Under the pieces are notes generated by a model. That model saw nothing but the letters and a program-made list of their open reading frames with translations, did no database searches and was not told where the DNA came from. Source: Armatimonas rosea (GTDB lineage: Bacteria; Armatimonadota; Armatimonadia; Armatimonadales; Armatimonadaceae). Taken from it: a stretch of 64,000 nt of DNA. This document shows positions 1 to 64,000 of the stretch, piece after piece. Where the stretch lies: the NCBI RefSeq assembly GCF_014202505.1, contig NZ_JACHGW010000001.1:992001-1056000 (forward strand), given 5' to 3'. The number at the start of each line of letters is the position of its first letter. Positions within the stretch are counted from its first letter, which is position 1. The position numbers and the translations under genes are program-made.

Positions 1-972
1 CCCCGTGACGGGGTCGACCACGGTGAGGGTCTTGTCGGTCTGGATATCGAGGCCAAACTGGCGGAAGTCTTGCTGGAAGGCGGCCGGGTTCTCTTTCTTC
101 TCCAGCGCCAGCGCCTTGCAGATATCCTGCTCGCCGCTTCCGTCGGCCATGGTCACAAACTGGATAAAGCCCACCGAGACATAGCCGGTGTCGTAGGTCT
201 GGGTGGTCTCGAAGCCGCCCTCCAGAGCGCTCACCTGCGCGAAGCACTTGCGCTCGCTGGGGGAGAAGCCCGCCTCTTTGAAGAGAATCGAAAGCTCGGC
301 CTCGGGGATATCCTTGACCCGCTTGCCGTAGGAGACCACGCCCTTGGCGAAGCGGTAGTAGGCGAAGCGGTCTTTGTCAAAGCGGACATTGTCGCGGTAG
401 ACATAGGGCTCGTCGTTTTCATCGAAGCGCACCGTGTACTGCAGCGGGACAGTCGCATTGTGGAACGCGGCGGGCGGGTTCCCCGCAGCCGCGATCAGCC
501 CGGCGGGCGCGAGGCCCGGATACGGTGGAGGAGTGGGCTGCTGGCGGACGGGCGTGGTGCCGCTGGAGGCAACCGTGGTCTGGTTGGCACCATTGGCGGC
601 ATCGGCGAGGCGCTGTGCCTGAAACTTATCCCAGGCGATCTTGGAGTCGATCCAGCTCTCCCACTCGGTGACTCCGCCCTTGGCGGTCTGGCTGGGGGGG
701 ATCTTCTTGCCACCGGTGACCGCGCGCTGGTAGGCCAGGAACCAGGTCGAGCCCTCGGGGGTGAGGCGCACGGCCCACGGCCCCGGCTTGCCCGGTGTGG
801 GGGAGCTTACCTCGACACTATAGCGCCCTGGCGCGTTCCAGAAAGAGACCAGGGCCTTGCGCTCCGCCTCGGTGAAGAGGGGTTGCTGCTGGGCCGCTTG
901 GGTCTTGTGCACGAGGATGCCGCCGGCAGTTGCGGCGGTCAAGACAAGAGAGATCGGAATTACAGGTCGCAT
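1..972 (-). CDS. Secreted protein with lysozyme-like motif (3' end beyond window)
   Basis: An open frame of 324 codons runs from ATG at 970-972 to the window edge without a stop, so the C-terminus is missing. The start (MRPVIPISLVLTAATAGG) is a short positively charged segment followed by a hydrophobic stretch, a plausible signal peptide or anchor. The middle is Pro/Ala-rich. The last visible ~90 residues carry E-GGF, TYD and S-GFIQF spaced as in lysozyme-fold peptidoglycan hydrolases, where the Glu would be the acid catalyst and the Gln lines the cleft. This is motif recognition only. Cell-wall hydrolase or peptidoglycan binder is the best guess. No operon partner is visible upstream. Confidence 0.6.
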   Translation of the reverse strand, partial: MRPVIPISLVLTAATAGGILVHKTQAAQQQPLFTEAERKALVSFWNAPGRYSVEVSSPTPGKPGPWAVRLTPEGSTWFLAYQRAVTGGKKIPPSQTAKGGVTEWESWIDSKIAWDKFQAQRLADAANGANQTTVASSGTTPVRQQPTPPPYPGLAPAGLIAAAGNPPAAFHNATVPLQYTVRFDENDEPYVYRDNVRFDKDRFAYYRFAKGVVSYGKRVKDIPEAELSILFKEAGFSPSERKCFAQVSALEGGFETTQTYDTGYVSVGFIQFVTMADGSGEQDICKALALEKKENPAAFQQDFRQFGLDIQTDKTLTVVDPVTG

Positions 973-1081
973 AACAATATCCTCGGAAGTATACCGTAAT
1001 TATGCGCGGCCAAGTTCCAAAAAAATACCCATATGCAACCCTTTTCCCCGTTTTGTGTCCGATCTTGCGGAGGTTTCTGCA

Positions 1082-1687
1082 ATGCGTGTCTTACTTTTTC
1101 CTACAGTTGCTCTGATGTGCTCGCTTACCTGTGGCTGTGCCAGCGACTCGTCGCGTGCCCGAGAGGCCGCACGAACCTTTCTCTCTGCGATGAACCGAGG
1201 CGATGCCAGCGCGGCGCAGGCCGTGGCCACCGTGGCTGCCCGCCCCAATATCGCGACCCTGCTCAAGGACAAGAAATCCGAGAGCGGCGGCTTCACCCTG
1301 GGCGAGGCGACCGTAAAAGACGATACCGCGGAGGTGCCGGTCACGCTGACCAGTCGCGACTCCAAGCCCACGACGGGGAGCCTGCTGCTACGACGAGAAG
1401 AGAAAGAGTGGCGTGTCTGGGCGCTACGGCTCCACACCGACGGTGGCCCGGAGCTGACCCTGGACTTTGAGCACCCCGAGCGCATCGTGGGCGAGGCACT
1501 CGGCGCGGCGTTTGGGGAGCTGGCCAAGGGGCTGGAAGGGCTGAGCAAGGGCGCAGAGAAGACCGGGCGCGCTCTGGGGGAGGCGCTCGGGGGCTTTGTG
1601 AAGGGCTTCAGCGACGGTATCGAGAAGAGCGCGCCGAGGCCCGAGGCACCCCGTGGGGGGGAGCTGGATCCCCCCGTGCTTAAGTAG
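1082..1687 (+). CDS. Putative lipoprotein, DUF4878/NTF2-like
   Basis: The ATG at 1082 is preceded by a GGAGG-type ribosome binding site about 9 nt upstream, and an upstream in-frame extension has no such support. The N-terminus (MRVLLFPTVALMCSLTCGC) is a lipoprotein-like signal ending in Cys17/Cys19, so export and lipidation are likely. Residues about 25-125 (REAARTFLSAMNRGDASAA, then beta strands ending WRVWALRL) resemble small NTF2-fold lipoproteins that follow a helix-rich start. The C-terminal third is Gly/Lys/Glu-rich with repeated EALG and KGxxxG steps, probably amphipathic helices. The stop overlaps that of the convergent CapA-like gene. No function is known. Confidence 0.75.
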   Translation: MRVLLFPTVALMCSLTCGCASDSSRAREAARTFLSAMNRGDASAAQAVATVAARPNIATLLKDKKSESGGFTLGEATVKDDTAEVPVTLTSRDSKPTTGSLLLRREEKEWRVWALRLHTDGGPELTLDFEHPERIVGEALGAAFGELAKGLEGLSKGAEKTGRALGEALGGFVKGFSDGIEKSAPRPEAPRGGELDPPVLK

Positions 1688-2621
1688 TCAGCTGGCCGTC
1701 GGGGCCAAGCTTAGGGGCGCTCTTGCCAAAATCCGCCTGGGAGAGCGCCCTTACGAGGGTGAGGGCCTGCTTCTTGGGGTCGGGGAGTGGGCCGCCAGGG
1801 GAGCGCTGGAGCAGGGGATGGAGCTGGCCGCGCACAAACCTCCCCTCCTCATCCAGGGTGACCTGAAGGACGGCGGAGACCCCGCAGGGACCGCGTAGGT
1901 TCATCCGCCCGTAGGTGGCAAAGTTCCCCAGCGAGTAGGCGATCAGGTGCCCCTTGTAGAGCTCCATTCCCCGCAGGACATGCGGCCCGTGCCCGATCAC
2001 CAGCGAGGCGCCCGCCTCGATCACGGCGTGGGCAAAGCGCCGCAGGTCGCCGCGGGCCTCGGCGAAGAACCCCTCGGTGCCGCGGGGGACATGCTGGTGT
2101 GCCGCTCCCTCCGCGCCGCCATGAAACGAGACCACGACCCGCGAGCTCTGGGCGCGTGCTGCGGCCACGAGCCGTCGTGCGGTCGCGATATCGTTGAGGT
2201 TGGGCGAGATGGGGTTGGTCGCAAAGCCTAGAAAGGCCACTTCCTTGACCAGCACGGCCGTGCCACTCGCGCCCGCCGCTGCGATTTTGAGGCGCTTGAG
2301 GGTCTGGAGTGTCTGGGTGCGGCCCGTGGCCTGGAAGTCGCCTGCATGGTTGTTAGCGACGGACAGCACCTCAAAGCCGGCCTCTTGGAGCCACTTGCCG
2401 TAGCGTGTCGGGGTGCGAAAGGCGAAGCTATGGGCCGCGTTCGCCTTTGCCGGGGTGACCGTGCCACCGTCGCAGAGCGGCCCCTCCAGGTTGCCAAAGG
2501 CGATATCGGCGGCCCGAAGCAGCGCGGCAGCAGGCAGGAGGATGTTCTTTTGCGGGAGCCGGGGCGACGGCCAGTCGCTCCCCAGCATGATATCCCCGAC
2601 CGCGGCAATCGTGACCGGCAT
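1680..2621 (-). CDS. CapA-family metallophosphatase-like protein
   Basis: A 313-residue protein of the PGA_cap (CapA) family, a calcineurin-like phosphoesterase fold first known from poly-gamma-glutamate capsule synthesis. The family pattern is present in order: VGDIMLG near residue 8, NLEGPL, ANNHAGD, SFHGGAEG, then IGHGPHVLRGMELYKG and SLGNF. No signal peptide is visible, unlike many CapA proteins. It is the last gene of a tight minus-strand run: its ATG lies 1 nt after the stop of the glycosidase gene, which itself overlaps the Ntn-hydrolase gene. Coexpression with a glycosidase suggests polymer turnover rather than polyglutamate synthesis, since no capBC genes are near. Confidence 0.85.
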   Translation of the reverse strand: MPVTIAAVGDIMLGSDWPSPRLPQKNILLPAAALLRAADIAFGNLEGPLCDGGTVTPAKANAAHSFAFRTPTRYGKWLQEAGFEVLSVANNHAGDFQATGRTQTLQTLKRLKIAAAGASGTAVLVKEVAFLGFATNPISPNLNDIATARRLVAAARAQSSRVVVSFHGGAEGAAHQHVPRGTEGFFAEARGDLRRFAHAVIEAGASLVIGHGPHVLRGMELYKGHLIAYSLGNFATYGRMNLRGPCGVSAVLQVTLDEEGRFVRGQLHPLLQRSPGGPLPDPKKQALTLVRALSQADFGKSAPKLGPDGQLTT

Positions 2622-2622
2622 G

Positions 2623-3777
2623 CTACTTCACCTGAAACGGAACGTTGGCGGTCGCCGCGCCGCCGTGGCTATCGCGGACATAGACAAAGAGGCGGTAGGC
2701 TCCTGGTTCGGTGGGAGCAGCGAGGGTGAAGGGCTTGCCGGCCTCTCCCGGAAGCTCGGTGAGCCAGGCATTGTTCTCGCGGCGTAACTCCCAGCGCACC
2801 CGCACCGGCCCGCTCGCACGCACGGCGACTGTCGCAGAGACCGTGGCACCAGGCGCGACCGTCTTGCCCTCGGCGGTGCTGGTCAGGCTCACCAGCTCCG
2901 GGCAGGGCTTGGCAACGGGCTTGCCGGTCCACGCCTGAGTCAGCACATCCACCGAGGCGAGCTTCTCACTTGTTTTCGGGAGAAACATCCCAAACCAGGT
3001 CACGGTCCCCTCAACTTTATCATCCCAATGGAACACGTAGCTCCCCAGGCAGCTCGCCTGCCCCGCGACCGCGCGGGCGTAGCTCTCGGCGTAGCGCCGG
3101 GCCTTCTGGGTGCTGCTCTCCTCGCGGGGGGCGCCCCACTCGGTCTTGCCGACCTCCCAGGGGCCCAGCGGCCCAAACTCCGTGAGGACATAGGGCTTGG
3201 TCCAGCCCGCTTTTCTAAGGCGCTCGGGCAGGCTGGGGGCACCGCCGTAGGAGTTGATCCCCAGGATATCGATCGAGGGCGCGAGCTGCTTGAGCTGGGC
3301 GATCTTCTTATCGCTGATCTCGGCGACTACGGTCATGACCGGGTGGTCGGGGTCGGCCTTATGGACAGACTGCGCGGCCTGCTCCAGGTGCTTCCACATC
3401 GCCTCGCTCTCGGTATCGTCGAGGCCGACCTCCATCTCATTGCCCAGTGCCCAGCAGAGCAGCGCGGGGTGGTCTTTGTAGCGGGCGACATGGCCGTAGA
3501 CCGCCTCCAGCTGTCCCGCGACTGCCTTGGGATCGGTGTAGCGGAAGCCATGCTCTTTGTGGCCCAGCCAGATCCCCACGGTGACACTCAGCCCGAGGCG
3601 CTGGCACTTATCGAGCATCCCGCCCGCTTCATCGGCGCCCCAGGTGCGGATCGAGTTTCCGCCTGCCGCGACCAGGTCCTCCAGCAGGTGAGCACCTGCC
3701 GCCCCGCGGATAAAGTAGGGCTTGCCCTCGCGCTTGAGCTGCCAGCCGCTTGTTGTTTTTTCTAGTGTTGTCTTCAT
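2623..3777 (-). CDS. Glycoside hydrolase, clan GH-A (GH2-like TIM barrel) with C-terminal Ig-like domain
   Basis: A 384-residue protein. Residues 1-290 form a GH2-type catalytic barrel: FIRGAAGA and NSIRTWG at the start, the acid/base pair N113-E114 in LGNEME, and the predicted nucleophile E200 in LTEFGP. Residues about 300-384 look like an Ig/fibronectin-like beta domain (PVRVRWELRR, GAYRLFVYVRDSHGG). The N-terminal sugar-binding and Ig domains of full GH2 enzymes are missing and there is no signal peptide, so it should act inside the cell on a small glycoside. Its ATG overlaps the TGA of the Ntn-hydrolase gene, and CapA follows after 1 nt. The substrate cannot be deduced. Confidence 0.85.
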   Translation of the reverse strand: MKTTLEKTTSGWQLKREGKPYFIRGAAGAHLLEDLVAAGGNSIRTWGADEAGGMLDKCQRLGLSVTVGIWLGHKEHGFRYTDPKAVAGQLEAVYGHVARYKDHPALLCWALGNEMEVGLDDTESEAMWKHLEQAAQSVHKADPDHPVMTVVAEISDKKIAQLKQLAPSIDILGINSYGGAPSLPERLRKAGWTKPYVLTEFGPLGPWEVGKTEWGAPREESSTQKARRYAESYARAVAGQASCLGSYVFHWDDKVEGTVTWFGMFLPKTSEKLASVDVLTQAWTGKPVAKPCPELVSLTSTAEGKTVAPGATVSATVAVRASGPVRVRWELRRENNAWLTELPGEAGKPFTLAAPTEPGAYRLFVYVRDSHGGAATANVPFQVK

Positions 3778-4346
3778 ACTAGCTCCACTTTATAACAGAC
3801 TGCCGGGAGCCCGGTGCTGTCATTGAACTCCGCTGAGGCCGCAATCGCCTTGTTCGCGAGGTCCTCTGCCGTCAGCGACGGGTCGTCGTAGAGCGCCCAG
3901 AGGGCGCCCATGGCGTACTGCGAGCCGCTCCCGTAGGCGTAGAAGCGCGTGAAGGCCTGCACCAGCCGGTCGGAGTCTACCCCAAAGATGCCGTGGGGAC
4001 TGGCGATCAAGGAGTCAAAGCGCGTCGACTCCACGGCGTTGGAGTCGTCCTCGTTGGGGTTGAGGAAGTAGCGCTCTTTGCAGGCATGGTGGAGCATCAG
4101 CCAGGTCGCGTAGATATCGTCGGGGTCGGTGAACTTAGGCGCGGTCTTGAGGCTGCCAAAGTAGTTCTTGAGCATGTGGCGCGCGCTGGAGGGGCCACAG
4201 TAGGCGACAAAGCCCTTGCCCACGGGGACAATTTTCTGGTGGTTGACCACGTAGTCGGCGGTCTCTTTCTGGCTGCCCCACTTGGTAAGCGTATCGGCGG
4301 CGATAGCGGCCTGTTCGCCCTTACGGACCACGACAATCGTTGACAT
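3774..4346 (-). CDS. Proteasome-type Ntn hydrolase (HslV/BPH-like) with Ser at position 1
   Basis: A 190-residue protein of the proteasome beta/HslV superfamily. After removal of Met the chain would start S1-T2-I3-V4-V5-V6-R7-K8-G9, aligning with TTIVSVRR of HslV, and Asp17 falls in IAADTLTKWG as expected. The long middle (YFLNPNEDD, DSLIASPHGIFGVDS, YAYGSGSQYAMGALWALYDD) is the glycine-rich core of stand-alone bacterial beta-subunit homologues such as BPH. Codon 2 is TCA (Ser), where self-compartmentalising proteases of this fold normally have Thr. No HslU or other AAA unfoldase is adjacent. A TATAAT box ends 6 nt before the ATG, suggesting a leaderless mRNA for the whole operon. Confidence 0.85.
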   Translation of the reverse strand: MSTIVVVRKGEQAAIAADTLTKWGSQKETADYVVNHQKIVPVGKGFVAYCGPSSARHMLKNYFGSLKTAPKFTDPDDIYATWLMLHHACKERYFLNPNEDDSNAVESTRFDSLIASPHGIFGVDSDRLVQAFTRFYAYGSGSQYAMGALWALYDDPSLTAEDLANKAIAASAEFNDSTGLPAVCYKVELV

Positions 4347-4352
4347 GGTGCT

Positions 4353-4358
4353 ATTATA
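4353..4358 (-). promoter_or_regulatory. -10 box TATAAT, 6 nt before the Ntn-hydrolase ATG
   Basis: A perfect consensus on the minus strand. The expected transcription start falls on or next to the ATG. A GGAGG lies upstream of the box, outside the predicted mRNA. Confidence 0.55.
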
Positions 4359-4370
4359 ACCTCCTGGTTT

Positions 4371-5087
4371 CTAGCGAGGGGAGTCTGGCACCCGCTCCAG
4401 GCCAAAGACCTCCACCTCTACCCCCGGGGAGTAGTGCGCCAGGAGCGGCGGCGTCTCTAGCGGAAAGCCTGCGGCGTGGGTGAGGTTCTGGCTAAGCTCG
4501 GCGTAGACCGCGGGCTGGAACTGGTAGGGTGGGTGGGCGACCCGGCCGGAGTAGAGGGTGCTGCCCGCGATACTAAAGAGCAGGTAGCGCTCCACGAGAA
4601 AGTGCTCCAGGGTCTGGGGGGCGGCGGGAGCGAGCACGGTGCCGGGCTCGGGGGCGTAGCGCAGGCGGCAGTGGGCGGGGCGGGGTGGGTGAGTGAGGCG
4701 CTCCGTGGCGTAGTGAATCTGGGAACCGTCGTGCTGGAGGCGCATCTTGGCCCAGTGGTAGGGGAGCTTGAAGAGCCCACGCGCCAGCTCGACCGCGATC
4801 GGGTTGGCGGCCTCCAGGCTAAAAAAATAGACTCCTGCGCGCCCCGCGTTGTCCCGAACATAGACTCGGACATTGGTCTCGTGAAAGTGCGAGAGCCAGG
4901 GAACGGGGGGCGACCAGACGGGCCGGACATTGCGCATGGTAAAGGGCACCAGCCCGAGATAGGTCTTGCCCGCAAAGGTATCGACTGTCAGGCCTGGGGG
5001 AAGGCGAGCCTGCACCGCATCGGGGGAGACCTCCCAGTGGAGAAACAGTAGCTCGCGCCACTCCTGGCGCATCACGACTCTTGACAT
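4371..5087 (-). CDS. DUF2071 (YqjF-like) family protein
   Basis: A 238-residue protein matching the DUF2071/COG2071 pattern: WRELLFLHWEVSPDAVQARL at the start, then FAGKTYLGLVPFTM, HETNVRVYV, GVYFFSLEA, LPYHWAKM and LEHFLVERYLLFS. The family has an acetoacetate-decarboxylase-like fold and no established reaction. I chose ATG 5087 (MSRVVMRQEWREL) over an upstream in-frame start at 5132 because the family homology begins there and a TATGCT box sits 7 nt before it. It is transcribed divergently from the SHOCT gene. Confidence 0.8.
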   Translation of the reverse strand: MSRVVMRQEWRELLFLHWEVSPDAVQARLPPGLTVDTFAGKTYLGLVPFTMRNVRPVWSPPVPWLSHFHETNVRVYVRDNAGRAGVYFFSLEAANPIAVELARGLFKLPYHWAKMRLQHDGSQIHYATERLTHPPRPAHCRLRYAPEPGTVLAPAAPQTLEHFLVERYLLFSIAGSTLYSGRVAHPPYQFQPAVYAELSQNLTHAAGFPLETPPLLAHYSPGVEVEVFGLERVPDSPR

Positions 5088-5094
5088 GCAACTT

Positions 5095-5100
5095 AGCATA
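5095..5100 (-). promoter_or_regulatory. -10 box TATGCT, 7 nt before the DUF2071 ATG
   Basis: The minus-strand hexamer close to ATG 5087 implies a leaderless message. It shares a 50-bp divergent region with the box at 5122. Confidence 0.4.
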
Positions 5101-5121
5101 CCGTTTCTCTGTCTATGAGGG

Positions 5122-5127
5122 TAGGAT
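5122..5127 (+). promoter_or_regulatory. -10 box TAGGAT, 10 nt before the SHOCT-gene ATG
   Basis: TAGGAT on the plus strand predicts a leader of at most a few nucleotides for the gene at 5138. Confidence 0.35.
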
Positions 5128-5137
5128 AACAACCACT

Positions 5138-5956
5138 ATGCCGGATAGCGACAACATTCTCTCCCTTGCTAAAATGCTGGGCAACCAGGCCAAGAAAAAG
5201 GTCAAGGAAGCCCTCGGTACCGAGGAAGAAGACAAAAAGCGGGGCCCGACCCCGTGGCCCCCGATGAGGAACGAAGATATGAGCTACATGGAGCCCGACT
5301 GGGATGAGCTAGACCGCAAGGCCAATGCCATTGTCATCACGTACACCACTGTCTCTGCGGCGGCGACCGTCCTGCCGCTCGTCGATGTTGCCGTGGTGAC
5401 CGCGACCTTCTCGAAGATGGCCACGGAGCTTGCGGGAGTCTACCAGGTGCTGGTCTCGGCCAAGCGGGCGCGACAGATGGGCTGGGCGATCGCCTCCACG
5501 ACCGGCGCGGTGCTGGGGGCGACCTACGGCGCGGCGTACGCGGCCAGCAAGATCGCCAAGTTTATTCCGGGAGCCGGGTACTTGGTCTCGGTCGCCATTC
5601 AGGCACCCCTGACCGCCGCCGTGGCCTGGGCCGCCGGCGACTCGCTCAAGAACTATTTCAAGGCCTGCCGCCAGGGGCGCGACCCGGGGATCGAGGCGCT
5701 GAAAGAGTCGTTTACCAACACGCTCCACCTCAAGCTCAAGACCGTCAAGCTGCCGGGCGGAAAAGACGCCGAGGTGGCGGAGCCTGCCGCGGGCAAGACC
5801 GCAGCCAAGGCCGCGAGCGCCAGCGCCGACGAGCCACGGGACAATGTCTCGGAGACAGTCGAGAAGCTGGCGATGATGCACGAGCTGCTCAAGCAGGGAG
5901 CGATCTCGCAGGCGGAGTATGACAAGAAGCGCGCCGAGCTCCTCAGCAGAATCTAA
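5138..5956 (+). CDS. Membrane-associated protein with C-terminal SHOCT domain
   Basis: 272 residues from ATG 5138. Residues about 65-175 hold three or four long hydrophobic or Ala/Gly-rich segments (AIVITYTTVSAAATVLPLVD, AIASTTGAVLGATYGAAYAA, YLVSVAIQAPLTAAVAWAAG) resembling DUF697/YcjF-type helical membrane domains. A Lys/Ala/Glu-rich linker follows, then a SHOCT motif at the end (EKLAMMHELLKQGAISQAEY and onward to the terminus), typical of short C-terminal interaction modules. The function is unknown. The gene is divergent from DUF2071 and convergent with the GGDEF-EAL gene, with a strong hairpin between them. Confidence 0.75.
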   Translation: MPDSDNILSLAKMLGNQAKKKVKEALGTEEEDKKRGPTPWPPMRNEDMSYMEPDWDELDRKANAIVITYTTVSAAATVLPLVDVAVVTATFSKMATELAGVYQVLVSAKRARQMGWAIASTTGAVLGATYGAAYAASKIAKFIPGAGYLVSVAIQAPLTAAVAWAAGDSLKNYFKACRQGRDPGIEALKESFTNTLHLKLKTVKLPGGKDAEVAEPAAGKTAAKAASASADEPRDNVSETVEKLAMMHELLKQGAISQAEYDKKRAELLSRI

Positions 5957-5978
5957 AGTAGAGAAGAGAGATCACACG

Positions 5979-6009
5979 GAGGCTCTCGCGGCTAGGCCGC
6001 GAGGGCCTC
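5979..6009 (+). terminator. Rho-independent terminator after the SHOCT gene
   Basis: Arms GAGGCTCTCGCGGC and GGCCGCGAGGGCCTC form a nearly perfect GC-rich hairpin followed by TTTT. It overlaps the 3' end of the convergent GGDEF-EAL gene, so its sequence also encodes that protein's last residues. Confidence 0.75.
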
Positions 6010-8097
6010 TTTTGCTTCTGGTAGCTCTTGCACCTGCGGGTTGAGCCGCGCCAGCAGGGCGGGCACCTCGTGGGCGGGAACCGCCGGGGAGACGAGGAAG
6101 CCCTGGATACGATCACAGCCCAGCTCCGCGAGGAGGCGGCGCTGCTCCTCGTACTCCACCCCCTCGGCCACGACCTCAAGGTTCAGGGCGTGGGAGAGCT
6201 CGATAATGGCGCGGATGATCGCCTGGGTCTGGGGGGCGTTGAGCATATCTACCAGGAAGGTCGCATCGATCTTGAGGCAGTCCAGCGGCAGGTCCCGCAA
6301 GTACGAGAGCGACGAGTACCCGGTGCCGAAGTCGTCCACGGCGAGGCGGGTGCCCAGGTGGTGGAGGCCGTCGAGGGTGCGCAGGGCCACGGCCTTGCGG
6401 TCCAAAAGGGCAGACTCGGTGATCTCGACCTCTAGCTGGTGTGCGGGCAGGCCGGTCGCCTCCAGGGTCTGCTCCACACGCCGCAGGAACCACGGCTGGG
6501 TCAGCTGGAGAGTCGAGACATTGACCGCCACAATCGGGCAGAAGCCGAACTCACGGAGCCAGGTGGCCGCTTGCTCACAGACATTCTGCAGGATCCAAGA
6601 GCCCAGCGGCTCGATCAGGCCACACTCCTCCGCGACCGCGATAAAGCGTGCCGGGCTGATCGGGGACTCGTCCTTGGGCCGGTTCCAGCGCAGGAGCGCC
6701 TCCATGTAGTCCACGGCCCCGGTCTTTGGGTTGGTCTGCGGCTGGTAGTGCATCTCAAACTCCCCCAGCTCCAGAGCGCGGCGCAGGCAACGCTCTTGCC
6801 GGAGCCGCTCTTGCGCATCGTTGTTCATGGCGTGGGTGAAGTAGCGGAAGGTGTTGCCCACCTTCTTGGCCTGGTACATCGCGACATCCGCGTGCCGGAT
6901 GAGCGTCTCCGCATCTGCGCCATCGTCGGGGTAGGTGCTGATCCCAATGCTTGTCGAGACAAAGAGCTCCTGGCCTTGAATTGTCACGGGCCGTGCCACC
7001 GCTGCGAGCAGGCGTCGCACCAGCACCTCGATCTCCTCGCGGGAGTGGATGGGATTGAGCAGGATCGTGAACTCATCGCCGCCCATGCGCCCGATCACAT
7101 CGTTGCCGCGGAGCGTGTCCCGCAGGCGCTGGGCGACAATCCGCAGGAGCGAGTCGCCGGTCTCATGGCCCAGGGAGTCGTTGATGCGCTTGAAGCCATC
7201 GAGGTCCAGAAAGAGAGTGGCGAGGAGCTGGCCATCCGGGAGAGTGGTGATCGCATCGCGGACCTGCTCCTGGAAGTAGCTCCGGTTGGAGAGCTCGGTA
7301 AGAATATCGTGGCGGGTGCGCCAGAGGACACGCTCCTCGCTGACAATCTGGGGGCTGACATCGCGGCTGGAGCAGAGGTAGCGTGCCGGAGCCCAGCTGT
7401 CTTCCAGGCGACGTACTCGTGTCTCCAGCCAGATCCACTCGCCCTGCCGGGTACTGTGCCGCCAGCGAACCGTGGTCTCTCCGCGACGTTTGAGCGACTT
7501 GAGTGCCTGAAGTGCTTTTTTCTGATCGTCGGGGTGCATCTTCTGAAAGGCGGAGCGCCCGATCAGCTGGCGCGTCGGAAAGCCTGTCAGGCGCTTGAGC
7601 GCGGGAGTGGCAAAGAGCGTGTTGAGGTGGGCATCGTGGAGGCTGACGACATCATCCAGGAGCTCCATCATCTGGCCGTACTTCTGCGGGTCGGGGAGGA
7701 AGGCTCTCTCCGCGCTCAGCGGGGTGATGTCCTGGGCACTCAGGTGAAAGCGCGCGACCTCGTCGCTTGCGGAGAGCAGAGGGACAACCGTCGCTGTGAG
7801 AAGAACCGCCGGCTGGCTATGGTACTGGAGCTTGAGAAAACCCTGCCAGTGCTGGCTCTCTTGGGCCTGCTTGAGGACATCCAGGTGGCTCAGAGGAGCG
7901 GTCTCCGTCGGGGTATCGAGCTCCTCCAGTGTCGTGGCCCAGAGCATCTGTGCCAGTTCCGTGGTGAGAACAAGGCGCTCCGTGGTGGGATTGAGGTAGA
8001 CCAGGCGTCCCAGCGGATCGAGGAGGCACGAGATGTCCGGGCTTTTCTGCGAAGCGGCCGCAAGCCAGAGCATCCATTCCGACGTTTCCTGAGTCAT
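5992..8097 (-). CDS. PAS-GGDEF-EAL cyclic di-GMP protein
   Basis: 701 residues from ATG 8097; an in-frame extension to 8259 would run into the next gene. Residues 1-260 contain two PAS-like sensor regions (LDPLGRLVYLNPTTERLV; LTGFPTRQLIGRSAF, PDDQKKALQALK). Next is a diguanylate cyclase domain with intact MGGDEF near residue 338 and an RGND product-inhibition site just before it. The phosphodiesterase domain follows with EALLRW near 466, NVS, DDFGTGYSSLSYLRDLP and LDCLKIDATF. Both domains look catalytically complete. There are no membrane segments, so the signal is probably cytosolic. It neighbours exopolysaccharide-type genes, which c-di-GMP often controls. Confidence 0.93.
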   Translation of the reverse strand: MTQETSEWMLWLAAASQKSPDISCLLDPLGRLVYLNPTTERLVLTTELAQMLWATTLEELDTPTETAPLSHLDVLKQAQESQHWQGFLKLQYHSQPAVLLTATVVPLLSASDEVARFHLSAQDITPLSAERAFLPDPQKYGQMMELLDDVVSLHDAHLNTLFATPALKRLTGFPTRQLIGRSAFQKMHPDDQKKALQALKSLKRRGETTVRWRHSTRQGEWIWLETRVRRLEDSWAPARYLCSSRDVSPQIVSEERVLWRTRHDILTELSNRSYFQEQVRDAITTLPDGQLLATLFLDLDGFKRINDSLGHETGDSLLRIVAQRLRDTLRGNDVIGRMGGDEFTILLNPIHSREEIEVLVRRLLAAVARPVTIQGQELFVSTSIGISTYPDDGADAETLIRHADVAMYQAKKVGNTFRYFTHAMNNDAQERLRQERCLRRALELGEFEMHYQPQTNPKTGAVDYMEALLRWNRPKDESPISPARFIAVAEECGLIEPLGSWILQNVCEQAATWLREFGFCPIVAVNVSTLQLTQPWFLRRVEQTLEATGLPAHQLEVEITESALLDRKAVALRTLDGLHHLGTRLAVDDFGTGYSSLSYLRDLPLDCLKIDATFLVDMLNAPQTQAIIRAIIELSHALNLEVVAEGVEYEEQRRLLAELGCDRIQGFLVSPAVPAHEVPALLARLNPQVQELPEAKEALAA

Positions 8098-8106
8098 TCT
8101 AGAGAT

Positions 8107-8112
8107 ATTATG
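8107..8112 (-). promoter_or_regulatory. -10 box CATAAT, 9 nt before the GGDEF-EAL ATG
   Basis: The A/T-rich minus-strand sequence between 8098 and 8120 gives CATAAT or the overlapping TAATAT; either predicts an almost leaderless mRNA. Confidence 0.4.
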
Positions 8113-8131
8113 GTTTTTCCAACAGGAATGT

Positions 8132-9364
8132 TTATCCCAGGAGCTGGTGGAGCAGGAAGTGGGCGGCGGGCTCGCTGAGCTGGTCGTGGAGCAGGGGAGG
8201 GGCATGGTCGGGGAGGCAGAAATAGGCGTCCATAGGGGGCGTCTCCCCCGGAGTGGCATCGAGCGCGGACTCGGTCGGGATGAAGGTGGGGAGGCTCTGG
8301 ATCATCGCCCCCGCGATCCCGAGGGGAAGCGAGGTGGCGAAACCGGCGAGCCCGGAGAGGAGCGAGCCAGGCTGAAGATCGGCGGGGCGCGCCTGGACAA
8401 AGTCGCTCCGAAAGGGCTGCCAGAGCCGCAGGAGGGCTCCCGCCGTGTGGGTTCCCTGACGGGCACCGTTGCTCAGGGCGGCGGTGTGGCACCAGCGTGG
8501 CCAGGGGGGGAGGGCGAGAGGGCGCCAGGGGCGCGTGACAATCTCCTCGGGCCAGGCTGCCAGTCCGCGCTTGCCCCAGCGGATCTGGGAGGCGTAGTCG
8601 CGCAGGATCCGCTGTGCGATCGGGCTCTCGAGAGGGCGGAGCATCGCGGGGCCTCCGTAGCGGCGGATCAGCGCCTGGAGCTCGGGGTTTAGGTTCGCGC
8701 CGCGGTGCGGGGTGTCAAACGTCAGGAGGGAACGAACGGGGAGCGAGCGGTCCGCCAGAGCCACCCGCCCGATCAGTCCGCCCGTGCTGACCCCCACCAC
8801 GGAGATCGGCTGCCGTGCGTGTGTCGCCAGGGCACGAATCGCCTCAACGGCACGCGGGGCGAGCTGCTCGGGGGCGAGGTGGGTATTAGGAAACCGCAGG
8901 ACCGCCACACTCCCGCCCAGCGCCCGGAGCAAGTCGGTGGCGGGGGCCATGAGCTGCAGGAGCTGGGTCGCGGTGAAGGCATTGGACGCATCGAAGCCCA
9001 TGAGCACCAGCGCGGCCGGGCCCGTCTGCCCCCGTGTGGGCCCCCAGAGTGGTGTCCCCTCCGCGAGCTGCTGGTCCGCCGGCTCAAAGACCGTCAGGGT
9101 AGCGTCGCTCTGGCGCACGGCGAGCAGCTCGGGCTCCGCGGGGGTGAGACTCGCACGCCAGTCTCCCTCGAAGTCAAAGCCTAGCGCGACCCGTAGCCTG
9201 CCTTGTGTATCGGTGACCCCGCGCCGCTCCAGGCGGTCGAAGCAAGGGAGCGTCGAGCCATCGGGGAGCTGTCGCCAGCCGGAGAGCTGGAGCCGAACCT
9301 TGAGCGAGCGGTGGGCGAGCGGGCGGCCCTGGCGGTCCTGGACCGCGACTGTTACGGCATCCAT
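8132..9364 (-). CDS. Alpha/beta hydrolase, lipase-like, with N-terminal beta domain
   Basis: 410 residues from ATG 9364 (MDAVTVAVQD), overlapping the end of the Wzi-like gene by 13 nt. The first ~95 residues look like an Ig/carboxypeptidase-regulatory beta fold (VTVAVQDRQGRPLAHRSLKV, GVTDTQGRLRVAL). The hydrolase core follows: VLMGFDASN, a nucleophile elbow GVSTGGLIG and FDTPHRG, the arrangement in PGAP1-like and triacylglycerol lipases that cleave ester bonds. A late His in the YFCLPDHAPPLLHDQL region could complete the triad. No signal peptide is visible. Last gene of the WbpM-like/Wzi-like operon; deacylation of a surface polymer is a guess from context. Confidence 0.75.
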   Translation of the reverse strand: MDAVTVAVQDRQGRPLAHRSLKVRLQLSGWRQLPDGSTLPCFDRLERRGVTDTQGRLRVALGFDFEGDWRASLTPAEPELLAVRQSDATLTVFEPADQQLAEGTPLWGPTRGQTGPAALVLMGFDASNAFTATQLLQLMAPATDLLRALGGSVAVLRFPNTHLAPEQLAPRAVEAIRALATHARQPISVVGVSTGGLIGRVALADRSLPVRSLLTFDTPHRGANLNPELQALIRRYGGPAMLRPLESPIAQRILRDYASQIRWGKRGLAAWPEEIVTRPWRPLALPPWPRWCHTAALSNGARQGTHTAGALLRLWQPFRSDFVQARPADLQPGSLLSGLAGFATSLPLGIAGAMIQSLPTFIPTESALDATPGETPPMDAYFCLPDHAPPLLHDQLSEPAAHFLLHQLLG

Positions 9365-10632
9365 CCCAAGGTCAAGCGCGCCCCGTCGCGCTCCAGCCGT
9401 GCGGTGGCGTAGGCCTGGGGGGTGAGGGTCGTGGCGACAAAGAGAGTCACGCGGTTGAGGTCTGCGGGGCCGGGCTGGGTCGTGTCCCGGCGGCGCACGC
9501 GCTGCGCCTCCAGCGCCAGAGAGAGCCGCTCCTGGACACGGTAGTCCGTGCGGGCAAAGAGCTGGAAGGCATTGGACCCGATGGGGCTCCCTAGCAGTGA
9601 GTCTCCCCGGCTCCACTCGTTGGGCAGGACATCGCTGCGGTAGGTGCGTCGGTTGGTATCGACTGCCTCTACGCGCCAGGCCAGCGGTCCGTGTCCGCCC
9701 GCTGCGCCTAGCAGCAGCCCGGAGCGCTGGGGCGTGGTCTCCTTACCACCGAGAAACGCGGGGGCCTTGATGTCATCGAGGAGGTACTCGCCGTAGAAGC
9801 GCACTCCTGTGCCCCGCTGGTAGCCGACGGTGAGATCGGCCATGTAGTTGAGCCACGCGGAGTTTTTATAGGCGGCGGAGCGGGGCAGGCCCAGCCAGCG
9901 CCCGCTTCCGATCGCGCTCCAGTCGTGCTCGTAGACATACCACGGGAGGGCGGCGGCGAGTGCGGGGTCGGGGAGGCGCAGGGCCTTGATCGCCTCGCCC
10001 GCAGAGAGCTCCCAGGGGCCGGTGCTCTGGAGGGTCAGCCGCCGCCCCGCGAGGTGGCGTCGCGTGCCGCTGGCCGTGTCCTGTGGCGCGGTGGGGTCGT
10101 TGGGCTCGAAGAACTGGCCGTAGAACTGCTCGAGGCGAAACTTGCCCAGCTGCTTGCTCACGCTGACTCGGTCCAGGGGCGGGGCGCTGTCGGAGAAGAG
10201 CATCCCCCCGCTCCAGCCCGGCCCCCAGCGCAGCGGCATGCGCCCTGCGGAGAGCTCCCAGCCCCGCCACTGCGTGCTTAGCTCTGCCGCGGTGACCCCG
10301 GCGCGGGTGGCCTGAAGCTGCCAGCCCGGCGCGGCGATCAGGGCACGTGGGGCGTTGCCGACCACAAGAAAGCTCTCTACCCCCCCTGCCCCCGTCCGAC
10401 GGGGGGGAGAGAAGGAATTGGATTCTGCTTTGTCCCCCCGTTGGACGGGGGTTAGGGGGGCTGAAATTTGTGCTAGCTCGCGGCGGGTGAAGAGGCGGTC
10501 GCCGCGCAGGAAGTCCACGGGCTGCCAGCCGGGGAGCAGGCCCGCGCGTGCAGCGGCGGCGAGCCGGGCGTAGATAGGATCGCGGGGGGAGACAAGCTCC
10601 TGGGTGAGCGCGGGAGGCGTCTCCATACTCAT
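9352..10632 (-). CDS. Wzi-like capsule assembly protein with an in-frame repeat insertion
   Basis: A 426-residue protein with the signature of the Caps_assemb_Wzi family: AGRMPLRWGPGWSGGMLFSD, then many amphipathic strands (LGKFRLEQFYGQFFEP, GVRFYGEYLLDDIK, NAFQLFARTDYRVQERLSLA) ending in YATARLERDGARLTLGWMP. Family members are outer-membrane beta-barrels that tether capsule. Two oddities stand out: no signal peptide can be seen, and residues about 57-85 are encoded by a palindromic repeat shared with the intergenic copy at 38424-38514. The first start overlaps the stop of the WbpM-like gene (ATGA), so translation is probably coupled. Confidence 0.75.
   Translation of the reverse strand: MSMETPPALTQELVSPRDPIYARLAAAARAGLLPGWQPVDFLRGDRLFTRRELAQISAPLTPVQRGDKAESNSFSPPRRTGAGGVESFLVVGNAPRALIAAPGWQLQATRAGVTAAELSTQWRGWELSAGRMPLRWGPGWSGGMLFSDSAPPLDRVSVSKQLGKFRLEQFYGQFFEPNDPTAPQDTASGTRRHLAGRRLTLQSTGPWELSAGEAIKALRLPDPALAAALPWYVYEHDWSAIGSGRWLGLPRSAAYKNSAWLNYMADLTVGYQRGTGVRFYGEYLLDDIKAPAFLGGKETTPQRSGLLLGAAGGHGPLAWRVEAVDTNRRTYRSDVLPNEWSRGDSLLGSPIGSNAFQLFARTDYRVQERLSLALEAQRVRRRDTTQPGPADLNRVTLFVATTLTPQAYATARLERDGARLTLGWMP
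10378..10465. repeat. Palindromic twin-hairpin repeat, family A, inside the Wzi-like CDS
   Basis: Two G/C hairpins (CCCCCGTCCGACGGGGG and CCCCCGTTGGACGGGGG) flank a core beginning AAGGAATTGGATTCTG and ending TTTGTCC. The same arrangement with only scattered differences occurs at 38424-38514. Read on the minus strand it adds about 29 codons without breaking the frame. Confidence 0.85.
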
Positions 10633-12530
10633 CGGCGGATCGGGGTTCCTCCGGCAAAGACCGGCTCGGCGTAGGGAACATCGCCGCGTGCGACCTTGAG
10701 GATCTCGTCGCGGAGGGTATCGCGCTCGCCCTCGCTAGCGAGCCGGATCAGGCGGTCCACGGCGGGAAGGAGCAGCGGCGAGGGCGGCTCGCTCTCACTG
10801 ACCGAGATCTTGGCGTGGGCCGTGGGGCGGCGTGCCTCGCTGGCGTAGAGCAGCTCCTCGTTGAGTTTCTCGCCGGGGCGCATCCCGGTGAACTCGATCT
10901 TGATGTCGAGGTCGGGGCGCAGGCCGGAGAGGCGAATCAGGTCGCGGGCGAGGTCGAGGATGCGCACGGGCTCGCCCATGTCCAGCAGGAAGGTCTCACC
11001 ATGCTTGCCCATCGCGCCGGCCTGGAGGATGAGCTGGACCGCCTCGGGGATGGTCATGAAGTAGCGGGTCATCTGCGGATCGGTGACCGTCACCGGGCCG
11101 CCACGGGCGATCTGCTTCTGCATCGTCGGGACAACCGAGCCGCGGGAGCCCAGGACATTGCCAAAGCGCACGACCGCAAACTCGGTGCCGGGGTACTGGC
11201 GTGAGAGGCTGGAGACAATCTGCTCGCCGATTCGCTTGGTGGCCCCCATGACGCTCTCAGGGTTGACCGCTTTGTCGGTGGAGACATAGACCAGCTTGCG
11301 CACCCCGCACCCCGCGGCGATCTCGGCGACATTGCGGGTGCCCAGCACGTTGTTGCTCACGACCTCGCTGGGGTTGGCCTCCATCAGGGGGACATGCTTG
11401 TGGGCCGCCGCATGGAAGACCACTGTGGGGCGCTCGGTGAGGAAGACCTCCTCCATGCGGTTGCGGTCCTTCACATCGGCGATAATGGCGGTGGGGGCGA
11501 TCCCAAACTCACGGATGAGCTCTTGCTGGATCTCGAAGATGGAGTTCTCTCCCCGTCCCAGGAGCAAGAGGCGCGCGGGGTTGAGCGCAGCGATCTGGCG
11601 GCAGAGCTCGCTGCCGATGCTGCCGCCGGCCCCGGTGACCAGGACACGCTGGCCGCTGAGGTAGCCCGAGAGCTCGGCCATGTCGGTCTGGACCGGGTCA
11701 CGGTGGAGGAGGTCCTCGATCTTGATGGCGCGGATGGAGGTCAGGCGGGAGATGCCCGCGGCGCTGCTGCTCTCGATCAGGTCGGGGATGCCTGGAACCA
11801 GGCAGAGGCGCGCCGGCACGGACTCGCAGCGGGAGACAATATCACGCAAGGTCTTGCCGTCGGTGCGGGGGCTGGCGATCAGGATCACCTCGACCCCGAT
11901 CTTCTGGGTGAGCGCGGCGATATCGTGGGTGGTCCCCAGCACGGGAAGCCCATGGATGCGCCCCCCCCGCCGCTTGGGCTCGTCATCGACAAACCCCACC
12001 GGGACAATCCCCTGCGCCGGGCTGCGCAAGAGCTCCCGCGCGACCGCCTCGCCCGCATCGCCCGCTCCGACAATCAGGGCGCGCTGGCGCGGCTGAGTGG
12101 TCACCTCCAGGCTCCTATCCGACCAGAGGCGGTAGGCGATCCGGACACCCGAGAGCAGGCAGATTGTCAGTACCCAGTCGATGATCTGCATGCTCCACGA
12201 GTACGCCGATGCCTGCCCAAAGCCCCAGAGCTTCAGGCTGACGGCGAAGATCGCGCTGGAGAGTGTGGTCGCCCCCGCGACTGTCTTCAGGTCGTGCACC
12301 GACATGTAGCGCCAGCGGATACGGTAGAGACGAAGCATCCCAAAGGCTAAAACCCGCAAGATTACCAGGACGGGGAGCGTGACCAGAACAATCCGCAGGT
12401 GCCCATCGCTGGGACTAAGCGCGGGAGGGCCGTACTTGAGCAGAAAAGACACTAGATTGGCCACGCTCACCAAGGCGGCGTCGATCAGTATCTGCCCGAC
12501 AATCCGTCGGCTAATGGGAGGCAAAGGCAT
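10629..12530 (-). CDS. FlaA1/WbpM/CapD-like nucleotide-sugar 4,6-dehydratase or epimerase (membrane)
   Basis: A 633-residue protein. Residues 15-135 have four hydrophobic helices. A Rossmann domain follows (ALIVGAGDAGEAVARELL, VPVGFVDDEPKRRGGRIHGL), then the SDR catalytic domain from about residue 295 (LVTGAGGSIGSELC, VFHAAAHKHVPLMEANPSE, VYVSTDKAVNPESVMGATK). In this family the usual SDR Tyr is replaced by Met in the MGATK segment, as seen here, so it looks active. It converts a UDP-sugar in bacillosamine/QuiNAc-type polysaccharide synthesis. First gene of the minus-strand polysaccharide block; a TAGAAT at 12557-12562 could be its -10 with a ~20-nt leader. Confidence 0.92.
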   Translation of the reverse strand: MPLPPISRRIVGQILIDAALVSVANLVSFLLKYGPPALSPSDGHLRIVLVTLPVLVILRVLAFGMLRLYRIRWRYMSVHDLKTVAGATTLSSAIFAVSLKLWGFGQASAYSWSMQIIDWVLTICLLSGVRIAYRLWSDRSLEVTTQPRQRALIVGAGDAGEAVARELLRSPAQGIVPVGFVDDEPKRRGGRIHGLPVLGTTHDIAALTQKIGVEVILIASPRTDGKTLRDIVSRCESVPARLCLVPGIPDLIESSSAAGISRLTSIRAIKIEDLLHRDPVQTDMAELSGYLSGQRVLVTGAGGSIGSELCRQIAALNPARLLLLGRGENSIFEIQQELIREFGIAPTAIIADVKDRNRMEEVFLTERPTVVFHAAAHKHVPLMEANPSEVVSNNVLGTRNVAEIAAGCGVRKLVYVSTDKAVNPESVMGATKRIGEQIVSSLSRQYPGTEFAVVRFGNVLGSRGSVVPTMQKQIARGGPVTVTDPQMTRYFMTIPEAVQLILQAGAMGKHGETFLLDMGEPVRILDLARDLIRLSGLRPDLDIKIEFTGMRPGEKLNEELLYASEARRPTAHAKISVSESEPPSPLLLPAVDRLIRLASEGERDTLRDEILKVARGDVPYAEPVFAGGTPIRR

Positions 12531-12609
12531 AAGGTTTTAAGGTGAAATTCTGCGTCATTCTACCACTAATGTCACAACCACCGATACTCTTGCGTTGTCT
12601 GTGAGTGTG

Positions 12610-13209
12610 ATGAAACAAATGATTCTTGCTCTGAGCTGCCTGGCACTGACCACACCGGGATGGGCTCAAGAAGGAACCGAGCGGGAAGGGCACAAGATTC
12701 TTCTCCCACAGATCCAGCAGGTGACTCTCCAGGGGCTCTATGGGGAGAACAGGCTGGTGCAGGCTGCGGGAAATCCCTTGGTGGGGTTTACCTACAGCAA
12801 GTTCCAGACAGGCGATGTCTTTATTGGAAGAGACGATGACAACAAGACATTCCCCGTGACTAGCCTGCACTTGCCAAACTTTGGCTGGTTTGTGGACATC
12901 TTGACGGGGAGCCGCGCCGACACGACTCTGGCAAGTATTGGGCTGGGCGGAGCGGTTCGGCTGACATCCACGCACCTCCAGGACGGTGTGGTTGCCAAGA
13001 AGGGCTGGTACTACGGCATGGGAGGTGGTCTCTATGCCACTCGGGTTGTGGGAGCAAGGCACACGACAAATGCAGGGATAGGGTTTCGGCTCTTTGCGGG
13101 CAAAGACTCCTCCGATGGCCGTCTGCTTGAGGTGGGCTACAGCTACCGACCAGGAACCCAAGGGATCCATCCTAGTGGGCTGACACTGGGGTTGGGGCGA
13201 CGATTTTAG
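12610..13209 (+). CDS. Secreted protein, beta-barrel-like, unknown function
   Basis: About 199 residues from ATG 12610; GTG 12601 and TTG 12595 are alternative in-frame starts. The signal peptide is clear (MKQMILALSCLALTTPGWAQ). The rest alternates short polar and hydrophobic strands (VTLQGLYGENRLVQAAGNPL, GWYYGMGGGLYATRVVG, SGLTLGLGRRF) and ends in Phe, as many small outer-membrane barrels do. I recognise no family. It is divergent from the WbpM-like gene. A resemblance in style, not clear homology, exists with the protein at 34077-34643. Confidence 0.7.
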   Translation: MKQMILALSCLALTTPGWAQEGTEREGHKILLPQIQQVTLQGLYGENRLVQAAGNPLVGFTYSKFQTGDVFIGRDDDNKTFPVTSLHLPNFGWFVDILTGSRADTTLASIGLGGAVRLTSTHLQDGVVAKKGWYYGMGGGLYATRVVGARHTTNAGIGFRLFAGKDSSDGRLLEVGYSYRPGTQGIHPSGLTLGLGRRF

Positions 13210-13293
13210 CGATTCATGCAGGAATGAACCCTGGCGTTGCCGAATCGTCTACGTGAACAAGATCAAACACAACTGTTTGGGAGGTTTTTCATC

Positions 13294-13902
13294 GTGATTC
13301 GTTTTACTACTCGCGCCGCACTGAGCGGTGTCGCCCTGGCCCTCATGGTCAGTGGTGCGCAAGCCCGTCCCCCGTTCGCCGAAAAAGAAGGCAAGAAGTG
13401 TAACTACTGCCACGCACCGGCACCGCCCAAGCTAGGCTACCGTGCGCTCTACTACAAGATGCACAACCTGACCTTCGAGGGCTTTGACGATGCCGCCGAG
13501 GCGAAGAAGGCCGGTGTCGAGGTTGGCCCCGACCCCGAGCCCAAGCCCAAGAGCTGGACCGCTCCCAAGGCTGCGGAGGGCGAGAAGCCCGCTTCCAAGG
13601 CACCCGAGGCCCCCAAAGGCCCCAGCGTTGCTGACCTAAAGAAGAAGTCCGATGCCGCCTCCGCCGCGCTCGCCAAGAAGCCCAAGGACGCCAAGCTCAA
13701 GGCTGCCGCTGCCCAAGCGATGGCAGAGTATGGTCATGGCCAGATGCTCGACCAGACCGTCCCGCCCCGCCAGCGCTACCCGCAGGCCCTCGCGACCCTG
13801 CGCAAGGCCAAGGCGCTCGATCCGAAGAACAAGGTCGCCCTCGACGATATCAAGGCGATCGAGGATGCCTACACCAGCATGGGAATGCCCATTCCTAAGT
13901 AA
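13294..13902 (+). CDS. Exported protein with a single CxxCH haem-binding motif
   Basis: 202 residues from GTG 13294, preceded by GGGAGG about 9 nt upstream; an upstream in-frame ATG at 13237 would bury the signal peptide. MIRFTTRAALSGVALALMVS and a following AQA form the signal. The mature N-terminus has C36-N-Y-C39-H40, a canonical covalent haem c site, in KKCNYCHAPAPPKLGYRALY; the motif sits unusually close to the cleavage site. A Pro/Lys/Ala-rich linker (about residues 75-120) leads to a helical, TPR-like end (YPQALATLRKAKALDPKNKV). A distal haem ligand could be Met in KMHN. Possible periplasmic electron carrier. Function unknown. Confidence 0.75.
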   Translation: MIRFTTRAALSGVALALMVSGAQARPPFAEKEGKKCNYCHAPAPPKLGYRALYYKMHNLTFEGFDDAAEAKKAGVEVGPDPEPKPKSWTAPKAAEGEKPASKAPEAPKGPSVADLKKKSDAASAALAKKPKDAKLKAAAAQAMAEYGHGQMLDQTVPPRQRYPQALATLRKAKALDPKNKVALDDIKAIEDAYTSMGMPIPK

Positions 13903-13915
13903 GGCCTGAGAGGTC

Positions 13916-13957
13916 AAGCCCCTCCGTCACGGTGTGGCGGAGGGGCTTTCTTTTGTT
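13916..13957 (+). terminator. Rho-independent terminator
   Basis: Stem AGCCCCTCCG / CGGAGGGGCT with a short loop, followed by TTCTTTTGTT. It separates the haem-motif gene from the thioredoxin-like gene, whose ATG starts immediately after the T tract. Confidence 0.9.
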
Positions 13958-14341
13958 ATGGACGATCTAAACGAGACAGGATTTATTGCCCACTGGCCCG
14001 GGGGGGCGGAGGCAACCAATAGCGATGCCTTCGACGAAGACGTGCTCGAAGCGGGCGTGCCCGCTCTGGTGGAGTTCTGGGCCGCCCGTTGTAGCGCGTG
14101 TCGCCGGCTTGCGCCTGAGCTAGAAGCGCTGGCACGGGAGCAGCAAGGACTGGTGCGGGTCTTTACCCTCAATGTCGATGAGGAGCTGCCCGCGGCGGTG
14201 CGCTTTGAGGTGCTGGCGATCCCCGCGCTCTTGCTCTTTGTGGGTGGTCAGGAAGTGGCGCGCTGGGTGGGGACGGTCTCGGTCGCGGAGGTTCGGAGCC
14301 AGCTCAAGACACTTTCCCAGCTCTCGGTGAGGCCTTTGTAG
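13958..14341 (+). CDS. Thioredoxin-like protein with CSAC active site
   Basis: 127 residues from ATG 13958. The thioredoxin core is complete: PALVEFWAARCSACRRLAPE with the redox pair C45-S-A-C48, then VRVFTLNVDEE, the cis-Pro in VLAIPALLLF and GQEVARWVG. The canonical CGPC is replaced by CSAC, which usually shifts the redox potential. No signal peptide, so cytosolic. The last 94 nt overlap antisense to the DUF3445 gene. It follows the haem-motif gene, but a terminator between them argues against cotranscription. Confidence 0.88.
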   Translation: MDDLNETGFIAHWPGGAEATNSDAFDEDVLEAGVPALVEFWAARCSACRRLAPELEALAREQQGLVRVFTLNVDEELPAAVRFEVLAIPALLLFVGGQEVARWVGTVSVAEVRSQLKTLSQLSVRPL

Positions 14342-15081
14342 GCACGCGCTTCAGGAGACATGCTCTCCAGTGCGGCAAGGAGCGGCGCGACGGGCACGCT
14401 CTTGGCATCGTAGAGGTGTAGCCGGATCAGAAACGCGACCGCATCGAGCTCGGGGAGGGGCAGGAGCACCTGGCGCTCTACCCGAAGCCAGAGGTGCTCG
14501 CCATCAAAGGGGGACTTGCCGTGGCGCGGGTGGCAGTCCAAGCGGTTGTCGAATGCGAGCCCCCAGGTGAAGCGCACAAACGGCCCACGGGTCACCATCA
14601 GCTCCACCAGCGACCCCGCCGCGCTCCGTGTTCTCTCTGTCCCTGGCACTGGCGCATGGGTCGCGGCGTAGCCTAGACCCAGCTTCTCCTCGGGAGCCCA
14701 ATGGCTGGGCGCACAGATATGCAGTGCCGCGTTCCAGTCGCCGCGCGTGGGGGTGCGCCTGACAATCGCAATGTCCTCACAGACCTGCTGGCAGAGCGTG
14801 TTGAAGTCGGAGAAGGTAAACGTGCGCTCCGGCCACTCGGTCGCTAGGCGCTCGCCCAGCGCCGCCACCACGGGCGCTTCCAGCTCCGCGAAGCTGTCGG
14901 TGAGCGCGACTCGCCCCGCTTTATTGGCTAAGAACTGCGGCGTGTGCTCATCGAACTGAAACGCGACTTGGTCGAGTCGCCCGTTGCCGTAGTCGGTGCC
15001 AAGCGGCTTGAGATCGGGCGTCGTGACATAGCGCCCCTTCTCAGGCGGAAAGTAGCGTGGCTGGGGCAAGAGGGGCGTCAT
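14248..15081 (-). CDS. DUF3445, haem-dependent oxidative N-demethylase-like
   Basis: 277 residues from ATG 15081 (MTPLLPQPRYFPPEKGRYVT). The DUF3445 pattern is readable in order: VCEDIAIVRR, ALHICAPSHWAPEEKLGLGY, HAPVPG, RFTWGLAFDNRL, LWLRVERQVLLPLP and AVAFLIRLHLYD. Characterised relatives form complexes that oxidatively demethylate amines using haem and a partner reductase. No partner subunit is adjacent here. The 3' end overlaps the convergent thioredoxin-like gene by 94 nt, and both C-termini look native, so the overlap appears real. Confidence 0.8.
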   Translation of the reverse strand: MTPLLPQPRYFPPEKGRYVTTPDLKPLGTDYGNGRLDQVAFQFDEHTPQFLANKAGRVALTDSFAELEAPVVAALGERLATEWPERTFTFSDFNTLCQQVCEDIAIVRRTPTRGDWNAALHICAPSHWAPEEKLGLGYAATHAPVPGTERTRSAAGSLVELMVTRGPFVRFTWGLAFDNRLDCHPRHGKSPFDGEHLWLRVERQVLLPLPELDAVAFLIRLHLYDAKSVPVAPLLAALESMSPEARAYKGLTESWESVLSWLRTSATETVPTQRATS

Positions 15082-15108
15082 ATTTTGTGGTATCGTTTCC
15101 TGAGAGAT

Positions 15109-15528
15109 ATGAACCCTATCGAAGAGACTTTTGTCAAGACATTTATCGCCCGCGACAAGCGAGAGCGCTGGCTGTCCTTTCTTGCCTCGGAGAAGAACCG
15201 TCTTAAAGTGCTGGGGCGCCTTGCCCATGTTTTAGAGGACGATCTCGATCCCCGGTTTGTTTTTGACAAAGACTCGCCGCCCGCTGAGATCGCAGCGCAA
15301 GCAGGGCAAGCTCTGGCAGAGTGGGCAAAAACGAATCCAAAGCAGCTGTGCCACTTAATTGTTTACGGTGATAAAGATGGTCAGGTGATGAATCTCAGCG
15401 CAGCAGAGTCGGATTTTGACCTCACTAACGGGGCGATTATTATCGTCATTCCCAACAAGCTTGCCTACTACCACCCGGAGCGGGATAACCTCAGCCGACA
15501 GCCTTTTAAATTGTTGTTTCATCCGTAG
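15109..15528 (+). CDS. Hypothetical protein
   Basis: 139 residues from ATG 15109 (MNPIEETFVKTFIARDKRER). The longer frame back to 14944 is antisense to the DUF3445 gene and was discarded. The protein is mixed alpha/beta with a predicted strand-rich second half (LCHLIVYGDKDGQVMNL, AIIIVIPNKLAYYHPE). No signal peptide and no family I recognise. The intergenic region with the DUF3445 gene is only 27 bp, so the promoters must overlap. Confidence 0.7.
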   Translation: MNPIEETFVKTFIARDKRERWLSFLASEKNRLKVLGRLAHVLEDDLDPRFVFDKDSPPAEIAAQAGQALAEWAKTNPKQLCHLIVYGDKDGQVMNLSAAESDFDLTNGAIIIVIPNKLAYYHPERDNLSRQPFKLLFHP

Positions 15529-15617
15529 CTGTCTTCGCATCTACCACTCGCAAAGCAAACAAGCCACTGCCCAACTTTCCCCTCCCTTATCTGCGATTAA
15601 GCTAGCGGAGGGTCTCT

Positions 15618-16232
15618 ATGTCGTTTTCGTCTCGTCTTGCTCTTGCGCTCGTGCTGGTTTGTGGAACGGGGGTCGCCAGCCAGGCGCACACCACGGTCTA
15701 CACCGCGATTCTCTCGGGGCCGCTGTCATCGCCAGCCAATGCCTCGCCGGGGGTGGGCATTGCGACCGTCACCCTGGACTTGGACCTTGTGACACTGGAT
15801 GTCGATGTGACGTTCTCGGGGCTACAGGGAACGGTCGTCTCGGCGCAGATTCATGCGGCGACAGCAGCTCCGTTTGCGGGAACTGCGATTGAGGCGATTC
15901 CCTTCACGGGCTTTCCGACGGGGGGGAAGAGTGGCAGCTACACCCATAACTTCGACCTGACCGATGGCGGATCGTACACGGCGGGCTATCTTGCGGCCAA
16001 TGACCTAGGCAACATCCCCTCCACCATTGTCTCCGACTCGCTCAATGCGCTGGACCTCGCCATGGACGGTGGCAGGGCCTACGTCAATATCTACACCTCT
16101 GCGTTTCCGGGCGGCGAGATCCGTGGCTTCCTGGTTCCCGCCGCCGATGCGCCCGAGCCTACCCCGCTGCTCCTGATGGGGCTGGGCGGGCTGGCGCTGG
16201 TACGGCGGCGGCGGCGGCACACAGGGGCGTAG
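15618..16232 (+). CDS. CHRD-domain protein with PEP-CTERM-like anchor
   Basis: 204 residues; ATG 15618 follows a GGAGGG ribosome binding site. A signal peptide (MSFSSRLALALVLVCGTGVA) leads to a CHRD domain: YTAILSGPLSSPAN, VTFSGLQGTVVSAQIHA, LDLAMDGGRAYVNIYT, GGEIRGFL, as in chordin and bacterial surface proteins. The tail APEP-TPLLLMGLGGLALV-RRRRR has Pro-Glu-Pro, a hydrophobic helix and a basic end, the layout recognised by exosortases. No exosortase gene is in the window. Probably cell-surface attached; role unknown. Confidence 0.88.
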   Translation: MSFSSRLALALVLVCGTGVASQAHTTVYTAILSGPLSSPANASPGVGIATVTLDLDLVTLDVDVTFSGLQGTVVSAQIHAATAAPFAGTAIEAIPFTGFPTGGKSGSYTHNFDLTDGGSYTAGYLAANDLGNIPSTIVSDSLNALDLAMDGGRAYVNIYTSAFPGGEIRGFLVPAADAPEPTPLLLMGLGGLALVRRRRRHTGA

Positions 16233-16285
16233 GTATCTCAAAGGGACTCCTGCGTCTGACGCATGGCGGGGAGTCTCGGGCCTAC
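16229..16285 (+). other. Extended hairpin between the CHRD and GH43-fusion genes
   Basis: Three nested pairs: GTAGG/CCTAC, GACTCC/GGAGTC and TGCGT/ACGCA. There is no T tract, so it may be a weak terminator or mRNA-stabilising element for the CHRD message. Confidence 0.4.
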
Positions 16286-16286
16286 C

Positions 16287-16292
16287 TATACT
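16287..16292 (+). promoter_or_regulatory. -10 box TATACT, 7 nt before GTG 16300
   Basis: Good hexamer directly upstream of the GTG start of the GH43-glutaminase gene; predicts a leaderless GTG-initiated message. Confidence 0.5.
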
Positions 16293-16299
16293 GAGCCCT

Positions 16300-19230
16300 G
16301 TGAATCCACAAGAAAATCGGCGCACCTACACCAATCCCGTCTGGGCGGAAGACGCCCCCGACCCCTTTGTTCTGAGTGCGCACGGCAAGTTCTGGGCCTA
16401 CGCCACCGAGACCGCCAAGCACGGCAATGGCTTTCAAGTGCTGGAGTCGGCGGACCTGGTGCACTGGGTCCATCGGGGGACCTGCTTCACCCCGCCGTGG
16501 AGCAAGTCGCAGCTCTGGGCACCGGAGGTGATCGAGCGCGATGGCCTGCTCTGGATGACCTACTCGGCGCAGAACCCCAAGACCGGCAAGCGCGAGATCG
16601 GGATCGCCACGAGCAAGTCGCCCACGGGGCCCTTTGAGCACAAGGCCATTTTGGTGGTGCCCGATGCGAACCAAAAGCTTGGGGTGATCGACACGACCGT
16701 CTTTGTGGAGAGCGATGGCACGGCGTATCTGCTCTACTCCGAGGAAGACCCGCGGCGAATCGTCCTGCGTAAGCTCGCGGCGAACTGGCTCTCGACGGTC
16801 GGCCCGACGGTCGAGCTCTTGCGCCCCACGGAGCCCTGGGAGAAAGGGGTCACCGAGGCCCCGACTCTGCTCAAGCGCGACGGTAAGTACCACCTGCTCT
16901 ACTCGGCCAATGGCTTTGAGACCGGCAAGGGGGACTCGGGCTACTGCGTGGCGCACGCCATGAGCGAGACCCTCGCGGGGCCGTACAAGAAATTCGGGGC
17001 GATCCTAGCGCAGGAGCCGGGCCGTGTCTATGGGCCGGGGCACCAGTCTGTCGTGACAATCGGAAAAGACGACTGGCTGCTCTACCACGGCTGGAGTGAC
17101 CAAGGCGCGCCACGCTACGGCTCCAACCCAACCGGGCGGACGCTGCGGCTGGACCGGCTGGTCTGGCAGGACGGCATGCCGCAGCCGGTTGTCGCCAGCA
17201 CCACCCCGCAGCCCGCGCCCCATGTCCCCGCCGCCCCACGCGACCCGAGCCAGCCCAGCCACCGCGCCCCGGCGATCCCGCTCATCACCCACGACCCGTA
17301 CTTCTCGGTCTGGGCCTTTGGTGACAACCTCAACACCGACTGGGCGCGCCACTGGACCGGTGCGGTCAATGCGCTGGTCGGGCTGATCCGGGTGGATGGC
17401 ACGGCCTATCGCTGGTCCGGGCAGGGGCCGCAGAGTGTCGCACCGTTCCCACAGACCGGCTACACGATCAGTGCCACCCAGACCCGCTTCACCTTCGAGG
17501 GCCAAGGCGTCCGGCTTGGCGTCACCTTCACGTCGCCGCTCCTCCCCGATGACCTTGATGTGCTGAGTCGCCCGGCATCGTATATCACCGCCGAGGTGGT
17601 CGCCACCGATGGCAAGCCGCATGATGTGGCGCTCTACCTGGATATCACCGGCGAGTGGTGTGTCAACGATGTCGCGCAGCCCGTGGCTGCCACCCGGCGA
17701 AAAGTCGGCAATCTCGAGGTGCTGGCGATCGGAACCGCGGAGCAGCCCGTGCTGGGAAAGACCGGCGACAACCTGCGGATCGACTGGGGCTACGCCCAGC
17801 TCTCCAGCGAGAGCGCCGAGACCCGGATCGGCACCGACACGCTGGTGCGCGATGGCTTTATCCGCGACGGCAAGCTGCCCAGCGCCGACGACACCCGCTT
17901 CCCGCGCCCCGCCCGCGAGGACTGGCCCGTGCTGGCTGCGAGCTTCACGGGGCTCAAGGTCAGTACTCGCCCGGTCACGCGCCGCTGGGTGGTCTCCTAC
18001 GACGACGAGTTCTCGCTGGAGCATTTAGGCAAGCGTCTGCGTGGCTGGTGGCGGCGCAATGGGGCGGGGATCAACGACCTCGTGCAGGTGGCCCACAAAG
18101 ACGCCGATAGCCTGATCGCGCGCTGCACGGCCTTTGATAAGAAGATGCTGGCGGAGTGGACCGCGGTCGGGGGGGCGGGCTACGCCCAGCTCCTCGCACT
18201 GGCGTGGCGGCAGGCGATCTCCGCCCACAAGCTCGCGGCCGGCACCGATGGCCAGCCGGTGTTCTTCTCCAAGGAGAATTTCTCCAACGGCTGTATCGCG
18301 ACGGTCGATGTCACCTACCCGTCGGCGCCGCTCTTCCTGCGCTACGCCCCCGCGCTCCTCAAGGCCATGATCGAGCCGCTGGTGGCCTACGCCGAGACGC
18401 TGCGCTGGAAGTTCCCCTTCGCCCCCCACGACCTGGGCACCTACCCCAAGGCCAATGGGCAGGTCTACGGCGGCGGGGAGCGCGACGAGCGCGACCAGAT
18501 GCCGGTGGAGGAGTCGGGAAACCTGCTGCTGCTCACCGCCGCCCTGGCCCGCGCCGAGGGCAGTGTCGGCTTCGCCAAGAAGCACGAGAAGACGCTCTCC
18601 ACCTGGGCAAAGTATCTCTTAGAAAAGGGCCTCGACCCGGAGAACCAGCTCTGCACCGATGACTTTGCGGGGCACCTGGCGCACAACGCAAACCTCTCGC
18701 TCAAGGCGATCCTGGCGATTGGCGCGTGGGGTCAGCTCTGTGAGAGGCTCGGCCGCCCGGACGAGAGCAAACAGTTCCTGAGCGCCGCAAGAGAGATGGC
18801 GGGCAAGTGGCTGACCCTGGCCGGCGATGGCGACCACTTCCGCCTGGCGTTTGACCGACCGGGGACCTGGAGCCAGAAGTACAACCTGGTCTGGGACACG
18901 CTGCTGGGGCTGAACCTCTTCCCGCCACAGCTCGCCAGGACCGAGCTTGCCTTCTACCAGCGCCGCCAGATGCGCTATGGCCTGCCGCTGGACAACCGGC
19001 GCACCTACGCCAAGCTGGACTGGACGGTCTGGACCGCCACTCTCGCGGGGAGCCGCCCGGAGTTCGAGGCGCTTGTCAAGCCGCTCCTGCTCTGGGTGGA
19101 AGAGACCCCCACCCGCGTCCCCCTCACCGACTGGTACGAGACCACCGACGGCAAGCAAGTGGGCTTCCAAGCCCGCTCCGTGGTCGGAGGACTCTATCTG
19201 CCTGTGCTTAAGGCGCACTGGAAGCGGTAG
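16300..19230 (+). CDS. Fusion of a GH43-type glycosidase and a GtaA-like glutaminase/DUF4965 protein
   Basis: 976 residues from GTG 16300. Residues 1-290 form a five-bladed GH43 propeller: TYTNPVWAEDAPDPFVL holds the catalytic-base Asp, ELTEAP-like VTEAPTLLKRDGKYHLLY the acid Glu, and GPGHQSVV is also typical. After a Pro-rich linker (QPAPHVPAAPRDPSQPSHRA), residues about 320-976 match the glutaminase A-like DUF4964/DUF5127/DUF4965/DUF1793 series (ITHDPYFSVWAFGDNLNTDW, HWTGAVNALVGLIRVDG, WRQAISAHKL, DQMPVEESGNLLLL, YNLVWDTLLGL). No signal peptide is visible, although GtaA-like proteins are usually secreted. The fused architecture suggests carbohydrate rather than glutamine as substrate, but this is inference. 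Confidence 0.85.
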   Translation: MNPQENRRTYTNPVWAEDAPDPFVLSAHGKFWAYATETAKHGNGFQVLESADLVHWVHRGTCFTPPWSKSQLWAPEVIERDGLLWMTYSAQNPKTGKREIGIATSKSPTGPFEHKAILVVPDANQKLGVIDTTVFVESDGTAYLLYSEEDPRRIVLRKLAANWLSTVGPTVELLRPTEPWEKGVTEAPTLLKRDGKYHLLYSANGFETGKGDSGYCVAHAMSETLAGPYKKFGAILAQEPGRVYGPGHQSVVTIGKDDWLLYHGWSDQGAPRYGSNPTGRTLRLDRLVWQDGMPQPVVASTTPQPAPHVPAAPRDPSQPSHRAPAIPLITHDPYFSVWAFGDNLNTDWARHWTGAVNALVGLIRVDGTAYRWSGQGPQSVAPFPQTGYTISATQTRFTFEGQGVRLGVTFTSPLLPDDLDVLSRPASYITAEVVATDGKPHDVALYLDITGEWCVNDVAQPVAATRRKVGNLEVLAIGTAEQPVLGKTGDNLRIDWGYAQLSSESAETRIGTDTLVRDGFIRDGKLPSADDTRFPRPAREDWPVLAASFTGLKVSTRPVTRRWVVSYDDEFSLEHLGKRLRGWWRRNGAGINDLVQVAHKDADSLIARCTAFDKKMLAEWTAVGGAGYAQLLALAWRQAISAHKLAAGTDGQPVFFSKENFSNGCIATVDVTYPSAPLFLRYAPALLKAMIEPLVAYAETLRWKFPFAPHDLGTYPKANGQVYGGGERDERDQMPVEESGNLLLLTAALARAEGSVGFAKKHEKTLSTWAKYLLEKGLDPENQLCTDDFAGHLAHNANLSLKAILAIGAWGQLCERLGRPDESKQFLSAAREMAGKWLTLAGDGDHFRLAFDRPGTWSQKYNLVWDTLLGLNLFPPQLARTELAFYQRRQMRYGLPLDNRRTYAKLDWTVWTATLAGSRPEFEALVKPLLLWVEETPTRVPLTDWYETTDGKQVGFQARSVVGGLYLPVLKAHWKR

Positions 19231-19242
19231 AATATCGCCCCC

Positions 19243-19300
19243 TAGCGTGGACGGTAAACGTCCCGCTATGGGGCGGACAAGCCGCCGCGCTCCGCGACCA
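19243..19300. repeat. Repeat family C fragment
   Basis: GGACGGTAAACGTCCCGCT at 19249-19267 recurs with two changes at 20899-20917; a GC-rich part (GGCGGACAAGCCGCCGCG) with local inverted repeats follows. It fills the gap before the next gene's promoter. Confidence 0.55.
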
Positions 19301-19314
19301 ACTCTGCATCGGCG

Positions 19315-19320
19315 TATAAT
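19315..19320 (+). promoter_or_regulatory. -10 box TATAAT, 9 nt before GTG 19330
   Basis: Perfect consensus with no Shine-Dalgarno between it and the start; predicts leaderless initiation at GTG. Confidence 0.55.
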
Positions 19321-19329
19321 GGATTTAGG

Positions 19330-19848
19330 GTGAAGGTAGCAAAGAAAATCGATCAAGAAGCGGCGATTGCTCTCTTTTTGGAGCGTGCTCGGGAGTGGAA
19401 AGCACAGGCGCTGACAGGGCGACAGGTGGTTCCCGAGCTCGTGGCGTTCTACGCCGATTTCTGGATCGCTGGCACGGATCGGGTGGAGGAGGGGGATCGG
19501 CTACTTTTCCAGTGGGGCAATAGTCGGCAGCTGCTGCTCGACGAACCCACGGACCTACGTGGGAGGGGGGGAGCCCTGACACAGGATCAGTACACCACCG
19601 AGGAGCTGCCGTACTTAAACTTTACACGTCAGATTGTTCCTGCCGAGAGTGACGATGTAGCACTTCAGCTCAGCCTGACCCTGAGCTACGAGCTTCCCCC
19701 TCTGCCCGTGCGAGGGAGGCACTTATGGATTCCCGGCCTGGAAGAGATTGATCTTCTCGTGGGGGACTATCTCCTGGTTCCTGAGATCGCTGACCTGCTG
19801 GAGAGAGTGCCGTCGTCTACCGTCGCTCTGGTACACGGAGCCGGTTAG
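19330..19848 (+). CDS. Hypothetical protein
   Basis: 172 residues from GTG 19330 (MKVAKKIDQEAAIALFLERA). An N-terminal helix is followed by a probable beta-rich domain (DRLLFQWGNSRQLLLDEPTD, DDVALQLSLTLSYELPPLPV, IDLLVGDYLLVPEI). No signal peptide, no membrane segment, no recognised family. The start is supported by a consensus -10 box. The downstream gap of 87 nt leads to a small membrane protein with its own strong ribosome binding site. Confidence 0.7.
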   Translation: MKVAKKIDQEAAIALFLERAREWKAQALTGRQVVPELVAFYADFWIAGTDRVEEGDRLLFQWGNSRQLLLDEPTDLRGRGGALTQDQYTTEELPYLNFTRQIVPAESDDVALQLSLTLSYELPPLPVRGRHLWIPGLEEIDLLVGDYLLVPEIADLLERVPSSTVALVHGAG

Positions 19849-19935
19849 TGCGCGGTATGATGATCCAGAAACCACGCCTACCGCTGAAGCGCAGGAGCTG
19901 GTAGACGAAACATCGGGGTAAAGGAGGCGGAGCGG

Positions 19936-20166
19936 ATGAAACTTGATTACATGGGGATGGAATTTCTCAAGATAGCAGCATTTCTCTTTGCGGCTCGCTA
20001 CGTTGCGGCGGCTCTGTTTATGGGACCAGGTTTGAAGAACTGGGATAGTAGCTTATTTGAGGCATCGTATCGGTATGTCGGAAATGAGCTGACAGTTCTT
20101 GCGGGTGTGTGTGCCGTGCTGGGAGTCGCGTTTCTGATCCGAGCCTCCGGAAAAAGCGCCTCGTAG
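19936..20166 (+). CDS. Small two-helix membrane protein
   Basis: 76 residues; ATG 19936 follows AAAGGAGG at the ideal distance, so translation is well supported. Two hydrophobic segments (FLKIAAFLFAARYVAAALFM and ELTVLAGVCAVLGVAFLI) with a short polar loop containing WDSSLFEASYRYVG. Function unknown. A TATGAT at about 19856 may be its -10 box. Confidence 0.65.
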   Translation: MKLDYMGMEFLKIAAFLFAARYVAAALFMGPGLKNWDSSLFEASYRYVGNELTVLAGVCAVLGVAFLIRASGKSAS

Positions 20167-20364
20167 CAGGCTTTCAACCCGGACTCGTCATGAAACCGCT
20201 CCCCTGCGAATGCTCGCTTGGCGGGGGGGGCACCGCTGCCCCGCAGACCGCGACGACGAAGGGATTCTCGCTCTCAAGCAGCGTCTGCACATGCCCTACT
20301 GAAGCTCTTTAGTACCTCTTCCAGGTGGCGCGATACAGAGAAAAATGGAGACCGATTTATTGCT
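20167..20364. other. Intergenic stretch without a supported gene
   Basis: 198 bp of GC-rich sequence with G-runs and short inverted segments. Frames across it lack a ribosome binding site and a coherent protein. A GATACA near 20331 could be the -10 for the GrpB-like gene. Confidence 0.4.
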
Positions 20365-20907
20365 ATGTCCTACCACTTGAGCAAACCTATCGTCATTGCT
20401 GACTACGACCCGCAGTGGCCGCTTTTGTATGAACAAGAGCGCCAACAGCTTACCACCCACCTCGCGCCCATCCTCCAGCAAATCGAGCACATCGGAAGCA
20501 CCTCCGTCCCGGGGCTGGGGGCGAAACCGATTATTGACATCTCTGTCTCCGTACTTGCCTTAAGTGATGTCGATGATTTTGTGCCGGCTCTCGCCCGCTT
20601 GGGTTACGAGGATGCCAATATTAACCCCATCTTTCAGCGACGGCTCTTCTGCAAGGGGCCCTACAACGAGGGGACACACCACCTGCACTTTACCGTGCAT
20701 GGCTCGACGACCTGGAAGGAACCCATTCTCCTGCGTGACTACCTGCGTGTGCACCCGGATGAAGCGGCCCACTACCAGGAAGTCAAGCGTATGTCGGCAG
20801 CCAAGCACCAGAGTGATCTCAACGGCTACCACGAAGAAAAGTCCGGGTGCGTGCAGGCACTCCTGGAAAAAGCCCACGCGTGGGGTGAATTTAATCTTGG
20901 ACGGTGA
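20365..20907 (+). CDS. GrpB/UPF0157 family protein
   Basis: 180 residues from ATG 20365 (MSYHLSKPIVIADYDPQWPL). The family core is plain: IEHIGSTSVPGLGAKPIIDI, a nucleotidyltransferase-like GS...D.D pattern, then LFCKGPYNEGTHHLHF and RDYLRVHPDEAAHYQEVKR. The family is related to nucleotidyltransferases and is often fused to acetyltransferases or CoaE; no reaction is established. The stop codon lies inside a family C repeat, so the last three residues are repeat-encoded. Confidence 0.9.
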   Translation: MSYHLSKPIVIADYDPQWPLLYEQERQQLTTHLAPILQQIEHIGSTSVPGLGAKPIIDISVSVLALSDVDDFVPALARLGYEDANINPIFQRRLFCKGPYNEGTHHLHFTVHGSTTWKEPILLRDYLRVHPDEAAHYQEVKRMSAAKHQSDLNGYHEEKSGCVQALLEKAHAWGEFNLGR

Positions 20908-21010
20908 ACGTCCTGCTCTGGGGCAGTACCCAGAGGGTGCCCACCGCCGCGCCTGCGGCGTAGTTCTACCGACGAGGCACGAGGAGGCGGCCGAAGGCCC
21001 CATAGCCGGA
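20898..21010. repeat. Repeat family C copy after the GrpB-like gene
   Basis: Begins with GGACGGTGAACGTCCTGCT (compare 19249) and contains CCCAGAGGGTGCCC at 20929-20942, which recurs with one or two changes at 42988 and 56091. CCGCCGCGCCTGCGGCG and GGCCGAAGGCC are local palindromic parts. Confidence 0.6.
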
Positions 21011-21055
21011 TGATTTCCATCCTGGCTTGCCGCGAACCCGTGCAGGGAATCCGGG

Positions 21056-21061
21056 TATCAT
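21056..21061 (+). promoter_or_regulatory. -10 box TATCAT, 6 nt before the cinA ATG
   Basis: Located just outside the family C repeat; predicts a leaderless cinA message. Confidence 0.45.
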
Positions 21062-21067
21062 CCCCGC

Positions 21068-22309
21068 ATGACAGCAGAGATTATTTCCTTCGGCACCGAG
21101 CTTCTCCTCGGGCAGATCGTGGACACCGACGCGGCGTATCTGGCGCAGAAGCTCTCGCAGTGCGGGGTGAGCGTCTACAACCGGGCGACCGTGGGGGATA
21201 ACCTGGAGCGGGCGATTGCGGCGCTGACGCTGGCGCTCTCTCGGTCGGATATCGTGTTCTGTATCGGGGGGCTGGGGCCGACGGGCGACGATCTCACCCG
21301 CGCGACAATTGCGGCGGCGCTGGATGCCCCGCTGGTGCGCGACCCGGCGCTCGTGGCGCACCTGACGGCGTGGTTTGAGAAGCGCGGCTACACTACCAAC
21401 GATGCGATCTTCTTGCAGGCCGATGTCCCCACCGGCGGCAAGCCCATCCCCAACGCCAACGGCACCGCGCCGGGGCTGTGGGTGGAGAAAGACGGCAAGA
21501 CCGTGGTCGCGCTGCCGGGGCCGCCCAATGAGTTCGTCCCGATGGTGGACACCGAGCTTCTCCCCCGCTTGTGGGGGCCGGGGGGCCAGGCGAGTGGGAG
21601 CGTGATTCGCTCACGGACCCTGCGCATTGTTGGTATGGGCGAGTCCGTCGCCGAGGAGAAGACCGCCGACCTCATGGCCGGAGCCAACCCCAGTGTCGCG
21701 CCCTACGCCAAGCCCGCCGAGGTACATCTACGCGTCACCGCAAAAGCCGCGAGTGCCGAAGACGCCGAGGCGCTGATCGCGCCAGTCGTGAGCGAGATCA
21801 AGGCGCGGCTGGGGAGCGTCGTCTACGGCGAGGACGACCAGACTTTAGAGGAAGTGGTTGTCCGGCTCTTGGAGGCGCAGGGCAAGACCGTCGCCACCGC
21901 CGAGAGCTGCACGGGTGGCTGGCTGGCGCAGCGCATTACCGCGATCTCGGGCTCGTCGAGTGTCTTTCACACCGGCGTGGTCACCTACGCCAACGAGACC
22001 AAGATCGGGCTCTTGGGCATTCCACGGGCGCTGATCGGAGCCGTGGGCGCGGTCTCCCCGGAGGTCGCGCGCGCCATGGCCGAGCGGGTGCGCGAGCTGG
22101 GGCAGGCGGACTTTGGAATCGGCATCACCGGGATCGCCGGGCCGGGGGGCGGCAGCGACGAGAAACCCGTCGGCTTGGTCTATATCGCGGTGGCCGGCCC
22201 CGCCGGCACCGAGCTCACGAAAAACATCTTCCCCGGCCAGCGCGCCGATGTGCGCTGGCGCGCCACCCAGACCGCCTTGGACATGCTCCGCAAGCAGCTC
22301 ATCGGATAA
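21068..22309 (+). CDS. cinA: CinA-family nicotinamide-nucleotide amidase / ADP-ribose pyrophosphatase-like protein
   Basis: 413 residues, the full two-domain length. Residues 1-170 form the molybdopterin-binding-like COG1058 domain (MTAEIISFGTELLLGQIVDT, FCIGGLGPTGDDLTR, LPGPPNEFVPM). After a linker (HLRVTAKAASAEDAE), residues about 255-410 form the COG1546 deamidase domain (VATAESCTGGWLAQRIT, GVVTYANETKIGLLG, GITGIAGPGGGSDEKPVGLV). It converts NMN back to nicotinate mononucleotide in pyridine-nucleotide recycling; many relatives also hydrolyse ADP-ribose. The Uma2 gene follows after 9 nt, with its -10 box overlapping the cinA stop. Confidence 0.95.
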   Translation: MTAEIISFGTELLLGQIVDTDAAYLAQKLSQCGVSVYNRATVGDNLERAIAALTLALSRSDIVFCIGGLGPTGDDLTRATIAAALDAPLVRDPALVAHLTAWFEKRGYTTNDAIFLQADVPTGGKPIPNANGTAPGLWVEKDGKTVVALPGPPNEFVPMVDTELLPRLWGPGGQASGSVIRSRTLRIVGMGESVAEEKTADLMAGANPSVAPYAKPAEVHLRVTAKAASAEDAEALIAPVVSEIKARLGSVVYGEDDQTLEEVVVRLLEAQGKTVATAESCTGGWLAQRITAISGSSSVFHTGVVTYANETKIGLLGIPRALIGAVGAVSPEVARAMAERVRELGQADFGIGITGIAGPGGGSDEKPVGLVYIAVAGPAGTELTKNIFPGQRADVRWRATQTALDMLRKQLIG

Positions 22310-22312
22310 AAT
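22307..22312 (+). promoter_or_regulatory. -10 box TAAAAT overlapping the cinA stop codon
   Basis: The TAA stop forms the first three bases of the hexamer, which ends 6 nt before the Uma2 ATG; a compact leaderless promoter. Confidence 0.4.
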
Positions 22313-22318
22313 ACGACC

Positions 22319-22867
22319 ATGAGTGCCAATCCTACCCCTTTTCGCTGGAGTGTCGAAGCCTACGAGCGTGTCGTCGCGCTGGGCGGCTTTGCACCTGAGC
22401 AGCGCATCGAACTCATTGATGGAGAGCTGGTAGAAATTATGCCCCAGAAGCCACGTCATTCTAGTACGATTGAACTTGTCGAAGAAGCCTGTCGAGCCAT
22501 TGCACCTGAGGGCTATCGCGTTCGTGTGCAGCTTCCGCTGAAGTTCACTACCAGCGTCCCTGAGCCTGATGTTGCGGTTGTCCAAGGCCAACTGCGCTCC
22601 TTTGTGAACTCCCATCCAGCCACTGCCGTTCTCGTTGTCGAGGTCTCAGACACCACGTTGGAGTACGATCAAGTCGTTAAAGCCCCGATCTACGCGGCGG
22701 CAGGGATAGAAGATTACTGGATTATCAATATCAATGAGCGCACGGTCGAGGTTCGCCGTCAGCCTGGCCCTAGCGGATACCGTAGCCTGCAAACCTACAC
22801 CGAGACCGACACTGTCGCGCCGCTCTTCACTACCGTCCCCATCTCGGTTGCCGAGCTTCTACCCTAA
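22319..22867 (+). CDS. Uma2-family (DUF820) putative endonuclease
   Basis: 182 residues. The Uma2 pattern, a PD-(D/E)XK nuclease-like fold, is readable: LGGFAPEQRIELIDGELVEI, RVRVQLPLKF, EPDVAVV (acidic strand), AVLVVEVSDTTLEYDQVVKA (E-x-S then K), YAAAGIEDYWIINI. Acidic residues and the Lys expected for metal catalysis are present. The biological role of this abundant family is unsettled. No mobile element is adjacent. Confidence 0.9.
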   Translation: MSANPTPFRWSVEAYERVVALGGFAPEQRIELIDGELVEIMPQKPRHSSTIELVEEACRAIAPEGYRVRVQLPLKFTTSVPEPDVAVVQGQLRSFVNSHPATAVLVVEVSDTTLEYDQVVKAPIYAAAGIEDYWIININERTVEVRRQPGPSGYRSLQTYTETDTVAPLFTTVPISVAELLP

Positions 22868-22885
22868 CGATACAGTTTCGCTTCC

Positions 22886-22942
22886 TGCGTCCTCGGGATG
22901 CTCCCTGCAATGCAGCCGGGGATTTTCAATCCCCGGCTGAAA
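22886..22942 (+). repeat. Repeat family B copy
   Basis: GCGTCCTCGGGATGCTCCCT is followed by the hairpin GCCGGGGATT-TTC-AATCCCCGGC. The same two blocks recur head-to-head at 62951-63084. A T-rich stretch after the hairpin (TTCTTTTTATTTTTC) could make this copy a terminator for the Uma2 gene. Confidence 0.8.
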
Positions 22943-23002
22943 ATTCTTTTTATTTTTCTTTCCGCCTTGCCCCCTTTCCCGTGAGTTTGTGAAAAGATAG
23001 GG

Positions 23003-23008
23003 TATAGT
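23003..23008 (+). promoter_or_regulatory. -10 box TATAGT upstream of thpR
   Basis: TATAGT is 16 nt from the ATG, giving a leader of about 9-10 nt without an evident Shine-Dalgarno sequence. Confidence 0.45.
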
Positions 23009-23024
23009 AGAACAGTAGTTTGCC

Positions 23025-23588
23025 ATGCGTTTATTTCTCGCCATAGAGCTCGAACCCCACCTCGCCGATGCACTGAGTAGCCTCCAGGCACGCCTTCAGG
23101 AGCGTGCGCCGGACGCCAAGGTTCGCTGGGTCGAGCCGGAGAACTTCCACCTCACGGTTCAGTTTCTGGGCGAGGTCGCCGAGTCAACGCTACCGGGCGT
23201 GATCGAGGCCTGTGAGTTTCTCGTGCCACCCCGCGCCGACTTCCGGGTGGGGCTGACGGGAGCGAGTTACTTCCCGAAAAAAGGTCCCCTCAAGACCTTG
23301 TGGGTCGGGCTCAGTGAGGGCTCCGAGGAGTGGAAGCTCTTGGTGGAGTCCGTGGAGCCGTGGATGACCCCGCTGGGGGCACCCAAGCACGGGGGGCTCG
23401 TGCCGCATATCACCTTGGGGCGGGTCAAGGAAGAGAGCGAGTCCTTGCGCTCGGCGCTGGCGGCGGAGGCACTGACGGAGTGTGGCGTGCAGTGGGCACG
23501 CCGCCTCACCCTGATTGAGAGTTTCTTGGGGCCGGAGGGAGCGACGTACGACACGCGTGGCACCTGGAGCTTCAAGCCCAATTTCTGA
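23025..23588 (+). CDS. thpR: RNA 2',3'-cyclic phosphodiesterase
   Basis: 187 residues, the normal length for the 2H phosphoesterase LigT/ThpR. Both HxTx motifs are present: H42-L-T-V in PENFHLTVQFLG and H128-I-T-L in LVPHITLGRVK. It opens 2',3'-cyclic phosphates on RNA ends to 2'-phosphates. The stop codon lies in the left arm of a bulged hairpin that precedes recA. Confidence 0.93.
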   Translation: MRLFLAIELEPHLADALSSLQARLQERAPDAKVRWVEPENFHLTVQFLGEVAESTLPGVIEACEFLVPPRADFRVGLTGASYFPKKGPLKTLWVGLSEGSEEWKLLVESVEPWMTPLGAPKHGGLVPHITLGRVKEESESLRSALAAEALTECGVQWARRLTLIESFLGPEGATYDTRGTWSFKPNF

Positions 23589-23620
23589 CAAAAAATAAAA
23601 TCCGTGGGATTTTGTCAGAA
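23583..23620 (+). other. Bulged hairpin at the thpR-recA junction
   Basis: Outer stem TTCTGAC/GTCAGAA, a one-sided 7-nt bulge (AAAAAAT), then inner stem AAAATCC/GGATTTT with a 3-nt loop; all pairs are perfect. It lacks a T tract on the plus strand. It may act as a terminator, a processing site or a protein-binding palindrome (CTGACAAAA...TTTTGTCAG). Confidence 0.6.
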
Positions 23621-23690
23621 TCGCGGTCTCTGGACCGTTTTAACCGTAGGAAGCCCCCGTGGATAGCGGGGCAACGGTGAGGAGTTTGTT

Positions 23691-24722
23691 ATGGATAAGG
23701 AAAAGGCGCTCGATATTGCCCTTGCGCAGATCGAGAAACAGTTTGGTAAGGGGACCATTGTCCGCCTGGGTGAGAAGACAATCGAGCCGATCGAGTCGAT
23801 TCCGACCGGCGCACTGGCCCTCGATCTCGCACTCGGGGTCGGAGGCGTGCCCAAGGGCCGCATCACCGAGATCTACGGCGCGGAGTCGTCGGGTAAGACC
23901 ACCGTGGCGGCGCATATTGTCGCTCAGGCGCAGAAGCAGGGTGGGATCTGTGCCTATGTCGATGTTGAGCACGCGGTCGATCCGATCTACTTCAAGGCGC
24001 TTGGGGTGAACTTGGACACGCTCCTGATCTCCCAGCCCAGTACGGGAGAAGAGGCGCTTGAGATTGTCGATGCGCTGGTGCGCTCCAATGCGGTCGCGCT
24101 GGTGGTGCTGGACTCTGTCGCCGCGCTCGTGCCCAAGGCCGAGATTGAGGGCGATATGGGCGATAGCCATGTCGGTATCCAGGCCCGTCTGATGAGCCAG
24201 GCCCTGCGCAAGATCACCGGCTCGCTGAGCAAGACCAACACCGCCGCCATCTTTATCAACCAGCTCCGTGAGAAGATCGGGGTGATGTTTGGCAACCCGG
24301 AGACCCAGCCGGGTGGCCGTGCCCTGAAGTTCTACTCGTCGGTGCGCCTCGATGTGCGCCGTGTCGAGACCCTCAAGATCGGCACGGACATGGTGGGGAT
24401 TCGCACCCGTGTGAAGGTTGTAAAGAACAAAGTCGCCCCGCCCTTCAAGCAGGCGGAGTTCGACATCATGTTCGGAACCGGAATCTCCCGCGCGGGCTCG
24501 ATCATCGATATCGGCACCGAGCTCAACGTGGTCACCAAGTCCGGTGCGTTCTACTCCTACAAGGGGGAGCGAATCGGGCAGGGGCGTGAGAACGCCAAGA
24601 AGTACCTGGAAGAGCACCCGGAGATGATGGATGCGATCGAGGCGGAGATCAAGAACTCTGGAGTCGCCGACGATGCCCTCTCCCTGGGAGCAACCGGGGG
24701 AGCCGAGGCAGCCGAGGAATAA
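23691..24722 (+). CDS. recA: Recombinase RecA
   Basis: 343 residues. Walker A reads GAESSGKT at 63-70 (usually GPESSGKT), followed by [10 protein letters not shown], the Walker B region ([17 protein letters not shown]), loop L1/L2 segments ([37 protein letters not shown]) and the C-terminal domain. It forms ATP-dependent filaments on single-stranded DNA for recombination and SOS induction. A GAGGAG-type site lies 7 nt before ATG, so unlike many neighbours it has a conventional leader. I see no LexA box of the known GAAC-N4-GTTC or CTGT-type in the 100 bp upstream. Confidence 0.98.
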
Positions 24723-24738
24723 ATCCGACGCGATTGGG

Positions 24739-24744
24739 TACGAT
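24739..24744 (+). promoter_or_regulatory. -10 box TACGAT, 6 nt before ATG 24751
   Basis: The sequence TACGATAGGGGCA is shared almost exactly with 52342-52354 upstream of the GNAT gene, supporting a common leaderless promoter type. Confidence 0.45.
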
Positions 24745-24750
24745 AGGGGC

Positions 24751-25362
24751 ATGCTGAAAACGCTTGCCCCTTTTGTTTTGTTGGACGTGGCTGCTGTGCA
24801 GGCAGTGTTTGCATTGTCGACGCCCTTGCCCCTGATTCAAGGTTGGCAGTCTGAGCCAACTGGCTTACCCGCGTTCGCCCAGCTTGCGTGGCATGACGGG
24901 CGGGTGTGGGCGCTGGGGACGCTGACCGATGCGGATGTCTTCAACGATGCGACCGAGGACAACCAGAACACGTGGGAAATGGGCGATGTCTTTGAGGTGT
25001 TTGTGCGGCGCTCGGACAGCGATGCCTATACCGAGGCGCATGTGACACCGAATGGGGTTCGCTTGCACCTGAGGTTCCCGGATCGGGCGACCATTGCGCT
25101 GGCGCGTGGTGGCCAGCTCGACGGGGACACGCTCAAGCACGATCCAAGTGAGATTATCGCTCGGGCGTGGCGCACGGATGAGGGATGGGTGGGGCTTTTG
25201 GGCGTGCCGGTGGACGCGGCTCCCGGTGACAAAATCCGGGTGAGCGTCTGCCGCTACGACGCTCACCGTGACGCGGAACCCGATGTCGCCTCGACCTCGA
25301 ACCACGCCGAGTGCGACTTTCACCGCCCCGACGACTGGCCCGAATACACGATTCCTGGTTAA
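24751..25362 (+). CDS. DOMON/CBM9-like beta-sandwich protein
   Basis: 203 residues from ATG 24751; the longer frame back to 24631 lies inside recA. PLPLIQGWQS, QLAWHDGRVWALGTLTDADV, NQNTWEMGDVFEVFVRR, YTEAHVTPNGVRLHLRFPD and EGWVGLLGVPVD follow the pattern of family 9-like carbohydrate-binding modules, in which W-x-GD-x-E-V-F and Y-E-x-H-V-x-P-x-G residues shape the sugar site. The N-terminal LAPFVLLDVAAVQAVFAL is hydrophobic but not a convincing signal peptide. A stand-alone binding module would be unusual; the partner enzyme is not evident. Confidence 0.7.
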   Translation: MLKTLAPFVLLDVAAVQAVFALSTPLPLIQGWQSEPTGLPAFAQLAWHDGRVWALGTLTDADVFNDATEDNQNTWEMGDVFEVFVRRSDSDAYTEAHVTPNGVRLHLRFPDRATIALARGGQLDGDTLKHDPSEIIARAWRTDEGWVGLLGVPVDAAPGDKIRVSVCRYDAHRDAEPDVASTSNHAECDFHRPDDWPEYTIPG

Positions 25363-26351
25363 GCGGGCCGGTTGGCCTCGACGATCTGGGCGTTGAAGAT
25401 GCCGTGCGTGCTGGCGACCGTCACGTTGTTACCGACCACACAGTTCTCTAGATACGTACCCGCCTTCACGATGGCACCGTCCCAGAGAACAGAGTTCTTC
25501 ACCACCGCACCCGCTTCGATGATGGCGTTCTTGCCGACCACGGTGTAGTCTGAGATCGTGCCCTCGACCTGTGCGCCCTCGCAGACAAAGCTGTTCTCGC
25601 CGACACGTGTGCCAGTAGGGAAGACGACCTTCACCTTACCGTCGAGACAGTCGCGCTGGGCCTTTCGGTAGATCGTCAGGTTGCCCACATCCTCCCAGTA
25701 CGCATCGGTGGGCACGGCGAGCAGCGGCTCCCCGGCGGCGAGGAGGGCGGGCAGGACATCCTTGCCAAAGCCATAGAAGGTCGCGGCGGGGATGGTGTCG
25801 AAGACCGTCTGCTTGAAGAGGTAGACACCCGTGTTGGCGAGGTTGGAGAACGCTGTGCCCGGAGCGGGCTTCTCCTGGAAACGGGTGATAAAGCCGTTAT
25901 CATCGGTGACCGCGATGCCAAACTGCGACGGGTCCTCGACACGCTTGGCCCCGATGGTCGCGGTGGCGTTCTTGGCCTTGTGCTCCGCGATAATCGCCCC
26001 AAAGTCCATGTCCGAGAGATCGTCACCGCCGACCACCATGAACGTGTCGTCGTCGGAGTCCCGGAAAAAGGCCTCGCAGCGCTTCACGCCACCCGCATCT
26101 CCCCAGAGCTCGTCTTCCACGGAGTAGGTCACGTGGACGCCGTAGGCAGAGCCATCCCCAATTGTCGCCATGAGCTTCTCGCCCAGGTACTGCACATTGA
26201 TCATGATCTCTGTTACCCCGTAGTGCTTCAGGTGATCCAGGATATGCCCAATAACGGGCTTTCCAACAACAGGGACGGCGGGTTTGGGGAGGGAACGGGT
26301 GAGAGGATCGAGCCGCGAACCGATCCCTGCACCTAAGACCATTGCTTTCAT
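25359..26351 (-). CDS. Sugar-phosphate nucleotidyltransferase with left-handed beta-helix tail
   Basis: 330 residues. Residues 1-235 form a nucleotidyl transferase domain: MKAMVLGAGIGSRLDPLTRS with the GxGxR-type phosphate loop, LPKPAVPVVGKP, VVGGDDLSDMDF holding the metal-binding Asp, and FQEKPAPGT. Residues 240-330 are hexapeptide repeats (VGENSFVCEGAQVEGTISDY, VVGKNAIIEAGAVVKNSVLW), so it probably oligomerises. It activates a sugar 1-phosphate to NDP-sugar; mannose (GDP) or glucose cannot be told apart by eye. Its stop overlaps that of the convergent CBM9-like gene. Confidence 0.9.
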   Translation of the reverse strand: MKAMVLGAGIGSRLDPLTRSLPKPAVPVVGKPVIGHILDHLKHYGVTEIMINVQYLGEKLMATIGDGSAYGVHVTYSVEDELWGDAGGVKRCEAFFRDSDDDTFMVVGGDDLSDMDFGAIIAEHKAKNATATIGAKRVEDPSQFGIAVTDDNGFITRFQEKPAPGTAFSNLANTGVYLFKQTVFDTIPAATFYGFGKDVLPALLAAGEPLLAVPTDAYWEDVGNLTIYRKAQRDCLDGKVKVVFPTGTRVGENSFVCEGAQVEGTISDYTVVGKNAIIEAGAVVKNSVLWDGAIVKAGTYLENCVVGNNVTVASTHGIFNAQIVEANRPA

Positions 26352-26359
26352 CGTTCTGG

Positions 26360-26365
26360 ATTATA
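26360..26365 (-). promoter_or_regulatory. -10 box TATAAT, 8 nt before the nucleotidyltransferase ATG
   Basis: Perfect minus-strand consensus with no ribosome binding site between it and ATG 26351. Confidence 0.55.
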
Positions 26366-26445
26366 GGTCAGATTTAGTTACTTCCGCATTAGTAATCTAG
26401 CCTATATTTGGGAACGGGCAAGGGAGACGCGCGGTTGAAGTCATC

Positions 26446-27180
26446 GTGACAAACGAACAACTCTTAGGGAAATCCATCCTGCTGACCGGTGCGACGGGTG
26501 GAATCGGTCAGGCAACGGCACTCCAGCTGGCGCGTGAGGGAGCGCTCTTAACGCTCTCGGGGCGCAGCGCGGAGAAACTGGAGGCACTCGCAGCGTCTCT
26601 GGAGCAGGAGACAGGTGTGCGCCCGTCGACAATTGTCGCGGACCTGAGCCGTGCGCCGCAGGTCGAGAAGCTCCTCGCGGAGGCAACTGCGGAGCGTGGT
26701 CTGGATATCCTGGTCAATGCCGCGGGGGTGGGGCTGGTCAAGCCTCTGGAGAACATCAGCCCTGAGGAGATGACCCTGACCTTGGCGGCGAACCTCTACG
26801 GCGCGATGCTCCTCTCCCAAGCGGCAGTGAAGGTCATGACCCCCAAGAAATCCGGGCACATTCTCCATGTGGTGGGGATTCTGGGAAAGGCACCGATGGC
26901 CCAGGCAAGTGTCTACTGCGCGAGCAAGTACGGGCTGACAGGGTTCTTGCAGGCGCTTCGTGCGGAGGTCTCGCGGCGGCACAACATCAAGGTCACGGGC
27001 CTCTATCTCGGGGGCGTGGACACACCGTTCTACGACAACCCGGCCATTGAGATGAAGGTCCAGCGCGATAAGATGCTCTCTGTGAGCGATGCTGCGGGCG
27101 CGATTCTCTATGCCCTCACGCAGCCGGCGCATCTCGTACTGGGTGAGCTGACGCTCCAGCCGGAGAGCCACCAGCTCTAA
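26446..27180 (+). CDS. Short-chain dehydrogenase/reductase with Gly at the catalytic Ser position
   Basis: 244 residues from GTG 26446. A classical SDR: cofactor loop TGATGGIG at 14-21, D66 in IVADLSR, NAAG at 91-94, and Y157-C-A-S-K161. The catalytic Ser normally found 13 residues before the Tyr (SS-IAG) is Gly144 here (HVVGILGKAP), so the triad is incomplete. Activity may be lost, altered, or supported by another residue. The SG-x-L pattern after the loop suggests NADP(H) preference (SGRS). It is divergent from the nucleotidyltransferase gene, with a TATATT near 26404. Confidence 0.9.
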   Translation: MTNEQLLGKSILLTGATGGIGQATALQLAREGALLTLSGRSAEKLEALAASLEQETGVRPSTIVADLSRAPQVEKLLAEATAERGLDILVNAAGVGLVKPLENISPEEMTLTLAANLYGAMLLSQAAVKVMTPKKSGHILHVVGILGKAPMAQASVYCASKYGLTGFLQALRAEVSRRHNIKVTGLYLGGVDTPFYDNPAIEMKVQRDKMLSVSDAAGAILYALTQPAHLVLGELTLQPESHQL

Positions 27181-27185
27181 GCGGG

Positions 27186-28013
27186 CTAGGTGTTGCGCTC
27201 GACAATGTAGCGGGCGATCTCGCGCAGGGGCTCGGCGAGTGTACCAAAGGGCTCCAACGCGGCGAGCGCCTCCTGCTCGGCCCTGCGGGCAAGGCGCTTG
27301 CTCTCGTCCAGCCCGACCAGCTTGGGGTAGGTCGCCTTATCGTGCTTGAGATCGGAGCCCGCGGGCTTGCCGAGCGTGGCATCGTCGCCGGTCACGTCGA
27401 GAATGTCGTCGACGATCTGAAAGGCAACCCCGATCTTCTCGCCGTAGTGGGTGAGGGCTGCCCGTGCCTCGGGGGGGGCGGTGAGGGCACCGGAGACCAC
27501 ACTCGCACAGAGGAGCGCTCCGGTCTTGCGAGAGTGGATGTGCTGCAGGTGCTCCAGGCCGATATCCTGGCCCTCCGCGGCGAGGTCCTCAGCCTGCCCG
27601 GCGCACATCTGGTAGCAAGCGCGAGCCAGCAGCACGGCGTGTGTCGGAGCGATCTCAAAGGCAAGGGCTTGGAGGGCATCTCCCGCAAGAATTGCGAGCG
27701 CCTCGCCGTACTGGACATGGCACGTCGGCAGGCCCCGTCGCAGGTCGTCGTCGTCCATCGCAGGCAGGTCGTCGTGGATGAGTGAGAAGGTGTGGATCAT
27801 CTCCAAGGCGCACGCCGCCGGGAGAACGGCTGCGATCTCACTTCCGACTGCCTCCGCGGCGGCGATACAGAGCAGGGGCCGGAGACGCTTACCGCCCGCC
27901 AGGAGCGAGTAGCGCATCGCCTCGCGGAGCGGTGAGCCATCTGCAGGACAGAGCTGGTCGAGCGCGGCGTTCACACGGGGCGTGTGGACCGCAACCCAGG
28001 CTTCAAAGCTCAT
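27186..28013 (-). CDS. ispA: Polyprenyl (farnesyl) diphosphate synthase
   Basis: 275 residues. The first Asp-rich motif is D81-D82-LPAM-D87-D88, the second is FQIVDDILDVTGD, and GGKRLRPLL and the final KATYPKLVGL are in place. The two-residue insertion in the first motif and the aromatic Phe five residues before it (HTFSLIHDD) fit bacterial farnesyl diphosphate synthases. It supplies C15 precursors for undecaprenyl phosphate and quinone or terpenoid synthesis. Third gene of nusB-folD-ispA; its ATG overlaps the folD stop. Confidence 0.95.
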   Translation of the reverse strand: MSFEAWVAVHTPRVNAALDQLCPADGSPLREAMRYSLLAGGKRLRPLLCIAAAEAVGSEIAAVLPAACALEMIHTFSLIHDDLPAMDDDDLRRGLPTCHVQYGEALAILAGDALQALAFEIAPTHAVLLARACYQMCAGQAEDLAAEGQDIGLEHLQHIHSRKTGALLCASVVSGALTAPPEARAALTHYGEKIGVAFQIVDDILDVTGDDATLGKPAGSDLKHDKATYPKLVGLDESKRLARRAEQEALAALEPFGTLAEPLREIARYIVERNT

Positions 28014-28873
28014 TTTCCGACACTGCGCTCCGCGGCGGCGACGGTCTGCTCCAAGAGAGTGGCGATGGTCATCGGGCCGACACCGCCCGGGACGGGCGTG
28101 ATGGCACTGGCGACAGCAGCACAGCTCTCAAAGTGGCAGTCGCCGACATCGTGGCCGCGGCCCTCGACCCGGTTGTAGCCCGCGTCTAAGACCACAGCAC
28201 CGGGCTTGAGCATCTCGCCGGTGATCAGCTCGGGGCGGCCCACGGCGGCGACCAGGATATCGGCTTGGCGGGTGAGCTCTGCCAGGTTCTGGGTCTTGCT
28301 GTGGCAGATCGTGACGGTGGCATTGGCGTTGAGGAGTGCGATCGCCATGGGCTTGCCCAGGATCACCGAGCGCCCGATCACGACCGCGTGCTTGCCCGCC
28401 GGGTCGATACCGTAGCGCTTGAGCAGGGTCATCATGCCCTGGGGGGTACAGGAGACAAAGCTCGGGTGGCCCAGAACAAGATCGCCCAGGCTCGCCCGCC
28501 CGATCCCATCGACATCCTTGGCCGGGTCAACGGTCGCGAGGATCTCGTCTTCGTCTAGGCCCTTGGGCATGGGGTGCTGTACTAAGATCCCATGAACATT
28601 GGGGTCGGCATTGAGCTGATGGATACAGGCCAGGACCTCTTCTTGGGTCGCATCGGCACCAAAGACATGCTCAAACGATGTGATCCCGGCCTTGGCGCAG
28701 GCCTTTCGCTTCATCGAGACATAGGTGACGGAGGCGGGGTTATCGCCCGCAAGGACAGCGGCGAGGCCGGGGGTGATACCGTGGGCTTCTTTGAGTTTGG
28801 TGGCGCGGGCGGCCACTTCAGCACGAATCGCCTTTGCGGTGGCGGCACCGTCTAAAATCAGGGGCTCAGACAT
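28010..28873 (-). CDS. folD: Bifunctional methylenetetrahydrofolate dehydrogenase/cyclohydrolase
   Basis: 287 residues. Substrate-site residues Y51 and K55 lie in TYVSMKRKACAK; GILVQHPMPKGLDE, DPAKDVDGIG, PSFVSCTPQGMM and the NADP-binding GKHAVVIGRSVILGKPMA follow, ending with GGVGPMTIATLLEQT. It interconverts 5,10-methylene-, methenyl- and 10-formyl-THF for purine and formyl-Met supply. Start overlaps nusB by 8 nt; stop overlaps ispA by 4 nt, so translation is probably coupled. Confidence 0.97.
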   Translation of the reverse strand: MSEPLILDGAATAKAIRAEVAARATKLKEAHGITPGLAAVLAGDNPASVTYVSMKRKACAKAGITSFEHVFGADATQEEVLACIHQLNADPNVHGILVQHPMPKGLDEDEILATVDPAKDVDGIGRASLGDLVLGHPSFVSCTPQGMMTLLKRYGIDPAGKHAVVIGRSVILGKPMAIALLNANATVTICHSKTQNLAELTRQADILVAAVGRPELITGEMLKPGAVVLDAGYNRVEGRGHDVGDCHFESCAAVASAITPVPGGVGPMTIATLLEQTVAAAERSVGK

Positions 28874-29372
28874 GGACTTCTTCGACTTCTTTTGATTCTT
28901 CTAGGGAGGGCTCTTCGAGTAGGGAGGGCTCTTCAGGGGCGTTTTTTTCTTCGGTCGCACGGATCAGCCCACCGATCACCCCGTTGATAAACTTGGCAGC
29001 CTCGCTGGTCGAGTATTTCTTTGCCAGCTCGACCGCCTCATTGGCGACCACGCCTGCGGGTGCACCGGAGAGGCCAAAGAGAATCTCGGTGGCGGCGATC
29101 CGTAGGATATTACGGTCGACAATGGTCTGTTGGTTGAGGGGGTAGTGGGTGGAGTGCTGTGCGATGGCAAGGTCGGTCGCATCCTGGTGGGCAAGGGTGC
29201 CATCGACCAGGAGGCAGCTGAACTCTGCCGCCTCTTCCTCCAACTTGTTTGCCGCCACGGTCTCTTGCTGGGCAATATCACGCGGCGTCTTGCCTACCTC
29301 CATCATGTAGAGGATACGCAAGGCCGTCTCACGCGCGGCACGCCGAGAAGAGGGGGAGGGGGTTTTCGCCAT
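28866..29372 (-). CDS. nusB: Transcription antitermination factor NusB
   Basis: 168 residues from ATG 29372 (MAKTPSPSSRRAARETALRI); the in-frame start at 29393 would lie upstream of the predicted transcription start. The NusB helix bundle is readable: RRAARETALRILYMMEVGKT, RNILRIAATEILFGL, VVANEAVELAKKYST and AAKFINGVIGGL. It binds boxA with NusE in rRNA antitermination. The Glu-rich tail (EEPSLLEEPSLEESKEVEEV) contains a duplicated EEPSL unit and exceeds the usual length. Confidence 0.95.
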   Translation of the reverse strand: MAKTPSPSSRRAARETALRILYMMEVGKTPRDIAQQETVAANKLEEEAAEFSCLLVDGTLAHQDATDLAIAQHSTHYPLNQQTIVDRNILRIAATEILFGLSGAPAGVVANEAVELAKKYSTSEAAKFINGVIGGLIRATEEKNAPEEPSLLEEPSLEESKEVEEVHV

Positions 29373-29381
29373 AACGCGGCT

Positions 29382-29387
29382 ATTGTA
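29382..29387 (-). promoter_or_regulatory. -10 box TACAAT, 9 nt before the nusB ATG
   Basis: Drives the nusB-folD-ispA operon in this model; the transcript would begin essentially at the ATG. Confidence 0.5.
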
Positions 29388-29414
29388 TCGCATCCCTCCC
29401 CACGACTCTGATTC

Positions 29415-29445
29415 CCCTACGTAGGGGGGGCTAGGGGGTAGGTAC
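29415..29445. repeat. Single-hairpin copy related to repeat family A
   Basis: CCCCTACGTAGGGG followed by GGCTAGGGGGTAGG resembles half of a family A element. It covers the last codons and stop of the LysM gene. Confidence 0.45.
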
Positions 29446-29841
29446 CACGAGGCGCTGTCCGGGCTCTAGCTGGCCGCTAAGATTCCCGTTCAGCGTGGAG
29501 ATCACCGCGATATTGTCCATGGTCGAGGTGCCCGGCTGGCTGTAGCGGCGGGCGATACTCCAGAGCGAGTCCCCCGGAGCGACCGTCACGACCTGGGTCT
29601 GAGCGGGCTCAGGCACTGCCGCGACCCGGTTGTGTGTGCGCTCGCCCACGGGAGCCGCCGAGCGCGCAACCGTCGCCGCTAAAGCAACCCCGGCGACCGT
29701 CAAGCCCACCCAGAGCAAGCGCCGCTTGAGCTGCTTGTTGCGTCGCTGCTGGGCAGCAAACACGCGCTGCCGGGCGTACAGACGAATTTTCTTCTCCTCG
29801 TCTGTCCAGAAGTTCCCCCCGTTTCCACTCTCCCACACCAT
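29431..29841 (-). CDS. Membrane-anchored LysM protein
   Basis: 136 residues from ATG 29841 (MVWESGNGGNFWTDEEKKIR), preceded by an AAGGTGAG-type site; an in-frame upstream start at 29886 lacks one. A basic region (QRRNKQLKRRLLW) and one transmembrane segment (VGLTVAGVALAATVARSAA) give an N-in topology. The periplasmic end is one LysM domain (VVTVAPGDSLWSIARRYSQP, ISTLNGNL, LEPGQRLVVPTP), which binds N-acetylglucosamine of peptidoglycan. Similar LysM proteins often sit near cell-division or SOS genes. Confidence 0.88.
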   Translation of the reverse strand: MVWESGNGGNFWTDEEKKIRLYARQRVFAAQQRRNKQLKRRLLWVGLTVAGVALAATVARSAAPVGERTHNRVAAVPEPAQTQVVTVAPGDSLWSIARRYSQPGTSTMDNIAVISTLNGNLSGQLEPGQRLVVPTP

Positions 29842-30033
29842 AGTTACACTCACCTTCTGGCTCAACACTCCGCCGGGACAACGCAAGGCGGAAAACCAAA
29901 TCTAGCAAATTTTCGTTCGCTGGAGTAGTTTATCCGTTCTCTTTTTGTTTGTCAACCAAGTGTTTGCCTAGAGCGCTCTGTGCTGATCTCTTGCCTACTC
30001 TGACACGTGGGATTGGTAAGGGGTTCCTCCGTT

Positions 30034-30462
30034 GTGATAGAACAGACACTAGTGAGACTGCTAGGCGTAGACCTGGGAACCAAGCGGATTGGAATCGCGG
30101 TCACCGATGAGCTGGGCTTTGGTGCCTACCCACGGACAACCCTGGCGCGGGCACGCTCCCGCGCCGAGGATATCGCGGCGATCCTGGCTTGGGCCGAACG
30201 CGAGGCCGCTGAGGCGATCGTGATAGGGCTGCCGCTGAGCTTCCAAGGCACCAAGAACGACTGGACCCTCCACTGCGAGAGGTTCGCCGCCGCTCTTGGG
30301 GAATCCACCGCCCTGCCGATAATCCTCCAAGACGAGTTTTTATCGTCGCAAGAAGCCCAGGCCGACCTGATCGCCGCGGGAGTCTCGCGCAAGCGCCGCG
30401 ACGCTGTCATCGACCAGGCCGCCGCCGTCCGAATCCTAGAAAGCTACCTAAAGAGCCAGTGA
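30034..30462 (+). CDS. ruvX: Putative pre-16S rRNA nuclease / Holliday junction resolvase-like YqgF
   Basis: 142 residues from GTG 30034 (MIEQTLVRLLGVDLGTKRIG); an alternative GTG at 30007 is possible. The RNase H-like fold has the catalytic Asp in GVDLGTKRIGIAVTDE, then AEAIVIGLPLSFQG, the Glu in LQDEFLSSQEAQ and the last Asp in KRRDAVIDQAAAVRILESYL. It is needed for 16S rRNA 5'-end maturation in E. coli. Its stop overlaps the GTG of mltG (GTGA), starting a four-gene plus-strand operon. Confidence 0.94.
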   Translation: MIEQTLVRLLGVDLGTKRIGIAVTDELGFGAYPRTTLARARSRAEDIAAILAWAEREAAEAIVIGLPLSFQGTKNDWTLHCERFAAALGESTALPIILQDEFLSSQEAQADLIAAGVSRKRRDAVIDQAAAVRILESYLKSQ

Positions 30463-31385
30463 AGAGACCTCTCTGGGCCGTTGTTGCCCCCGCTACAGCA
30501 TTGTTTGCCGCACTTGTCACGCAGGGCTGTGGTGCCGATGGTAGGCCCGTCGCCGAGCCCGGAGCCGCGCCTCTGGAGCTGACCATCCCCGCCGGCAGTA
30601 GTGTGAGCCGGGTGGGGCAGCTCCTGGAGCAAAAGCACGTGATCCGCTCCGCAGCGTACTTTAAAAAAATTGCCACGGGAACGATCCTGCCCGGTGTCTA
30701 TGCCTTCTCGCCCGCGGATACCCCGGAGGCGATCTACCTCAAGCTCCACAAGGGCGAGGTGGCCGCTGTCAAGGTGACGATCCCCGAGGGCTTTACAGTT
30801 AAGAAGATCGCCGCCCGGCTGAAAGAGCGCGGCTTCCTCACCGATGAAACCAAGTTTCTGGCGCTCGCCGATGGCCTGGAAGGGCAGCTCTTCCCCGATA
30901 CCTACGCCTTCCCGAAGAACACGACCGCCAAGGAGATTGTCGCGCAGATGCACGCGCAGTTTGAGAAGCAGACCAAGGCCCTCAAGCTCACCCCCGAGGC
31001 GCTGATCGTGGCATCGCTGATCGAGCGGGAGGCCGAGACCGACGACGACCGGCCCAAGATTGCGGGGGTGATCTACAACCGGCTGGAAAAAAATATGCGG
31101 CTCCAGATCGATGCGACCGTCCAGTACATCCTCCCCGAGCACAAGGCGCGCCTGCTCTTTGCCGACCTGAAGACCCCCTCGCCCTACAACACCTACCTCC
31201 ACGCTGGTCTGCCCCCCGGCCCGATCTGTAGCCCCGGACTGCCGTCGATCCGTGCCGCGCTCAACCCCGAAAAGAGTGACTATCTGTTCTACGTTCAAGG
31301 CGAGGGCAAGGGTCATGTCTTTGCTCGGACCTTTGAGGAGCACCGCGCCAATATCGCCCGGATTCGGAAGGGGGGGCACTCGTGA
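30459..31385 (+). CDS. mltG: Endolytic murein transglycosylase
   Basis: 308 residues from GTG 30459. The YceG/MltG domain is complete: LELTIPAGSSVSRVGQLLEQ (LysM-like part), VKVTIPEGFTVKKIAARL, LEGQLFPDTYAFP, then IVASLIEREAETDDDRPKIA with the catalytic Glu, IDATVQYIL, SPYNTYLHAGLPPGPICSPG and YLFYVQGEGKGHVFARTFEE. It cuts nascent glycan strands and sets their length. The N-terminus looks like a lipoprotein signal (ALFAALVTQGC) instead of the usual single transmembrane anchor. Confidence 0.96.
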   Translation: MKRPLWAVVAPATALFAALVTQGCGADGRPVAEPGAAPLELTIPAGSSVSRVGQLLEQKHVIRSAAYFKKIATGTILPGVYAFSPADTPEAIYLKLHKGEVAAVKVTIPEGFTVKKIAARLKERGFLTDETKFLALADGLEGQLFPDTYAFPKNTTAKEIVAQMHAQFEKQTKALKLTPEALIVASLIEREAETDDDRPKIAGVIYNRLEKNMRLQIDATVQYILPEHKARLLFADLKTPSPYNTYLHAGLPPGPICSPGLPSIRAALNPEKSDYLFYVQGEGKGHVFARTFEEHRANIARIRKGGHS

Positions 31386-31888
31386 GCCTGCTCAAGACCG
31401 ACCGGATGCTGCGCCGGGTGAGCGACCTGGAGCTCGCCTGGCTCCAGGAGCGGGGCATCCGCGGGATTGTCTCCGACCTCGACAACACGCTCGCGGCCTG
31501 GCACGGCGATGAGATTCCCAGCGAGATCTTGGCGTGGCTGGACGCCGTGAAAGCGGCGCGGATCGGGGTGTGTCTGTGCTCCAACACACGCCGGCCCGCA
31601 CGCCTCGCCCGAATCGCCCAGACCCTCGGGATCCACCATGTCCCCGGCAACGCCGGCAAGCCCGGCCGCGCAGGGGTTCTCAAGGCGCTGGAGCTGCTCG
31701 CTGTCCTCCCCAACGAGGCGGTGATGATCGGCGATCAGCTCTTTACCGACATGGTCGCCGGAAACCGGGTCGGGCTGACCACCGTGCTGGTCAACCCGCT
31801 CGCCGACAAAGAGTTTATCGGCACCAAGCTCATCAGCCGCAACGCCGAAAAACTCATCCTGCGTGGGGAGCGCGCCCGCCCCCGATGA
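31382..31888 (+). CDS. YqeG-family HAD-IIIA phosphatase
   Basis: 168 residues from GTG 31382, overlapping the mltG stop. The HAD motif I is D32-L-D34-N-T in GIVSDLDNTLAAW; motif II is CLCSNTRR; motif III/IV are AGKPGRAGVL and VMIGDQLFTDMVAGNRVGL. This matches YqeG, a phosphatase-like family with phosphatidylglycerophosphate phosphatase relatives. The location after mltG suggests an envelope role, which is inference. Confidence 0.9.
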   Translation: MSLLKTDRMLRRVSDLELAWLQERGIRGIVSDLDNTLAAWHGDEIPSEILAWLDAVKAARIGVCLCSNTRRPARLARIAQTLGIHHVPGNAGKPGRAGVLKALELLAVLPNEAVMIGDQLFTDMVAGNRVGLTTVLVNPLADKEFIGTKLISRNAEKLILRGERARPR

Positions 31889-32328
31889 GCCTTAGCTGTC
31901 GGCTTGCCACCACTGCGCAGGAGCTCGCGCTTTGCAGGGAGCTGCGGCGCGTGGTCTTTATCGAGGAGCAGGGGGTGCCCGAGGAGATTGAGCAGGACCG
32001 CGACGATGCGATGGCGCTGCATTTTTTGGGGCTTGAGGGCGCGCAGCCTGTTGCGGTCGCGCGGGTGGTGGACAAGGGGCACGGGGTTGCCAAGATCGGG
32101 CGGGTGGCTGTCCTTATGGCGCGCCGTGGCGAGGGGCTGGGCGCGGCGCTGATGGCGTTTGTCCTCACGAGCCTGGCCGAGCGGGGCTTTACGGAGGCGC
32201 TCCTGCACGCGCAAGAGCCCGTGGTCGGGTTCTACGAGAAGCTTGAGTTTGCCACCGAGGGTGAGCGCTTCTTCGAGGCCGAGATTCCCCACTTTGCGAT
32301 GCGCAAGCGCCTTCAGTCCGCCGGGTAG
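31885..32328 (+). CDS. GNAT acetyltransferase (ElaA-like)
   Basis: 147 residues from ATG 31885, overlapping the previous stop (ATGA). ELRRVVFIEEQGVPEEIEQD, the acetyl-CoA loop VAVLMARRGEGLGAALM and HAQEPVVGFYEKLEF are as in the ElaA-type GNATs. Substrate unknown. Last gene of the ruvX operon; its 3' end overlaps the convergent rpiA gene by 16 nt. Confidence 0.9.
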   Translation: MSLSCRLATTAQELALCRELRRVVFIEEQGVPEEIEQDRDDAMALHFLGLEGAQPVAVARVVDKGHGVAKIGRVAVLMARRGEGLGAALMAFVLTSLAERGFTEALLHAQEPVVGFYEKLEFATEGERFFEAEIPHFAMRKRLQSAG

Positions 32329-33008
32329 ATATTCTCGACACGGCCGTCGGGGTGCCCGAGCAGCAGGCGCTTGGCGAGGCCGATAAAGATGCCCGTCTCG
32401 ACGACACCCGTGATGACCTTGAGGCGCTTGTCCAGGATCGCGGGGCGCTTGATAAGGCCAAAGGGCAGGTCCAGAATGTAGAGGCCATCGTCGGTGATAT
32501 ACGGCTCCCCATCGGCGAGGAGGCGCAGGCGCGGTGTGACCTCGAACTCGTCCTTGAGCTGTGCGGCGACCGTTGGGACGGCAAAAGGCACTACGGCGAG
32601 GGGGAGGGGAAACGCCCCGAGGTGCTCCACCCGCTTGCTGGAGTCGGCGATTACCACAAACTCTGCGGCCGCTGCTGCGACCAGCTTCTCCCGCAGGAGC
32701 GCACCGCCGCCGCCCTTGATGAGGTCCAGCCGTGGATTGGCCTCGTCGGCACCGTCGATCGTCAGGTCCGGGCGTGTCTGCGGGGTGAGCGGCACGAGGG
32801 GGATTCCCCAGCGGCTCGCGTGTGCAACTGTCGCTTCCGAGGTTGGGATGGCACGAATCTTCAGCCCCTCGGTCTGGACGCGCCGTCCCAGCGCCTCGAT
32901 AAAGTACACCACGGTCGAGCCGGTTCCAATCCCGACCACCATGCCGTCGCGCACGAGCCCCGCGGCGACCCCGCCGGCGGCTTGCTTCCCGATGTTTGTG
33001 TTGCTCAT
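32313..33008 (-). CDS. rpiA: Ribose-5-phosphate isomerase A
   Basis: 231 residues. MVVGIGTGSTVVYFIEALGR (phosphate-binding GTGST), TIDGADEANP, LIKGGGGALLREKLVA and VIADSSKRVEHLG are all conserved family blocks that carry the catalytic Asp, Lys and Glu. It interconverts ribose 5-phosphate and ribulose 5-phosphate in the pentose phosphate pathway. The gene begins directly after the aldolase terminator; the T tract of that terminator reads TATTTT about 6 nt before the ATG and could double as a -10 box. Confidence 0.96.
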   Translation of the reverse strand: MSNTNIGKQAAGGVAAGLVRDGMVVGIGTGSTVVYFIEALGRRVQTEGLKIRAIPTSEATVAHASRWGIPLVPLTPQTRPDLTIDGADEANPRLDLIKGGGGALLREKLVAAAAAEFVVIADSSKRVEHLGAFPLPLAVVPFAVPTVAAQLKDEFEVTPRLRLLADGEPYITDDGLYILDLPFGLIKRPAILDKRLKVITGVVETGIFIGLAKRLLLGHPDGRVENIYPAD

Positions 33009-33013
33009 AGGTC

Positions 33014-33049
33014 AAAAATAAAACCCCCTCCCGCACTGCGAGAGGGGGC
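33014..33049 (-). terminator. Rho-independent terminator of the aldolase gene
   Basis: On the minus strand, CCCCCTC/GAGGGGG plus an inner CGC/GCG and a small loop, followed by TTTTATTTTT. It lies between the aldolase stop and the rpiA start. Confidence 0.92.
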
Positions 33050-33065
33050 GTCTCTGAGGGTGTGC

Positions 33066-34016
33066 TTAGCCCTTGAGGGACTCGCGGAGGCTCTCCAGCT
33101 CGCCGGCGGAGCCCAGGAGCTCGTTGCGGCTGGCGATAAACTTGGCGTACTCGGCCATGAAGATCTTGCCCGGGGTGCGGAAGTCGAAGTTACCGGGCTG
33201 CTCCTTGAAGAACTCGCGGTGGACACGGGTCCAGACCAGGCGGCCGTCGGTGTCGATATTGACCTTGCAGACACCCAGCTTGGCGGCGGGGAGGTACTGC
33301 GCGGTATCGACTCCCTTGGCGCCCTTGAGCTCACCGCCGGCGGCATTGATGCGCTCGACTTCGTCCTGGGGAACGCTGGACGAGCCGTGCATGACCAGCG
33401 GGAAGCCGGGCAGCAGGTCCTGGATCGCCTTGACGCGATCGAAGTGGATGCCCTGGCCGCCGGAGAACTTGTAGGCACCGTGGCTGGTGCCGATCGCACA
33501 GGCCAGCGAGTCGCAGCCGGACTGCTTGACAAACTCCAGGGCCTCGTCGGGATCGGTCAGGCAGGCGTTCTTCTCATCGACCTGGACATGCTCCTCGACT
33601 CCGCCGAGCATTCCGAGCTCGGCCTCGACCGAGATGCCCTTGGCATGAGCGGCATCGACAACACGCTTGGTGATGGCGACATTCTCCTCAAACGGGGAGT
33701 GGCTGGCATCGATCATCACGGAGCTGTAGAAGCCCGACTCGATACACTCGTAGCAGGTCTGCTCATCGCCATGATCCAGGTGAACCGCGAAGATCGCCTC
33801 GGGGAAGATCTCCTCGGCGGTGCGGATCATCGCCTCGAGCATCTGCTTGTTGGCGTAGCTACGAGCGCCCTTGGAGAGCTGGATGATGAACGGGGCTTGG
33901 CTATCGATGCAGCCCTTGAAGAGGCCCATGATCTGCTCAAGGTTGTTGATGTTGTAGGCGCCGACAGCGTACTTACCGTACGCGTGCGCGAAGAGTTGTT
34001 TGGTTGCGACAATCAT
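33066..34016 (-). CDS. fba: Class II ketose-bisphosphate (fructose-bisphosphate) aldolase
   Basis: 316 residues from ATG 34016 (MIVATKQLFAHAYGKYAVGA); the extra 13 codons upstream contain the predicted promoter. Zinc and catalytic residues are seen in FAVHLDHGDE (H79, D81, H82), the Glu in SVEAELGMLGGVEE, ACAIGTSHGAYK, and VMHGSSSVPQ with the GSSS phosphate loop; KVNIDTDGR is the second phosphate site. It splits fructose 1,6-bisphosphate; tagatose or sedoheptulose bisphosphate cannot be excluded. A terminator follows it. Confidence 0.93.
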   Translation of the reverse strand: MIVATKQLFAHAYGKYAVGAYNINNLEQIMGLFKGCIDSQAPFIIQLSKGARSYANKQMLEAMIRTAEEIFPEAIFAVHLDHGDEQTCYECIESGFYSSVMIDASHSPFEENVAITKRVVDAAHAKGISVEAELGMLGGVEEHVQVDEKNACLTDPDEALEFVKQSGCDSLACAIGTSHGAYKFSGGQGIHFDRVKAIQDLLPGFPLVMHGSSSVPQDEVERINAAGGELKGAKGVDTAQYLPAAKLGVCKVNIDTDGRLVWTRVHREFFKEQPGNFDFRTPGKIFMAEYAKFIASRNELLGSAGELESLRESLKG

Positions 34017-34025
34017 TTCGGCCTC

Positions 34026-34031
34026 AGTGTA
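34026..34031 (-). promoter_or_regulatory. -10 box TACACT, 9 nt before the aldolase ATG
   Basis: Minus-strand hexamer. A GAGG lies 5 nt before the ATG inside the gap, so a short leader with Shine-Dalgarno is an alternative. Confidence 0.35.
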
Positions 34032-34076
34032 CCCTCCAAAAGAGAGGAATGTCAAAAGCGATCGTCAAGACCAGCA

Positions 34077-34643
34077 TTAGTAGCGTCCTCCGATTTCGAT
34101 GGCATAGACTGTGTTGCGGGCACGTCGCTCCGTGGGCGGGGAAGGGAGGCGCGTGGCGCTGACCTGGAAGAGAAAGCGATCGAGCCGGACACCGATGGTG
34201 TAGCGTACGCCCCAGGAATAGAGGCCGCTGATAATGGGGTCTGGGGCGGTGTCTTCGTAGGGAATAAAGTGTGTCACGAAGTAGCGCCCTAGGCCCGCGC
34301 TTGTGTAGAGGCTCCCCAGGCGTCGCTCAAGCTGGAGTCCACCGCCTTGGAAGCTCACCGCGCGCTGTGGCTCGCGCATGAGCTCGGTCTGGGTGAGGAT
34401 GAGAGAGCCGGGGGTCTTGACACCGCTGTCGAGATAGAAGCCGAGGCTCGTTCGCTCTGTCGGCTTGGCCTTGGTTCCGAGCAGGTCGTAGGTAGCGCCG
34501 ATTCGCATTCCATTGAAGCCTCCCCAGTTTCCAAGGCCGATGGTGAAGTTCCCCCGGTCTTTGAAGTGACGGTCGTCATCGTCTGCGACGGCGGGGCTTA
34601 GACACAGCCCAAGAGTGAGCAAGGAGTAAGTGAGTCTGTGCAT
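34077..34643 (-). CDS. Secreted small beta-barrel-like protein
   Basis: 188 residues from ATG 34643, preceded by AAAGGAACG; a longer frame to 34760 enters the tetR control region. Signal peptide MHRLTYSLLTLGLCLSPAVA, then strand-like segments with alternating residues (FNGMRIGATYDLLGTKAK, RTSLGFYLDSGVKTPGSL, VRYTIGVRLDRFLFQVSATR) ending in IGGRY, an aromatic end as in outer-membrane barrels. Family not recognised. It is divergent from the TetR-RND operon. Confidence 0.7.
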   Translation of the reverse strand: MHRLTYSLLTLGLCLSPAVADDDDRHFKDRGNFTIGLGNWGGFNGMRIGATYDLLGTKAKPTERTSLGFYLDSGVKTPGSLILTQTELMREPQRAVSFQGGGLQLERRLGSLYTSAGLGRYFVTHFIPYEDTAPDPIISGLYSWGVRYTIGVRLDRFLFQVSATRLPSPPTERRARNTVYAIEIGGRY

Positions 34644-34772
34644 GGATCGTTCCTTTTGATACATGACTCTTATTTCGTGAAAAAGTTGCCACTTTAGATG
34701 CGAAACGTATTCTCTGGATTCCTGGGAACTGCCCGAGAGGGCTTGTGTTTGTAAAAACATCCCCGTCTTCTC

Positions 34773-34823
34773 TTGACAAACTGACTGACCAGACGGTATT
34801 TTAAAAACTGACCGGACGGTCAG
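34773..34823 (+). promoter_or_regulatory. tetR-RND promoter with two TetR-type operators
   Basis: A -35 TTGACA (34773-34778), an 18-bp spacer and TATTTT (34797-34802). Perfect palindrome CTGACCG-GA-CGGTCAG at 34808-34823 and an imperfect copy CTGACC-AG-ACGGTA at 34785-34798 inside the spacer. Binding would block polymerase, implying autorepression. Confidence 0.75.
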
Positions 34824-34831
34824 AAAGTACT

Positions 34832-35380
34832 ATGCGAAAGCCAGAAAAACTCGAAGAGCTTCTTCACGCCGCTCATAATGTTGTTGTGCGCGATGGAGTG
34901 ACACGGCTCACCTTGGACCTCGTGGCCCGTGAGGCCGGAGTGAGTAAGGGCGCGGTGCTCTACTACTTCCCCACGAAGAACGCCCTGATCGGGCAGATGC
35001 TCCACACCTGGATGGACTGCCACCAGCGCGACTGGCACGCCGCGATCGAGAAGCAGCCCGAGGGGCCGGGACGCAAGACCCGTGCGCTCCTGAGCCTGAT
35101 CGCCACACCCGATGCCATGGACGAGCGCGGCGGGGCGGGAATGCTCGCTGCGATCGCCAACGACCCGGAGCTCCTCTCGATCCTACGGGAGAAGATTGGC
35201 GACTGGCAGGGCCAGCTCGCCGACGATGACATCGACCCTACTGTTGCTCAGCTGGTGCGCTTTGTGATGGATGGGGTGAAGTTCTCCGAGATCATGGGAA
35301 TCAACCCGCCCAACAACGAAACCCGCCAGCTCCTTGTCTCTTACCTGGATCAGCTGATCCTAAAATCTGAAATGCCATGA
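34832..35380 (+). CDS. TetR-family repressor of the RND efflux operon
   Basis: 182 residues. The N-terminal helix-turn-helix is clear (LLHAAHNVVVRDGVTRLTLD, LVAREAGVSKGAVLYYFPTK, NALIGQML); the C-terminal domain (GMLAAIANDPELLSILREKI, LVRFVMDGVKF) would bind the inducer. Gene order and the palindromes upstream of its ATG suggest that it represses itself and the downstream tolC-like, fusion-protein and pump genes. Its stop overlaps the next ATG (ATGA). Confidence 0.93.
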   Translation: MRKPEKLEELLHAAHNVVVRDGVTRLTLDLVAREAGVSKGAVLYYFPTKNALIGQMLHTWMDCHQRDWHAAIEKQPEGPGRKTRALLSLIATPDAMDERGGAGMLAAIANDPELLSILREKIGDWQGQLADDDIDPTVAQLVRFVMDGVKFSEIMGINPPNNETRQLLVSYLDQLILKSEMP

Positions 35381-36822
35381 ACCACACGCTACGACTCTCT
35401 CTGGGACTGCTCCTGCTGGCCACTCCGGCCCTGGCGCAGACCTCCCCCCCCATTAAAAATCTTGAGGATGCCCTTCGTCTCGCACAGGAGAAGAGCCCCA
35501 GCCTGCGCCAGTCCAAGGAGCGCGCCCTCAAGACCCAGCAGACCATCAACCAGATTCTCTCCGCGCGCAAGCCCCAGGCCAGCCTCCGTGCCACCTACAC
35601 CCGCCTACTCAACGGCGGCTCGGGCTTTGGCGGGGGCGGGGCGAGCGGGGGGGCAGGCGTGACCAATCCTTTCCCGGTGCTGCTGCAAAACACCCCGCCT
35701 GGAACCCAGCCTGTCCAGCTTCCCGCCGCCACCAGCCGCGCCGAGAGCACGACAAGCACCACCACCACGACAACTACCACGGGCGGCTTCGGCAGCGGCA
35801 CGGACCTCAACCAGGAGTCGGTGAGCCTGAGCATTACGCAGAACCTCGATCTGGCTGGGGTGATCAAGCTCGCCAACCAGCTGGGCGACCTAGAGCTGGA
35901 GGTGCAGGCGCTCGACTACCAGCGCCTGCTGATGGACCTGAAGTACAGTGTCCGCAGTGGCTACTACAGCCTCCTGCGTGCTGAGTCGCTGGTGAAGGTC
36001 TCCGCCGCCGCCGTGGCGCAGAGCGAGGAGGCCCTCCGGGTCGCCCGTTCGCAGTTCAACGCGGGGACGGTCGCGCAGTTCGATGTCCTCCGTGCCCAGA
36101 CCCAGCTTGCCAACAACCAGCAGAGCCTGATCTCGGCCCGCAACCAGGTGATGCTCTCGCGCAATGCCTTTGCCAACAGCCTCGGTGTCGACCCCAGCAC
36201 GCCGGTCGAGCTGGTCGCGCCCACGGAGATGAAGGAGAAGGACCCGCTCCCCGAACTCGACGAGGCCAAGCTGATCGCCGCGGCGTGGGTAGCCCGCCCC
36301 GAGGCGCGACAGGCGGAGGTCTCCCTCACCAAGGCGGAGAAGAACATCAAGCTCTACGGCAAGGGCCTCTCGCCGTCGCTGGGGGCCTCCCTCTCGACCA
36401 ACTACAACCCCAACCCCGCCTTTATCGGCGACAAGACCACCGGCTCGCTCTCCCTGGGATTGACCCTGCCTCTCAGCGATGGTGGGTCGTCTAAGGCGCA
36501 GGCCGAGGGGGCCCGCTCCGACCAACGCGCCGCGGAGATCCAGCGCGAGCAGTACCACAATGGGATCAAGGCCGAGGTCCAGCAGGCCATTATCGCCGTG
36601 CGCGATGCCCATGAGCGCGCCCAGACCGCCTGGAGCGCGGTCGAGCAGGCCCGCGAGGCCTACCGAATCGCGCAGGTTCGTTTCCGGGAGGGGGTCGATA
36701 CCCAGCTCTCGGTCAACGATGCCCAGACCTCCCTCACCCAGTCTGAGACCAATATCGTCAATGCCCGCTACGACTATCTCACCGCCCTGGCGCGTCTCAA
36801 CCGTGCCCTTGGGAAAGAGTGA
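35377..36822 (+). CDS. TolC-family outer membrane efflux protein
   Basis: 481 residues with a signal peptide (MNHTLRLSLGLLLLATPALA). Two OEP repeats: NLEDALRLAQEKSPSLRQSK with its helical partner, and the second from VARPEARQAEVSLTKAEKN, ending QFRFREG-type VRFREGVDTQLSVNDAQTSL and LTALARLNRALG. A low-complexity Gly/Thr stretch (GGGGASGGAG, STTTTTTTTG) lies in the first extracellular loop region. It forms the outer-membrane exit duct of the pump encoded next. Confidence 0.93.
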   Translation: MNHTLRLSLGLLLLATPALAQTSPPIKNLEDALRLAQEKSPSLRQSKERALKTQQTINQILSARKPQASLRATYTRLLNGGSGFGGGGASGGAGVTNPFPVLLQNTPPGTQPVQLPAATSRAESTTSTTTTTTTTGGFGSGTDLNQESVSLSITQNLDLAGVIKLANQLGDLELEVQALDYQRLLMDLKYSVRSGYYSLLRAESLVKVSAAAVAQSEEALRVARSQFNAGTVAQFDVLRAQTQLANNQQSLISARNQVMLSRNAFANSLGVDPSTPVELVAPTEMKEKDPLPELDEAKLIAAAWVARPEARQAEVSLTKAEKNIKLYGKGLSPSLGASLSTNYNPNPAFIGDKTTGSLSLGLTLPLSDGGSSKAQAEGARSDQRAAEIQREQYHNGIKAEVQQAIIAVRDAHERAQTAWSAVEQAREAYRIAQVRFREGVDTQLSVNDAQTSLTQSETNIVNARYDYLTALARLNRALGKE

Positions 36823-38417
36823 AAAGAGTGATCATGAAAAACTATCCCCTGTTTGCCGCCACCCTGAGCCTCGTGCTTCTGGCCGGGTGCGCGCCCAAGA
36901 CCGATGAGAAGCCCAAAACCGAGCTCCCCACCGCCGGCACGAAGTCAGGCGTAGGTACCCCCGTGCGTGTTGCCACCGCGACCGAGAAGGAGGTGGTGCG
37001 TGCGGTGAGTGTCACGGGCTCGATCGCGGCCACGGACTCGGTCGATCTGGCGGCCAAGGTGAGTGCGCGGGTGAGCTTTATCGCCGCTCGGGAGGGCGAG
37101 GCAGTCCGCAAGGGCCAGCTCGTTGTCCAGCAAGACGCGTCGGACTACGAGACCCAGGTGCGCTCGTCGGAGGCGACCATCAAGAGCGCCGAGGCCGCCA
37201 TTAAGAACGCTCAGGCCGGAATCGAGAGCGCCAAGGCATCCTACCAGAACGCGATTGTCAAGCTCGACCAGTCCCGCACCAACCTCAAGCTCACCGATAC
37301 TCAGAGCGATGCCGGTGTCAAAGACGCCGAGCAGCAGCTTGCCTCGGCGAAGGCACAGCTCGAGATCGCCAAGAAGCCCCAGCGCACCCAGGAGGTCGCC
37401 GTGGCGGAGAACAGTGTCGCACAGGCGCAGGCCAACTTCGAGCGCGCCACCAGCGACCGCAAGCGCTACGAGAACCTGGTCCGCGAGGGAGCCGCCGCGC
37501 AGATCACGCTCGATCAGTATGTCAATCAGGAGCGGGTCGCCAAGGCCGCGCTCGACTCGGCAAAGTCCCAGCTGGAGCTGGCCCAGATCGGCGGGCGCGA
37601 CGAGTCCGTGCGCCAGGCCCAGACCGCGGTCGCTCGTGCGGAGTTTGGCCTACGGCTGGCGAAGTCCAACACGCAGAACCTGGATGTGCGCAAAGACGAT
37701 ATCAAGGCGGCGCAGGGGGGAGTGAGCCAGGCCAAGGCCGCGCTCGGACAGGCACAGGCGGGCCTCAGCTCCGCGCAGGCACAGCTGGCACAGGCAAAGG
37801 CGGGGCTGGCATCGGCCCAGCAGCAGGTCGCCAACACCCGAATCTACGCCCCCATCGACGGCATTGTCGCAAAGCGCGCCGCGGAGATCGGGCAGCTTGC
37901 CGGACCCAGTAGCTCGCTGCTGACCATTGTCGCGCTGGACACGGTCTTCTTCGAGGCGCAGGTCCCCGAGACCGAGATCGCTCAGGTGAAGCTGGGGATG
38001 CCGGTCGAGGTAAAAGTCGATGCGCTGACAGGCAAGACCTTCGCCGGGCAGGTGGCCAAGCTCTACCCGGTGGGAAGCACGGCCAGCCGCAACTTTGTGG
38101 TCCGTGTTGCCGTCCCGAACCCCGCCCGCTCGCTCCGCCCGGGGATGTTCGCCCGTGGCAGTGTGGTGCTGGAGAAGCGCCGCGGGGTGATTGTCGCCAA
38201 GGACGCGCTGGTGAAGAGCGACGAGGGCGCGTTTGCGGTCTTTGTTGCCAAGGGGGGTGTCGCGGAGCAGCGCAAGGTGACGCTGGGGGTGACCACGGCT
38301 GAGACCGCCGAGATTCGGAGCGGGGTCAGCGCGGGCGACTCCATCATTGTTGTAGGCCAGACCGCCCTCCGTGAGGGGGCTGCGATCCGTGTGGTCACGG
38401 ATATCGCGGAGAAATAG
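36819..38417 (+). CDS. RND efflux membrane fusion protein (HlyD/AcrA type), lipoprotein
   Basis: 532 residues from GTG 36819 (GTGA overlap) or 527 from ATG 36834, which gives a cleaner lipoprotein signal (MKNYPLFAATLSLVLLAGC). The split biotinyl-lipoyl domain is seen in AKVSARVSFIAAREGEAVRK and IYAPIDGIVAKRAAEIGQLA. Between them lies an extra-long Ala/Gln-rich coiled coil (about 240 residues). The beta-barrel domain follows (VEVKVDALTGKTFAGQVAKL), then a membrane-proximal domain. It bridges pump and TolC in the periplasm. Confidence 0.93.
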   Translation: MKRVIMKNYPLFAATLSLVLLAGCAPKTDEKPKTELPTAGTKSGVGTPVRVATATEKEVVRAVSVTGSIAATDSVDLAAKVSARVSFIAAREGEAVRKGQLVVQQDASDYETQVRSSEATIKSAEAAIKNAQAGIESAKASYQNAIVKLDQSRTNLKLTDTQSDAGVKDAEQQLASAKAQLEIAKKPQRTQEVAVAENSVAQAQANFERATSDRKRYENLVREGAAAQITLDQYVNQERVAKAALDSAKSQLELAQIGGRDESVRQAQTAVARAEFGLRLAKSNTQNLDVRKDDIKAAQGGVSQAKAALGQAQAGLSSAQAQLAQAKAGLASAQQQVANTRIYAPIDGIVAKRAAEIGQLAGPSSSLLTIVALDTVFFEAQVPETEIAQVKLGMPVEVKVDALTGKTFAGQVAKLYPVGSTASRNFVVRVAVPNPARSLRPGMFARGSVVLEKRRGVIVAKDALVKSDEGAFAVFVAKGGVAEQRKVTLGVTTAETAEIRSGVSAGDSIIVVGQTALREGAAIRVVTDIAEK

Positions 38418-38423
38418 GTAGCC

Positions 38424-38514
38424 TACCCCCTAACCCCCGCCTGGCGGGGGGAATACAAGGAATCCGATTCCAATTTGTCCCCCCGTTCCACGGGGGTTAG
38501 GGGGCAGGCTGCGG
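38424..38514. repeat. Palindromic twin-hairpin repeat, family A, intergenic copy
   Basis: CCCCCTAACCCCCGCCTGGC and CCCCCCGTTCCACGGGGG arms flank the core AAGGAATCCGATTCC...TTTGTCC; nearly identical to 10378-10465. It lies between the fusion-protein stop and the pump start, where it could affect relative expression. Confidence 0.85.
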
Positions 38515-38524
38515 AGAAATAACT

Positions 38525-41500
38525 ATGTGGCTGACAAATCTTGCCATTAAGCGACCGGTGGCGATCATGATGCTCATCGGGGCGCTGATCGTGATGGGCT
38601 TGCAGGGCTTCTTCAAGATGCCCGCCGAGCAGGACCCCCGTGTCGAGTTCCCCTTTGTGACGGTCACGACCGCCTATCCGGGCGCGGGGCCGGGAGAGAT
38701 CGAGACACTGGTCACCAAGCCGATTGAAGATGCCGTCGGGGCGGTCAATGGCGTCAAGAACGTCACCAGCACCAGCCAGCAGGGTATCTCGGTGGTGGCG
38801 ATTGAGTTCCTGCTCTCCACCAACGCCGATGTGGCCGCTGCCGATGTGCGTGGAAAGGTCGATGCCGTCCGAGCGCGCCTGCCGCGTGAGGTCGAGGCAC
38901 CGACTATCCAGAAGGCCAACACCAGCTCGACTCCCATTCTCTACATGGCGATGCGCTCCAAGATCGGGCGCAACAATAAAGAGGTCCGTGACCTCGCCGA
39001 CCGCGTGGTAAAAGACCAGCTCGGCCAGGTCTCGGGGGTGTCGTCGGTGATTGTCACGGGGGGCGACAAGCGTGAGGTCCAGGTCCGCTTGGATAAGAAC
39101 CGCCTCGATGCCTACGGCCTGACGGTCACCGATGTGGCGAGCGCGATCAAGTCCCAGAACCTGAACGTGCCGTCGGGGCGCATCACCGAGGGGAACCGTG
39201 ACTACGCCGTGCGGGTGATCGGGGAGTTTGCCAGCGCCGATGAGCTACGCAACCTGCGGCTGAGCTTTGCCGGGCGCAATGGCTCCGCGGACCGGACGAT
39301 CCTCATGAGCGACCTGGGTGCGGTCGAGGACACGGTCGCCGAGCGCACCGAGAGCGCCCTGCTCTCCCAGCGCCAAGGCCCCGGCGCCCTCCCCGACTCC
39401 ACCGACACGGTCTCGATCGCGGTGCAGAAGACCAGCGAGGGCAACACGGTCGATATTGTCAAGGGAGTCCGCAAGCAGATGGTCTCCCTGGCCAAGCTCC
39501 TCCCCGACGATATCGAGTTCACCACGACCCAGGACAAGGCGGTAAAGACCGACGAGAACCTGAAGGATGTGGAGATGACCCTGGTGATCGGGGCATTTCT
39601 GGCGGTGACCATTGTCTTCTTCTTCCTGCACAACTTCCGCGGGACCCTCATTGTCGCCCTCTCGATTCCGACCTCGATTATCGCCACCTTCCTGGTGATG
39701 TACTCGATTGGGTTCACGCTCAACTCCATGACCCTGCTGGGGCTCTCGCTCGCGGTGGGAATCCTCGTGGACGACTCCATCGTGGTGATTGAGAACATCT
39801 ACCGCCACCTCGCGCTGGGGGAGACACCTGAGGAAGCCGCGCGCAACGGCCGCAGCGAGATCGGGATGGCCGCCGTGACCATCACCCTGGTCGATGTGGT
39901 GGTCTTTGTGCCCGTGGCGTTTATGGGCGGAATTGTCGGGCAGTTCTTCCGTAGCTTCGGCTTGACCGTGGCGATTGCGACTCTCTTCTCGCTCCTGATG
40001 AGCTTCACCCTCGCCCCGATGCTGGCATCGCGCTGGTACAAGAAGGGCGAGTACGCCGAGCCGCACGGGGGCTTCTTTGGTGCGATCAACCGCTTCTACA
40101 CCCGCCTGGAGAACTCCTACGAGCGGGCGCTGGGCTGGGCGCTGGTGCACCGTGGCTCGGTGATCTTTATCGGAAACATGGCCCTGGTGCTGGTTGTCCT
40201 CTGGATGGCCGCCGCCGGGAGCGGCGCGGGTGCGATCAAGATGGCGATGCCCCTGGCGATTCTGCAGCTCGTGGTCGGGGCGATCCTGGTGGGCGTGAGC
40301 AAGCTCAAGAAGCGCTTCACGATCGAGCCGCTGATCACCACGGCGATCGGGGCGATTGCGACCGTGATTGTCACGGTTCTTGCCGGCCAGGTCGGAAAGC
40401 CGCTGGGCTTCCGGTTCGCGCCGGGCCAGGACCAGGGACAGGTCGCACTGACGGTCGAGCTGCCCGCCGGGGCGAGCCTGGATGCGACCAACCTGGTACT
40501 CAAGCAGATCGAGGCCAAGATCCACGATATCCCGGAGATTCAGTACATCGAGAGCTCGGCGGGCTCGACCGCAACCGGCGGCTTTGGCTCGACCAGCAAC
40601 AACGGAACCAACTTCGGCCAGGTGCGTATCACGCTCAACGACCCGATGGGAACCCTGGACCGCCTGGAGCCTTGGAAAGACCACTCGGACCTGCGCACCC
40701 GCAGCGATGTGGAGATCGCCACGATTGTGCGTGAGCGGGTGAAGGACATCCCTGGCGCGGACATCAAGACCGCCGAGGTCTCGGGCTTCAATGGGAGCGC
40801 CGCTCCCGTGCAGATCGAGATTGTCGGGCCCAACATGGACGAGAACATCGTCAATGCTCGCAAGGTGCGTGCGGTGCTGGAGAAGACTCCGGGCATCCTG
40901 ACCCCCGATATTAGCTATAAGGCGACCAAGCCCGAGGTACAGGTGGTGCTGGACCGCGAGCGTGCGGCGCAGTTTGGCCTGACGGTCCAGCAGGTCGCAC
41001 AGGCGCTGCGGGATGCGGTCGAGGGAAATATCGATGCCAAGTTCCGCGACAACGGTGAGCAGTACGATATCCGTGTCCAGTACAACCGGATCGACCGCGG
41101 GTCGGTGGCGGACGTGGGGAGCGTGATTATCGCGACCAAGAACGGCCAGCCGATTCGGGTGAGCGATGTGGCCAAGACCCTGGAGGGCCGCGGTCCCACC
41201 AAGATCGACCGCAAGAACCGCCAGCGCCAGCTTGTGGTGAGCGCGTATCTCGCGCCGGGGCTGGTGATCGGCAACATGCAGCAGAAGATCGACCCGCAGC
41301 TCAAGACCATCGACTTTGGCAAGGCCAAGTACCAGTGGGGCGGCGAGGCCAATACGATGGCGGAGGAAGGGGTCTACATGGTGACCGCGCTGGGCCTGGC
41401 GATCACGCTGGTCTACATGCTCATGGCGGCGCTCTTCAATAACTTCCTCTACCCGCTGATCATCATGCTCTCGATTCCCCAGGCGCTGGTCGGGGGGCTG

Positions 41501-41899
41501 CTGGGGCTGATTGTCACGGGCAAGCCGCTGAGCATTATCGCCATGATCGGGGTGATCATGCTGATGGGGCTGGTGACCAAGAACGCCATTCTCCTGGTGG
41601 ACTTTACCAACACGCTCCGGGAGCGGGGCTACCGCCGGGAGGACGCCATCCGCGAGGCCGGCCCGACCCGTCTGCGGCCCATCCTGATGACGACGCTGGC
41701 ACAGATCCTCGGCGCGATGCCCATCGCGCTGGCACTGGGCCGTGGCTCGGAGTTCCGCCAGCCGCTCGGAATCGTCGTGGTGGGCGGTCTGTGTCTCTCG
41801 GCGCTGTTGACCCTGCTGGTGATTCCCTGTGTCTACACCGTCTTCGATGACCTCGGTGAGGGCTTCGCACGGGTGAAACGACGGCTCACGGGACGCTAG
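38525..41899 (+). CDS. RND multidrug/solute efflux pump (HAE-type) with two extra membrane helices
   Basis: 1124 residues, longer than the usual ~1030-1050. The proton-relay Asp pair is in GILVDDSIVVIEN and the Lys in LVTKNAILLVDF; MPAEQDPRVEFPFVTVTTAY and GQDQGQVALTVELPAGASLD mark the two porter loops. Between residues 532 and 630, where AcrB has one helix (TM7), there are three hydrophobic segments: VIFIGNMALVLVVLWMAAA, MAMPLAILQLVVGAILVGV and LITTAIGAIATVIVTVLA. This gives 14 predicted helices and preserves topology. Third structural gene of the TetR operon; a terminator follows. Confidence 0.95.
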   Translation: MWLTNLAIKRPVAIMMLIGALIVMGLQGFFKMPAEQDPRVEFPFVTVTTAYPGAGPGEIETLVTKPIEDAVGAVNGVKNVTSTSQQGISVVAIEFLLSTNADVAAADVRGKVDAVRARLPREVEAPTIQKANTSSTPILYMAMRSKIGRNNKEVRDLADRVVKDQLGQVSGVSSVIVTGGDKREVQVRLDKNRLDAYGLTVTDVASAIKSQNLNVPSGRITEGNRDYAVRVIGEFASADELRNLRLSFAGRNGSADRTILMSDLGAVEDTVAERTESALLSQRQGPGALPDSTDTVSIAVQKTSEGNTVDIVKGVRKQMVSLAKLLPDDIEFTTTQDKAVKTDENLKDVEMTLVIGAFLAVTIVFFFLHNFRGTLIVALSIPTSIIATFLVMYSIGFTLNSMTLLGLSLAVGILVDDSIVVIENIYRHLALGETPEEAARNGRSEIGMAAVTITLVDVVVFVPVAFMGGIVGQFFRSFGLTVAIATLFSLLMSFTLAPMLASRWYKKGEYAEPHGGFFGAINRFYTRLENSYERALGWALVHRGSVIFIGNMALVLVVLWMAAAGSGAGAIKMAMPLAILQLVVGAILVGVSKLKKRFTIEPLITTAIGAIATVIVTVLAGQVGKPLGFRFAPGQDQGQVALTVELPAGASLDATNLVLKQIEAKIHDIPEIQYIESSAGSTATGGFGSTSNNGTNFGQVRITLNDPMGTLDRLEPWKDHSDLRTRSDVEIATIVRERVKDIPGADIKTAEVSGFNGSAAPVQIEIVGPNMDENIVNARKVRAVLEKTPGILTPDISYKATKPEVQVVLDRERAAQFGLTVQQVAQALRDAVEGNIDAKFRDNGEQYDIRVQYNRIDRGSVADVGSVIIATKNGQPIRVSDVAKTLEGRGPTKIDRKNRQRQLVVSAYLAPGLVIGNMQQKIDPQLKTIDFGKAKYQWGGEANTMAEEGVYMVTALGLAITLVYMLMAALFNNFLYPLIIMLSIPQALVGGLLGLIVTGKPLSIIAMIGVIMLMGLVTKNAILLVDFTNTLRERGYRREDAIREAGPTRLRPILMTTLAQILGAMPIALALGRGSEFRQPLGIVVVGGLCLSALLTLLVIPCVYTVFDDLGEGFARVKRRLTGR

Positions 41900-41910
41900 C
41901 CAGCTCCCCT

Positions 41911-41953
41911 TAGCCCGCTCCAGAGTTTCGTGCTCTGGGGCGGGCTTTTTCTT
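41911..41953 (+). terminator. Rho-independent terminator of the RND operon
   Basis: Stem AGCCCGCTCCAGAG / CTCTGGGGCGGGCT, 7-nt loop, then TTTTTCTT. Confidence 0.93.
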
Positions 41954-41954
41954 G

Positions 41955-41960
41955 TAGAAT
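41955..41960 (+). promoter_or_regulatory. -10 box TAGAAT, 5 nt before ATG 41966
   Basis: Lies immediately after the RND terminator and just before the ATG of the propeller gene. Confidence 0.4.
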
Positions 41961-41965
41961 GGCCT

Positions 41966-42949
41966 ATGGACAGGGCCACCAGCTACCTTTACTTTACCGG
42001 GCAGTTTTATCGTCGCAGCACAACGAAGAAGGCGACTCTAGATGCGCGGGGGCCGTACCGGCTCTGGCGGGTTCGCCCCGATGGAACGGGCCTCAAGGCG
42101 CTGACCGATAGCAAGCAAGATGCGCTGATGACACGGCTGGGCGCGGATCGAACGGGCGTCTATCTGGAGCGTGGGCAGCGCTTTGGGAGTGAGAATGTGC
42201 TTCACCACTTGTCCCTGCGCGACGGCACGCTGAAGCGTTGTGCGGAGCTGGAGGAATTCTCCGCGGGTCACTTCTCCCCCAATGGGCGCTTTGTGGCAAA
42301 CACCAGTCAGGTCTATGATCGCCAGACCGGAAAAACGAAAGAATTCCCTGAGGACACGATTGACCGTGCCTGGTCGCCGGATAGCAAGCGACTCTATCTG
42401 CTGGACTATGCGAGCCGTGCGACCATCCTAGAGCTTGCCACGGGCAAAGAGTCGCCTGCGCCGGTTCTGTATAACTGCAGCTGGCTCCCTGATGGCACTT
42501 TGGTCGGGGATAGCCAGCAGGAGTTTCAGGGGCAGTTCCCTTTTTTATATCTACGTCCCGGTGCGGCAAACCCAGAAAAACGGATGCTTAAGCCACTTGG
42601 GGAGCCGGATTGGAGGGTGGGACTGACGTACCGTCGTTGGTGGCATCCCCTTCCTGGCAAACCAGACTGGCTTCTCGCGGAGACCGTGGGAGGCAGGTCA
42701 GACGGTGAGCACTACACTTGCGTTCTGGCGGATCTGAAGCAGCGCACTTGGAAACCTCTCTCGTTAGGGCGGCTGGTGGGAATCAGCCCCGATGGCAAGC
42801 ACATCGCCACCGCTGAGGAGGAGTGGATCGGGGCGTACAAGCGTGGTGGGCAGCGCTGTGGGGCGCTGGAGATCATCACGCTCGCCACCGGAAGACGCCG
42901 CGCCATCACCACCAACCTTGTCTCGATCACCGGAGGGTTTTGGCGATGA
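41966..42949 (+). CDS. TolB/WD40-like beta-propeller protein
   Basis: 327 residues from ATG 41966 (MDRATSYLYFTGQFYRRSTT). Repeated blade signatures: RPDGTGLKALTDSKQD, AGHFSPNGRFVANTSQVYD, DRAWSPDSKRLYLLDYASRA, NCSWLPDGTLVG, GISPDGKHIATAEEEW. The SPDG/SPDSK turns are typical of TolB-like propellers. No signal peptide is evident, so the usual periplasmic location is uncertain. Stand-alone gene behind the RND terminator; function unknown. Confidence 0.8.
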   Translation: MDRATSYLYFTGQFYRRSTTKKATLDARGPYRLWRVRPDGTGLKALTDSKQDALMTRLGADRTGVYLERGQRFGSENVLHHLSLRDGTLKRCAELEEFSAGHFSPNGRFVANTSQVYDRQTGKTKEFPEDTIDRAWSPDSKRLYLLDYASRATILELATGKESPAPVLYNCSWLPDGTLVGDSQQEFQGQFPFLYLRPGAANPEKRMLKPLGEPDWRVGLTYRRWWHPLPGKPDWLLAETVGGRSDGEHYTCVLADLKQRTWKPLSLGRLVGISPDGKHIATAEEEWIGAYKRGGQRCGALEIITLATGRRRAITTNLVSITGGFWR

Positions 42950-42959
42950 GTGCCCCCGT

Positions 42960-43137
42960 TTGTATCGCCCCCGTGGGAGGGGGGCCGCCCAGAGGGCACC
43001 CGCGGGCGTTCCGCCGCAAAGGCCTCCGGCCATAATTCGGGATGGCCGAAGGCCTTCGTGTCGGAGCCTGCGACGACAGCAAGACCGGGTACCCCTTGGG
43101 TGCGTTCATGGGGGCGATTAAATGTTCATGGGGGCGG
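42960..43137. repeat. Repeat family C region with inverted ends and a 13-bp direct repeat
   Basis: CCCAGAGGGCACCC at 42988-43001 and an inverted relative GGGTACCCCTTGGG at 43087-43100 bracket a GC-rich body containing GGCCTCCGGCC and GGCCGAAGGCC. GTTCATGGGGGCG occurs at 43104 and again at 43124. No coding sense. Confidence 0.6.
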
Positions 43138-43138
43138 G

Positions 43139-44113
43139 CTAAACCCACCCCTTCACGATCTCCAAAAACGCCTCCGGGGCTTCGTCGTGCGGCAGGCCAC
43201 CGACGTTGTTGAGAACCACGAGCTGCGCATCGGGGCGGACCTCGAGAAATGCCTCGGACTGGGCGATGGGGGTCTCGCTGGCGGCGGCGCCCCAGAGTAG
43301 CTTTGGAGCCTCGGGGAGCGCGGCGAGGGCGTCGGCGATATTGCAGTTTAGGTAGCCGCCCAAAAAGTAGGGAAGCACCCGGTCGCCGCCTTGCTGGTGT
43401 GCCGCACGGTGGAAGTGGGTGACCAGGGCATCGTCCACGGGCTCCGGCGATGCGTAGACCCGCAGCTTGAGGTACTGGCGCAGGCCGGGGCGGCTGGTGA
43501 TCAGGTTGTAGAGAGTCGCGCCCAGCACGGGGAGCTTGAGGGCCGTTGTGATCGCCTTCCCGGCGGGCTGGAGCGGGGCCGAGAGCGCCTGCAGGCCGGT
43601 CGGGCAGACCAGGATCAGCCTATCGACCAGATCGGGGCGGCGGTGCGCCAGCGCGACTGCAAACGCGGCCGAGAGCGACGAGGCGATGATATCGGTCTTC
43701 TGGCCAATCGCCTGCTCGATAAAGTCGGCGATCAGGTCTAGGTAGGTCTCAGCGGTGTAGGTGATCTTGGGCTTGTCGGACTTGCCAAAGCCTAGCAGAT
43801 CGGGGGCAAAGACCTGGCGCGTCTCCGAGAGTGGCCCAAAGACATGCCGCCACTCAAACGCCGAGCAGCCCGCGCCAATGGCGTGCAGGAGCAGCAAGGG
43901 TTTGCCCTCGCCCGCCACTTCATAGGCGATATCGCCATCCGGGAGCGGCAGCCACTTTGCCTGCCCACCCGTCTGTCGGTACATCAGGGGCGGCGTCCGG
44001 TGGAAGATCGCCGCGTTGATGATCGCCACGGTTCCCACGGCCACGCCCGCCCACAGGAGCTTCTTGAGCATCCCACTGCCACTCTTTTGCGTCTCGTCGC
44101 TTGCCTCAGACAT
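43139..44113 (-). CDS. Alpha/beta hydrolase with N-terminal membrane anchor
   Basis: 324 residues from ATG 44113 (MSEASDETQKSGSGMLKKLL). One hydrophobic segment (LLWAGVAVGTVAIINAAIF) anchors it, with the catalytic part probably periplasmic. The fold is plain: GKPLLLLHAIGAGCSAFEWR (oxyanion HxIG), VFAPDLLGFGKSDKP, the elbow IIASSLSAAFAVALA (ASSLS in place of GxSxG), LILVCPTGLQ and the late His in VGGLPHDEAPEAFLE. Substrate unknown. A TATAAC box precedes the ATG. Confidence 0.88.
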   Translation of the reverse strand: MSEASDETQKSGSGMLKKLLWAGVAVGTVAIINAAIFHRTPPLMYRQTGGQAKWLPLPDGDIAYEVAGEGKPLLLLHAIGAGCSAFEWRHVFGPLSETRQVFAPDLLGFGKSDKPKITYTAETYLDLIADFIEQAIGQKTDIIASSLSAAFAVALAHRRPDLVDRLILVCPTGLQALSAPLQPAGKAITTALKLPVLGATLYNLITSRPGLRQYLKLRVYASPEPVDDALVTHFHRAAHQQGGDRVLPYFLGGYLNCNIADALAALPEAPKLLWGAAASETPIAQSEAFLEVRPDAQLVVLNNVGGLPHDEAPEAFLEIVKGWV

Positions 44114-44119
44114 AGATCG

Positions 44120-44125
44120 GTTATA
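44120..44125 (-). promoter_or_regulatory. -10 box TATAAC, 6 nt before ATG 44113
   Basis: Minus-strand hexamer; predicts a leaderless message for the anchored hydrolase. Confidence 0.4.
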
Positions 44126-44130
44126 CCGCA

Positions 44131-44160
44131 AATTCCCCCTGCCTGGCGGGGGTTAGGGGA
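44131..44160. repeat. Half copy of repeat family A
   Basis: CCCCCTGCCTGGCGGGGG and TTAGGGG match one hairpin of the 38424 element. It covers the stop and final codons of the gene at 44153. Confidence 0.6.
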
Positions 44161-44890
44161 TAGGATCGGAAAACTCGCGCAGGCACTCCGCCGCCACCTC
44201 GCGCAGGCGCACCGAGCGCGCGTCCCGGCTCATCCGCCGCAGCACGGGCTGGATATTCCCATCCCGCGCCGATGTCAGGGCGAGGCAGATCGCAATCGCC
44301 AGGTCTTGCAGTGTCAGAGGCTCCTCCGCGATAACCGCAAGCTGGGCACGAAGCGCAAAGGGAAGGGTAAAGACCGCCTCCCCGCTCAGGGGCGTGAGAG
44401 TGCGTGTGAGAGCCCGCTCCAGCAAAAGCCGCTGCGACATGGGGGCGTGCACATAGGCCTCAAGCAAGAGGGGAATCAGCTCGGGCGAGGTGCAGTGGGG
44501 AAGGTACTCCGCTAAGAGCAGGTTTAAGCGTTGCTGGCGCCGCTGCGCGGCAAGCGATTTTTTAGGGGTGAAGGGGCTCTCCGTAAAAAGGCCCAAGATA
44601 AGCTGGATAAGAAAAATGCCTTTAATATACGGAATATGAAAATGCTTCATTGTCAACAAGATGAGGACGTAACCAACTACGGACACTGTCGGCTTAACAA
44701 GTAGTTGAAACCGCCAGTATTTTTTGACTAAGGGGCGGTCGCCTTGTTGTTGTGCCAGGAGAAACTCCACGGCTTGCTCGGGCGTGAGGCTTGCCAGAAC
44801 GGGGTCGCTGTCTTTCCACGCTTTGCTGGCTATGCGCTCGGCGAGGCGGGTTTGCCAGGCGTCGGGCGGTATTTGCCGTTGCTGTTGCAC
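44153..44890 (-). CDS. Unknown membrane protein, paralogue of the next gene upstream
   Basis: 245 residues from GTG 44890, whose first base is shared with the previous TAG. Two adjacent hydrophobic segments near residues 65-105 (VVGYVLILLTMKHFHIPYIK, GIFLIQLILGLF) are flanked by basic stretches. The remainder is helical, with short repeats ending in LREVAAECLREFSDP, reminiscent of HEAT-type pairs. Its layout, hydrophobic hairpin then helices ending in AALECL/AAECL, is the same as in its neighbour. The final residues come from a repeat. Function unknown. Confidence 0.7.
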   Translation of the reverse strand: MQQQRQIPPDAWQTRLAERIASKAWKDSDPVLASLTPEQAVEFLLAQQQGDRPLVKKYWRFQLLVKPTVSVVGYVLILLTMKHFHIPYIKGIFLIQLILGLFTESPFTPKKSLAAQRRQQRLNLLLAEYLPHCTSPELIPLLLEAYVHAPMSQRLLLERALTRTLTPLSGEAVFTLPFALRAQLAVIAEEPLTLQDLAIAICLALTSARDGNIQPVLRRMSRDARSVRLREVAAECLREFSDPIP

Positions 44891-45519
44891 TAGCGGCTAC
44901 TCTCCAAGGAGGCGAGGCACTCCAGGGCGGCTTCGTGGAGGCGCTCGGTGGGGGCGAGGTGGGCGATCTCTTGGGCGAGGGGACGGATGGCGTGGTCTTG
45001 GAGGCTCCCGAGGGCGAGGAGCAGCGCGATCCGGAGCTCGTCGGGCGTTTCGAGGGCTCTCAGCCAGGCATGAAGCGGTGCGCGGGGGAGCGCGGCGAGC
45101 TCGGTGGGGCTGGCGTAGGCGAGCTTTTGCGCCAGCCGCGCCTGGGCGAGCCCGATCAGAGGTGGCTGTGTGGATACGGGGAGCGCGGCAAGGAGGGTCA
45201 CCCGGTCCACGAGGGACAGTGGGAGCGTGTCGTCCTTGAGAATCGCCAGCAGCTGAGCGTAGAGCTCGGCCTCCTCACGTCTCTCGGTGTTGGCACGGGT
45301 GATGAGCATCGGGAGCCAGAAGGTCATGAGGAAGATCAGGGCAAGAAGGGGCAGGGGCTGGGCACTTCCAAGGAGAGCGGGCAGGGCGATTAGCAGTAGG
45401 AGTCCGATCACCAAGACCGTGCTGAGAGGGAGCAGGGCGCGCTTGAGCAGCGGGTTCTCTCGTCGCTGGGCGTAGCGCTGGGCGAGGGCAACGGGGGAGA
45501 GCGCTTGCTGCTGCGGCAT
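44890..45519 (-). CDS. Unknown membrane protein, first of a paralogous pair
   Basis: 209 residues from ATG 45519 (MPQQQALSPVALAQRYAQRR); ATG 45525 is two codons earlier but overlaps the -10 box. Two hydrophobic segments (ALLPLSTVLVIGLLLLIALP, LPLLALIFLMTFWLPMLI) are followed by Leu/Ala-rich helices (LALGSLQDHAIRPLAQEIAH, LHEAALECLASLESS). A TACAAT box at 45524-45529 lies 4 nt before the chosen ATG. The pair is probably cotranscribed. No family recognised. Confidence 0.7.
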   Translation of the reverse strand: MPQQQALSPVALAQRYAQRRENPLLKRALLPLSTVLVIGLLLLIALPALLGSAQPLPLLALIFLMTFWLPMLITRANTERREEAELYAQLLAILKDDTLPLSLVDRVTLLAALPVSTQPPLIGLAQARLAQKLAYASPTELAALPRAPLHAWLRALETPDELRIALLLALGSLQDHAIRPLAQEIAHLAPTERLHEAALECLASLESSR

Positions 45520-45535
45520 ACGCATATTGTACCGG

Positions 45536-46177
45536 CTAGAGGCGGCGCACGACGAGCCGATAGAGCATTCTGGGGCCGCCCCGCTGCTGTGCATCTCCGA
45601 TTTCGAGGAAGTACATGCCGTCGGTGGGGGCGGTAAAGAATAGGCGGCGGTCTACGCGCAGGCGGCCCGTGGCGAGCGTGAGCATCCGGCGCTGGGAGTC
45701 GCGCAGGCGCACGAGGGGATCGAGGTCGGAGAGGGACGAGCGTGCCCCGGTGACCGTGATCTCGAGTTTCTCGCCGCGCTTTAAGGGGAGCTGGTAGAGA
45801 TGCGCTTGGTCGTTGTCCAGGTTGGTCTGGACGGCGAGTGAGGGAGCGGGCACGAGGGAGAACGCCTGGTCGAAGCGGCTCAGGGGCTTCTTGACCGTCA
45901 CTTCCTTCACCGCGGCGACAAGCACGGGCAGCTTGATGGTCGGGCTGTCTTTGGGATGCACGAGCGTGAGCTCGAACGACTCGGGCGGGCACTCGGCGGG
46001 GACGATTACTTCGACCGTTGCTGTGTTGGGTTTCGTGTCGAGGAGCTTGGCTTGAAGCGGGCCCTTGACCGTGACCCCGCTCGGGGTGAGGTTCTCTCCG
46101 GTGAGCGTCAGTGTGGTCGTCTGCCCCGCCACCAGCCCAAAGACCGTGAGCTCCTTGAGCGTGGGCTTATTTTGCAC
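45536..46177 (-). CDS. IPT/TIG plus PPC-like beta-domain protein
   Basis: 213 residues, starting inside the end of the cytochrome-WD40 gene (11-nt overlap). Residues 1-75 resemble an Ig-like IPT/TIG domain (VFGLVAGQTTTLTLTGENLT, GVTVKGPLQA). Residues about 110-213 resemble a pre-peptidase C-terminal domain (YQLPLKRGEKLEITVTGARS, DPLVRLRDSQRRML, DGMYFLEIGDAQQRGGPRML). Such domains accompany DUF1501/PSCyt clusters in planctomycete-like genomes. No signal peptide is visible. Last gene of that cluster. Confidence 0.75.
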   Translation of the reverse strand: MQNKPTLKELTVFGLVAGQTTTLTLTGENLTPSGVTVKGPLQAKLLDTKPNTATVEVIVPAECPPESFELTLVHPKDSPTIKLPVLVAAVKEVTVKKPLSRFDQAFSLVPAPSLAVQTNLDNDQAHLYQLPLKRGEKLEITVTGARSSLSDLDPLVRLRDSQRRMLTLATGRLRVDRRLFFTAPTDGMYFLEIGDAQQRGGPRMLYRLVVRRL

Positions 46178-47468
46178 GGCTCTCGATGCTCCGCAGGAAT
46201 TTTCGTGTTGTCAGGTCCCAGAGAAAGAGCTTGCCATCGAGCGTCCCCGCGATCAAGGTCTTGCCATCGGTGGTGGCGGCGAGGCTCGTGACCCAGTCCG
46301 TGGCATCGCCAAGCTCTAGCTGGTAGTCGCGCCCATTGGCCGCAAAGACCTTGATCTTGCGCGATGCGGAGACCCAAAAAAGGCGCTGGTTGTCCGGGGA
46401 GAAGGCGCAGGCGGTGAGGGCTTCGGCCTCGTACTGGGTGGCATCGGGGTTCTCAATAGGGCCGTCTTTGACACTCCAGATGCGCACGGTCTTGTCCGCC
46501 GAGCCCGTGACGAGCCGCTTGCTATCGGGGGAGAAGGCGAGGCGGACGATGGCATCCTGGTGGGCATTGAGCGCTGCCACCCGGACACCGTCTTTGGTGC
46601 GGTAGAGCTTGGCAGTGCGGTCGGCGCTTGCGGTTGCCAAGAACTCCCCCGACGGGCTATACACGACGGCCAGCACGGTATCGGCGTGGTCTTTCAGGAG
46701 CCGAAGCCGCTGGCCCGTTGCTACATTCCAGAGCGCGGTGGTCTTGTCGAGCGAGCCGGTCGCGATTTCGTCGGTGCCACTGCGCCACGCCACGGAGACC
46801 ACCACATCGGTGTGCCCTGTGAGGGTCTTCTCCACTTTTCCGCTGGCAAGCGCAAAGATCGCTACCTCGCCGCTCTCGCCCGGGACCCCACCCGCCGCCG
46901 CGAGCCGCTCCCCACTTGCCTCCCACGCTAGGCTCTGCACTTGATCGGCGCATCCGGTCAGCGTCTTTTGCAGCTCTCCCGTCAGCGGGTCCACGAGCCG
47001 CACCACCCGGTAGCCGCCCACCGCGAGGGTCTTGCCGTTGGGAGACAAGGCGAGAGCAGTGACAGGGGCTAACCCACCCCTTGCTCCCCTCCCTTCGCCC
47101 CTCGGAACGAGGGTTTCAGGCGAAGGGAGGGGCTGGGGGAGGGATGTCGCCGCCACTAGGCTATCGATTTTTGCCCCCTCATCGATCCAGCGCTTGAGGG
47201 TGCCGAGCTGGACCTTATCGAGCGCGCCGCTCGGGGGCATCTTGGGCTTGAGCTCGCCGTTACAGTAGCGCAGGAGATTGCTCTGGGCACCCTTGCCGGG
47301 GACGACCGCAGCGCCGTGCCGGCCACCGGCGAGGAGCTTGGCGACCGTGTCCATGGAGTAGCCGCTGGCGGGGGTGGGGCCAGAGTGACAGCCCATGCAG
47401 CTGGGGCGCAGGATCGGGAGGACGTCGCGGCTGAAGACAATCGCTTTGGCTGGGGGCGGCTGCGTCAT
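46167..47468 (-). CDS. PSCyt1-type cytochrome plus WD40 propeller protein
   Basis: 433 residues from ATG 47468 (MTQPPPAKAIVFSRDVLPIL), overlapping the DUF1501 stop (ATGA). The haem site is CMGCH in ILRPSCMGCHSGPTPASGYS, with KMPPSGALD as the likely Met ligand region: the planctomycete cytochrome C domain. Seven-blade WD40 repeats follow (VTALALSPNGKTLAVGGYRV, GHTDVVVSVAWRSGTDEIAT, FLATASADRTAKLYRTKDGV, RLVTGSADKTVRIWSVKDG). No signal peptide is apparent although covalent haem attachment needs export. Residues about 112-128 are encoded by a palindromic repeat. Confidence 0.88.
   Translation of the reverse strand: MTQPPPAKAIVFSRDVLPILRPSCMGCHSGPTPASGYSMDTVAKLLAGGRHGAAVVPGKGAQSNLLRYCNGELKPKMPPSGALDKVQLGTLKRWIDEGAKIDSLVAATSLPQPLPSPETLVPRGEGRGARGGLAPVTALALSPNGKTLAVGGYRVVRLVDPLTGELQKTLTGCADQVQSLAWEASGERLAAAGGVPGESGEVAIFALASGKVEKTLTGHTDVVVSVAWRSGTDEIATGSLDKTTALWNVATGQRLRLLKDHADTVLAVVYSPSGEFLATASADRTAKLYRTKDGVRVAALNAHQDAIVRLAFSPDSKRLVTGSADKTVRIWSVKDGPIENPDATQYEAEALTACAFSPDNQRLFWVSASRKIKVFAANGRDYQLELGDATDWVTSLAATTDGKTLIAGTLDGKLFLWDLTTRKFLRSIESRAK
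47086..47132. repeat. Palindromic repeat (family D) inside the cytochrome-WD40 CDS
   Basis: Perfect 14-bp arms CCCCTCCCTTCGCC and GGCGAAGGGAGGGG enclose an inner CCCTCG-GAA-CGAGGG hairpin. It encodes the Pro/Gly/Arg-rich linker between haem domain and propeller. Confidence 0.8.
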
Positions 47469-48793
47469 GCCCCCGACCAGAGCTCTTTGACCGGCTGGCA
47501 CTCGGGGAGGATGGCGACCGGGCGGCCCGACGGTGAGATGAGATGCTTTTCGTAGTCGATCCCGAGCGCGTGGTAGATGGTCGCGGCCACTTCCGTGGGG
47601 CGAATCGGGCGGCTGACCGTGTACTCCCCGCGCTCGTCGGTCTCCCCAATCACTTGGCCGCCGTGGACACCCGCGCCGGCAAAGAGCATACAGCCCGCGT
47701 TGCCCCAGTGATCGCGGCCAGCGTCTTTATTGAGCTTGCTCGTGCGCCCGAACTCCCCGAAGACGGCGACAAGCGTGTCTTTCAGCAGGCCCCGCTCGCT
47801 CATGTCCGAGAGGAAGGCGGCGAGGGAGCGGTCCAGCGCGGGGAGGGCGCTGTCGCAGCCCTCGTAGATCTTGGCGTGGTGGTCCCAGCCGCCTTGGTTC
47901 ACCAAGACAAAGCGCGTGTTGGCCTCCACCAAGCGCCGTGCGAGGAGGAGCTGGCGGCCCCAGAAGTCCTTGCCGTATTTGGTTTGGGTCGCGTCGGACT
48001 CGGCCTTGAGGTCAAACGCCTTGCGCGCCTCGGGGGAGAGGACTAGCTGTGCGGCCTTCTGCTGAAACGCATCCATGCTCGTGAGCGCATCGCTGTACTC
48101 GAACTTCTTAGCGACATTGTCGAGGGCTTGGCGCATGCTCTGGCGGCGGGTCAGGCGCTCCTCCGCGACTCCGGGCAGGAGCGAGAGGTTCGGCACCTGC
48201 CAGTTGCCGTCGCCGACATTGCCCGCCTTAAACGACTCGTAGCGCTCCCCAAGCCAGGCCGCTTTCCCCAGCTCCCAGGTGAAGCTGGCGTTGCGCGGGA
48301 TGGCGATATGGGGCGGGAGGGTGCTCAGCGGAGCCAGCTCATGGGCACAGATCGCGCCGAGGCTGGGGTAGTCGCCGCCCTGCATCAGGCCATAGTTTCC
48401 CGTGAGCATCCACTGGGTCGCGGTCTCGTGGTGGTCGGAGCCGGTCACTTGCCCCCGGCAGAGCGCGTAGAGGTGGGTAAGCTTCGCCAGCTCGGTCATC
48501 TTGTCGGAGAACTTGATCCCGGCTAGCTTGGTCCCAATCGTGCCGTACTTGCCACGAATCTCCGCCGGGGCCTCGGGCTTGGGATCGAACGAGTCATGAT
48601 GCGTCAGCCCGCCCCCGAGATAGACCACGACCACGTTCTTGGCAAGTGGCTTCTCGGTTCTGCCGGATGCCTCACGCGCCAGGAGCTCTGGCAGGCTCAG
48701 CCCCACTGCGGAGAGTGCCCCAAGGCGCACGAAATCCCACCGCGTCATCCCATCGCAGCGCGCATACTCCCGACCGGCATTGACATCCAGCAT
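47465..48793 (-). CDS. DUF1501 family protein
   Basis: 442 residues. The start MLDVNAGREYARCDGMTRWD followed by FVRLGALSAVGLSLPELL is the Tat-like signal of this family. Core matches: VVVYLGGGLTHHDSFDPKPE, GIKFSDKMTELAKLTHLYAL, GSDHHETATQWMLTGNY, NQGGWDHHAKIYEG, VAVFGEFGRTSKLNKDAGRD, HWGNAGCMLFAGAGV. This is a sulfatase/alkaline-phosphatase-superfamily-like fold with unknown reaction, nearly always paired with a PSCyt/DUF1549/DUF1553 protein, as here. ATGA overlap with the next gene. Confidence 0.95.
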   Translation of the reverse strand: MLDVNAGREYARCDGMTRWDFVRLGALSAVGLSLPELLAREASGRTEKPLAKNVVVVYLGGGLTHHDSFDPKPEAPAEIRGKYGTIGTKLAGIKFSDKMTELAKLTHLYALCRGQVTGSDHHETATQWMLTGNYGLMQGGDYPSLGAICAHELAPLSTLPPHIAIPRNASFTWELGKAAWLGERYESFKAGNVGDGNWQVPNLSLLPGVAEERLTRRQSMRQALDNVAKKFEYSDALTSMDAFQQKAAQLVLSPEARKAFDLKAESDATQTKYGKDFWGRQLLLARRLVEANTRFVLVNQGGWDHHAKIYEGCDSALPALDRSLAAFLSDMSERGLLKDTLVAVFGEFGRTSKLNKDAGRDHWGNAGCMLFAGAGVHGGQVIGETDERGEYTVSRPIRPTEVAATIYHALGIDYEKHLISPSGRPVAILPECQPVKELWSGA

Positions 48794-48817
48794 CGTCGTT
48801 CTCTCTCTCCCTAGCTT

Positions 48818-49267
48818 TTAGCTGGGATAGTTCTCGCTATGGAGCTCCATTGCCACCACTCGCCCACGGCGGAAGCGGAACAGGGCTTTGTACTCAACTC
48901 CCTGCTTTGGGGTTCCGACACGGTGGTGGTAGGACCAGACTTCGTCTCCGGGCATGTAGGTGCTACCACCGCGCCAGGTGGGCTTGCCCATCTCCCGGAA
49001 AATCTTCTCGGGGCGATCCCCGATGCTAATTCCACGTCCTGTTTCTAGGGGAAGCGGCTTTGCCTCGAACTTGAGATCGCTCACCCAGGCGGCATCGGTG
49101 CTACGGGACATCTCTTCCGCACTCGGAAAGAGCCGTAGGTGCTTCAGCGCGCCATCGCAGTCGCCGCTTCGTACTAGGACATAGCCTGTCTTCGGATCGC
49201 GTAGGTGAACTTCCGTCGATTTTTCAATCGTATAACCTGCCAGTAAAAACTCAAGAGGTGCCTTCAT
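48818..49267 (-). CDS. Hypothetical protein within the DUF1501 cluster
   Basis: 149 residues from ATG 49267, with AAGGTAAAG about 7 nt upstream. Mixed alpha/beta; the second half (ISIGDRPEKIFREMGKPTWR, GDEVWSYHHRV, YKALFRFRRGRVVAMELH) resembles SmpA/OmlA-type beta-rich folds, where a small domain ends with a strand pair. No signal peptide or membrane segment. It lies 24 nt upstream of DUF1501 and may be cotranscribed. Confidence 0.65.
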   Translation of the reverse strand: MKAPLEFLLAGYTIEKSTEVHLRDPKTGYVLVRSGDCDGALKHLRLFPSAEEMSRSTDAAWVSDLKFEAKPLPLETGRGISIGDRPEKIFREMGKPTWRGGSTYMPGDEVWSYHHRVGTPKQGVEYKALFRFRRGRVVAMELHSENYPS

Positions 49268-49365
49268 TTTCTTTACCTTGTGTTATTCCACCAATGGCGC
49301 TCGCTCTGTTTTGTGAAGCATCAGACTACATTGGCTTCTTCGGTCAATTATACCGTTTATCCCGC

Positions 49366-49490
49366 CGATGGGAACGGCCGGACTGAAGAGCCTACGGCTG
49401 CGAAGGGCGTTCCTCCCATAAATCTGAGTATGCCCGGCACGGGCTTTGTAGCGGAGCCTGCGACGCTCTCCAGTCCCGCCCCTCCAACGG
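49366..49490. repeat. Intergenic repeat-derived sequence
   Basis: Contains CGGAGCCTGCGACG (49452-49465), also at 43062-43075, and paired arms GGGAACGGCCGG / CCAACGGGCGGGATC. It fills the gap between the PSD1 and 48818 genes; no gene seen. Confidence 0.45.
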
Positions 49491-49496
49491 GCGGGA

Positions 49497-51929
49497 TCAG
49501 TGATTGAAGAGAAACTCCGGGCTGTTGAGGAGCGCCCAGAGCGCGTCTTGCAGGGCTTCGTCGCGGTTCTTGGCAGCCGTGAGCTGGGCTTCGAGCGCGA
49601 GCCGCTCGGCGGGCTTGGGGTAGCGGGCGAGGGCGGCAAGAAAGAGCGTGTCCAGGATCTCTTCGTTCGTTTTCTTGGCCCTCACCAGCTGGCTGACAAT
49701 CCCCTCGCCGCTGGTGAGCTTATTCTGCACCTCTTGGGAGTTGAGCAGCGCCAGTGCCTGCCCGAGGGCGGGCTCGCAGGTGCGCTCGGACTCGCCAGAG
49801 AGAATGCGCGGCGGGCGGCCAAAGGTGTCGAGCATCACGGAGGGAATCTCGGCATCGGCGACCTCGATGGCGCGCGCTCCCTCAGGCTGGCCTTGGTAGC
49901 GGTCGGGGACCTGGGTCACTTGCGCGAGGGCATCGGCGAGCTCCTCGGCAGGGAGGCGACGTGGGAGGTAGTGCGAGAAGTAGCGCGTGTCAAGGCGGCT
50001 ACTCGGGGTGGCGGTGCTGGTGCGCTGGTAGGTGATCGAGAGGCAGATGGTCTTGAGCAGGGCCTTGAGCTTGAAGTTGCTCTTGCGCAGGTCCGCGGCG
50101 AGGGCGGCCAGCAGCGGCTCGTTGCTGGCGGGGTTGGTGGAGCGCAGGTCGTCGATCGGCTCCACAATCCCGCGTCCAAAGCAGCGCGCCCAGAGCCGGT
50201 TGGCGGCGTTGCGCGCGAAGTCGTCTTGGGCCACGAGCCAAGCGGCTGCCTTCACCCGCCGGTCTTCGTCCTTGGCGAAGACCAGCGCGGAGCGGTCGAG
50301 GGGGCGCGGCTCGGAGATCTCGTTGGTGCGCAGGTGGCGCAGGTTCGGGTCGTGCTTGGCCTCGAGGCGCTCGGGGATGCCGTCCTCGTTCTCGCCGCCG
50401 CCGCTGACTTGGTGAAAGAGCGCCGCAAAGTGGTAGTAATCGTCTTGCGTGAACTTCTCGCTCGGGTGGTTGTGGCACTTGGCGCACCCGATCCGCTGGC
50501 CTAGGAAGGTCTGGGCGATCAGCTCCGTGGAGTTCTCCGTGGCGCGCACCCAGTAGCCCTGGTTCGGTTTCTGCGGCACACGGCTGAGCCAGAAGAGGCC
50601 GGCCCGATTGTCTTCCAGCGGCCCCGAGGCGGTGAGGATCTTGGTGGCGAGCGTGTCCCACCCGGTATCGGCGTTGAGCTGCTCCGCGAGCCAGGCCTGG
50701 AGCTGCAGGGCGTACTTGCGGCTCATGTTCTCCTTGCGGAGCGTGAACAAGTCCCCCAGCTTGAGCGCCCAGATCAGGCCAAACTCCGGGCGGGAGAGCA
50801 GGCTGTCGATGAGCTTCTCGCGCTTGTCGGGGGCTTTGTCGTCGAGAAAGGCGCGTGCCTCAGCCTCGGTGGGGAGGGTGCCGATCAGGTCGATAGAGAC
50901 GCGGCGCAGAAACTCGCTCTCGGTGCAGCGGCCCGACGGCTCGATATGGAGCGCCTTGAGCTTTGTGTTGACCGCATCGTCGATGTAGTTCGTGCGGGCG
51001 GTGAAGGCGCTGTCTTTGAGTTGGTTGGGGAACGGGGCGCTCAGGCGGACAATCGTGAGCTTGTCGCGGTACTTGGCCAGCACTGCGGTCTCCCCCGAGC
51101 GGAGCTGCTTTGCCATGCCATCGTCGGTGACCGAGGCGATCGCGGGATCGTTGACGGAGAACAGGGCGCGGTGGGTGACATCCTCGGTGCGGCCATCGGT
51201 GTAGGTGGCGCGGACCAGCAGGCGCTGGGTCTCGCCGGGCAGGAGCGTGCGGTCGCCGGGGAGGATCTCGAGCTTGGCGAGGGGCGCTTCTTTCTCAGCC
51301 GGGCCGGGTGCACCCTGCTGGAGCCAGCCGAGAAGAAGCTGGTGCTCGGGGGAGCCCTTCGTGAGCACCGTCCCGCCGCGATGGGGAAGCTCGCCCAGCG
51401 GCTTGCGTAGAAACAGGCTCCGCTCCGGTGCCTCGCGGGTGATGCGGCGGCCACTCAGCGCCTTGACAATCGCCAGAAAGTCCTGCTCGGGGGCGTAGCC
51501 GCGCAGGGAGAGCTTAAAGCCGCCCTTCCCCGACGCCGCACCGTGGCACGTCCCTTGGCTGCAGCCCAGCTTGGCGAGGGTGGGGGCCACATCGTTGACA
51601 AAGGAGTAGGTGGGGGCGACTCCGGTGTTCTTGACGCCCACCGGAATCTTGGCGCTGACACTGCCTAGCTCGGCCTTGAGCGCGCCCGTGCCGTCGGTGC
51701 GCGGCATGAGCGTGCTTCCTGCGAGCTGGAGCAGCGACGGTGGCCAGGTGCTGAGCTTGGCCTGGCCCGTCACGTCTTTGCGGCTCCCATCGCTCAGGAC
51801 CGCCGTGACGAGCACCCGCTGCCGTGCCAGGCGACCGTCCAGCGCCACCGACGACGGGGTCACTTCCAGGCGTGCAACCTTGGGGGGCGTAGCGGCTAGG
51901 AGCACAACCGCGAGCAGTGAGGCGAGCAT
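49497..51929 (-). CDS. Planctomycete-type PSCyt/DUF1549/DUF1553 (PSD1) protein with Ig-like domains
   Basis: 810 residues from ATG 51929 (MLASLLAVVLLAATPPKVAR); a longer frame to 52382 is antisense to a GNAT gene. A signal peptide and a BIG2-like Ig domain lead to a cytochrome-like PSCyt1 domain (LGCSQGTCHGAASGKGGFKL, haem site CSQGTCH), a second Ig-like domain, DUF1549 (GRCTESEFLRRVSIDLIGTL) and DUF1553 (GCAKCHNHPSEKFTQDDYYH; VAQDDFARNAANRLWARCFG; LNSPEFLFN). Functional partner of the DUF1501 protein; reaction unknown. The 5'-most gene of the cluster, with a leaderless-type promoter. Confidence 0.93.
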   Translation of the reverse strand: MLASLLAVVLLAATPPKVARLEVTPSSVALDGRLARQRVLVTAVLSDGSRKDVTGQAKLSTWPPSLLQLAGSTLMPRTDGTGALKAELGSVSAKIPVGVKNTGVAPTYSFVNDVAPTLAKLGCSQGTCHGAASGKGGFKLSLRGYAPEQDFLAIVKALSGRRITREAPERSLFLRKPLGELPHRGGTVLTKGSPEHQLLLGWLQQGAPGPAEKEAPLAKLEILPGDRTLLPGETQRLLVRATYTDGRTEDVTHRALFSVNDPAIASVTDDGMAKQLRSGETAVLAKYRDKLTIVRLSAPFPNQLKDSAFTARTNYIDDAVNTKLKALHIEPSGRCTESEFLRRVSIDLIGTLPTEAEARAFLDDKAPDKREKLIDSLLSRPEFGLIWALKLGDLFTLRKENMSRKYALQLQAWLAEQLNADTGWDTLATKILTASGPLEDNRAGLFWLSRVPQKPNQGYWVRATENSTELIAQTFLGQRIGCAKCHNHPSEKFTQDDYYHFAALFHQVSGGGENEDGIPERLEAKHDPNLRHLRTNEISEPRPLDRSALVFAKDEDRRVKAAAWLVAQDDFARNAANRLWARCFGRGIVEPIDDLRSTNPASNEPLLAALAADLRKSNFKLKALLKTICLSITYQRTSTATPSSRLDTRYFSHYLPRRLPAEELADALAQVTQVPDRYQGQPEGARAIEVADAEIPSVMLDTFGRPPRILSGESERTCEPALGQALALLNSQEVQNKLTSGEGIVSQLVRAKKTNEEILDTLFLAALARYPKPAERLALEAQLTAAKNRDEALQDALWALLNSPEFLFNH

Positions 51930-51935
51930 GGTGGG

Positions 51936-51941
51936 ATGATA
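51936..51941 (-). promoter_or_regulatory. -10 box TATCAT, 6 nt before the PSD1 ATG
   Basis: Minus-strand hexamer. A leaderless message here would be an exception, since the product is secreted. Confidence 0.4.
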
Positions 51942-52023
51942 CCAGAATCCAGGCACTGTGAACTTTCCGATAGAGCGCAACGGAGTGGGGGGTGGGGTGT
52001 CTCTGTTTGTGGAGGAAAGAACC

Positions 52024-52317
52024 ATGAAACCAACCATCGCCGCCCTTCTCTGCTTGACCACCCTCGCCCCACTTCCCGTCGTGGCCCAGACCAGCCACCC
52101 CGTGAGCAAGGTGGTGAAGACTGTCCAGAAGCACCCCACGGCCACCGGAGTAGCGGCGGGAATCGCCACCCATGCGGCGCTGAAGCGCTCCGCAGCGGCC
52201 AAGAAAAAGCAGCGCCAGAAGCTCACCTGGGCCGAGCGCCACCCGACCCTCACCGGGATCGCCGCCGGGGCCGCGACACGACTGGCGATCAAGAAGTCCA
52301 CCGCGCCGCACAAGTAG
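52024..52317 (+). CDS. Small secreted protein with a duplicated HPTxTGxAAG motif
   Basis: 97 residues; ATG 52024 follows GGAGGAAAG. Signal peptide MKPTIAALLCLTTLAPLPVV. The mature part is two copies of one unit: VQKHPTATGVAAGIATHAAL and AERHPTLTGIAAGAATRLAI, each followed by basic residues (KRSAAAKKKQ, KKSTAPHK). The small-residue G/A pattern resembles glycine-zipper helices that insert in membranes. No family recognised; it is divergent from the PSD1 gene. Confidence 0.75.
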   Translation: MKPTIAALLCLTTLAPLPVVAQTSHPVSKVVKTVQKHPTATGVAAGIATHAALKRSAAAKKKQRQKLTWAERHPTLTGIAAGAATRLAIKKSTAPHK

Positions 52318-52341
52318 GTTTTTAGCAAAGCCGGGCAAGGG

Positions 52342-52347
52342 TACGAT
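52342..52347 (+). promoter_or_regulatory. -10 box TACGAT, 9 nt before ATG 52357
   Basis: Context GGGTACGATAGGGGCA is shared with 24737-24750. Leaderless initiation predicted. Confidence 0.5.
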
Positions 52348-52356
52348 AGGGGCAAT

Positions 52357-53352
52357 ATGACCCTTCGTACCTTTGACCCCACCCGCGACTACCCTGCCGT
52401 CGTCGCCATCTACAACGCCAACTTCCCAGGCTTCCAGGAGTCCGAGAATGAGTTCCGCTTTAGTGACAATTACCGCGACGAAAAACACCACTTTGCTCGC
52501 CTTGTCGCGGAAGACGATAGTGGCGCGGTTGTTGGCTTTGGCCAGAGCGGCCACGACACGCACAGCTTCCACCCCACCCACTTTGAGGTAGATATCTTTG
52601 TCGCGCCCGAGCAGCAAGGGAAGGGCTACGGCAAGGCGCTCTTTGACCGCGTTCTCGCCGACCTGGCACCTCTCCAGCCCACCGTGCTCCGTACCCACAC
52701 GGTCGAGGGCACCGAGCGCGCCCTGCGCTTCCTCACCGACCGGGGCTTTGTTGAGGGCATGAGCTACGCCGAGTCGTGGCTCGATGTGGACGCGTTTGAT
52801 CCCAGCCGCTTTGCCGGTGCCGAGGAGCGCGTGCTCTCCCAGGGGATTCGTCTCACGACACTGGCGGAGCTGGGGGCCACCAACCCCGACGTGCGCCAGA
52901 AATTCTACGCGTTCACCCAGATTATCCAGGCCGATATTCCCTCACCAGAGCCCTTCACGCCGCTCCCCTACGAGGTCTGGGCCAAGCGCTTTGAGCACGC
53001 GGGCTACCTCCCCGAGGCGAACTTCTTGGCACTCGATGGCGACTCCTTTGTGGGGCTGAGCACGCTCTGGGCACGTGAGGCCGACAACCACCTTCAGACC
53101 GGAGCCACGGGCATTGCGCGCTCGCATCGCCGTCGGGGGATCGCGCTTGCGCTGAAGCTTCGTGCGCTCGCCTTCGCCAAAGAGCGCGGCGCTCCCATCA
53201 TCCGCACTGACAACGAGGTTAACAACGAGGGAATGCTCTCGATCAACCGGGCACTGGGCTTTGTGCGCCAGCCCGGCTGGGTCGGGTTTGTTGCTTCCCC
53301 CCCATCCCCCGCCGGGCGGGGGTTAGGGGGCAGGAGAGAGGCGGTATACTAA
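52357..53352 (+). CDS. Double-domain GNAT acetyltransferase with a repeat-encoded tail
   Basis: 331 residues. The first GNAT domain (TRDYPAVVAIYNANFPGFQE, FEVDIFVAPEQQGKGYGKAL with the Q-x-x-G-x-G CoA loop) and the second (NFLALDGDSFVGLSTLWARE, TGATGIARSHRRRGIALALK, IRTDNEVNNEGMLSINRALG) match mycothiol-synthase-like tandem GNATs. The last ~18 residues (VASPPSPAGRGLGGRREAVY) come from a family A half-repeat that also provides the gap to the alaS promoter. Substrate unknown. Confidence 0.9.
   Translation: MTLRTFDPTRDYPAVVAIYNANFPGFQESENEFRFSDNYRDEKHHFARLVAEDDSGAVVGFGQSGHDTHSFHPTHFEVDIFVAPEQQGKGYGKALFDRVLADLAPLQPTVLRTHTVEGTERALRFLTDRGFVEGMSYAESWLDVDAFDPSRFAGAEERVLSQGIRLTTLAELGATNPDVRQKFYAFTQIIQADIPSPEPFTPLPYEVWAKRFEHAGYLPEANFLALDGDSFVGLSTLWAREADNHLQTGATGIARSHRRRGIALALKLRALAFAKERGAPIIRTDNEVNNEGMLSINRALGFVRQPGWVGFVASPPSPAGRGLGGRREAVY
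53300..53335. repeat. Half copy of repeat family A at the 3' end of the GNAT gene
   Basis: CCCCCGCCGGGCGGGGG then TTAGGGGGCAGG, matching the right hairpin at 38424-38514. It encodes the last residues of the GNAT protein and lies about 10 bp upstream of the alaS -10 box. Confidence 0.65.
53345..53350 (+). promoter_or_regulatory. -10 box TATACT, 8 nt before the alaS ATG
   Basis: Overlaps the last codons of the GNAT gene. The expected start of transcription is at or within 2 nt of ATG 53359. Confidence 0.55.
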
Positions 53353-53358
53353 CGCGTT

Positions 53359-55992
53359 ATGCTAGCTAGAGAGCTTCGCCAGAAGTACATTGAGTTTTTC
53401 GAGAGCAAGGGTGCCCTGCGCCTCCCCTCCGACCCGCTGCCCACCGACGATCCGACGCTGCTGTTTACCGTGGCGGGGATGGTCCCGTTCAAGGCCTACT
53501 TCGAGGACCGCGCCACGCCGCCGCGCCGTAGCATTGTCACGAGCCAGAAGTGTCTGCGCACCAAGGATATCGAGGACATTGGCGATATTAGCCACTGTAC
53601 GTTCTTTGAGATGCTGGGCAACTTCAGCTTCGGGGACTACTTCAAGAAAGAGGCAATCGCCTGGTCCACGGAGTTTCTCTTCGACGTGCTGAAGCTGGAC
53701 CGAAGCCGGATTCGCGTGACGATCTACCAGGACGACCAAGAGGCCTACGACTTCTGGCGCGCCAATGGCATGCCCCACGAGCGCATCACGCGGCTCGGGC
53801 AGAAGACCAACTACTGGCCCGCCAATGCGATGGTCGAGCAGAGCCAAGGTCCGTGTGGCCCGTGCTCGGAGATCTTCTTCGACCTGCAGCCGCACCTGCC
53901 GTTTGACCAAGAGTGGGACGGCGAAGGCACGCGCTGGCTGGAGATCTGGAACAATGTCTTCACGCAGTTCACCGGCCAGGGCACGGGCGCTGACTACAAG
54001 CTGATTGAGCTGCCCAAGAAAAACATCGACACCGGCATGGGCCTGGAGCGCACTGCGGCGGCGATCAACAACCTCGCCGGCCCGTTCGAGACCGACCTCC
54101 TGCGCCCCGTGATCGCCGTGATGGAGCAGCTCTCGGGCAAGAGCTACACGTCGACGCCCGACTCCACCACCGATATCGCCTTCCGCCGGATCGCCGACCA
54201 TGTGCGTGCCACCACGTTTCTCCTCGGCGATGGCGTGACGCCCGGCCCGAGCGCACAGGGCTACATCCTGCGCCGCCTGATGCGCCGCGCGATTGTGGCG
54301 GGAATCCGGCACCTGGGCTTTGAGAGCGAGACCTTCATGGACCGCGCGGTTCCGGGCGTGATCGAGAACATGAAGGACTACTACCCCGAGCTCGTGGATC
54401 GCCAGGAAGCCATTCTGGAGGCCGTGAAGCTGGAGGAGAAGACCTTCCGCGATGCGCTCCGTAATGGCCTCGGGCGTCTTGAAGACGAGCTGGCGAAGGG
54501 AACCCTGGACGGTGCCCGTGCCCACTACCTCTATCAGACCTTCGGCCTGCCCTTTGAGGTCACCGCCGAGGTCGCGCTGGAGCGGGGGATTACGCTCGAC
54601 CGTGCGGGCTACGACGCGGCTGAGGTTGCTCACTCGGAGGCGTCCAAGGACAAAGAGAAACAGACCTGGGTGGTCACCGATGAGGGCACCAAGGAGCTGC
54701 TGCGCAACCTGCCGCACACGAAGTTTGTTGGTTACACCCAGGCCTCTGAGCAGACGCAGCTTGTGGGGATTCTCCAGAGTGGCAAGCCGCTTCAGGAGCT
54801 CGCTGAGGGCGAGGAGGCGGAGCTAATCCTAACAAGCTCGCCGTTCTACGCCGAGAGCGGCGGCCAGGTGGGGGACACGGGGACGATTACCTTCGACCAG
54901 GAGCGCGGTGCCGGTGTCGTGTACTCGTCGTCGTTTGCGGTCACCAACACCCAGAAGCGCGATGGGCTCTGGTTCCACCACGGAAAGGTGACATCGGGAA
55001 CACTCACCCTCAACGCTGATGTGACCGCACAGGTGGACACGGCGCGACGTGCGGCGATCCTGCGCAACCACACGGCGACCCACTTGCTCCATAAAGCGCT
55101 ACGCTCCATACTCGGAACCCATGTCGCGCAGAAGGGCTCCCTGGTCGCGCCCGACCGCCTGCGCTTCGACTTCTCGCACAGCGCCGCCCTCACCGACGAC
55201 GAGCTTGCCAGTATCGAGGCCGAGGTGAATGCGGCGATCTACGCGGGCTACGGCGTGGAGACGGTCGAGACGAGCCAGGACGATGCCCGGGAGCGCGGCG
55301 CGATGATGCTCTTTGGGGAGAAGTACGGCGATGTCGTGCGCATGGTCTCGGTCGGGGGCAAGTACTCGGTCGAGCTCTGTGGCGGAACCCATGTCAAGAA
55401 CACCAACGAGATCGGGCTCTTCAAGATCATCTCCGAAGGCTCCGCGGCGGCGGGTGTTCGGCGTATCGAGGCGGTGACGGGCGCGGGCGCGCTGGCCTAT
55501 CTCAATGCCAAGCTCGCCACACTGGAAAGTGCAGGCGCTCTGCTCTCGGTCAAGCCGGACTCCGTTCCGGAGGCAATCGAGCGGCTTCAGGCGCATGCCA
55601 AAGAGCTCCAGAGCGAGCTAAAGTCCCTCAAGTCCGCTGCCGCAGGCTCGCTCGCCGACACGCTGCTGGCCGAAGCGACCGAAAAAGACGGCTACAAGGT
55701 CGTGATCGCATCGGTGGAGACCGACGACGTCAGCAAGCTGGCCGATGAGCTGGTCGGGCGTATCGGTGCGGGCGTCGTGGTGCTCGGTGCGGTCTCGGGC
55801 GAGAAGCTGGTCTTTGTGGCGAAGGCGACAAAAGATGCGGTCGCCAAGGGAGTCCACTGTGGCAACCTCGTGAAGGCGGCGGCCACAGCGGCCGGCGGTG
55901 GCGGCGGTGGCCGCCCGGACTTCGCCCAAGCCGGAGGCCGCGATGCCAGCAAGCTGGGCGAGGCGCTGGCCGCCGCACGTGCGGCGCTCTGA
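53359..55992 (+). CDS. alaS: Alanyl-tRNA synthetase
   Basis: 877 residues, full length. The class II catalytic core starts at LRQKYIEFFESKGALRLPSD; motif 2/3 regions SQKCLRTKDIEDIGDISHCT and PKKNIDTGMGLERTAAAINN are clear. The editing domain has HTATH near 571-575 and CGGTH near 674-678, the zinc and proofreading residues that remove Ser and Gly. The C-terminal domain ends in Gly-rich AAATAAGGGGGGRPDFAQAG. It charges tRNA-Ala. The message is predicted to be leaderless. Confidence 0.98.
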   Translation: MLARELRQKYIEFFESKGALRLPSDPLPTDDPTLLFTVAGMVPFKAYFEDRATPPRRSIVTSQKCLRTKDIEDIGDISHCTFFEMLGNFSFGDYFKKEAIAWSTEFLFDVLKLDRSRIRVTIYQDDQEAYDFWRANGMPHERITRLGQKTNYWPANAMVEQSQGPCGPCSEIFFDLQPHLPFDQEWDGEGTRWLEIWNNVFTQFTGQGTGADYKLIELPKKNIDTGMGLERTAAAINNLAGPFETDLLRPVIAVMEQLSGKSYTSTPDSTTDIAFRRIADHVRATTFLLGDGVTPGPSAQGYILRRLMRRAIVAGIRHLGFESETFMDRAVPGVIENMKDYYPELVDRQEAILEAVKLEEKTFRDALRNGLGRLEDELAKGTLDGARAHYLYQTFGLPFEVTAEVALERGITLDRAGYDAAEVAHSEASKDKEKQTWVVTDEGTKELLRNLPHTKFVGYTQASEQTQLVGILQSGKPLQELAEGEEAELILTSSPFYAESGGQVGDTGTITFDQERGAGVVYSSSFAVTNTQKRDGLWFHHGKVTSGTLTLNADVTAQVDTARRAAILRNHTATHLLHKALRSILGTHVAQKGSLVAPDRLRFDFSHSAALTDDELASIEAEVNAAIYAGYGVETVETSQDDARERGAMMLFGEKYGDVVRMVSVGGKYSVELCGGTHVKNTNEIGLFKIISEGSAAAGVRRIEAVTGAGALAYLNAKLATLESAGALLSVKPDSVPEAIERLQAHAKELQSELKSLKSAAAGSLADTLLAEATEKDGYKVVIASVETDDVSKLADELVGRIGAGVVVLGAVSGEKLVFVAKATKDAVAKGVHCGNLVKAAATAAGGGGGGRPDFAQAGGRDASKLGEALAAARAAL

Positions 55993-56083
55993 CGCCGCCC
56001 ACAGGAACGTGGGCGGCTCGCTTCGCTGCTGGCCTGCGGCCTCAAAGTCGCTCCGCGACAGACTAAATTCCCCCCCTTCGCGA

Positions 56084-56134
56084 AGCCGCACCCAGAGGGT
56101 ACCCGGGTGGCGAGCCCTAGCGAGCCGGGGGAGG
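56084..56134. repeat. Repeat family C copy before the membrane-protein gene
   Basis: CCCAGAGGGTACCC at 56091-56104 matches 20929 and 42988. It is preceded (56000-56080) by GC-rich sequence with CGCTCCGCGACAG, similar to 19290. It abuts the uncertain start of the downstream gene. Confidence 0.55.
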
Positions 56135-57511
56135 TTGCTACTGCTGCTCCTCCTCCTCCTAACCCCTCTCGCCCACGCACAACCGCCTCTCGTAGTCTCG
56201 TCGCCGCCCGATGCGACGGCGCTGAAGCTCAAAGGTGCGTTTGGCTATGTCCACACGGCCACCGGAAAACTCCCTGAGCCCTCAACGGAGCCCCTGGAAG
56301 CCCTCATCGCGCGCGCCGAGCGCGGCGAGATTCGCCTTGCGGTTGTGCAGGAGCCGCTGAAGGGCCTGCCAAAGCTACGCCGCCTGCGGTTGGTTGGGCA
56401 GGGTATCGCAGACCGAAGCGCGGTTACCTCGCCGTCAACTCGGACGCTGGGCCTGGTGACAGCGGCGGACTTGACAGGGGAAGGGCGACCTGTTGAGATC
56501 GTACGGGGTGGGCTGCGACAGATGGGCTACTTTGGCGCGGGCCTGGAGATCCTTGAGGAGACAAAGGTTCCTCTCTTGATTATCTGGGGGGCGCTCGCGG
56601 GTCTTGGGCTGGGGCTTGCCATTGCCGCTCTGCGCTGGCCAAAGCTGCAAGTTGCGGCGGGGAATGCCTTGGCGGTTGCAACTGCGGGGACGGTGGCGCT
56701 TCTCTTGGCAGGCTTTGCCTTTCCCATCGCTGGGCCCGCTGTTTTTGTGGTTGCGACCGCGGTGCTGGCGGTGATCTCGCAGCCAAGCAAGTACCCACGC
56801 GCCCTCCAGAACCTGCTACTCGCGCTGGTTCTATTGGTAGTGCTCGACACACTCTTTCGCTGGAGTCTCGTCGCAAGCTCGCCGCTCTCGGGGTACTACG
56901 ACTCGGGGATTCGGTTCTATGGGATCGGCAACGAGTACATGGGCCTGCTGATCGGGGCGGCGCTGATGAGCGTGCCGAAGAAGTGGCTCGGCTGGGTGGG
57001 GGCGGGGATCACGCTTCTCTTGGGCTTGCCGATGCTCGGAGCCAATGCCGGGGGGGCGATGGCGGCGAGTGTCGCGTTTTTCCCCCCGAGCAAGAAGTCT
57101 TGGTGGCGGGTGGTGCTACCGTTTGTGGTGGTCGTTGCGCTGGCGGGGCTGGATCGCTTGCAACCCGGCGTGGCGCAGTCGCACATTGGGCAGGCGGCGG
57201 GGAAGGGGCCGAGCGCGTGGGGGGCGATTATCCTGCGCAAGCTCGCCATGAACGCCCGCCTGACCGTCGCGGGGCCGACTCTGCTGGCGCTGGGAGTGGC
57301 CGGTGTCGCGGGCTGGCAGCTGCGCAAGCCCTTTGCGCGGCTGGAGAGCGAGCTCCAGGGGCGTGTGGTGCAAGCCCTCTGGGGAGCGGGGGCAGCGATT
57401 GCCTTCAACGACTCCGGAACCATTGCCGCGCTGCTCTTGTTGGCTCCTGTACTGGTGGTCTGTCTAGAGAAAAGCCTACCTTCCCCCGCCGACTCGGCCG
57501 CCGCAAGCTGA
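56135..57511 (+). CDS. Polytopic membrane protein with GIGNEYMG motif, unknown function
   Basis: About 458 residues if started at TTG 56135 (MLLLLLLLTPLAHAQ, a signal peptide with no basic n-region); no ATG/GTG with a ribosome binding site is in frame after alaS, so the start is uncertain. An exported domain of ~130 residues (ARAERGEIRLAVVQEPLKGL, GLVTAADLTGEGRPVEIVRG) precedes about ten hydrophobic segments. Conserved-looking loops are SGYYDSGIRFYGIGNEYMG, GLPMLGANAGGAM and FNDSGTIAALLL. I recall similar membrane proteins in other phyla with a larger exported domain, but cannot name a function. Confidence 0.65.
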   Translation: MLLLLLLLLTPLAHAQPPLVVSSPPDATALKLKGAFGYVHTATGKLPEPSTEPLEALIARAERGEIRLAVVQEPLKGLPKLRRLRLVGQGIADRSAVTSPSTRTLGLVTAADLTGEGRPVEIVRGGLRQMGYFGAGLEILEETKVPLLIIWGALAGLGLGLAIAALRWPKLQVAAGNALAVATAGTVALLLAGFAFPIAGPAVFVVATAVLAVISQPSKYPRALQNLLLALVLLVVLDTLFRWSLVASSPLSGYYDSGIRFYGIGNEYMGLLIGAALMSVPKKWLGWVGAGITLLLGLPMLGANAGGAMAASVAFFPPSKKSWWRVVLPFVVVVALAGLDRLQPGVAQSHIGQAAGKGPSAWGAIILRKLAMNARLTVAGPTLLALGVAGVAGWQLRKPFARLESELQGRVVQALWGAGAAIAFNDSGTIAALLLLAPVLVVCLEKSLPSPADSAAAS

Positions 57512-57524
57512 GGGCCGAATCGGG

Positions 57525-57530
57525 TATACT
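57525..57530 (+). promoter_or_regulatory. -10 box TATACT upstream of the fused E1 gene
   Basis: Followed by a GTCGG-AGCA-CCGAC hairpin (57536-57549) in a leader of about 32 nt; no strong ribosome binding site is seen. Confidence 0.45.
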
Positions 57531-57569
57531 TGCTAGTCGGAGCACCGACGCTCTCTTGGCACAGAACCT

Positions 57570-59540
57570 ATGGACAACGATCTTTTCGACCTCTCTACTA
57601 CCGACCCAGACCCGCGCGCACTGCTGCGCTTGATGTTCCTCTCCCGCGAGGGAGACCGCCGCGAGGGGATTCTCCTGCGGCAAGGCAAGGGCTGGTTTCA
57701 GGTCTCGGGAACGGGGCACGAGACCCTGGGCGTCCTTGCCTGGGGACTGCGGCCCGATGACTACCTCTTTCCCTACTACCGGGATCGTGCGGTTGCCCTC
57801 GGGCGAGGCGTGACCACGGCGGAGCTGGCGAGCGCCTATCTGGCCAAGGCGGGCAGTAGCAGTGGCGGGCGGCAGATGCCCGGCCACTACTCCAGCCGTC
57901 GCCTCAATATCTTCTCGGTCGCGACCCCCACGGCGGCGCAGTGCCTCCCCGCGGCGGGCGCGGCCTGGGGCTTCAAGCTCGCCGGGACCGACCAAGTGGC
58001 GGTCGCGATGGTCGGGGATGCGGCCACACGGCAGGGGGAGTTCTACGAGGCCGTGGCCTTTGCCCTGCAAGAGAAGCTCCCCGCGGTCTTTGTGATCGAA
58101 GACAACCGCTACGGCATCAGCACACCCACCGATAAGTTCTTCCCCTACCGCATTGGAGCGCTGGGGGAGAAGGCGCTGGTGCGGGTCGATGCGCGCGATC
58201 CCTTTGTGCTGCTCGCGGCCTTTCGCGCCGCGGTGGCACGGGCGCGTGCGGGCGAGGGACCGACCGTGCTCTGGTGCGAGCTGGACCGGCTCTGCTCGCA
58301 CACCAGCAGCGACGACCAGCGGCTCTACCGGGACGCGGCGGACCTGGCGATCGATGCCGCGCGCGACCCGCTCGCGCTCCTGGCGCAGAAGCTGATCGCG
58401 GAGGGCGTGCTGACCCCGGCGGAGTGGGAGGCGGAGCAGGCGGCCTTGGTGCAGGAGGTCGATGCGGCCTACCGCGCCGCCGAGCTCGAGCCCGATCCGG
58501 TTCCCGAGCCCCTGACCCACCTCTTTGGGCCCGCCAGTGTGCCGGTCGCCTCACCGTACCGTCCCAGCGAGCCCACGACCATGGTGGCCGCCGTCAACGA
58601 GACCCTCAAGCAGGCCCTCCGTGAGAGCGAGAAAGTCCTGCTGTTTGGTGAGGATATCGAGGACCCCAAGGGCGGTGTCTTTGGGCTGACCAAGGGGCTG
58701 ACCACGGCTTTCCCCACGCAGGTCTTCAACGCCCCACTCGCCGAGGCGACTATCTTAGGGACCGCGGTCGGACTCGCGGCGACCGGCTTCAAGCCGCTCT
58801 TTGAGATCCAGTTCACCGACTTTCTCCCGCCCGCCTTCAACCAGCTCCTAACCAATGTCGCCAACCTGCGCTGGCGCACCTGTGGCGAGTGGAGCTGCCC
58901 GATGGTGATTCTCGCGCCCTACGGTGCCTACCTGCCGGGCGGGAGCATCTGGCACTCCGAGAGCAATGAGGGAATCTGGGCGCATGTTCATGGGCTCAAT
59001 GTGGTGGTTCCCAGCACGCCCGAGGACGCTGCCGGGCTGCTCTGGAGCGCGATCCATAGCAACGACCCGACTCTGTTTTTGCTTCCCAAGCATATCTTCC
59101 GTAAGCGGGCCCTGATCTCTGCTCAGGCCGAGCCCATCCCACTGGGGAAGGCTGTTGTCCGCAAGCCTGGCCGTGATATCACTCTCGTGACCTTTGGCAA
59201 CTGTATCGAAGTCGCCGAAGAGGCGATCGAGCAGAGCGGGCTCTCTGTGGAGCTGATCGACCTGCGCTCGGTGATGCCGCTGGACATGCAGACCATCGTC
59301 GCGTCGCTAGGACGAACCGGGCGTCTCGTGGTTGTCCACGAGGACGCCCGCACGACCGGGATCGGGCAGGCGATCATCACCGAGGTCACCGCCAACCCCG
59401 AGCACTTCCAGCTCCTCTACTCCGCCCCGCAGCTCGTGGCGCGCCTAGACACCTACATCGGCTACAACCCCGTGCTAGAGTACGCCGCACTCCCCAGCGT
59501 TGCGCAAGTAGTCGCCGCGCTCCAGCAAGTGATGGAGTAG
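57570..59540 (+). CDS. 2-oxoacid dehydrogenase E1, alpha and beta subunits fused
   Basis: 656 residues. Residues 1-310 are the alpha part: FQVSGTGHETLGVLAWGL, YYRDRAVALGRG, GRQMPGHYSSR, and the thiamine diphosphate motif GDAATRQGEFYEA...EDNRYG (about 148-178). Residues 333-656 are the beta part: TMVAAVNETLKQALRESEKV, VLLFGEDIEDPKGGVFGLTK, FNAPLAEATILGTAVGLAAT, HSESNEGIWAHVHGLNVVVP, LIDLRSVMPLDMQTI. It decarboxylates pyruvate or a branched-chain 2-oxoacid and feeds a lipoyl E2. No E2 or E3 gene is adjacent; SQ/HSSR-type loops fit the branched-chain/acetoin group. Confidence 0.93.
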   Translation: MDNDLFDLSTTDPDPRALLRLMFLSREGDRREGILLRQGKGWFQVSGTGHETLGVLAWGLRPDDYLFPYYRDRAVALGRGVTTAELASAYLAKAGSSSGGRQMPGHYSSRRLNIFSVATPTAAQCLPAAGAAWGFKLAGTDQVAVAMVGDAATRQGEFYEAVAFALQEKLPAVFVIEDNRYGISTPTDKFFPYRIGALGEKALVRVDARDPFVLLAAFRAAVARARAGEGPTVLWCELDRLCSHTSSDDQRLYRDAADLAIDAARDPLALLAQKLIAEGVLTPAEWEAEQAALVQEVDAAYRAAELEPDPVPEPLTHLFGPASVPVASPYRPSEPTTMVAAVNETLKQALRESEKVLLFGEDIEDPKGGVFGLTKGLTTAFPTQVFNAPLAEATILGTAVGLAATGFKPLFEIQFTDFLPPAFNQLLTNVANLRWRTCGEWSCPMVILAPYGAYLPGGSIWHSESNEGIWAHVHGLNVVVPSTPEDAAGLLWSAIHSNDPTLFLLPKHIFRKRALISAQAEPIPLGKAVVRKPGRDITLVTFGNCIEVAEEAIEQSGLSVELIDLRSVMPLDMQTIVASLGRTGRLVVVHEDARTTGIGQAIITEVTANPEHFQLLYSAPQLVARLDTYIGYNPVLEYAALPSVAQVVAALQQVME

Positions 59541-59698
59541 GGGAGAGCCATCTCCCTGCCGCTTAGACGGCTTCCCTCTTCCCCTTTTGCTCCTTCGTCG
59601 CGGGAAGAGGGACTGGCTGGAGTGCCCCTCTTCCCGGCGAGGGACGAGCCATTAGGGGAAGAGGGGAAGCGCTCTAAGGCGCGGGGAGATGGCTCCCC
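59541..59698. repeat. Long compound inverted repeat between convergent genes
   Basis: Three nested arm pairs: GGGAGAGCCATCTCCC with GGGGAGATGGCTCCCC (outer), GCTTCCCTCTTCCCC with GGGGAAGAGGGGAAGC, and CGGGAAGAGGG with CCCTCTTCCCG (inner). RNA from either strand folds into a ~155-nt hairpin, likely a bidirectional terminator or a MITE-like element. Confidence 0.8.
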
Positions 59699-59707
59699 AA
59701 TACCCCC

Positions 59708-60658
59708 TCACCCGGCGCGGACAAAGGGGTCGGTGTAGATCTCGGCGAGGGAGGCCCCCAGGAGAAAGGCCTTGCGCTGGGCACCCTTGACCATCTCGGG
59801 GTTGCCGCAGAGATAGACACGCCAGCCGCTCGTATCGGGGATGGCACCGAAGGCGGCGACATCGGCGCGGGGGCCGGTGGCGCTAGTGCAGAGGGTGTAG
59901 GTGAGGTTGGGGTGGGTGACGGTGAGCGCCGCTAGCTCGCCTTGGAGGTAGAGCCCGTCCGGGTGGCGGCTGCCGTGGAAGAGCTGGATCGGGCCGGTAT
60001 GGCCTTGTGCAAGGGCATCGCGGACGATTCCCAGGAGCGGGGCGAGGCCCGTGCCCGTGCCGATCAGCAGGAGAGGGCGCGTGGGATCGTCGGGGAGATA
60101 GAAGCAGCTTCCTTCAGGGCCGAAGAGATCGACCCATGCCCCAAGCTCCAGCGCCTCACAGAGCCAGCCGGATAGCTGCCCCTGAGGGAGGCGGCGGACG
60201 TGCAGCTCGATCGTGCCGTCACTCGTAGGCGGCGCGGCGAGGGAGTAGGAGCGGCGCAGGCCATCGGGGCGTCGGATGGTAATAAACTGGCCGGCCATAA
60301 AAGGAAAGGCTTCCTCGGCCTGAAGGCGCAGGCGGAAGATATCCGGCGCGAGCTGCTCGCGGGCGAGGAGCTGAGCCCGTGTGTGTCCAATTACCCCATC
60401 GCTGGGAAGCGCGACCGTCAGCTCGCTCTCGGGCTGGGCGATGCAGCTGAGAAAGTAGCCCTGGGCCCTCAGGGTATCTTTGAGGGCTTTCTGGGAGCTC
60501 GCGGGGGGCGTGCCCTGCGTGGCGCGCACGAGGCAGGAGCGGCAGACACCGCTACGGCAGGAGTGGGGGATCGCCCCTCCCTGCCGTAGTAGCGCCGTCA
60601 GCACCGTCTCACCGGGCTCCGTGGGGTAGGAGCGTCCTTCAAACGTGACGGTGGGCAT
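59708..60658 (-). CDS. 2Fe-2S/FAD/NAD(P)H oxidoreductase (ferredoxin reductase type)
   Basis: 316 residues. The N-terminal plant-type 2Fe-2S domain has C34-x4-C39-x2-C42 and C72 (GGAIPHSCRSGVCRSC, GYFLSCIAQPE). The FAD site is R136-S-Y-S (GLRRSYSLA) and the NAD(P)H loop is GTGTGLAP at 200-207, ending CGNPEMVKGAQRKAFLLG with the FNR-type CGxP. The order 2Fe-2S then FNR matches the reductases of phenol and methane monooxygenases. It starts 5 nt after the truncated haemoglobin stop, so the two are one operon, and the haemoglobin is the likely electron acceptor. Confidence 0.93.
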   Translation of the reverse strand: MPTVTFEGRSYPTEPGETVLTALLRQGGAIPHSCRSGVCRSCLVRATQGTPPASSQKALKDTLRAQGYFLSCIAQPESELTVALPSDGVIGHTRAQLLAREQLAPDIFRLRLQAEEAFPFMAGQFITIRRPDGLRRSYSLAAPPTSDGTIELHVRRLPQGQLSGWLCEALELGAWVDLFGPEGSCFYLPDDPTRPLLLIGTGTGLAPLLGIVRDALAQGHTGPIQLFHGSRHPDGLYLQGELAALTVTHPNLTYTLCTSATGPRADVAAFGAIPDTSGWRVYLCGNPEMVKGAQRKAFLLGASLAEIYTDPFVRAG

Positions 60659-60663
60659 GCTCG

Positions 60664-61029
60664 CTAGCGGTCCAGCACATCGTTGCGGGTGGTCTCGGCC
60701 AGCGCGGCGACCTCCGCGATATCGGAGTCGGGGATGCCTAGCTCCTTAAGCGTAGCCCCCAGGTCCTCGACCACGGCATCGAAGTGGGAGTCGTTGAGGC
60801 CGCGGGCGACAAGGTGCCGGTGGCCGTCGCGCATGTCTTTCCCCGTGTAGTGGTGCGGTCCCCCAAAGACCATCGTGAGGAACGCCTTCTGCTTGGCGGC
60901 CTGCCGCTCCATATCGACCCCCTCAAAAAAAGCGCTGATCCTATCGTCTGCCAGGACCCTCCGGTAGAACTTATCCACCGCCAGATCCACGGCGGCCTCT
61001 CCGCCAAGACGCTCATAGAGAGTGCTCAT
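60664..61029 (-). CDS. Group I truncated haemoglobin
   Basis: 121 residues, the TrHb1 length. MSTLYERLGGEAAVDLAVDK, the B9-B10 pair F21-Y22 (distal Tyr), KQKAFLTMVFGGPHHYTGKD, then the proximal F8 His70 in DMRDGHRHLVARGLND. Distal Tyr and Gln residues fit an O2-binding globin able to oxidise nitric oxide to nitrate. AAAGGT lies 8 nt before the ATG, and an 18-bp palindrome lies upstream. Paired with a reductase gene, it may act like a split flavohaemoglobin. Confidence 0.94.
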   Translation of the reverse strand: MSTLYERLGGEAAVDLAVDKFYRRVLADDRISAFFEGVDMERQAAKQKAFLTMVFGGPHHYTGKDMRDGHRHLVARGLNDSHFDAVVEDLGATLKELGIPDSDIAEVAALAETTRNDVLDR

Positions 61030-61046
61030 GATTGCTTACCTTTCGT

Positions 61047-61064
61047 GTCCAAGTAAATTTGGAC
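61047..61064 (-). promoter_or_regulatory. Palindromic operator candidate upstream of the globin operon
   Basis: GTCCAAgTAAAtTTGGAC is an inverted repeat with 6-bp perfect arms, 18 nt before the globin ATG. An A/T-rich TTGCAATAAT just upstream on the minus strand could hold the promoter, so a bound repressor (Rrf2/NsrR-like would fit) would block transcription. Confidence 0.5.
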
Positions 61065-61153
61065 TTACATGTCCGATTATTGCAAATCCCTCTCCCCGAG
61101 ACCTCCCCTAAATGGCGTATTGAGGGGGAGCACGAAAATGGCGCTTCATCGCG

Positions 61154-61159
61154 TATAAT
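61154..61159 (+). promoter_or_regulatory. -10 box TATAAT, 8 nt before ATG 61168
   Basis: Perfect consensus with no Shine-Dalgarno sequence; predicts a leaderless transcript. Confidence 0.6.
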
Positions 61160-61167
61160 GCTTGATC

Positions 61168-62937
61168 ATGGCAATTGTGCAGAGTATTGTCGCCACGGAC
61201 TGTGGCTCGACCACCACCAAGGCGATCTTAATTGAGCGTCAGCCCGATGGCGTCTACCGGCTTGTGGCGCGCGGTGAGGCACCCACAACCGTCGAGGCCC
61301 CGTTTGATGATGTGACGGTTGGAGTGGCCAATGCTGTCCGTGAGCTGGAGGAGCTGACGAGCAAGAGCTTCCTCGATGCCAACGGCCGCCCGACCACCTC
61401 GGAGACCCATCTCTATCTCTCGACCTCGTCGGCGGGGGGCGGCCTGCAGATGACGGTCGCGGGGGTGGTCAAGGAGATGTCGGCGGAGTCGGCGGAGCGT
61501 GCGGCGCTGGGAGCCGGTGCGATTATCATGGACACCCTCGCGGTCAACGATGGCCGCAAGGACTACGAGAAAGTGGAGCGCATCCGCAGCCTGCGCCCAG
61601 ACATGATCCTGATGAGCGGGGGCACCGACGATGGCAATGTGGTGCCGCAGGTGCAGGAGATCGCGGAGATTCTGCGCTCTGCCGACCCCAAGCCGCGCCT
61701 GGGAATTGGGCTGAAGCTGCCCGTGATCTTTGCCGGAAGCAAGCTCATGCGCGAGGCGGTCACCGAGACCCTGGGCGATACGGTCGATCTGCGCATTGTC
61801 GATAACCTGCGCCCCAGCCTCGCGCAAGAGAACCTGCCGCCCGCCCGTGAGGAGATCCATGAGCTCTTCTTGGAGCACGTCATGCAGCAGGCGCCCGGCT
61901 ACTCCAAGCTCAAGACCTGGACCAGCTCGGACATCATGAGCACCCCGCTGGCCGTGGGCAAGATCATGGAGACCATCGCCCGCGAGCGCAGCATCAATGT
62001 CCTCGGGGTCGATATCGGCGGGGCCACCACCGATGTCTTCTCGGTCTTTAAGGGGATCTACAACCGCACGGTCTCGGCCAACCTGGGGATGAGCTACTCG
62101 ATCTGTAATGTCCTCACCGAGGCGGGGCTGGAGAACATCAAGCGCTGGCTGCCCTTCGACCTGGGCGACTCCTACATCCGCAACCAGCTGCGCAATAAGA
62201 TGATCCGCCCGACCACGATCCCCCAGGACCTCAAGGACCTCCAGATCGAGCAGGCCGCCGCCCGCGAGGCGCTGCGCCTGGCCTTCGAGCACCACAAGAG
62301 CCTGGCCCGCGAGATGGTCGGAGTCCAGCAGAGCCGCGATATCGGCGAGATCTTTGAGCAGGCCGCGGGTGGAAAGACCCTCGTGGACATGTTCTCGCTG
62401 GACATGATTATCGGCTCGGGCGGGGTGCTGGCCCACGCGCCGGAGTTTGCCCAGACCTGTATCATGATGATGGACGCCTACGCGCCCGAGGGCCTGACCA
62501 CTCTGGCCAAGGACTCGATCTTCATGATGCCCCAGCTCGGGGTGCTCTCCGTGCTCCTCCCCGAGGCCGCGACCCAGGTCTTTGAGAAGGACTGTCTGAT
62601 CCGCCTGGCCGACTGTATCGCGCCGGTGGGAACGGCCAAAGACGGCGAAGCCTGCTGTACGTTTGTGATCAATGGCACCACCCACGATGTCAAGTTCGGC
62701 CAGCTCGTGCTCCTGCCGCTGGAGCAAGGTGCCACCGCGACCGTCGAGTGCCGCCCCGCCAAGAACTTCGATCTAGGCCAAGGCAAGGGCAAGAGTGTCA
62801 CGTTTAATGTCCAAGGCGGCGAGGTTGGTCTGATCCTCGACTGCCGTGGTCGTCCGATCGCCATCCCGGACCAAGACGCCGCCCGCGCCGCCAAGATGCG
62901 CGAGTGGCTCAAGGCGCTGAAGCTACGCAGCGAGTAG
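61168..62937 (+). CDS. GlmL/MutL-like ASKHA ATPase (glutamate mutase accessory family)
   Basis: 589 residues from ATG 61168; TTG 61162 lies too near the -10 box. Phosphate loops of the actin/Hsp70 fold: ATDCGSTTTKAILIE at 9-23 and VLGVDIGGATTDVFSVF near 278; STSSAGGGLQMTVAGVV, LMSGGTDDGN and DMIIGSGGVLAH are typical of GlmL. Family members reactivate or chaperone B12-dependent mutases, exchanging damaged cofactor. No GlmE/GlmS genes are near. The start has a perfect TATAAT box. Confidence 0.88.
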   Translation: MAIVQSIVATDCGSTTTKAILIERQPDGVYRLVARGEAPTTVEAPFDDVTVGVANAVRELEELTSKSFLDANGRPTTSETHLYLSTSSAGGGLQMTVAGVVKEMSAESAERAALGAGAIIMDTLAVNDGRKDYEKVERIRSLRPDMILMSGGTDDGNVVPQVQEIAEILRSADPKPRLGIGLKLPVIFAGSKLMREAVTETLGDTVDLRIVDNLRPSLAQENLPPAREEIHELFLEHVMQQAPGYSKLKTWTSSDIMSTPLAVGKIMETIARERSINVLGVDIGGATTDVFSVFKGIYNRTVSANLGMSYSICNVLTEAGLENIKRWLPFDLGDSYIRNQLRNKMIRPTTIPQDLKDLQIEQAAAREALRLAFEHHKSLAREMVGVQQSRDIGEIFEQAAGGKTLVDMFSLDMIIGSGGVLAHAPEFAQTCIMMMDAYAPEGLTTLAKDSIFMMPQLGVLSVLLPEAATQVFEKDCLIRLADCIAPVGTAKDGEACCTFVINGTTHDVKFGQLVLLPLEQGATATVECRPAKNFDLGQGKGKSVTFNVQGGEVGLILDCRGRPIAIPDQDAARAAKMREWLKALKLRSE

Positions 62938-62950
62938 GCATCGCCGGGGT

Positions 62951-63084
62951 GTGCCGGGGATTGAAAATCCCCGGCAAGCGTTTTTAGGGAGCGTCCCGAG
63001 GACGCGTCGAGCCGGTTGGTTCCCGCGTCCCCGGGACGCTCTTTGCCTTGTGCCGGGGATTTCAACCCCTGGCACACCCCGGCG
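62951..63084. repeat. Two family B repeats in head-to-head orientation
   Basis: 62951-63005 carries GCCGGGGATT...AATCCCCGGC and GGGAGCGTCCCGAGGACGC; 63025-63084 carries the inverted counterparts GCGTCCCCGGGACGCTC and TGCCGGGGATTTCAACCCCT. Together they form a ~130-bp imperfect palindrome. The single copy at 22886-22942 shows the unit boundaries. Confidence 0.8.
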
Positions 63085-63118
63085 CAACCCAAGCAGGGGC
63101 TGGTGAGTCAAAAGCGAC

Positions 63119-63574
63119 ATGGAACACATCACTTGTCCGAGCTGTGGGGCGAAGAACCTCAAGACCGATCTTCAGTGTCTGAGTTGTGGCACGTCGCTCA
63201 TCACCCGCCCCGCCCCGAGTCGCCCTGTGGAGCCTGCGCCGCTCTCAGAGCAGGCGCAGGCCGAGCTCGCGTTCTGGGAGAGTCCCACGGGCCAGCGGCG
63301 GATCGCGCTGCTCTCGGGGAGCGTCATGCTGGTCTGCCTCTGGGTGATCCTGCGCGGTGTCTTTGGCGTGATGCTCGTCCCCTTGCTGATCGCTGCCGGC
63401 ATCTGGGAGCTCTGCGCCTGGAGCCGGGAGCGCGAGCAGAACAAGCGCTTTGAGCAGGCCCGGGATAAAGAGACCCTCCAGGCCGAGCTCGCTCGCCACG
63501 ACCGTCCCGACCGCTTTGTCCAGACCAAGAGCGGTCCGGTCAAGGTCCGTGGCTTCGACTCCCGGCTGGACTAG
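63119..63574 (+). CDS. Zinc-ribbon membrane protein, unknown function
   Basis: 151 residues. A rubredoxin-like zinc ribbon starts the protein: ITCPSCGAKNLKTDLQCLSC, with two CxxC pairs at residues 6-9 and 20-23. Two hydrophobic segments follow (IALLSGSVMLVCLWVILRGV, FGVMLVPLLIAAGIWELC), then a charged helical tail (SREREQNKRFEQARDKETLQ). The zinc ribbon should be cytosolic. Its stop overlaps the convergent gene at 63571. Confidence 0.75.
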   Translation: MEHITCPSCGAKNLKTDLQCLSCGTSLITRPAPSRPVEPAPLSEQAQAELAFWESPTGQRRIALLSGSVMLVCLWVILRGVFGVMLVPLLIAAGIWELCAWSREREQNKRFEQARDKETLQAELARHDRPDRFVQTKSGPVKVRGFDSRLD

Positions 63575-63990
63575 CTCTTAGTCAGTGTTGCTGCCTTGCG
63601 CCGACGTTTTTCCACGACAGCAGGCACCGCACACTGTTGTGCTTCCCAAGCACTCATACCCTCGGTGCCGCTGCAGATTGTCGGTAAGAACAGCTGCGTG
63701 CAGTCATCGACCTGAGCAATGGTGGCGATGTAGGCGGCTGCGATCTGAAAGGTGCCTTGAAACAGGGGAGCGCAGGGGCGTGTGGTGGCACGTATGGGCT
63801 TCCCTTCCACCAGCCAGAAGACATCCTCAAGGGGAAGAAAGCGTGCGGTGTAGTTGCCACTCAGGAGTGCCTCGTAGTGCTTGCGTGAGAGACGGCCATA
63901 CCGGCACATCCCTCCCGCCTCAACATAGACCCAGATGGACTCGGCAACGGACTCAGAGGGATGGGGAAGGTTCATGCCCATAAACTCCAC
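63571..63990 (-). CDS. Hypothetical protein near the window end
   Basis: 139 residues from GTG 63990, with AAGGAG at the window edge about 4 nt upstream; ATG 63981 and 63975 are alternatives, and the frame stays open to the edge, so a longer protein cannot be excluded. Readable parts are ESIWVYVEAGGMCRYGRLSR, KHYEALLSGNYTARFLPLED and VFWLVEGKPIRA; a Lys/Arg-rich end follows. No family recognised. Confidence 0.6.
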   Translation of the reverse strand: MEFMGMNLPHPSESVAESIWVYVEAGGMCRYGRLSRKHYEALLSGNYTARFLPLEDVFWLVEGKPIRATTRPCAPLFQGTFQIAAAYIATIAQVDDCTQLFLPTICSGTEGMSAWEAQQCAVPAVVEKRRRKAATLTKS

Positions 63991-64000
63991 ACCGCTCCTT

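Follow-up and report, generated by a model that had tools for sequence, protein, structure and literature searches.

A single chain joining a GH43 propeller to a GtaA-type half is most likely a bifunctional glycosidase

Sequence and structural analysis of a 64,000-nucleotide stretch of DNA (hereafter the window) revealed a GTG-started gene at 16300..19230 on the + strand, the strand of all coordinates below, whose 976-residue product carries a GH43 propeller and a glutaminase A (GtaA)-like half in one chain. Most likely the protein has two catalytic functions and trims oligosaccharides, probably in the cytoplasm, combining an alpha-L-arabinofuranosidase-like activity with that of a retaining beta-type glycosidase. 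We consider it quite probable that the GH43 arabinofuranosidase-like half and the retaining GH116/GH52-like half, tethered by a linker, act on one oligosaccharide. In the mechanism that we infer, both halves would be active and would cooperate within the cytoplasm. The N-terminal half would be an inverting GH43 propeller, most like the alpha-L-arabinofuranosidase HoAraf43, and the C-terminal half a retaining exo-type glycosidase of GH116/GH52-like character, and no glutaminase, with Glu659 as its nucleophile and perhaps Asp788 as its acid/base. Once an oligosaccharide has been imported, one half may trim an arabinofuranose-like side sugar from it, and the partner half, tethered by the flexible Pro-rich linker, may hydrolyze the neighboring beta-type linkage of the same molecule.

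The GH43 five-bladed propeller (16327..17181, residues 10-294) was identified by Pfam (PF04616, E 4.1e-54), phmmer (1.4e-38) and Foldseek (2.5e-22). The PF04616 match scores 184.3 bits against a cut-off of 32.2 and covers family positions 1-288 of 288. Foldseek gave HoAraf43 (4qqs, chain 4qqs_B, TM 0.84 to target) as the nearest solved structure. Alignment with D17, D126 and E195 of HoAraf43 showed that the triad is intact, namely Asp21 as the catalytic base (16360..16362), Asp131 as the pKa modulator (16690..16692) and Glu186 as the catalytic Glu (16855..16857), with roles as given in the cited sections of the HoAraf43 paper (PMC4356313). The same sections leave the natural substrate of HoAraf43 unsettled (PMC4356313). 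Arabinan or arabinoxylan is a plausible substrate, for the GH43 half only.

Downstream of the propeller, a Pro-rich linker predicted to be disordered (17197..17283, residues ~300-328) overlaps the start of the next Pfam match. In the full-length model, built from alignment A7, pLDDT drops below 50 at residues 300-328 with folded parts on either side, which bears out the earlier description of a Pro-rich linker between the halves; judged from this model, the linker is flexible between two folded parts. With overall scores of pLDDT 77.3 and pTM 0.63, the model says nothing reliable on how the two halves are positioned to each other. Alignment A3 was left out of this modeling because MAFFT had set GH43 rows on the GtaA half. 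A home-made heuristic recognized no signal-like hydrophobic stretch after the GTG start, and ORF inspection found no in-frame ATG, GTG or TTG upstream of 16300, in agreement with the earlier note, which saw no signal peptide. The heuristic marked a signal-like stretch in 118 of 130 GtaA frames, a set that includes the fusion; this is an upper bound, because all start codons ahead of the domain are tried in turn. The fusion protein is probably located in the cytoplasm.

The GtaA half (residues 319-967) consists of DUF4964 (17254..17424, residues 319-375), DUF5127 (17476..18150, residues 393-617), which is mostly beta strands in the model, and the mostly helical six-hairpin domain of GH116/GH52 fold (18172..19200, residues 625-967; PF16335, E 2.4e-133). 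The three families that mark GtaA, PF16334, PF17168 and PF16335, were all found in order and above cut-off. The name DUF4965, previously applied to this half, is not among the five Pfam families listed; the match is PF16335, GtaA_6_Hairpin. The model of this half has a pLDDT of 96.2 and a pTM of 0.95, and its best 30 Foldseek rows are all GH116, GH52 or the exo-beta-D-arabinanase ExoMA2 (E 2.4e-26 to 5.1e-19). Structure comparison gave Z 37.2 with TxGH116 (626 residues, rmsd 3.5), Z 36.8 with GH52 (592 residues) and Z 33.3 with ExoMA2 (611 residues). At the level of sequence, Pfam returned no GH116 family match for the fusion protein at E ≤ 0.1 and weak GH116N matches under the cut-off for GtaA relatives, and the A1 profile found no PDB chains at E ≤ 10. 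Comparison of GtaA with 17 GH116-type relatives by hhalign gave a probability of 97.5 and an E of 6.9e-12. Given that the link to GH116 comes by profile-profile comparison only, we describe the GtaA half as GH116-like and do not file it as GH116.

Four residues of this half are invariant in a 130-row alignment and in a 94-sequence alignment that includes the fusion, both built from non-fungal sequences: Glu659 (18274..18276), Asp670 (18307..18309), His710 within PHDLG (18427..18429) and Asp788 (18661..18663). Glu659 is the predicted nucleophile. The GH116 nucleophile, Glu441 of TxGH116, fell on it in every alignment tried, that is, hhalign at default and at four other settings and an ungapped slide, in which the Glu441 region scored 12.5 versus –15.8 at the next place and 0/500 shuffles were as good. 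Asp670 takes the slide position of TxGH116 Asp452, a subsite –1 residue according to the cited part of PMC11375437, and its spacing of 11 from Glu659 equals that of Asp452 from Glu441. His710 is a possible counterpart of TxGH116 His507, which the best slide offset matches, yet 68/500 shuffles were as good. For the acid/base, Asp593 of TxGH116, default hhalign points to Asp788, and the four other settings left it unmatched; Asp787 is an alternative; the slide of this region placed Cys785 first and Asp788 second, with 31/500 shuffles as good. Asp788 is thus a candidate that is perhaps the acid/base. A counterpart of TxGH116 Arg792 was dropped, as 268/500 shuffles were as good. The earlier note had held that catalytic residues missing from both halves would refute its reading; here GH43 has its full triad and GtaA its predicted nucleophile, and the GtaA acid/base is uncertain.

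PF16335 occurs at E ≤ 0.001 in 142 of 291 genomes of the phylum, and titles of the best 80 of 590 loci elsewhere give Acidobacteria, Planctomycetota, Verrucomicrobia, Bacteroidales, Sphingomonas and others. The genome of the window itself has ten GH43 matches (the fusion counted) and a single PF16335. A search with the whole protein gave no match spanning both halves among those listed for 60 further genomes of the phylum, which makes the fusion look lineage-specific. In addition, 18 GtaA frames were scanned with Pfam, and the remaining L001-L161 loci (partly the same places) were screened by phmmer with the GH43 half of the window, a screen that does not pick up other GH43 branches: the L104 GH43 gene escaped it, whereas Pfam found this gene at 3e-65. 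The Pfam scan revealed GH2-GtaA chains at two Verrucomicrobiota loci, L125 and L147.

This distribution bears on an alternative, a recent fusion without cooperation: each half would be a working glycosidase with a substrate unrelated to the other's, and GtaA would have lost its export as a by-product. Such a fusion is rather unlikely. It would fit the eight relatives that carry both genes, every time on separate contigs; one of these relatives, G014, belongs to the same family as the window genome (GH43 55 and GtaA 60 percent identical). It would also fit the surroundings of the fusion gene, where no glycosidase, and thus no sugar-use cluster, appeared among the first 25 of 110 families from 49 chosen window ORFs. 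Moreover, GH43-GtaA pairings, and glycosidase-GtaA pairings generally, are rare: GH43 genes of the L161/L104 type were found at 27 loci in 150 genomes of one family, with GtaA within the flank in 3/27. Two observations speak against it. In Acidobacteriaceae, a GH43 gene lies immediately 5' of GtaA at L104 and L161, and L211 has a third GH43-GtaA pair, these partners being of a different GH43 branch from that of the fusion. Furthermore, a close GH43 homologue and GtaA co-occur (8/9 versus 23/51 genomes, tallied by hand, p 0.017, kinship uncorrected). The close homologues have a mixed context over ten neighbors at five loci: a BNR-repeat protein with ABC transporter parts in G180, a BNR-repeat protein in G187, an HTH regulator in G179, and genes unrelated to sugars in G014 (TsaD) and G036 (peptidase S9 and a semialdehyde dehydrogenase), which count against the bifunctional reading.

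Elsewhere, GtaA genes adjoin GH43, GH116, GH92, GH127, GH38 or GH76 genes, and in G206 and G205 a GH116 match comes immediately before GtaA. A glycosidase-type family was found in 10 of 61 co-directional GtaA neighbors (E ≤ 1e-35) versus 0/65 outlying ORFs from these same loci (p 0.0005). Since the 65 control ORFs show only eight families with one member each, the fairer comparison is 10 of ~20 matched neighbors versus 0/8 matched controls (p 0.014). The neighboring ORFs were picked by length without a coding test from the best 80 of 590 loci, leaving out seven of the 80 loci, where the picker missed the GtaA frame, and one of 66 outlying ORFs (L158). Comparison of the GH43 share (2/61 neighbors) with an assumed gene number was not relied on. 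Two GtaA neighbors carry BPD_transp_2, a permease family named for amino-acid transport.

Support for the proposal of the earlier note, a sugar-directed activity of bacterial GtaA-like proteins, comes from the GH116/GH52 fold and from the invariant Glu659 at the position of the GH116 nucleophile, and further from the GH2 fusions, the glycosidase neighbors and a characterized Streptomyces member. In the cited sections of PMC9668830, this member is without glutaminase activity and shows weak beta-galactosidase activity (0.85 U/mg), and a fungal member was labeled by the probe JJB111. The reading rests less on the single GH43 fusion than on fold, nucleophile, neighbors and published activity. It is not new, as the same paper proposed in 2022 that the GtaA-type family hydrolyzes glycosides (PMC9668830); no printed account was found of the fusion, of the assignment of the nucleophile or of the recurrent glycosidase joins and pairs.

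It is improbable that the GH43 half alone is catalytic and that the GtaA half has turned into a carbohydrate-binding or scaffold part. A fold by itself shows no activity, the GtaA acid/base is not firmly placed and the Streptomyces enzyme is weak; however, a degenerate GtaA half would be expected to lose Glu659, Asp670, His710 and Asp788, which are invariant in the 94 sequences, and this half has 60 percent identity to the GtaA of G014. Quite improbable, too, is the reading that the GtaA half truly works as a glutaminase or gamma-glutamyl hydrolase, joined to GH43 by an accidental fusion of unrelated functions. We kept this reading as a rival because a fungal GtaA was isolated by its activity; the cited part of a review describes it as a glutaminase that also has gamma-glutamyl transpeptidase activity (PMC8399179). 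The occurrence of the fusion in one of the 61 genomes covered by the whole-protein search (among the matches listed) and the GtaA frame of L089, which is joined to a methyltransferase, are consistent with it. Against it argue the GH116 fold and nucleophile, the bacterial member without this activity (PMC9668830), and the joins and neighborhoods with glycosidases; moreover, no glutaminase family was seen for the 61 GtaA neighbors among the first 25 of 73 families listed or among all 18 at E ≤ 1e-35.

The fusion frame has 976 codons with zero internal stops, and its third-position GC stays at 0.80-0.92 across nine consecutive 300-base blocks, so that neither a frameshift nor a join is indicated. 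Thus the claim of both halves in a single 976-residue chain holds, with one ORF and the Pfam domains of both, and the frameshift or assembly join named earlier as a refutation was not seen. That an assembly or sequencing artefact fused two genes is extremely improbable: the fusion was found in no second genome (61 genomes, matches listed; 80 loci, in a search that may omit records of the window's own genome), but both domains are complete, codon phase is unchanged across the join and the gene lies deep inside a contig that must exceed 1 Mb, given the position of the window at C1:992001-1056000 in a 19-contig genome, and on these three grounds we set an assembly join aside as unlikely.

A wider reading would make the whole GtaA family, the fungal members included, an unrecognized family of retaining glycoside hydrolases akin to GH116 and GH52 with a Glu659-type nucleophile, and the fusion a cytoplasmic two-site enzyme: from one bound oligosaccharide it would first take off an arabinofuranosyl cap and next the sugar lying under it. 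This reading is tentative, and we rate it somewhat below an even chance. If GtaA proteins are glycosidases, a great many existing glutaminase annotations would be misleading, metabolic models using them would misplace nitrogen and carbon flow, and, should this apply family-wide, the database name glutaminase would be wrong throughout. The fusion partners GH43 and GH2, together with the predicted nucleophile, provide a short substrate list and one point mutant for testing.

Among known systems, HoAraf43 resembles the GH43 half in its base, modulator, catalytic Glu and Trp platform, all of which are kept in the fusion, although the identity is only ~31-32 percent. Phchr2|3002168 and Streptomyces misionensis WP_074995790 have the same GtaA architecture (DUF4964-DUF5127-DUF4965-DUF1793) and were matched by HHpred to GH116 and GH52, the families that we reached by fold; in the cited sections of their report, a GH43 half is unmentioned, no nucleophile is named and the fungal protein has a secretion signal (PMC9668830). 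The GH116 enzymes TxGH116 and ExoMA2, the latter an exo-beta-D-arabinofuranosidase, share their fold with the GtaA half over its whole length, but with ~13 percent identity and an uncertain acid/base alignment. GtaA and TxGH116 both have the PHDLG motif, and the Asp452/His507 pair of TxGH116 is matched by Asp and His in GtaA; ExoMA2 has His446 and Arg483 at these positions. The GH52 beta-xylosidases likewise share the whole-length fold (Z 36.8) at ~13 percent identity. The GH2-GtaA chains of L125 and L147 also place a glycosidase N-terminal to the same GtaA half, with GH2 instead of GH43 as the partner.

The fusion gene occupies 16300..19230 of the window on the + strand, where a GTG start opens 976 codons without a stop; no in-frame start codon was found 5' of 16300. 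Four domains of its product score above the Pfam cut-offs: GH43 (residues 10–294), DUF4964 (residues 319–375), DUF5127 (residues 393–617) and the GtaA six-hairpin domain (residues 625–967). The earlier note had described a GH43 and a GtaA-like half in a single 976-residue chain, which the open frame, Pfam and codon phase bear out; only its domain name DUF4965 gives way to GtaA six-hairpin in the Pfam used here. Third-position GC stays at 0.80–0.92 in 9 of 9 successive 300-base blocks, the join being no different, and the gene lies in the interior of a >1 Mb contig of a 6.3-Mb genome in 19 contigs. The full-length model (17-sequence alignment, pLDDT 77.3, pTM 0.63) consists of two folded parts, with residues 300–328 below pLDDT 50. 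No Shine-Dalgarno-like stretch was seen by eye near the GTG, and the transcript is possibly leaderless; a promoter scan reported nothing. By eye, TATACT stands 7 bases 5' of the start (window 16287–16300), and the upstream gene (15618–16232) ends in a PEP-CTERM-like tail.

The nearest solved chain to the GH43 half is the GH43 enzyme HoAraf43 (4qqs; phmmer 1.4e-38, Foldseek 2.5e-22); the half retains its base, modulator, catalytic Glu and Trp platform, as D21, D131, E186 and W73. According to the available part of its report, HoAraf43 is active on pNP-alpha-L-arabinofuranoside, and its natural substrate was left unfixed by the authors (PMC4356313). For this latter reason, alpha-L-arabinofuranosidase activity of the GH43 half is a leaning rather than a result.

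GH52 and GH116 together belong to clan GH-O. The model of the GtaA half, built from 94 sequences (pLDDT 96.2, pTM 0.95), retrieved GH116, GH52 or the exo-beta-D-arabinanase ExoMA2 in its best 30 Foldseek rows without exception. VIA-align 2 superimposed it on the GH116 beta-glucosidase TxGH116 with Z 37.2 (626 residues, rmsd 3.5), on GH52 with Z 36.8 (592 residues, rmsd 3.1) and on ExoMA2 with Z 33.3 (611 residues, rmsd 3.2). A direct profile search against PDB chains gave no match at E ≤ 10. Profile-profile alignment of GtaA with 17 GH116-type relatives (probability 97.5, E 6.9e-12) placed Glu659 on the GH116 nucleophile, as did four other settings. An ungapped slide of the TxGH116 nucleophile region along the GtaA profile scored 12.5 at its best offset and –15.8 at the next, was equalled by 0 of 500 shuffles, and paired TxGH116 Glu441 with Glu659 and Asp452 with Asp670. 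PDB titles give Glu441 as nucleophile and Asp593 as acid/base of TxGH116. The acid/base counterpart may be Asp788, which was aligned with it in one profile-profile alignment; the other four settings left the GH116 acid/base unmatched, and the corresponding slide ranked Asp788 second, behind a placement shifted by three residues. Glu659, Asp670, His710 and Asp788 are invariant in the 94 sequences. In the text available for TxGH116, Asp452 and His507 contact sugar hydroxyls and Asp593 touches the opened aziridine (PMC11375437); that for ExoMA2 describes a retaining enzyme with Glu431 and Asp557, and His446/Arg483 at the places of TxGH116 Asp452/His507 (PMC10509167). GtaA retains Asp and His as in TxGH116, whereas ExoMA2 has His/Arg instead; we therefore lean toward a pyranoside as its putative substrate. 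The half is GH116-like, and is not placed in GH116 because the direct sequence test did not assign it there.

The family name, glutaminase, points elsewhere. Fungal GtaA was isolated as a glutaminase, also with gamma-glutamyl transpeptidase activity, which speaks against a glycoside hydrolase; the same review, in its available part, reports that disruption of another gene, gahB, removes ~90 percent of koji glutaminase activity in A. sojae (PMC8399179). The available text of Schmerling et al. 2022 (PMC9668830) reports labelling of a fungal member by probe JJB111, HHpred likeness to GH116 and GH52, and a Streptomyces homologue with glutaminase activity absent and weak beta-galactosidase activity (0.85 U/mg). 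These authors suggest a possible glycoside hydrolase function for proteins of this type, so the earlier note's inference that bacterial members act on sugars was already published. No description of a GH43–glutaminase fusion was found among the papers listed for it, judged by title and abstract opening.

Other GtaA chains and neighbours bear on a glycosidase role. A Pfam scan of 18 GtaA frames (9 + 9) showed two Verrucomicrobiota open frames, of 1510 residues (L125:3036–7565) and 1378 residues (L147:2922–7055), in which the GtaA half is preceded by an N-terminal GH2 glycosidase; they are a second glycosidase–GtaA fusion type. At L040:3729–6623 a concanavalin-A-like (Laminin_G_3) domain splits the six-hairpin domain, and the frame at L038 carries CHB_HEX_C, Fn3-associated and DUF642 domains. 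An N-terminal methyltransferase domain in the open frame L089:4281–7037, either a fusion or two overlapping genes, supports no sugar role; the remaining 13 of the 18 gave no further match above family cut-offs. A 1545-residue frame of genome G059 recurs at L096 (L034:1211–5845 = L096:2373–7007), its ~870 residues N-terminal to the GtaA half matching no Pfam family at E ≤ 0.01. A GH43 gene of a different branch lies immediately 5' of GtaA in Acidobacteriaceae bacteria TAA 166 (L161) and ZG23-2 (L104, L211); those of L104 and L161 have 24–25 percent identity to the fusion GH43, and at L161 the second gene 3' of GtaA is alpha-L-arabinofuranosidase-like (ASD1, E 5.5e-6). Such pairing is rare in this family: L161-type GH43 occurs in 5/150 genomes (E ≤ 1e-50) and L104-type in 21/150 (E ≤ 1e-60), with GtaA within ~1.5 kb at 3 of 27 such loci. 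In genomes G205 and G206 a GH116 match immediately precedes GtaA (in G206, frames L192:1–2553 and 2505–4019; G205 similar).

Around the best 80 of 590 GtaA loci, with each family entry counted as one protein, 10 of 61 co-directional ORFs ≤300 bases from GtaA matched glycosidase-type families at E ≤ 1e-35 (two each of GH92, GH43 and 3-keto-disaccharide hydrolase; GH38, GH76, GH109 and DUF2961), and two matched GH127 at a looser cut. None of 65 outlying ORFs at the same loci did, but no more than eight families, each with a single member, appear there; among matched ORFs this is 10 of ~20 versus 0 of 8 (p 0.014).

The full-length protein was searched in the window's own genome and 60 relatives. 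Among the matches listed, only the window's genome has one covering both halves; GtaA parts without GH43 reach at most 60 percent identity (G014, same family), GH43 parts alone show 49–58 percent in nine genomes, and in 8/8 genomes with both, the two lie on different contigs. GtaA occurs in 8/9 genomes with a close GH43 homologue versus 23/51 without (one-sided p 0.017; hand tally leaving out distant PF16335 matches), G057 having no PF16335 match; this is weak evidence, because 4/9 belong to one genus. A signal-like stretch is present in 118/130 GtaA frames (loose test) and in the GH43 homologues of G036 and G045; it is absent at the start of the fusion and of the homologues in G014, G179 and G187. 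A likely history is a recent fusion through which a GtaA enzyme that is otherwise exported became tied to a cytoplasmic GH43. Downstream of the GH43 homologue, G187 and G180 both encode a BNR-repeat protein, to which G180 adds an SBP_bac_1 binding protein and a pair of permeases; these contexts fit action on imported oligosaccharides, while scanned neighbours in G014 and G036 had no evident sugar link.

In the best-supported picture, a single flexible chain bears two active glycosidase sites: the inverting GH43 site would take off a side sugar, probably arabinofuranose, and the retaining GH116-like site would cut a beta-type link. Sequence and models establish the chain, its domains, the GH43 triad, the fold and where the nucleophile lies; both activities, the acid/base, a cytoplasmic location, cooperation between the sites and the sugars concerned are inferences. 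Compared with known systems, the GH43–GtaA fusion is a new combination of domains of known kinds.
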